Shown: piece by piece, positions 1-9,221 of the stretch | Layout of the letters: each line of letters starts with the position of its first letter | Position numbering within the stretch: position 1 is the first letter of the stretch | Source of the DNA: Verrucomicrobia bacterium UBA7008 | Lineage (GTDB): Bacteria > Verrucomicrobiota > Kiritimatiellia > RFP12 > UBA1067 | Reading direction: 5' to 3' | DNA: 9,221 nucleotides | NCBI GenBank assembly: GCA_002449695.1 | Contig: DJXI01000010.1 | Location: 757 to 9,977, forward strand | Notes under the pieces: generated by a model | What the model was told of the DNA's origin: nothing | The model's input: the letters and a program-made list of their open reading frames with translations, nothing else | The model's database searches: none | Translations under genes and position numbers: made by a program

Positions 1-501
1 GTCGGCGGCGACCACGTGACGAACGACATCGCGCACGCCTTCCAGACCACGCAGACGCAGGCCGAGGAGCTGAAGCTCCGCGACGCATCGGCCGTCATCG
101 GCGTGTCGGGCGGCGAACCGCGCGTGAAGGTGCCGGGCTCGTCGCCGCTCATGGAATCGCGCACGATCTCGCGGCGCGCGCTCGACACCGTCGTCAACGC
201 GCGGCTCAAGGAGATGCTGCGCATCATCCGCGACCGGCTGGAGGAGCTCGACCTCCTCCACCGCCTCCACAACGGCGCGGTCGTCACCGGCGGCGCGGCG
301 GCGATGCGCGGGCTCGACGCGCTCATCCAGCGCGAGCTCGGCATGCCCGTGAGGGTCGGCACGCCGCTGCACGTCGACGGCTTCGCGAACGAGCGCAACC
401 CCGAAAGCTACGCGGCGGTCGCGGGCGCGCTCCTCTACGCCCACCGCAACTACGAAGAGAAGTCGCTCTTCCAATCCATCTTCGGAGGGTTCCTGAAATG
501 A
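1..501 (+). CDS. ftsA: Cell division protein FtsA, C-terminal part (5' end outside window)
   Basis: FtsA is an actin-like ATPase that tethers FtsZ filaments to the inner membrane. The frame is open from base 1 (VGGDHVTNDIA...), so the first 16 bases are coding and the GTG at 16 is an internal valine codon. The visible 166 residues carry the FtsA-type phosphate-region motif GGDHVTNDIA followed by an AEELK helix. Further on is the adenosine-binding motif VVTGGAAAMRGLDAL, then the NPESYAAVAGAL segment. The last residues, SLFQSIFGGFLK, have the alternating hydrophobic and polar pattern of the amphipathic membrane-targeting helix at FtsA C-termini. The stop overlaps the ftsZ start as ATGA, the usual ftsA-ftsZ arrangement, which supports translational coupling. 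The family call is firm; only the missing N-terminal half limits it. Confidence 0.9.
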   Translation, partial: VGGDHVTNDIAHAFQTTQTQAEELKLRDASAVIGVSGGEPRVKVPGSSPLMESRTISRRALDTVVNARLKEMLRIIRDRLEELDLLHRLHNGAVVTGGAAAMRGLDALIQRELGMPVRVGTPLHVDGFANERNPESYAAVAGALLYAHRNYEEKSLFQSIFGGFLK

Positions 502-1609
502 GCACCGCCTCCTCCCTTCTTCTGATCGGCATCGGCACGGCCGGCTCGGCCGTCGCGCGCGGCATCCGGCGCGCCTTCGGCGAGGGCCTGCGCTACGTGC
601 TCGTCGACACCGACGCGCGCACGGGCCGCGACGGCGAGCCCTTCGCGCTGCTCGGCGGCGAGCGTCTCTCCGGGCGCGGCGCCGGCGGCGACGTGATCGC
701 CGCGCGCCTCGCGGCGGAGGAATCCATCGACGTCCTCGACGCATCCATCGAGGGCGTGCGCCTCGCCGTCATCGTCACCGCGCTCGGCGGCGGCACCGGC
801 GGCGGCGCGACGCTCGAGGCCGTACGCCACCTCTCCGCGCGCGGCATTCCCTCGGTCGTCTTCGCGACGATGCCCTTCCGCTTCGAGGGCGCGAACCGCC
901 AGCAGAACGCGCGCGGCATGGCGCCGATGATCGAGGAGGCCGCGAACGCCACGTTCTTCATCGCGCTCGACCGGCTCGTGGGCGAAACCGACCTCGTGGA
1001 GCAGGCGATGCGCCAGGCCGTCGACACGCTCGCCTCGGGCATTGCGCTCTTCTGGCGGCTCGTGGAGAAGCCGGGCTACATCCGGCTCGACACCGAGCGC
1101 ATCCGCCATCTCGTCGCCCACGCCGGGCGCGGCCGTTTCGCGACCGTCACCGTGCAGGGGCCCGACCGCGCCGCCGACGCCGTCGACGCGCTCGTGCGCG
1201 CGCCGCTGCTCGCGGAGGGCTCGGGGGCCGTCCGCTCGATCCTCTGCGGCGTGCTCGCGGGCGAGGATCTGCGCCTGAGCGAGGTCGCCCGGGTTTCCGA
1301 GGGGCTGCGCACCGCGTTCGGCAGCCACACGACGTTCGACCTCGGCACGGTCAACGACGAGGCGACGTTCACGGGGCGGCTGTCGGTCGTCGTACTGCTC
1401 TTCGAATCCGCCACCGACGAGGCGGCGGACGACGCGGCGCTCGCGCCGGGCGCGGCCGGCGGCGGCAAGAAAAAGGCGAAGGTCCGCAATCCGCTGCAGA
1501 CGGGTCCTCAGGGGCGCGGCCGCTTCAACAACGCCGAGCCGACGGTCTGGAACGGCGAAGACCTCGACATCCCGACGTTCATCCGCCGCAACCTCCATCT
1601 GGACTTCTG

Positions 1610-1610
<1 letters not shown>
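498..1610 (+). CDS. ftsZ: Divergent FtsZ, tubulin-like cell division GTPase
   Basis: FtsZ polymerises on GTP at mid-cell and recruits the division machinery. This 370-residue protein keeps the nucleotide-binding core: a glycine-rich start (IGIGTAGSAV, 10-19), the tubulin signature GGGTGGG (97-103; usual form GGGTGTG), and MPFRFEG followed by the conserved NR (125-134). A conserved C-terminal peptide, DLDIPTFIRR (355-364), normally binds FtsA and other partners and follows a linker of about 50 residues. The N-terminal loop is one residue shorter than the usual GGAGGNAV. The T7 loop, usually NxDFADV, reads RLDTERI (196-202): the first catalytic aspartate (E. coli D209) is kept, but N207 and D212 are replaced by arginine. 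GGAGG about 9 bases upstream supports the ATG at 498, which overlaps the ftsA stop. Position after ftsA and the C-terminal peptide argue for the true division FtsZ. A paralog with weak GTPase activity is the alternative. Confidence 0.88.
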
Positions 1611-3424
<1,814 letters not shown>

Positions 3425-3432
3425 AAAAGCGC

Positions 3433-3455
3433 CCCGGGGGTCTCTCTCCCCCGGG
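3433..3455. terminator. Candidate bidirectional Rho-independent terminator between converging mutL and nanA
   Basis: A perfect 8-bp stem, CCCGGGGG (3433-3440) with CCCCCGGG (3448-3455), encloses a 7-base loop. Read leftward, for nanA, the stem is followed after five bases (GGCGC start) by a run of six T (A6 at 3423-3428), a good terminator layout. Read rightward, for mutL, the T5 run at 3471-3475 lies 15 bases beyond the stem, so termination in that direction is less certain. The A-run overlaps the mutL stop codon. Confidence 0.75.
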
Positions 3456-3486
3456 ACGTCCTTCCCTCCCTTTTTCGTCAATCGCC

Positions 3487-4383
3487 CTACTTGACGCCGA
3501 TCTTCTTGATGCGCTTCATGATGTCGGCCTTGCCCTCCGGCGAAATCGTCTTGTTCGGCAGGCGCACGTCGCCGAGGTCGACGCCCCACATCTTGCACAT
3601 CACCTTGCCGCCGGCCACGCCGCCGTACTGCACGAGGATGTCCACGATGTCGCAGACGCGCTTCATGCCCTTCTCGACGGTCTTGAGGTCGCCCTTCCTG
3701 ACCGCGTCCCAGATCTTGTAGTAGATGCCCGCCGAATAGTTGTACGTCGAGCCGATCGCCGACTGCGCGCCGAGCGCGACCGCGCCCGCGAACCACTCGT
3801 CGATGCCCCAGGTGATGTCGTACTTGCCGCCGCACGCGCGCAGGCAGCGCTGGTACATGTAGAGGTCGGGATAGTTGAACTTGATGCCGGCGAGGTTCTT
3901 GATCTGGCCGTCCGCCTTCTCCAGGAACGTCTGCATGTCGAAGTTCACGCCGCTCATCGAGGTGTGGTAGTAGTAGAACGGCAGCTTCTCGGACGTCTTG
4001 AGCGCCTCCTTGAGATAGGCGATCAGCATGTCGACCGAGCCCGGCTTGAAGAAGTTCGGCGGAACGATCGAGGTCGCGTCCATGCCGCACTTGACGGCGT
4101 ACGCGCCCAGCTCCTGCACGTCGGGGAGCGCCAGCGCGCCGATGTGCGCGATGAGGAAGAGCCTGCCCTTCGCGGCCTTGACCCAGGCGTCGAAGACGGC
4201 CTTGCGCTCGTCGAGCGAGCAGCAGATGCCTTCGCCCGTCGTACCCGAGACGTAAACGCCGGTGACCTTCTGCTTGATCAGCATCTGGGCCTGCTGTTCG
4301 ATGACCGCGTAGTTCACGCTGCCGTCGGCGTTGAAGCCGGTGTGGGCGGCGGCGATGAGTCCCTGCAACTTCTTGATCTTCAT
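3487..4383 (-). CDS. nanA: N-acetylneuraminate lyase (DHDPS/NAL family)
   Basis: Predicted to split N-acetylneuraminate (sialic acid) into N-acetylmannosamine and pyruvate in the cytoplasm. The 298-residue protein matches the family length for this TIM-barrel aldolase. It has the carboxylate-binding loop GTTGEG (48-53 region), the catalytic tyrosine in FYYYHTSMSG (about Y138), the Schiff-base lysine in AGIKFNYPDL (K168) and GSTYNY (211-216). YYYH followed by SMSG, and GSTYNY, resemble sialic-acid lyases more than dihydrodipicolinate synthase, which has a YN(V/I)P motif. An in-frame ATG at 4431 would add 16 residues. The ATG at 4383 is preferred because AGGGAG lies 6 bases upstream and a candidate promoter would start transcription near 4425. 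Its GC content is visibly lower than its neighbours, with many Lys and Tyr codons. No other sialic-acid genes are nearby. A related aldolase activity is the main alternative. Confidence 0.83.
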   Translation of the reverse strand: MKIKKLQGLIAAAHTGFNADGSVNYAVIEQQAQMLIKQKVTGVYVSGTTGEGICCSLDERKAVFDAWVKAAKGRLFLIAHIGALALPDVQELGAYAVKCGMDATSIVPPNFFKPGSVDMLIAYLKEALKTSEKLPFYYYHTSMSGVNFDMQTFLEKADGQIKNLAGIKFNYPDLYMYQRCLRACGGKYDITWGIDEWFAGAVALGAQSAIGSTYNYSAGIYYKIWDAVRKGDLKTVEKGMKRVCDIVDILVQYGGVAGGKVMCKMWGVDLGDVRLPNKTISPEGKADIMKRIKKIGVK

Positions 4384-4389
4384 TGAATT

Positions 4390-4395
4390 CTCCCT
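4390..4395 (-). promoter_or_regulatory. Ribosome binding site of nanA
   Basis: On the minus strand AGGGAG is followed by six bases and then ATG at 4383. This site decides the nanA start against the longer in-frame ATG at 4431. Confidence 0.7.
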
Positions 4396-4431
4396 GTGGG
4401 TGTTGAACATGATCCTTTTCGGATGACGCAT

Positions 4432-4460
4432 ATTTTACACTTTCTGCCGGTCAAATGCAA
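4432..4460 (-). promoter_or_regulatory. Candidate sigma70-type promoter for nanA
   Basis: On the minus strand a good -10 box, TAAAAT (4437-4432), is preceded by 17 bases and a weak -35 box, TTGCAT (4460-4455). The local sequence is AT-rich against a very GC-rich background. Transcription would begin near 4425, giving a leader of about 40 bases. It suggests nanA can be expressed separately from the upstream lolA-containing operon. The 103-base gap around it holds no other feature I can support. Confidence 0.45.
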
Positions 4461-4486
4461 CCGAAACCGTGGGCGGGCGGGCGCCG

Positions 4487-5017
4487 CTACTCGTCGGAAA
4501 AGCGGATTTCGAACGTGATGCCGGTCGGAAAGGTCGCGCGGAGCGTCCAGTCGGTCACGACGCCGTCCGCCTCGACGCGCGCGAGCGCCTTCTTCAGCCG
4601 CGCGTCCTTCGGCCGGGCGAGGACGTGGAACGTCCCGTCGCCGTCCTCCTTGTAGAGCGCGTCGAACGCCTCGAAGAACGCGCGCGCGTCGCCGTCGCCC
4701 GCCGCCGCGAACCGCGCGAAGCCCGGCAGGTCCGCCAGCGGCCGCTCGACGCGCTCGTCCTCGTTCGAATAGACGTAGACCAACCGGTCCGACCAGAAGA
4801 GCGTCTCGAACGGCTCGGTCGTGCGCCATTCGAAATCGACGCCGGGGCGGATGCGGTAGGTGCCGCGCGAGACGTACGTCTCGCCTGTCGGCAGGCGCTT
4901 CGTCTGCACGAACGCGCCGCGCGTCTCGTTCGTCGCCGCCAGTTTCGCGGCGAGCGCGGGCGGCACCTCCTGCACCGCCAGCGACGCGATCAAAAGACCA
5001 GCACACCCGATGAACAT
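4487..5017 (-). CDS. LolA-like outer-membrane lipoprotein carrier family protein
   Basis: LolA-type proteins are periplasmic carriers that shield acyl chains of lipoproteins or other lipids on the way to the outer membrane. The 176-residue protein starts with a hydrophobic stretch (GCAGLLIASLA, 4-14) that may act as a signal peptide, though it lacks the usual basic residues. The core matches the family: GAFVQTKRL (35-42), the G.Y.IRPG..FEWRTTEPFETLFW segment (52-75) and a strand YVYSNEDE (81-88). AGGGGGAG lies 5 bases before the ATG at 5017. The frame is open far upstream, but that stretch is an arginine-rich shadow of the fusion gene. The first 28 bases overlap the end of that gene. LolA-like genes are standard members of aryl-polyene clusters, so a role in exporting or placing that type of lipid is likelier than general lipoprotein sorting. 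That last step is inference. Confidence 0.78.
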   Translation of the reverse strand: MFIGCAGLLIASLAVQEVPPALAAKLAATNETRGAFVQTKRLPTGETYVSRGTYRIRPGVDFEWRTTEPFETLFWSDRLVYVYSNEDERVERPLADLPGFARFAAAGDGDARAFFEAFDALYKEDGDGTFHVLARPKDARLKKALARVEADGVVTDWTLRATFPTGITFEIRFSDE

Positions 5018-6582
5018 GGATTCTCCCCCTTCCGATAGCTGTAGGTCCACTCGTTCGCGCCCGTGCGCGCCACCTGGAACGCGATCGGTTCGCCCGGCAT
5101 CACGACATGCTGGAACTTCATCTTCTTCACGGCCGTCGGCGCCGCGCCGCCGCCGAGCCGCGCCGCGAACTTGACGGCCAGCCCCAGCTGCACCACGCCC
5201 GGCAGGATCGGCACGCCCGGGAAATGGCCCTGAAAATAGGGTGCCTGCGGCTCGAACGTCAGCGTGGCCGCGAATGAGTCGGCCGTCTCGACGACGTCGC
5301 GCAGCCGCGGCTCGGCGAGCGCCGATTCGAGCTCCGCCCGCACATCGGCCGCGCGCACCTTGCCCTGCGCGTTGCGCGGCAGCGCGTGGACGTAGCGGAA
5401 CTTCTTGGGCACCGTCCCTTTCGGGAAGACGTCCAGCAGCATCTTGCGCAGTTCGAGCGGCGGGCGGCGCGCGCCGTCCGCGCCGGCGACGAGCAGACAG
5501 CCGAGAATGTCGCCGCGCGCGCTCGGCAGCACCGCCAGGGCGCAGTCCGCGAAACCGCGCGCGCGCACGGCCGCCTCCATCTCCGCGAGGTTGACGCGCT
5601 CCTCGTTGATCTTGACAAGCCGGTCGACGCGCCCCAGCAGCCGGAAACGGCGGCCGTCGGCGGTGAGCGTCACCGCGTCGCCCATCACGTAGCGGCGGCG
5701 GAACGAATAGGGCGAGCGCACCGCGAGCCGCCCGTCCGCGGCGGTCGCGACCTTCACCGCGTCGAACACCTGCCAGTCGCATCCGTCCGGGGGACACGCG
5801 CCGTCCTGCCGCCGCCACGCGACGCCGCCCGTCTCGGTCGAGCCGAAGATCTCGCGCGGCGTCACGCCGAAGACCGCGCGTGTGCGCGCGGCGACGTCGG
5901 CCGTCAGCAGCGCGCCGCTCGTGACGATCTCCACGCAGTTGGGCGGCACGTCGTACTGCGCGGCGTAGGCGGTGAAGCGGTCGAGGAAGCTCGGCGTCGT
6001 GACAAGGAAGACTTTCTCCGCCGCGCACATCTTCGCCACGAGCGACTCCGGCGCGCGGATGACCTCGGGATCGACCGGCAGCCCCAGCGCCGCCGGCAGC
6101 ATCGTCCGCCAGAGCGTCCCGTACATGTGGTCCGGCTCGATCGTCGCGAGCACCGTCACGCCGTCCCGCACGCCGCGCGCGCGGTACCAATCGCGGTGGA
6201 AGGCGGTTTCCTTCGCAAGGCTCTCGAACGTCTTGACGACCGTCTTGGACGCGCCCGACGAGCCGCTCGTGCGGAACGTGACGGAGAAGCGGCGGCGGCG
6301 GACGATCCCTTCGACGAAGAAGGTCGCGGCGACAACCGCCGGCGTCAGCGCGAGCGACCATCCGACGGCGGCGCGGCCGCGCACGAGGAGCGCGCCGTTG
6401 AGCGCCGTCGTCGCGAGGAGAACAAAGAACCACACCGCGGTCAGCCGCCAGCAGTAGGCCGCCGCGCCGTCGGGCAGAATGCCGCCCGAGATGCGCCGGG
6501 CGAACCGGAGACAGAGCGGCGTGCGCCCGGGAAGGAGCGACAGACCGAAGAGAATCGTGAAAACGGCGGCGAGCATCGTCAC
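4990..6582 (-). CDS. Three-part fusion: COG4648-like membrane segment + AMP-ligase + ApeI/FabZ-like hotdog domain
   Basis: This 530-residue protein joins functions that are usually separate neighbours in aryl-polyene clusters. Residues 1-97 form a membrane part with hydrophobic helices near 3-18, 48-67 and 73-91 and a RRRR end, resembling the last part of COG4648 membrane proteins. Residues 98-420 are an adenylating ligase: TSGSSGASK (105-113), FGSTETGG (246-253), GRVDRLVKINEERVNLAEME (317-336) and the catalytic lysine in LPRNAQGKVR (K408). It would activate an acyl or aryl acid and load an acyl carrier protein. Residues about 440-530 are a hotdog domain with FQGHFPGVPILPGVVQ. Catalytic H453 is present, but the acidic residue expected 14 positions later is G467. 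The GTG at 6582 overlaps the upstream ACP stop as GTGA; ATG at 6576 is an alternative start. Domain calls are firm; the pathway is inferred. Confidence 0.85.
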   Translation of the reverse strand: MTMLAAVFTILFGLSLLPGRTPLCLRFARRISGGILPDGAAAYCWRLTAVWFFVLLATTALNGALLVRGRAAVGWSLALTPAVVAATFFVEGIVRRRRFSVTFRTSGSSGASKTVVKTFESLAKETAFHRDWYRARGVRDGVTVLATIEPDHMYGTLWRTMLPAALGLPVDPEVIRAPESLVAKMCAAEKVFLVTTPSFLDRFTAYAAQYDVPPNCVEIVTSGALLTADVAARTRAVFGVTPREIFGSTETGGVAWRRQDGACPPDGCDWQVFDAVKVATAADGRLAVRSPYSFRRRYVMGDAVTLTADGRRFRLLGRVDRLVKINEERVNLAEMEAAVRARGFADCALAVLPSARGDILGCLLVAGADGARRPPLELRKMLLDVFPKGTVPKKFRYVHALPRNAQGKVRAADVRAELESALAEPRLRDVVETADSFAATLTFEPQAPYFQGHFPGVPILPGVVQLGLAVKFAARLGGGAAPTAVKKMKFQHVVMPGEPIAFQVARTGANEWTYSYRKGENPCSSGVLVF

Positions 6583-6827
6583 GCGTTGACGAGCTTCGCG
6601 ACCGCCTGCGTGACGTCCTGGAGCGTGCGGATCGCCTTGAAGTCCGCGGGATCCACCTTCCGGCCCGTCTCCTGCTGGAGACGCACGACCAGATCGACGG
6701 CGTCGATGGAATCGAGGTCCAGTTCGGTGAAAAGGTTCGTCTCCGGCTTGAGCGCCGCCGGATCGACCTCGAATTCCTCGACCAGGATCTTCCGGATCAT
6801 CGCTTCGATTTCCGCTTCGGTCTTCAT
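6579..6827 (-). CDS. Acyl carrier protein, DLDSIDAVDL type
   Basis: A cytoplasmic carrier of 82 residues on which acyl intermediates are held by a phosphopantetheine arm. The attachment serine is S40 in ELDLDSIDAVDLVV (35-48). The surrounding FEVDPAALKPETNLF is typical of a small helical ACP. AAAGGAG lies about 8 bases before the ATG at 6827. The start overlaps the stop of the other ACP (ATGA), and the stop overlaps the GTG start of the ligase fusion (GTGA), so all three are probably made together. The DLDSIDAVDL signature resembles the second of the two ACPs in aryl-polyene clusters, not the fatty-acid AcpP (usually DSLDTVEL). The likely donor enzyme is the adjacent AMP-ligase domain. Confidence 0.92.
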   Translation of the reverse strand: MKTEAEIEAMIRKILVEEFEVDPAALKPETNLFTELDLDSIDAVDLVVRLQQETGRKVDPADFKAIRTLQDVTQAVAKLVNA

Positions 6828-7117
6828 TTCGCCGCTCCTTTCGCTGCCTCCGGCTGCGACGCGAGGACGTACTCGGCCAGCGTCCGGACGGAATGGAAAA
6901 TCTGCCGGTTGTCGGCGGGATTCTTCGAGAACGAGATGCCGAACGCCTTCTTGACCGCCATGCCCAGCTCCAGCGCGTCGATGGAATCGAGGCCCAGCCC
7001 GTCGCCGAAGAGCGGCGCGTCCGTTTCGATGTCGGCGGGCGCGACCTCCTCCAGATCGAGGCTGGAGACGATCAGTTCCTTGATTTGCGCGGCGGTGGCT
7101 TCAAAATCCATGGTCAT
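6824..7117 (-). CDS. Acyl carrier protein, GLGLDSIDALEL type
   Basis: The second carrier protein, 97 residues, has its phosphopantetheine serine at S45 in FGDGLGLDSIDALELG (37-52). It is followed by VKKAFGISF and an NRQIFHSVRTLAEYV helix. This pattern resembles the first ACP of aryl-polyene clusters. Two starts are possible, ATG at 7117 and ATG at 7111. AAGGA lies 4 bases before the first and 10 before the second, so the choice is uncertain by two residues. The open frame continues upstream to 7195, but that part overlaps fmt and has no ribosome site. It lies 22 bases after the fmt stop, close enough for a shared transcript, and its stop overlaps the next ACP start. Confidence 0.9.
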   Translation of the reverse strand: MTMDFEATAAQIKELIVSSLDLEEVAPADIETDAPLFGDGLGLDSIDALELGMAVKKAFGISFSKNPADNRQIFHSVRTLAEYVLASQPEAAKGAAK

Positions 7118-7139
7118 GCGGTCCTTCCGTGGGTGTCGT

Positions 7140-8147
7140 TTACGCGTTGAGCAGCTGTTCGCCCGGCTCCAGCGGACGGCCGCGCAGGAATTCACCGCCG
7201 TTCATCGTCGAACCGCCCTCGGGCTTGAGCTCCGCCAGCAGGATCGCCGTGTCGCCGCACTTCACGACAGGCCCGAGGGGGCCGGACTCGCCCTTCGGCC
7301 GCGCGGTGACGCAGGTGAGCACCGTGCCGGGCGCGGCCTCGCGCCAGTCCGGCTCCAGGGCGCTCGCGATCACCGCCTTCGTCACGATCACGCGGCCCGT
7401 GCTGCCGCGTTTGCGGAAGCGCGCGGGCAGGAACGTGTAGCAGCCCGGCCACGGCGAATAGGCGCGGATCTTGCGCTCGGTGACGAGCACCGGCGCGGTC
7501 CAGTCGATGAGACCGTCCGTCTTCTTCAGCTTGTAGGCGTACGTCGCGTCGGCGTGGACCTGCTCGACCGGCGGCGGCAGCTCGTTGCTGTCCAGAAGGA
7601 CAAGCGCCTTGGCCAGCGTCACGCCGCCCGCGTACGCGAGCGCGTCCATGAGCTCCCCGCCTGTCACGTCGGAATAGATCGGCTCGTAGCTCTGGAGCAT
7701 GATCGGGCCGTCATCCATGCCGAGGCCCATCTTCATCACGGTGACGCCCGTGACGCGGTCGCCCGCCGCCAGCGCCGCCACGACCGGCGACGCGCCGCGG
7801 TACTTCGGCAGGAGCGAAAAGTGGCAGTTCACGCAGCCGAAGAGCGGCAGCTCCAGGAGCGGCTTCTTGAGGAACTGGCCGTAGGCGACGACGGCGATGA
7901 CATCGGGGTGCCAGGCGTAGATCTGCGCCATGGGGGCGGGATCATTCACATTCTCGGGCGTGATGATCGCGGTGAGGCCGTGCTCCAGCGCGAACGCCTT
8001 GCAGGGGCAAGGGGTCAGCGCGCGGCCGCGGCCGACGGGGCGGTCCGGCTGCGTCACGAGACCGACGACCTGAAGTTCAGGCCGTCGCATGATTGCCCGC
8101 AGGCATGTGGCCGATGCGGCGGAAGATCCCATAAAGACGATGCGCAT
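7140..8147 (-). CDS. fmt: Methionyl-tRNA formyltransferase
   Basis: Fmt transfers a formyl group from 10-formyltetrahydrofolate to methionine on the initiator tRNA in the cytoplasm. The 335-residue length is typical of the family. The N-terminal catalytic domain has MRIVFMGSS, TQPDRPVGRG (32-41) and NCHFSLLPKYRGASP (107-121). The catalytic triad is N107, H109 and D145 (GLGMDDGPIM), matching E. coli N106, H108 and D144 with a one-residue offset. The C-terminal domain has KKTDGLIDW and IRAYSPWPGCYTFL. The ATG at 8147 has no Shine-Dalgarno and lies only about 11 bases from a candidate -10 box, so the transcript may be nearly leaderless. The usual partner def (peptide deformylase) is not adjacent. 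tcdA lies upstream and an ACP gene 22 bases downstream. Confidence 0.96.
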   Translation of the reverse strand: MRIVFMGSSAASATCLRAIMRRPELQVVGLVTQPDRPVGRGRALTPCPCKAFALEHGLTAIITPENVNDPAPMAQIYAWHPDVIAVVAYGQFLKKPLLELPLFGCVNCHFSLLPKYRGASPVVAALAAGDRVTGVTVMKMGLGMDDGPIMLQSYEPIYSDVTGGELMDALAYAGGVTLAKALVLLDSNELPPPVEQVHADATYAYKLKKTDGLIDWTAPVLVTERKIRAYSPWPGCYTFLPARFRKRGSTGRVIVTKAVIASALEPDWREAAPGTVLTCVTARPKGESGPLGPVVKCGDTAILLAELKPEGGSTMNGGEFLRGRPLEPGEQLLNA

Positions 8148-8157
8148 TTAGCGCAAT

Positions 8158-8187
8158 AGTATATCAATTTTTCCGCATCCGGGTCAA
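8158..8187 (-). promoter_or_regulatory. Candidate sigma70-type promoter for fmt and the ACP/ligase genes
   Basis: On the minus strand TTGACC (8187-8182) and TATACT (8163-8158) are separated by 18 bases, close to the bacterial housekeeping consensus. The region is conspicuously AT-rich between GC-rich genes. The predicted transcription start near 8151 leaves only about four bases before the fmt ATG. It lies just downstream of the CTAG repeat array. Because the genes from fmt to lolA are tightly spaced, this may be the main promoter of that group. Confidence 0.55.
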
Positions 8188-8201
8188 TCGCGCGGGCTAA
8201 G

Positions 8202-8253
8202 CTAGAATTCTAGACTTCTAGAACCCTAGAATCCTAGAATCCTAGACTTCTAG
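8202..8253. repeat. Tandem 8-bp CTAG-containing repeat array
   Basis: Six consecutive 8-mers, CTAGAATT, CTAGACTT, CTAGAACC, CTAGAATC, CTAGAATC and CTAGACTT, end in a seventh CTAG. The first four bases and the following A never vary; only the last three positions change. CTAGAATTCTAG (8202-8213) is a perfect 12-base palindrome. The right end lies inside tcdA and supplies its last codons (Leu-Glu-Val) and TAG stop. The left end sits about 15 bases from the -35 box of fmt. I saw no other CTAG in the window by eye. Confidence 0.95.
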
Positions 8254-9006
8254 CCTCCTCGCACAAACCGCCTGCACGACGAGGCCGGCGAGCGCGAAGC
8301 CGAAGACGGCCGTCGTGTGCGCGACGGTACCGTTGATGCGCGCCTTGTGCGCGCCCCACGTGTCGCCCGCGTCGGGCGGGAGCGCGTCACCGAGGTTCGC
8401 CCGGCGCTCGGGGCTCCAGACGCAGGTGAAGTCGCGCGCCGGCAGGCCGCCCGTCTTCTTGAACTTCTGGCGCAGAGCGCGCGCGAGGCCGTCGCCCGCC
8501 ACCTGGCGGAACGCCGTCGCGCGAATCTGCAAGGGATCGAGTTTCAGCGCCGCGCCCATCGACGCGAAAAGCGTCACGGACGGGATCGACAGCGCGTGGC
8601 GGATCAAATTCGCCTTGTTTTCGAGCGAGTCGATGGCGTCGATCACGTAGTCGAAGCGCTCCAGCGCGAAATCCGCGGCGGTCGCGGCGGAGTAGATCGC
8701 CGCGCGCACGTCCAGCTCGACCGCCGGATGGATTTCCTTCAGCCGCCGCGCGAGCGCCTCGACCTTGACTTCGCCGACCGTCGCCGTCGTCGCCATCAGC
8801 TGGCGGTTGATGTTCGTGACGCTCACGCGGTCGGAATCGACGAGGAGGAGATGCCCGACGCCCGAGCGCACGAGCGATTCCGCGCACCAGCTGCCGACGC
8901 CGCCCAGCCCGAAGATCGCCACCCGCGTCGCCGCGAGCGCATCGAGGGCCGGCGTGCCGAGCATGAGTTCCGTGCGACTGAACAACTCCCGGCTCCTCAC
9001 TCCCAC
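8242..9006 (-). CDS. tcdA: tRNA threonylcarbamoyladenosine dehydratase (ThiF/E1 family)
   Basis: TcdA uses ATP to convert t6A at position 37 of ANN-reading tRNAs to its cyclic form ct6A. The 254-residue protein opens with RTELMLG and has the dinucleotide-binding loop VAIFGLGGVGSWCAESLVRSG (29-49). It continues with LLVDSDRVSVTNINRQLMA (54-72), FDYVIDAIDSLENKANLI (about 118-135) and ASMGAALKLDP (about 148-158). The order and spacing fit TcdA/CsdL and not ThiF or MoeB, which carry a zinc CxxC pair not seen here. Starts are GTG at 9006 or GTG at 9000. AGGAG (9014-9010) is 3 bases from the first and 9 from the second, so 9000 is quite possible. The leader contains a 7-bp repeat array and the last three codons and stop lie in the CTAG array. 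Confidence 0.9.
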   Translation of the reverse strand: MGVRSRELFSRTELMLGTPALDALAATRVAIFGLGGVGSWCAESLVRSGVGHLLLVDSDRVSVTNINRQLMATTATVGEVKVEALARRLKEIHPAVELDVRAAIYSAATAADFALERFDYVIDAIDSLENKANLIRHALSIPSVTLFASMGAALKLDPLQIRATAFRQVAGDGLARALRQKFKKTGGLPARDFTCVWSPERRANLGDALPPDAGDTWGAHKARINGTVAHTTAVFGFALAGLVVQAVCARRLEV

Positions 9007-9009
9007 CCT

Positions 9010-9014
9010 CTCCT
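9010..9014 (-). promoter_or_regulatory. Ribosome binding site of tcdA
   Basis: AGGAG on the minus strand lies 3 bases before GTG 9006 and 9 bases before the in-frame GTG 9000. The spacing favours the shorter protein beginning at 9000. The site sits immediately downstream of the 7-bp repeat array. Confidence 0.55.
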
Positions 9015-9018
9015 ACTA

Positions 9019-9053
9019 ACTCTCAACTCTCAATTCTCAACTTTCCACTCTCA
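9019..9053 (+). repeat. Tandem 7-bp repeat (ACTCTCA) between tyrS and tcdA
   Basis: Five consecutive heptamers read ACTCTCA, ACTCTCA, ATTCTCA, ACTTTCC and ACTCTCA on the + strand. It is the same unit, with the same ATTCTCA variant, as in mutL. It fills nearly the whole gap between the two left-facing genes. Its right-hand unit supplies the TGA stop of tyrS (TCA at 9051-9053). On the transcribed minus strand it reads as purine-rich TGAGAGT repeats directly before the tcdA ribosome site. Confidence 0.93.
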
Positions 9054-9221
9054 CGTTGCGCGCAGCAGGAAGTTGTTCTTCTTGCCCTGCTTCAGGACGG
9101 CGATGCGCCCGTCAACGAGGTCGTCCGCCGCGAAGACGCGCTTGTCGTCCACCTTCGCGCCGTTCAGCGACAGGCCGCCCTGCGCCGCCATGCGCCGCGC
9201 CTCGCCGTTCGACTTGAACAT
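9051..9221 (-). CDS. tyrS: Tyrosyl-tRNA synthetase, C-terminal S4 domain (rest outside window)
   Basis: The visible 56 residues are the RNA-binding S4 domain found at the C-terminus of bacterial TyrRS. They contain SNGEARRMAAQGGLSLNG, which matches the S4 pattern (S.sEARRLI.QGGvs.Ng), then KVDD and an ending VLKQGKKNNFLL that resembles the GKKK..R tail of TyrRS. The ATG at the window edge (9221) is probably an internal methionine, since it falls at the start of the S4 helix. A different S4-domain protein cannot be excluded from this fragment. The TGA stop belongs to the last unit of the 7-bp repeat array. Being followed by tcdA and fmt fits a run of tRNA-related genes. Confidence 0.72.
   Translation of the reverse strand: MFKSNGEARRMAAQGGLSLNGAKVDDKRVFAADDLVDGRIAVLKQGKKNNFLLRAT

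Follow-up and report, generated by a model that had tools for sequence, protein, structure and literature searches.

The window, a stretch of 9,221 nucleotides from a contig of Verrucomicrobia bacterium UBA7008, carries on its minus strand a run of genes consisting of fmt, two ACP genes, a long fusion gene and a lolA-like gene. The fmt gene (7140..8147), which encodes methionyl-tRNA formyltransferase and is not a pathway gene, lies next upstream in most of the genus's fused loci. It is followed by ACP1 (6824..7195, with a likely start near 7117), an ApeE-type protein with the motif GLDSIDALEL, and by ACP2 (6579..6827), an ApeF-type protein with the motif DLDSIDAVDL, which score over the cut-offs of NF006617 and NF003757, respectively. 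The ApeG-ApeH-ApeI-type fusion gene occupies 4990..6582, and its 3' end is overlapped by the gene of a LolA-like protein (4487..5017) that has weak family matches and is found at the same place in related loci. Elsewhere in the window, an FtsZ-like protein is encoded between FtsA and MutL (498-1607; 104.9 bits against an NCBIfam ftsZ cut-off of 295.2), and a DHDPS-family lyase at 3487-4431 is nearest to N-acetylneuraminate lyase, below the cut-off of that family. Tandem copies of the 7-base unit CTCTCAA occupy the mutL linker in frame (2631-2789), and this repeat appears again between genes at 9018-9053.

The fusion frame runs from 6582 to 4990 on the minus strand, to which all its parts given below also belong, and comprises 530 codons without a stop, while the opposite strand over the same interval is interrupted by stop codons. 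Its 5' end reads GTG-ACG-ATG. The ATG at 6576-6574 is conserved and the starts of the homologues fall there, so a protein of 528 residues is likelier than one of 530; this ATG lies 3 bases past the stop codon of the preceding ACP gene. As the first-pass annotation had claimed, three sets of motifs lie in this single frame in the same order as the separate genes apeG-apeH-apeI, and the motifs it had named were all found at the positions it had given, namely TSGSSGASK at residues 105-113, NAQGKVR with its lysine at residue 408, and GHFPGVPILPGVVQ at residues 452-465.

Since the source is a MAG split into 94 contigs, such a frame might be the product of an assembly join or a frameshift. The survey of domain architectures, however, gave the same order of parts in the best 120 homologues listed: PF00501 and PF22818 were both present in 120/120 and the P-loop was located 85-125 residues from the start in 118/120, the remaining two, one with a later predicted start and one with a variant P-loop, also bearing the membrane part. 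Moreover, 12 genome loci contain all three parts within one clean frame. As this layout recurs in the listed homologues, which come from independent assemblies, the assembly join was rejected, and the chance that the frame is an artefact is negligible.

The N-terminal part, residues 1-98 (6289..6582), corresponds to the C-terminal half of ApeG/COG4648 according to HHalign, hmmsearch, an AlphaFold2 model and alignment A1. Residues 1-97 gave no match in Pfam or NCBIfam. When the 118 N-termini of the fusion homologues were used as the query profile in HHalign, they matched ApeG of the sister loci with a probability of 97.6% (E 1.4e-11, ApeG columns 38-133) and five proteobacterial ApeG with 95.3% (E 6.3e-9, columns 98-197), and five column-shuffled controls reached probabilities of 0.0-0.3% only. 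The assignment of this segment to COG4648 in the first-pass annotation is thereby borne out, and the per-segment searches recovered AMP-binding, hotdog and ApeG, the last by profile comparison only, Pfam and NCBIfam being silent. About half of the membrane protein is missing, however: the profiles identify the N-terminus of the fusion as an ApeG homologue that covers the C-terminal ~100 residues only. Full-length ApeG has 133 residues in the sisters and 184-212 in the references, and the fusion is devoid of the N-terminal ApeG helices. In the AlphaFold2 model, residues 1-98 form two short and two long helices (2-15, 23-31, 40-68 and 70-98), which correspond to the end of the helix series in a 133-residue sister ApeG (29-49, 55-62, 69-97 and 101-132). 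Five residues invariant in 25 ApeG rows (Phe46, Leu50, Ala60, Thr79 and Trp82) are kept in 115-118 of the 118 fused rows; the ApeG-invariant Glu57, Asn108 and Tyr113 are mostly lost, the stretch of the last two being poorly aligned. An unrelated membrane anchor was rejected as the source of this N-terminus because the profile comparison gives ApeG homology, and so was a diverged ApeH N-terminus, since the N-terminal region of ApeH had no HHalign match to the fused N-termini. No separate ApeG was found in any of the 14 fused genomes.

Residues 99-422 (5317..6288) constitute an AMP-forming ligase of the ApeH type, as indicated by PF00501, the model, fold comparison and the position of the P-loop. 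The Pfam AMP-binding match covers residues 105-292 (47.9 bits, cut-off 29.9), and the nearest ligase family model, TIGR02372, is a weak relative (88.7 bits against a cut-off of 334.7). The P-loop (6244..6270), GSTETG, Asp302, Arg318, Lys324 and Lys408 are invariant or nearly so in the 61 rows of alignment A2; Lys408 (5359..5361), which we take to be the catalytic A10-type lysine of AMP-forming ligases, is present in 61/61. The reference ApeH proteins have their P-loops at 123-139, that is, with 122-138 residues ahead of it (5/5 references). This region of about 122-138 residues is missing from the fusion ligase, and the place that it would occupy is the one that matches ApeG. The sister ligases begin 7-10 residues ahead of the P-loop in 107 of the 120 listed, 13 being unmatched by the pattern. 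Compared with ANL acyl/aryl ligases of ~500 residues (MatB 4fut, 4-coumarate-CoA ligase, EntE and benzoate-CoA ligase), the fusion ligase has no counterpart of their first ~120-150 core residues. The AlphaFold2 model has a mean pLDDT of 92.9 and a pTM of 0.76, the placement of the domains being less certain, and in it the last ApeG helix (70-98) passes straight into the ligase strand (100-105) that bears the P-loop. Matches to the ligase domain took up the Foldseek and VIA-align lists, which are therefore uninformative on the membrane part and the hotdog.

The C-terminal part, residues 426-530 (4993..5307), is a hotdog domain of the ApeI/FabA type with PDB sequence matches 3esi and 6qsr. Pfam matches it as FabA-like over residues 438-505 (25.8 bits, cut-off 23) and as ApeI-like PF22818 over residues 440-501, where the score of 28.2 bits lies just under the cut-off of 28.5 and reaches 31.0 bits, over the cut-off, in a six-frame search. 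His453 of the GHFP motif (5224..5226) is kept in 240/240 homologues (the best 120 listed for each of two queries). At His+14, the acid position of FabZ-type enzymes, the fusion carries Gly467 (5182..5184). Among the same best 120 listed per query, the fused query gave 118 Gly and 2 Ser at this residue and the sister query 81 Tyr, 32 Phe, 5 Val, 1 Ala and 1 Asp, so that an acid is missing in 239/240. The hotdog was accordingly rejected as a self-sufficient FabZ-type enzyme, and with the acid of the His/acid pair lost, it would probably not suffice as a dehydratase by itself. The dehydratase proposed by the first-pass annotation is an ApeI-type domain with a borderline Pfam match, and one without its acid. 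Four of the five proteobacterial ApeI references have Asp at His+14, the fifth, from Acinetobacter, having Gly, and the split site is thus not general to the family.

In A. baumannii, according to the available text of PMC8041823, ApeI and ApeP associate as a heterodimer that has one active site. The ApeP homologues of the genomes studied here (21, not counting two reference ApeP) all keep the Glu of the E-x-M/L-A-Q motif, and in the 22 residues ahead of it the FabZ His register is never occupied by His, two homologues having a His out of register. As the hotdog of the fusion keeps the His without the acid and ApeP keeps the Glu without the His, a dehydratase active site formed by two chains, with the His from the fusion and the Glu from ApeP, is likely from these residue patterns.

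The query was matched in 45 of 58 relatives, many of these being weak single-domain matches, and the search of genome contigs gave two relatives only, both without the hotdog. These two loci (L003 10001-11287 and L004 4511-5833) contain a fused ApeG-ligase followed by unrelated genes, which indicates that coupling to dehydration is dispensable there. In two other genomes, G017 and G282, the hotdog is a separate adjacent gene with its own 89-residue frame (L012 1233-1499 and L073 1227-1493, respectively). Read from these predicted frames, the residue at His+14 changes where the hotdog stands alone, Asp in G017 and Asn in G282 taking the place of Gly. A further 14 sister loci have a ligase-hotdog fusion without ApeG, with a separate ApeG upstream wherever the upstream gene is in view (no upstream ApeG is in view in L022 and L065), and the sister protein has a match in 18 of 288 genomes drawn from the phylum. 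In the distant genomes G165 and G328, a full-length ApeG of 189-191 residues adjoins a ligase-hotdog protein of 564-583 residues. A tree of 38 ligase domains, whose reading outside the family is limited by long branches (L072, L074, L075 and L084) and whose outgroup is not on one side of a branch, places all 16 rows with the ApeG-ligase fusion in one clade (100/99), beside the sister clade of 14 rows (100/98). The fusion of ApeG to the ligase has one origin, after which the hotdog was lost once and split off once. From the tree and the loci together, the ligase-hotdog fusion and the shortening of the ligase predate the joining of ApeG.

In the fused genus the run is flanked by unrelated genes, and the 43-kb contig that includes the window yielded no further pathway genes, an 82-codon match on the opposite strand (E 6e-4) being set aside. 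ApeP, an ApeM-like exporter and ApeC are each nonetheless encoded in 11/11 fused genomes without being clustered with the fusion, a scattering that was assessed on fragmented MAGs. In genome G000, ApeP lies on contig C20, the exporter on C12/C17 and ApeC on C48; an ApeO-type ketosynthase accompanies ApeP on C20 and an ApeR-type one is on C17, with 46% and 61% identity, respectively, to the corresponding sister cluster proteins (compared for G000 only). By eye, the ketosynthase and ApeP genes of this genome (L060 7000-15885 on C20 and L059 5000-10500 on C17) lie beside lipid A/LPS-looking frames, which we take to resemble LpxA, KdtA and LptF/G. In G019, ApeC is on the same contig as the fusion, ~9 kb away, and an exporter still adjoins the fusion in G321 and G135, which branch off early. 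The sister genomes have their pathway genes in one cluster with ACP1, ACP2, a separate ApeG of 133 residues, the ligase-hotdog protein, a LolA-like protein, the exporter, two ketosynthases, ApeP, the ketoreductase ApeQ, ApeC and acyltransferase types. With its genes labelled after the E. coli table in the available part of PMC8253772, this cluster agrees gene for gene with the aryl polyene type over 12-13 genes.

Taken together, the fusion unites half of ApeG, a ligase and a hotdog that retains only the His, and we consider it fairly probable that it is a membrane-held station for starter loading and dehydration in a polyketide pathway of the aryl-polyene type. A carboxylic acid activated as its adenylate by the ligase would be transferred to ACP1, the product of the gene two places upstream. 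With the last helix of ApeG continuing without a break into the strand of the P-loop, the ligase would be positioned at the inner membrane face, and anchoring there is likely. The partner of the hotdog would be the ApeP homologue, whose gene lies elsewhere in the genome, and the paired site would be one dehydratase, to which the fusion chain contributes His and ApeP contributes Glu. For the ApeG part, we propose the role of an anchor and docking surface and not that of an energy source. Extending this, we tentatively suggest that ApeG may serve the ligase-dehydratase pair as its platform in the membrane and be no transport motor, and that platform, a minimal ligase starting at its P-loop and half of a two-chain dehydratase have here become one protein; loading and dehydration would then take place at the inner membrane surface and clustering of the genes would no longer be needed.

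These proposals have to be weighed against other readings of the same parts. ApeG might supply energy or an export path, the fusion then coupling starter loading to transport. In the available text of PMC8253772, E. coli ApeG is called a predicted pyrophosphatase of COG4648 with a possible role in energising transport, LolA is encoded next door, and the exporter is adjacent in the two early branches. The pyrophosphatase label, however, stems from a COG name, and the ApeG-invariant Asn108, Tyr113 and Glu57 are lost in most rows, in an alignment that is uncertain there. ApeG being joined to the ligase and not to the exporter, and half of it being lost, argue against an energising role, which we regard as quite improbable. 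Alternatively, the hotdog could be a dead scaffold, or a complete dehydratase that uses another acid, instead of half of a shared site. The absence of the His+14 acid from nearly all the listed homologues and the two loci without any hotdog would fit this. The His kept throughout those homologues, which is unexpected for a dead scaffold, and the complementary Glu in all the ApeP homologues point the other way, and we judge this reading unlikely, the two-chain site remaining the preferred one.

As for the acid that would be loaded, a source of 4-hydroxybenzoate is missing: chorismate lyase was found in 0/25 genomes of the family of the window and aromatic ammonia-lyase in 0/26 genomes, many of those searched being incomplete MAGs. 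The one chorismate lyase among the 26 is that of G165, outside the family, where it is encoded (G165:C28:79439-79927) on the same contig as a clustered aryl-polyene-type locus and ~4 kb from it. An aryl starter made by chorismate lyase or an aromatic lyase was rejected on these grounds, and the aryl nature of the product is not supported here. The same machinery might thus load another acid, such as a scavenged aromatic or a fatty one, to give a non-aryl polyene, an envelope lipid with a different head; the weak relation to TIGR02372 also fits this. On the other hand, the gene-for-gene agreement of the sister clusters with the aryl polyene type speaks for an aryl product, and in genomes so often incomplete the starter could come by another route or from outside. 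We hold a non-aryl product to be possible but somewhat doubtful, and keep the designation aryl-polyene-type for the pathway in which the fusion would act.

The role of ApeG has so far been a guess, that of a transport energiser in the available text of PMC8253772, and a fusion to the ligase that arose once points instead to a partnership in starter loading. As a natural protein of one chain, the fusion makes this role testable. The family also provides a ligase that lacks the N-terminal part usual for such enzymes and a dehydratase with two catalytic residues apparently distributed over two chains. As pathway genes are scattered in this lineage instead of grouped around the fusion, searches based on clustering may miss such pathways. 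Aryl polyene genes are mentioned for the cultured relative Pontiella in the accessible part of PMC7356697.

The first-pass annotation had regarded the ligase and the dehydratase as separate genes in described clusters. This holds for E. coli CFT073, whose ape cluster has, in the available text of PMC8253772, the same functions in the order apeG-apeH-apeI between two ACP genes and later genes, but, unlike the window, with apeG, apeH and apeI as three separate genes. It does not hold for A. baumannii, where, in the accessible text of PMC8041823, ApeH carries ApeI as a C-terminal fusion, with ApeP as the partner of ApeI. The A. baumannii locus examined here (L081) encodes a 552-residue ligase-ApeI fusion with Gly at His+14, as in the fusion of the window; it differs in its separate ApeG of 184 residues and in the 122 residues ahead of the P-loop of its ApeH. 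Also close are the sister loci of the same genus (such as G026 and L047), with the same shortened ligase and acid-less hotdog at 34-39% identity to the fusion protein of the window (A2), which, unlike the window, have a separate ApeG of 133 residues, a ligase-hotdog protein of ~439 residues and the full cluster together. A three-part fusion of ApeG, ApeH and ApeI was not found in the literature searched; of the fused form, the ligase-hotdog half is described in print and the added membrane piece was not met there. The fusion of ApeH to ApeI is therefore already known, and only the added membrane piece seems to be new.
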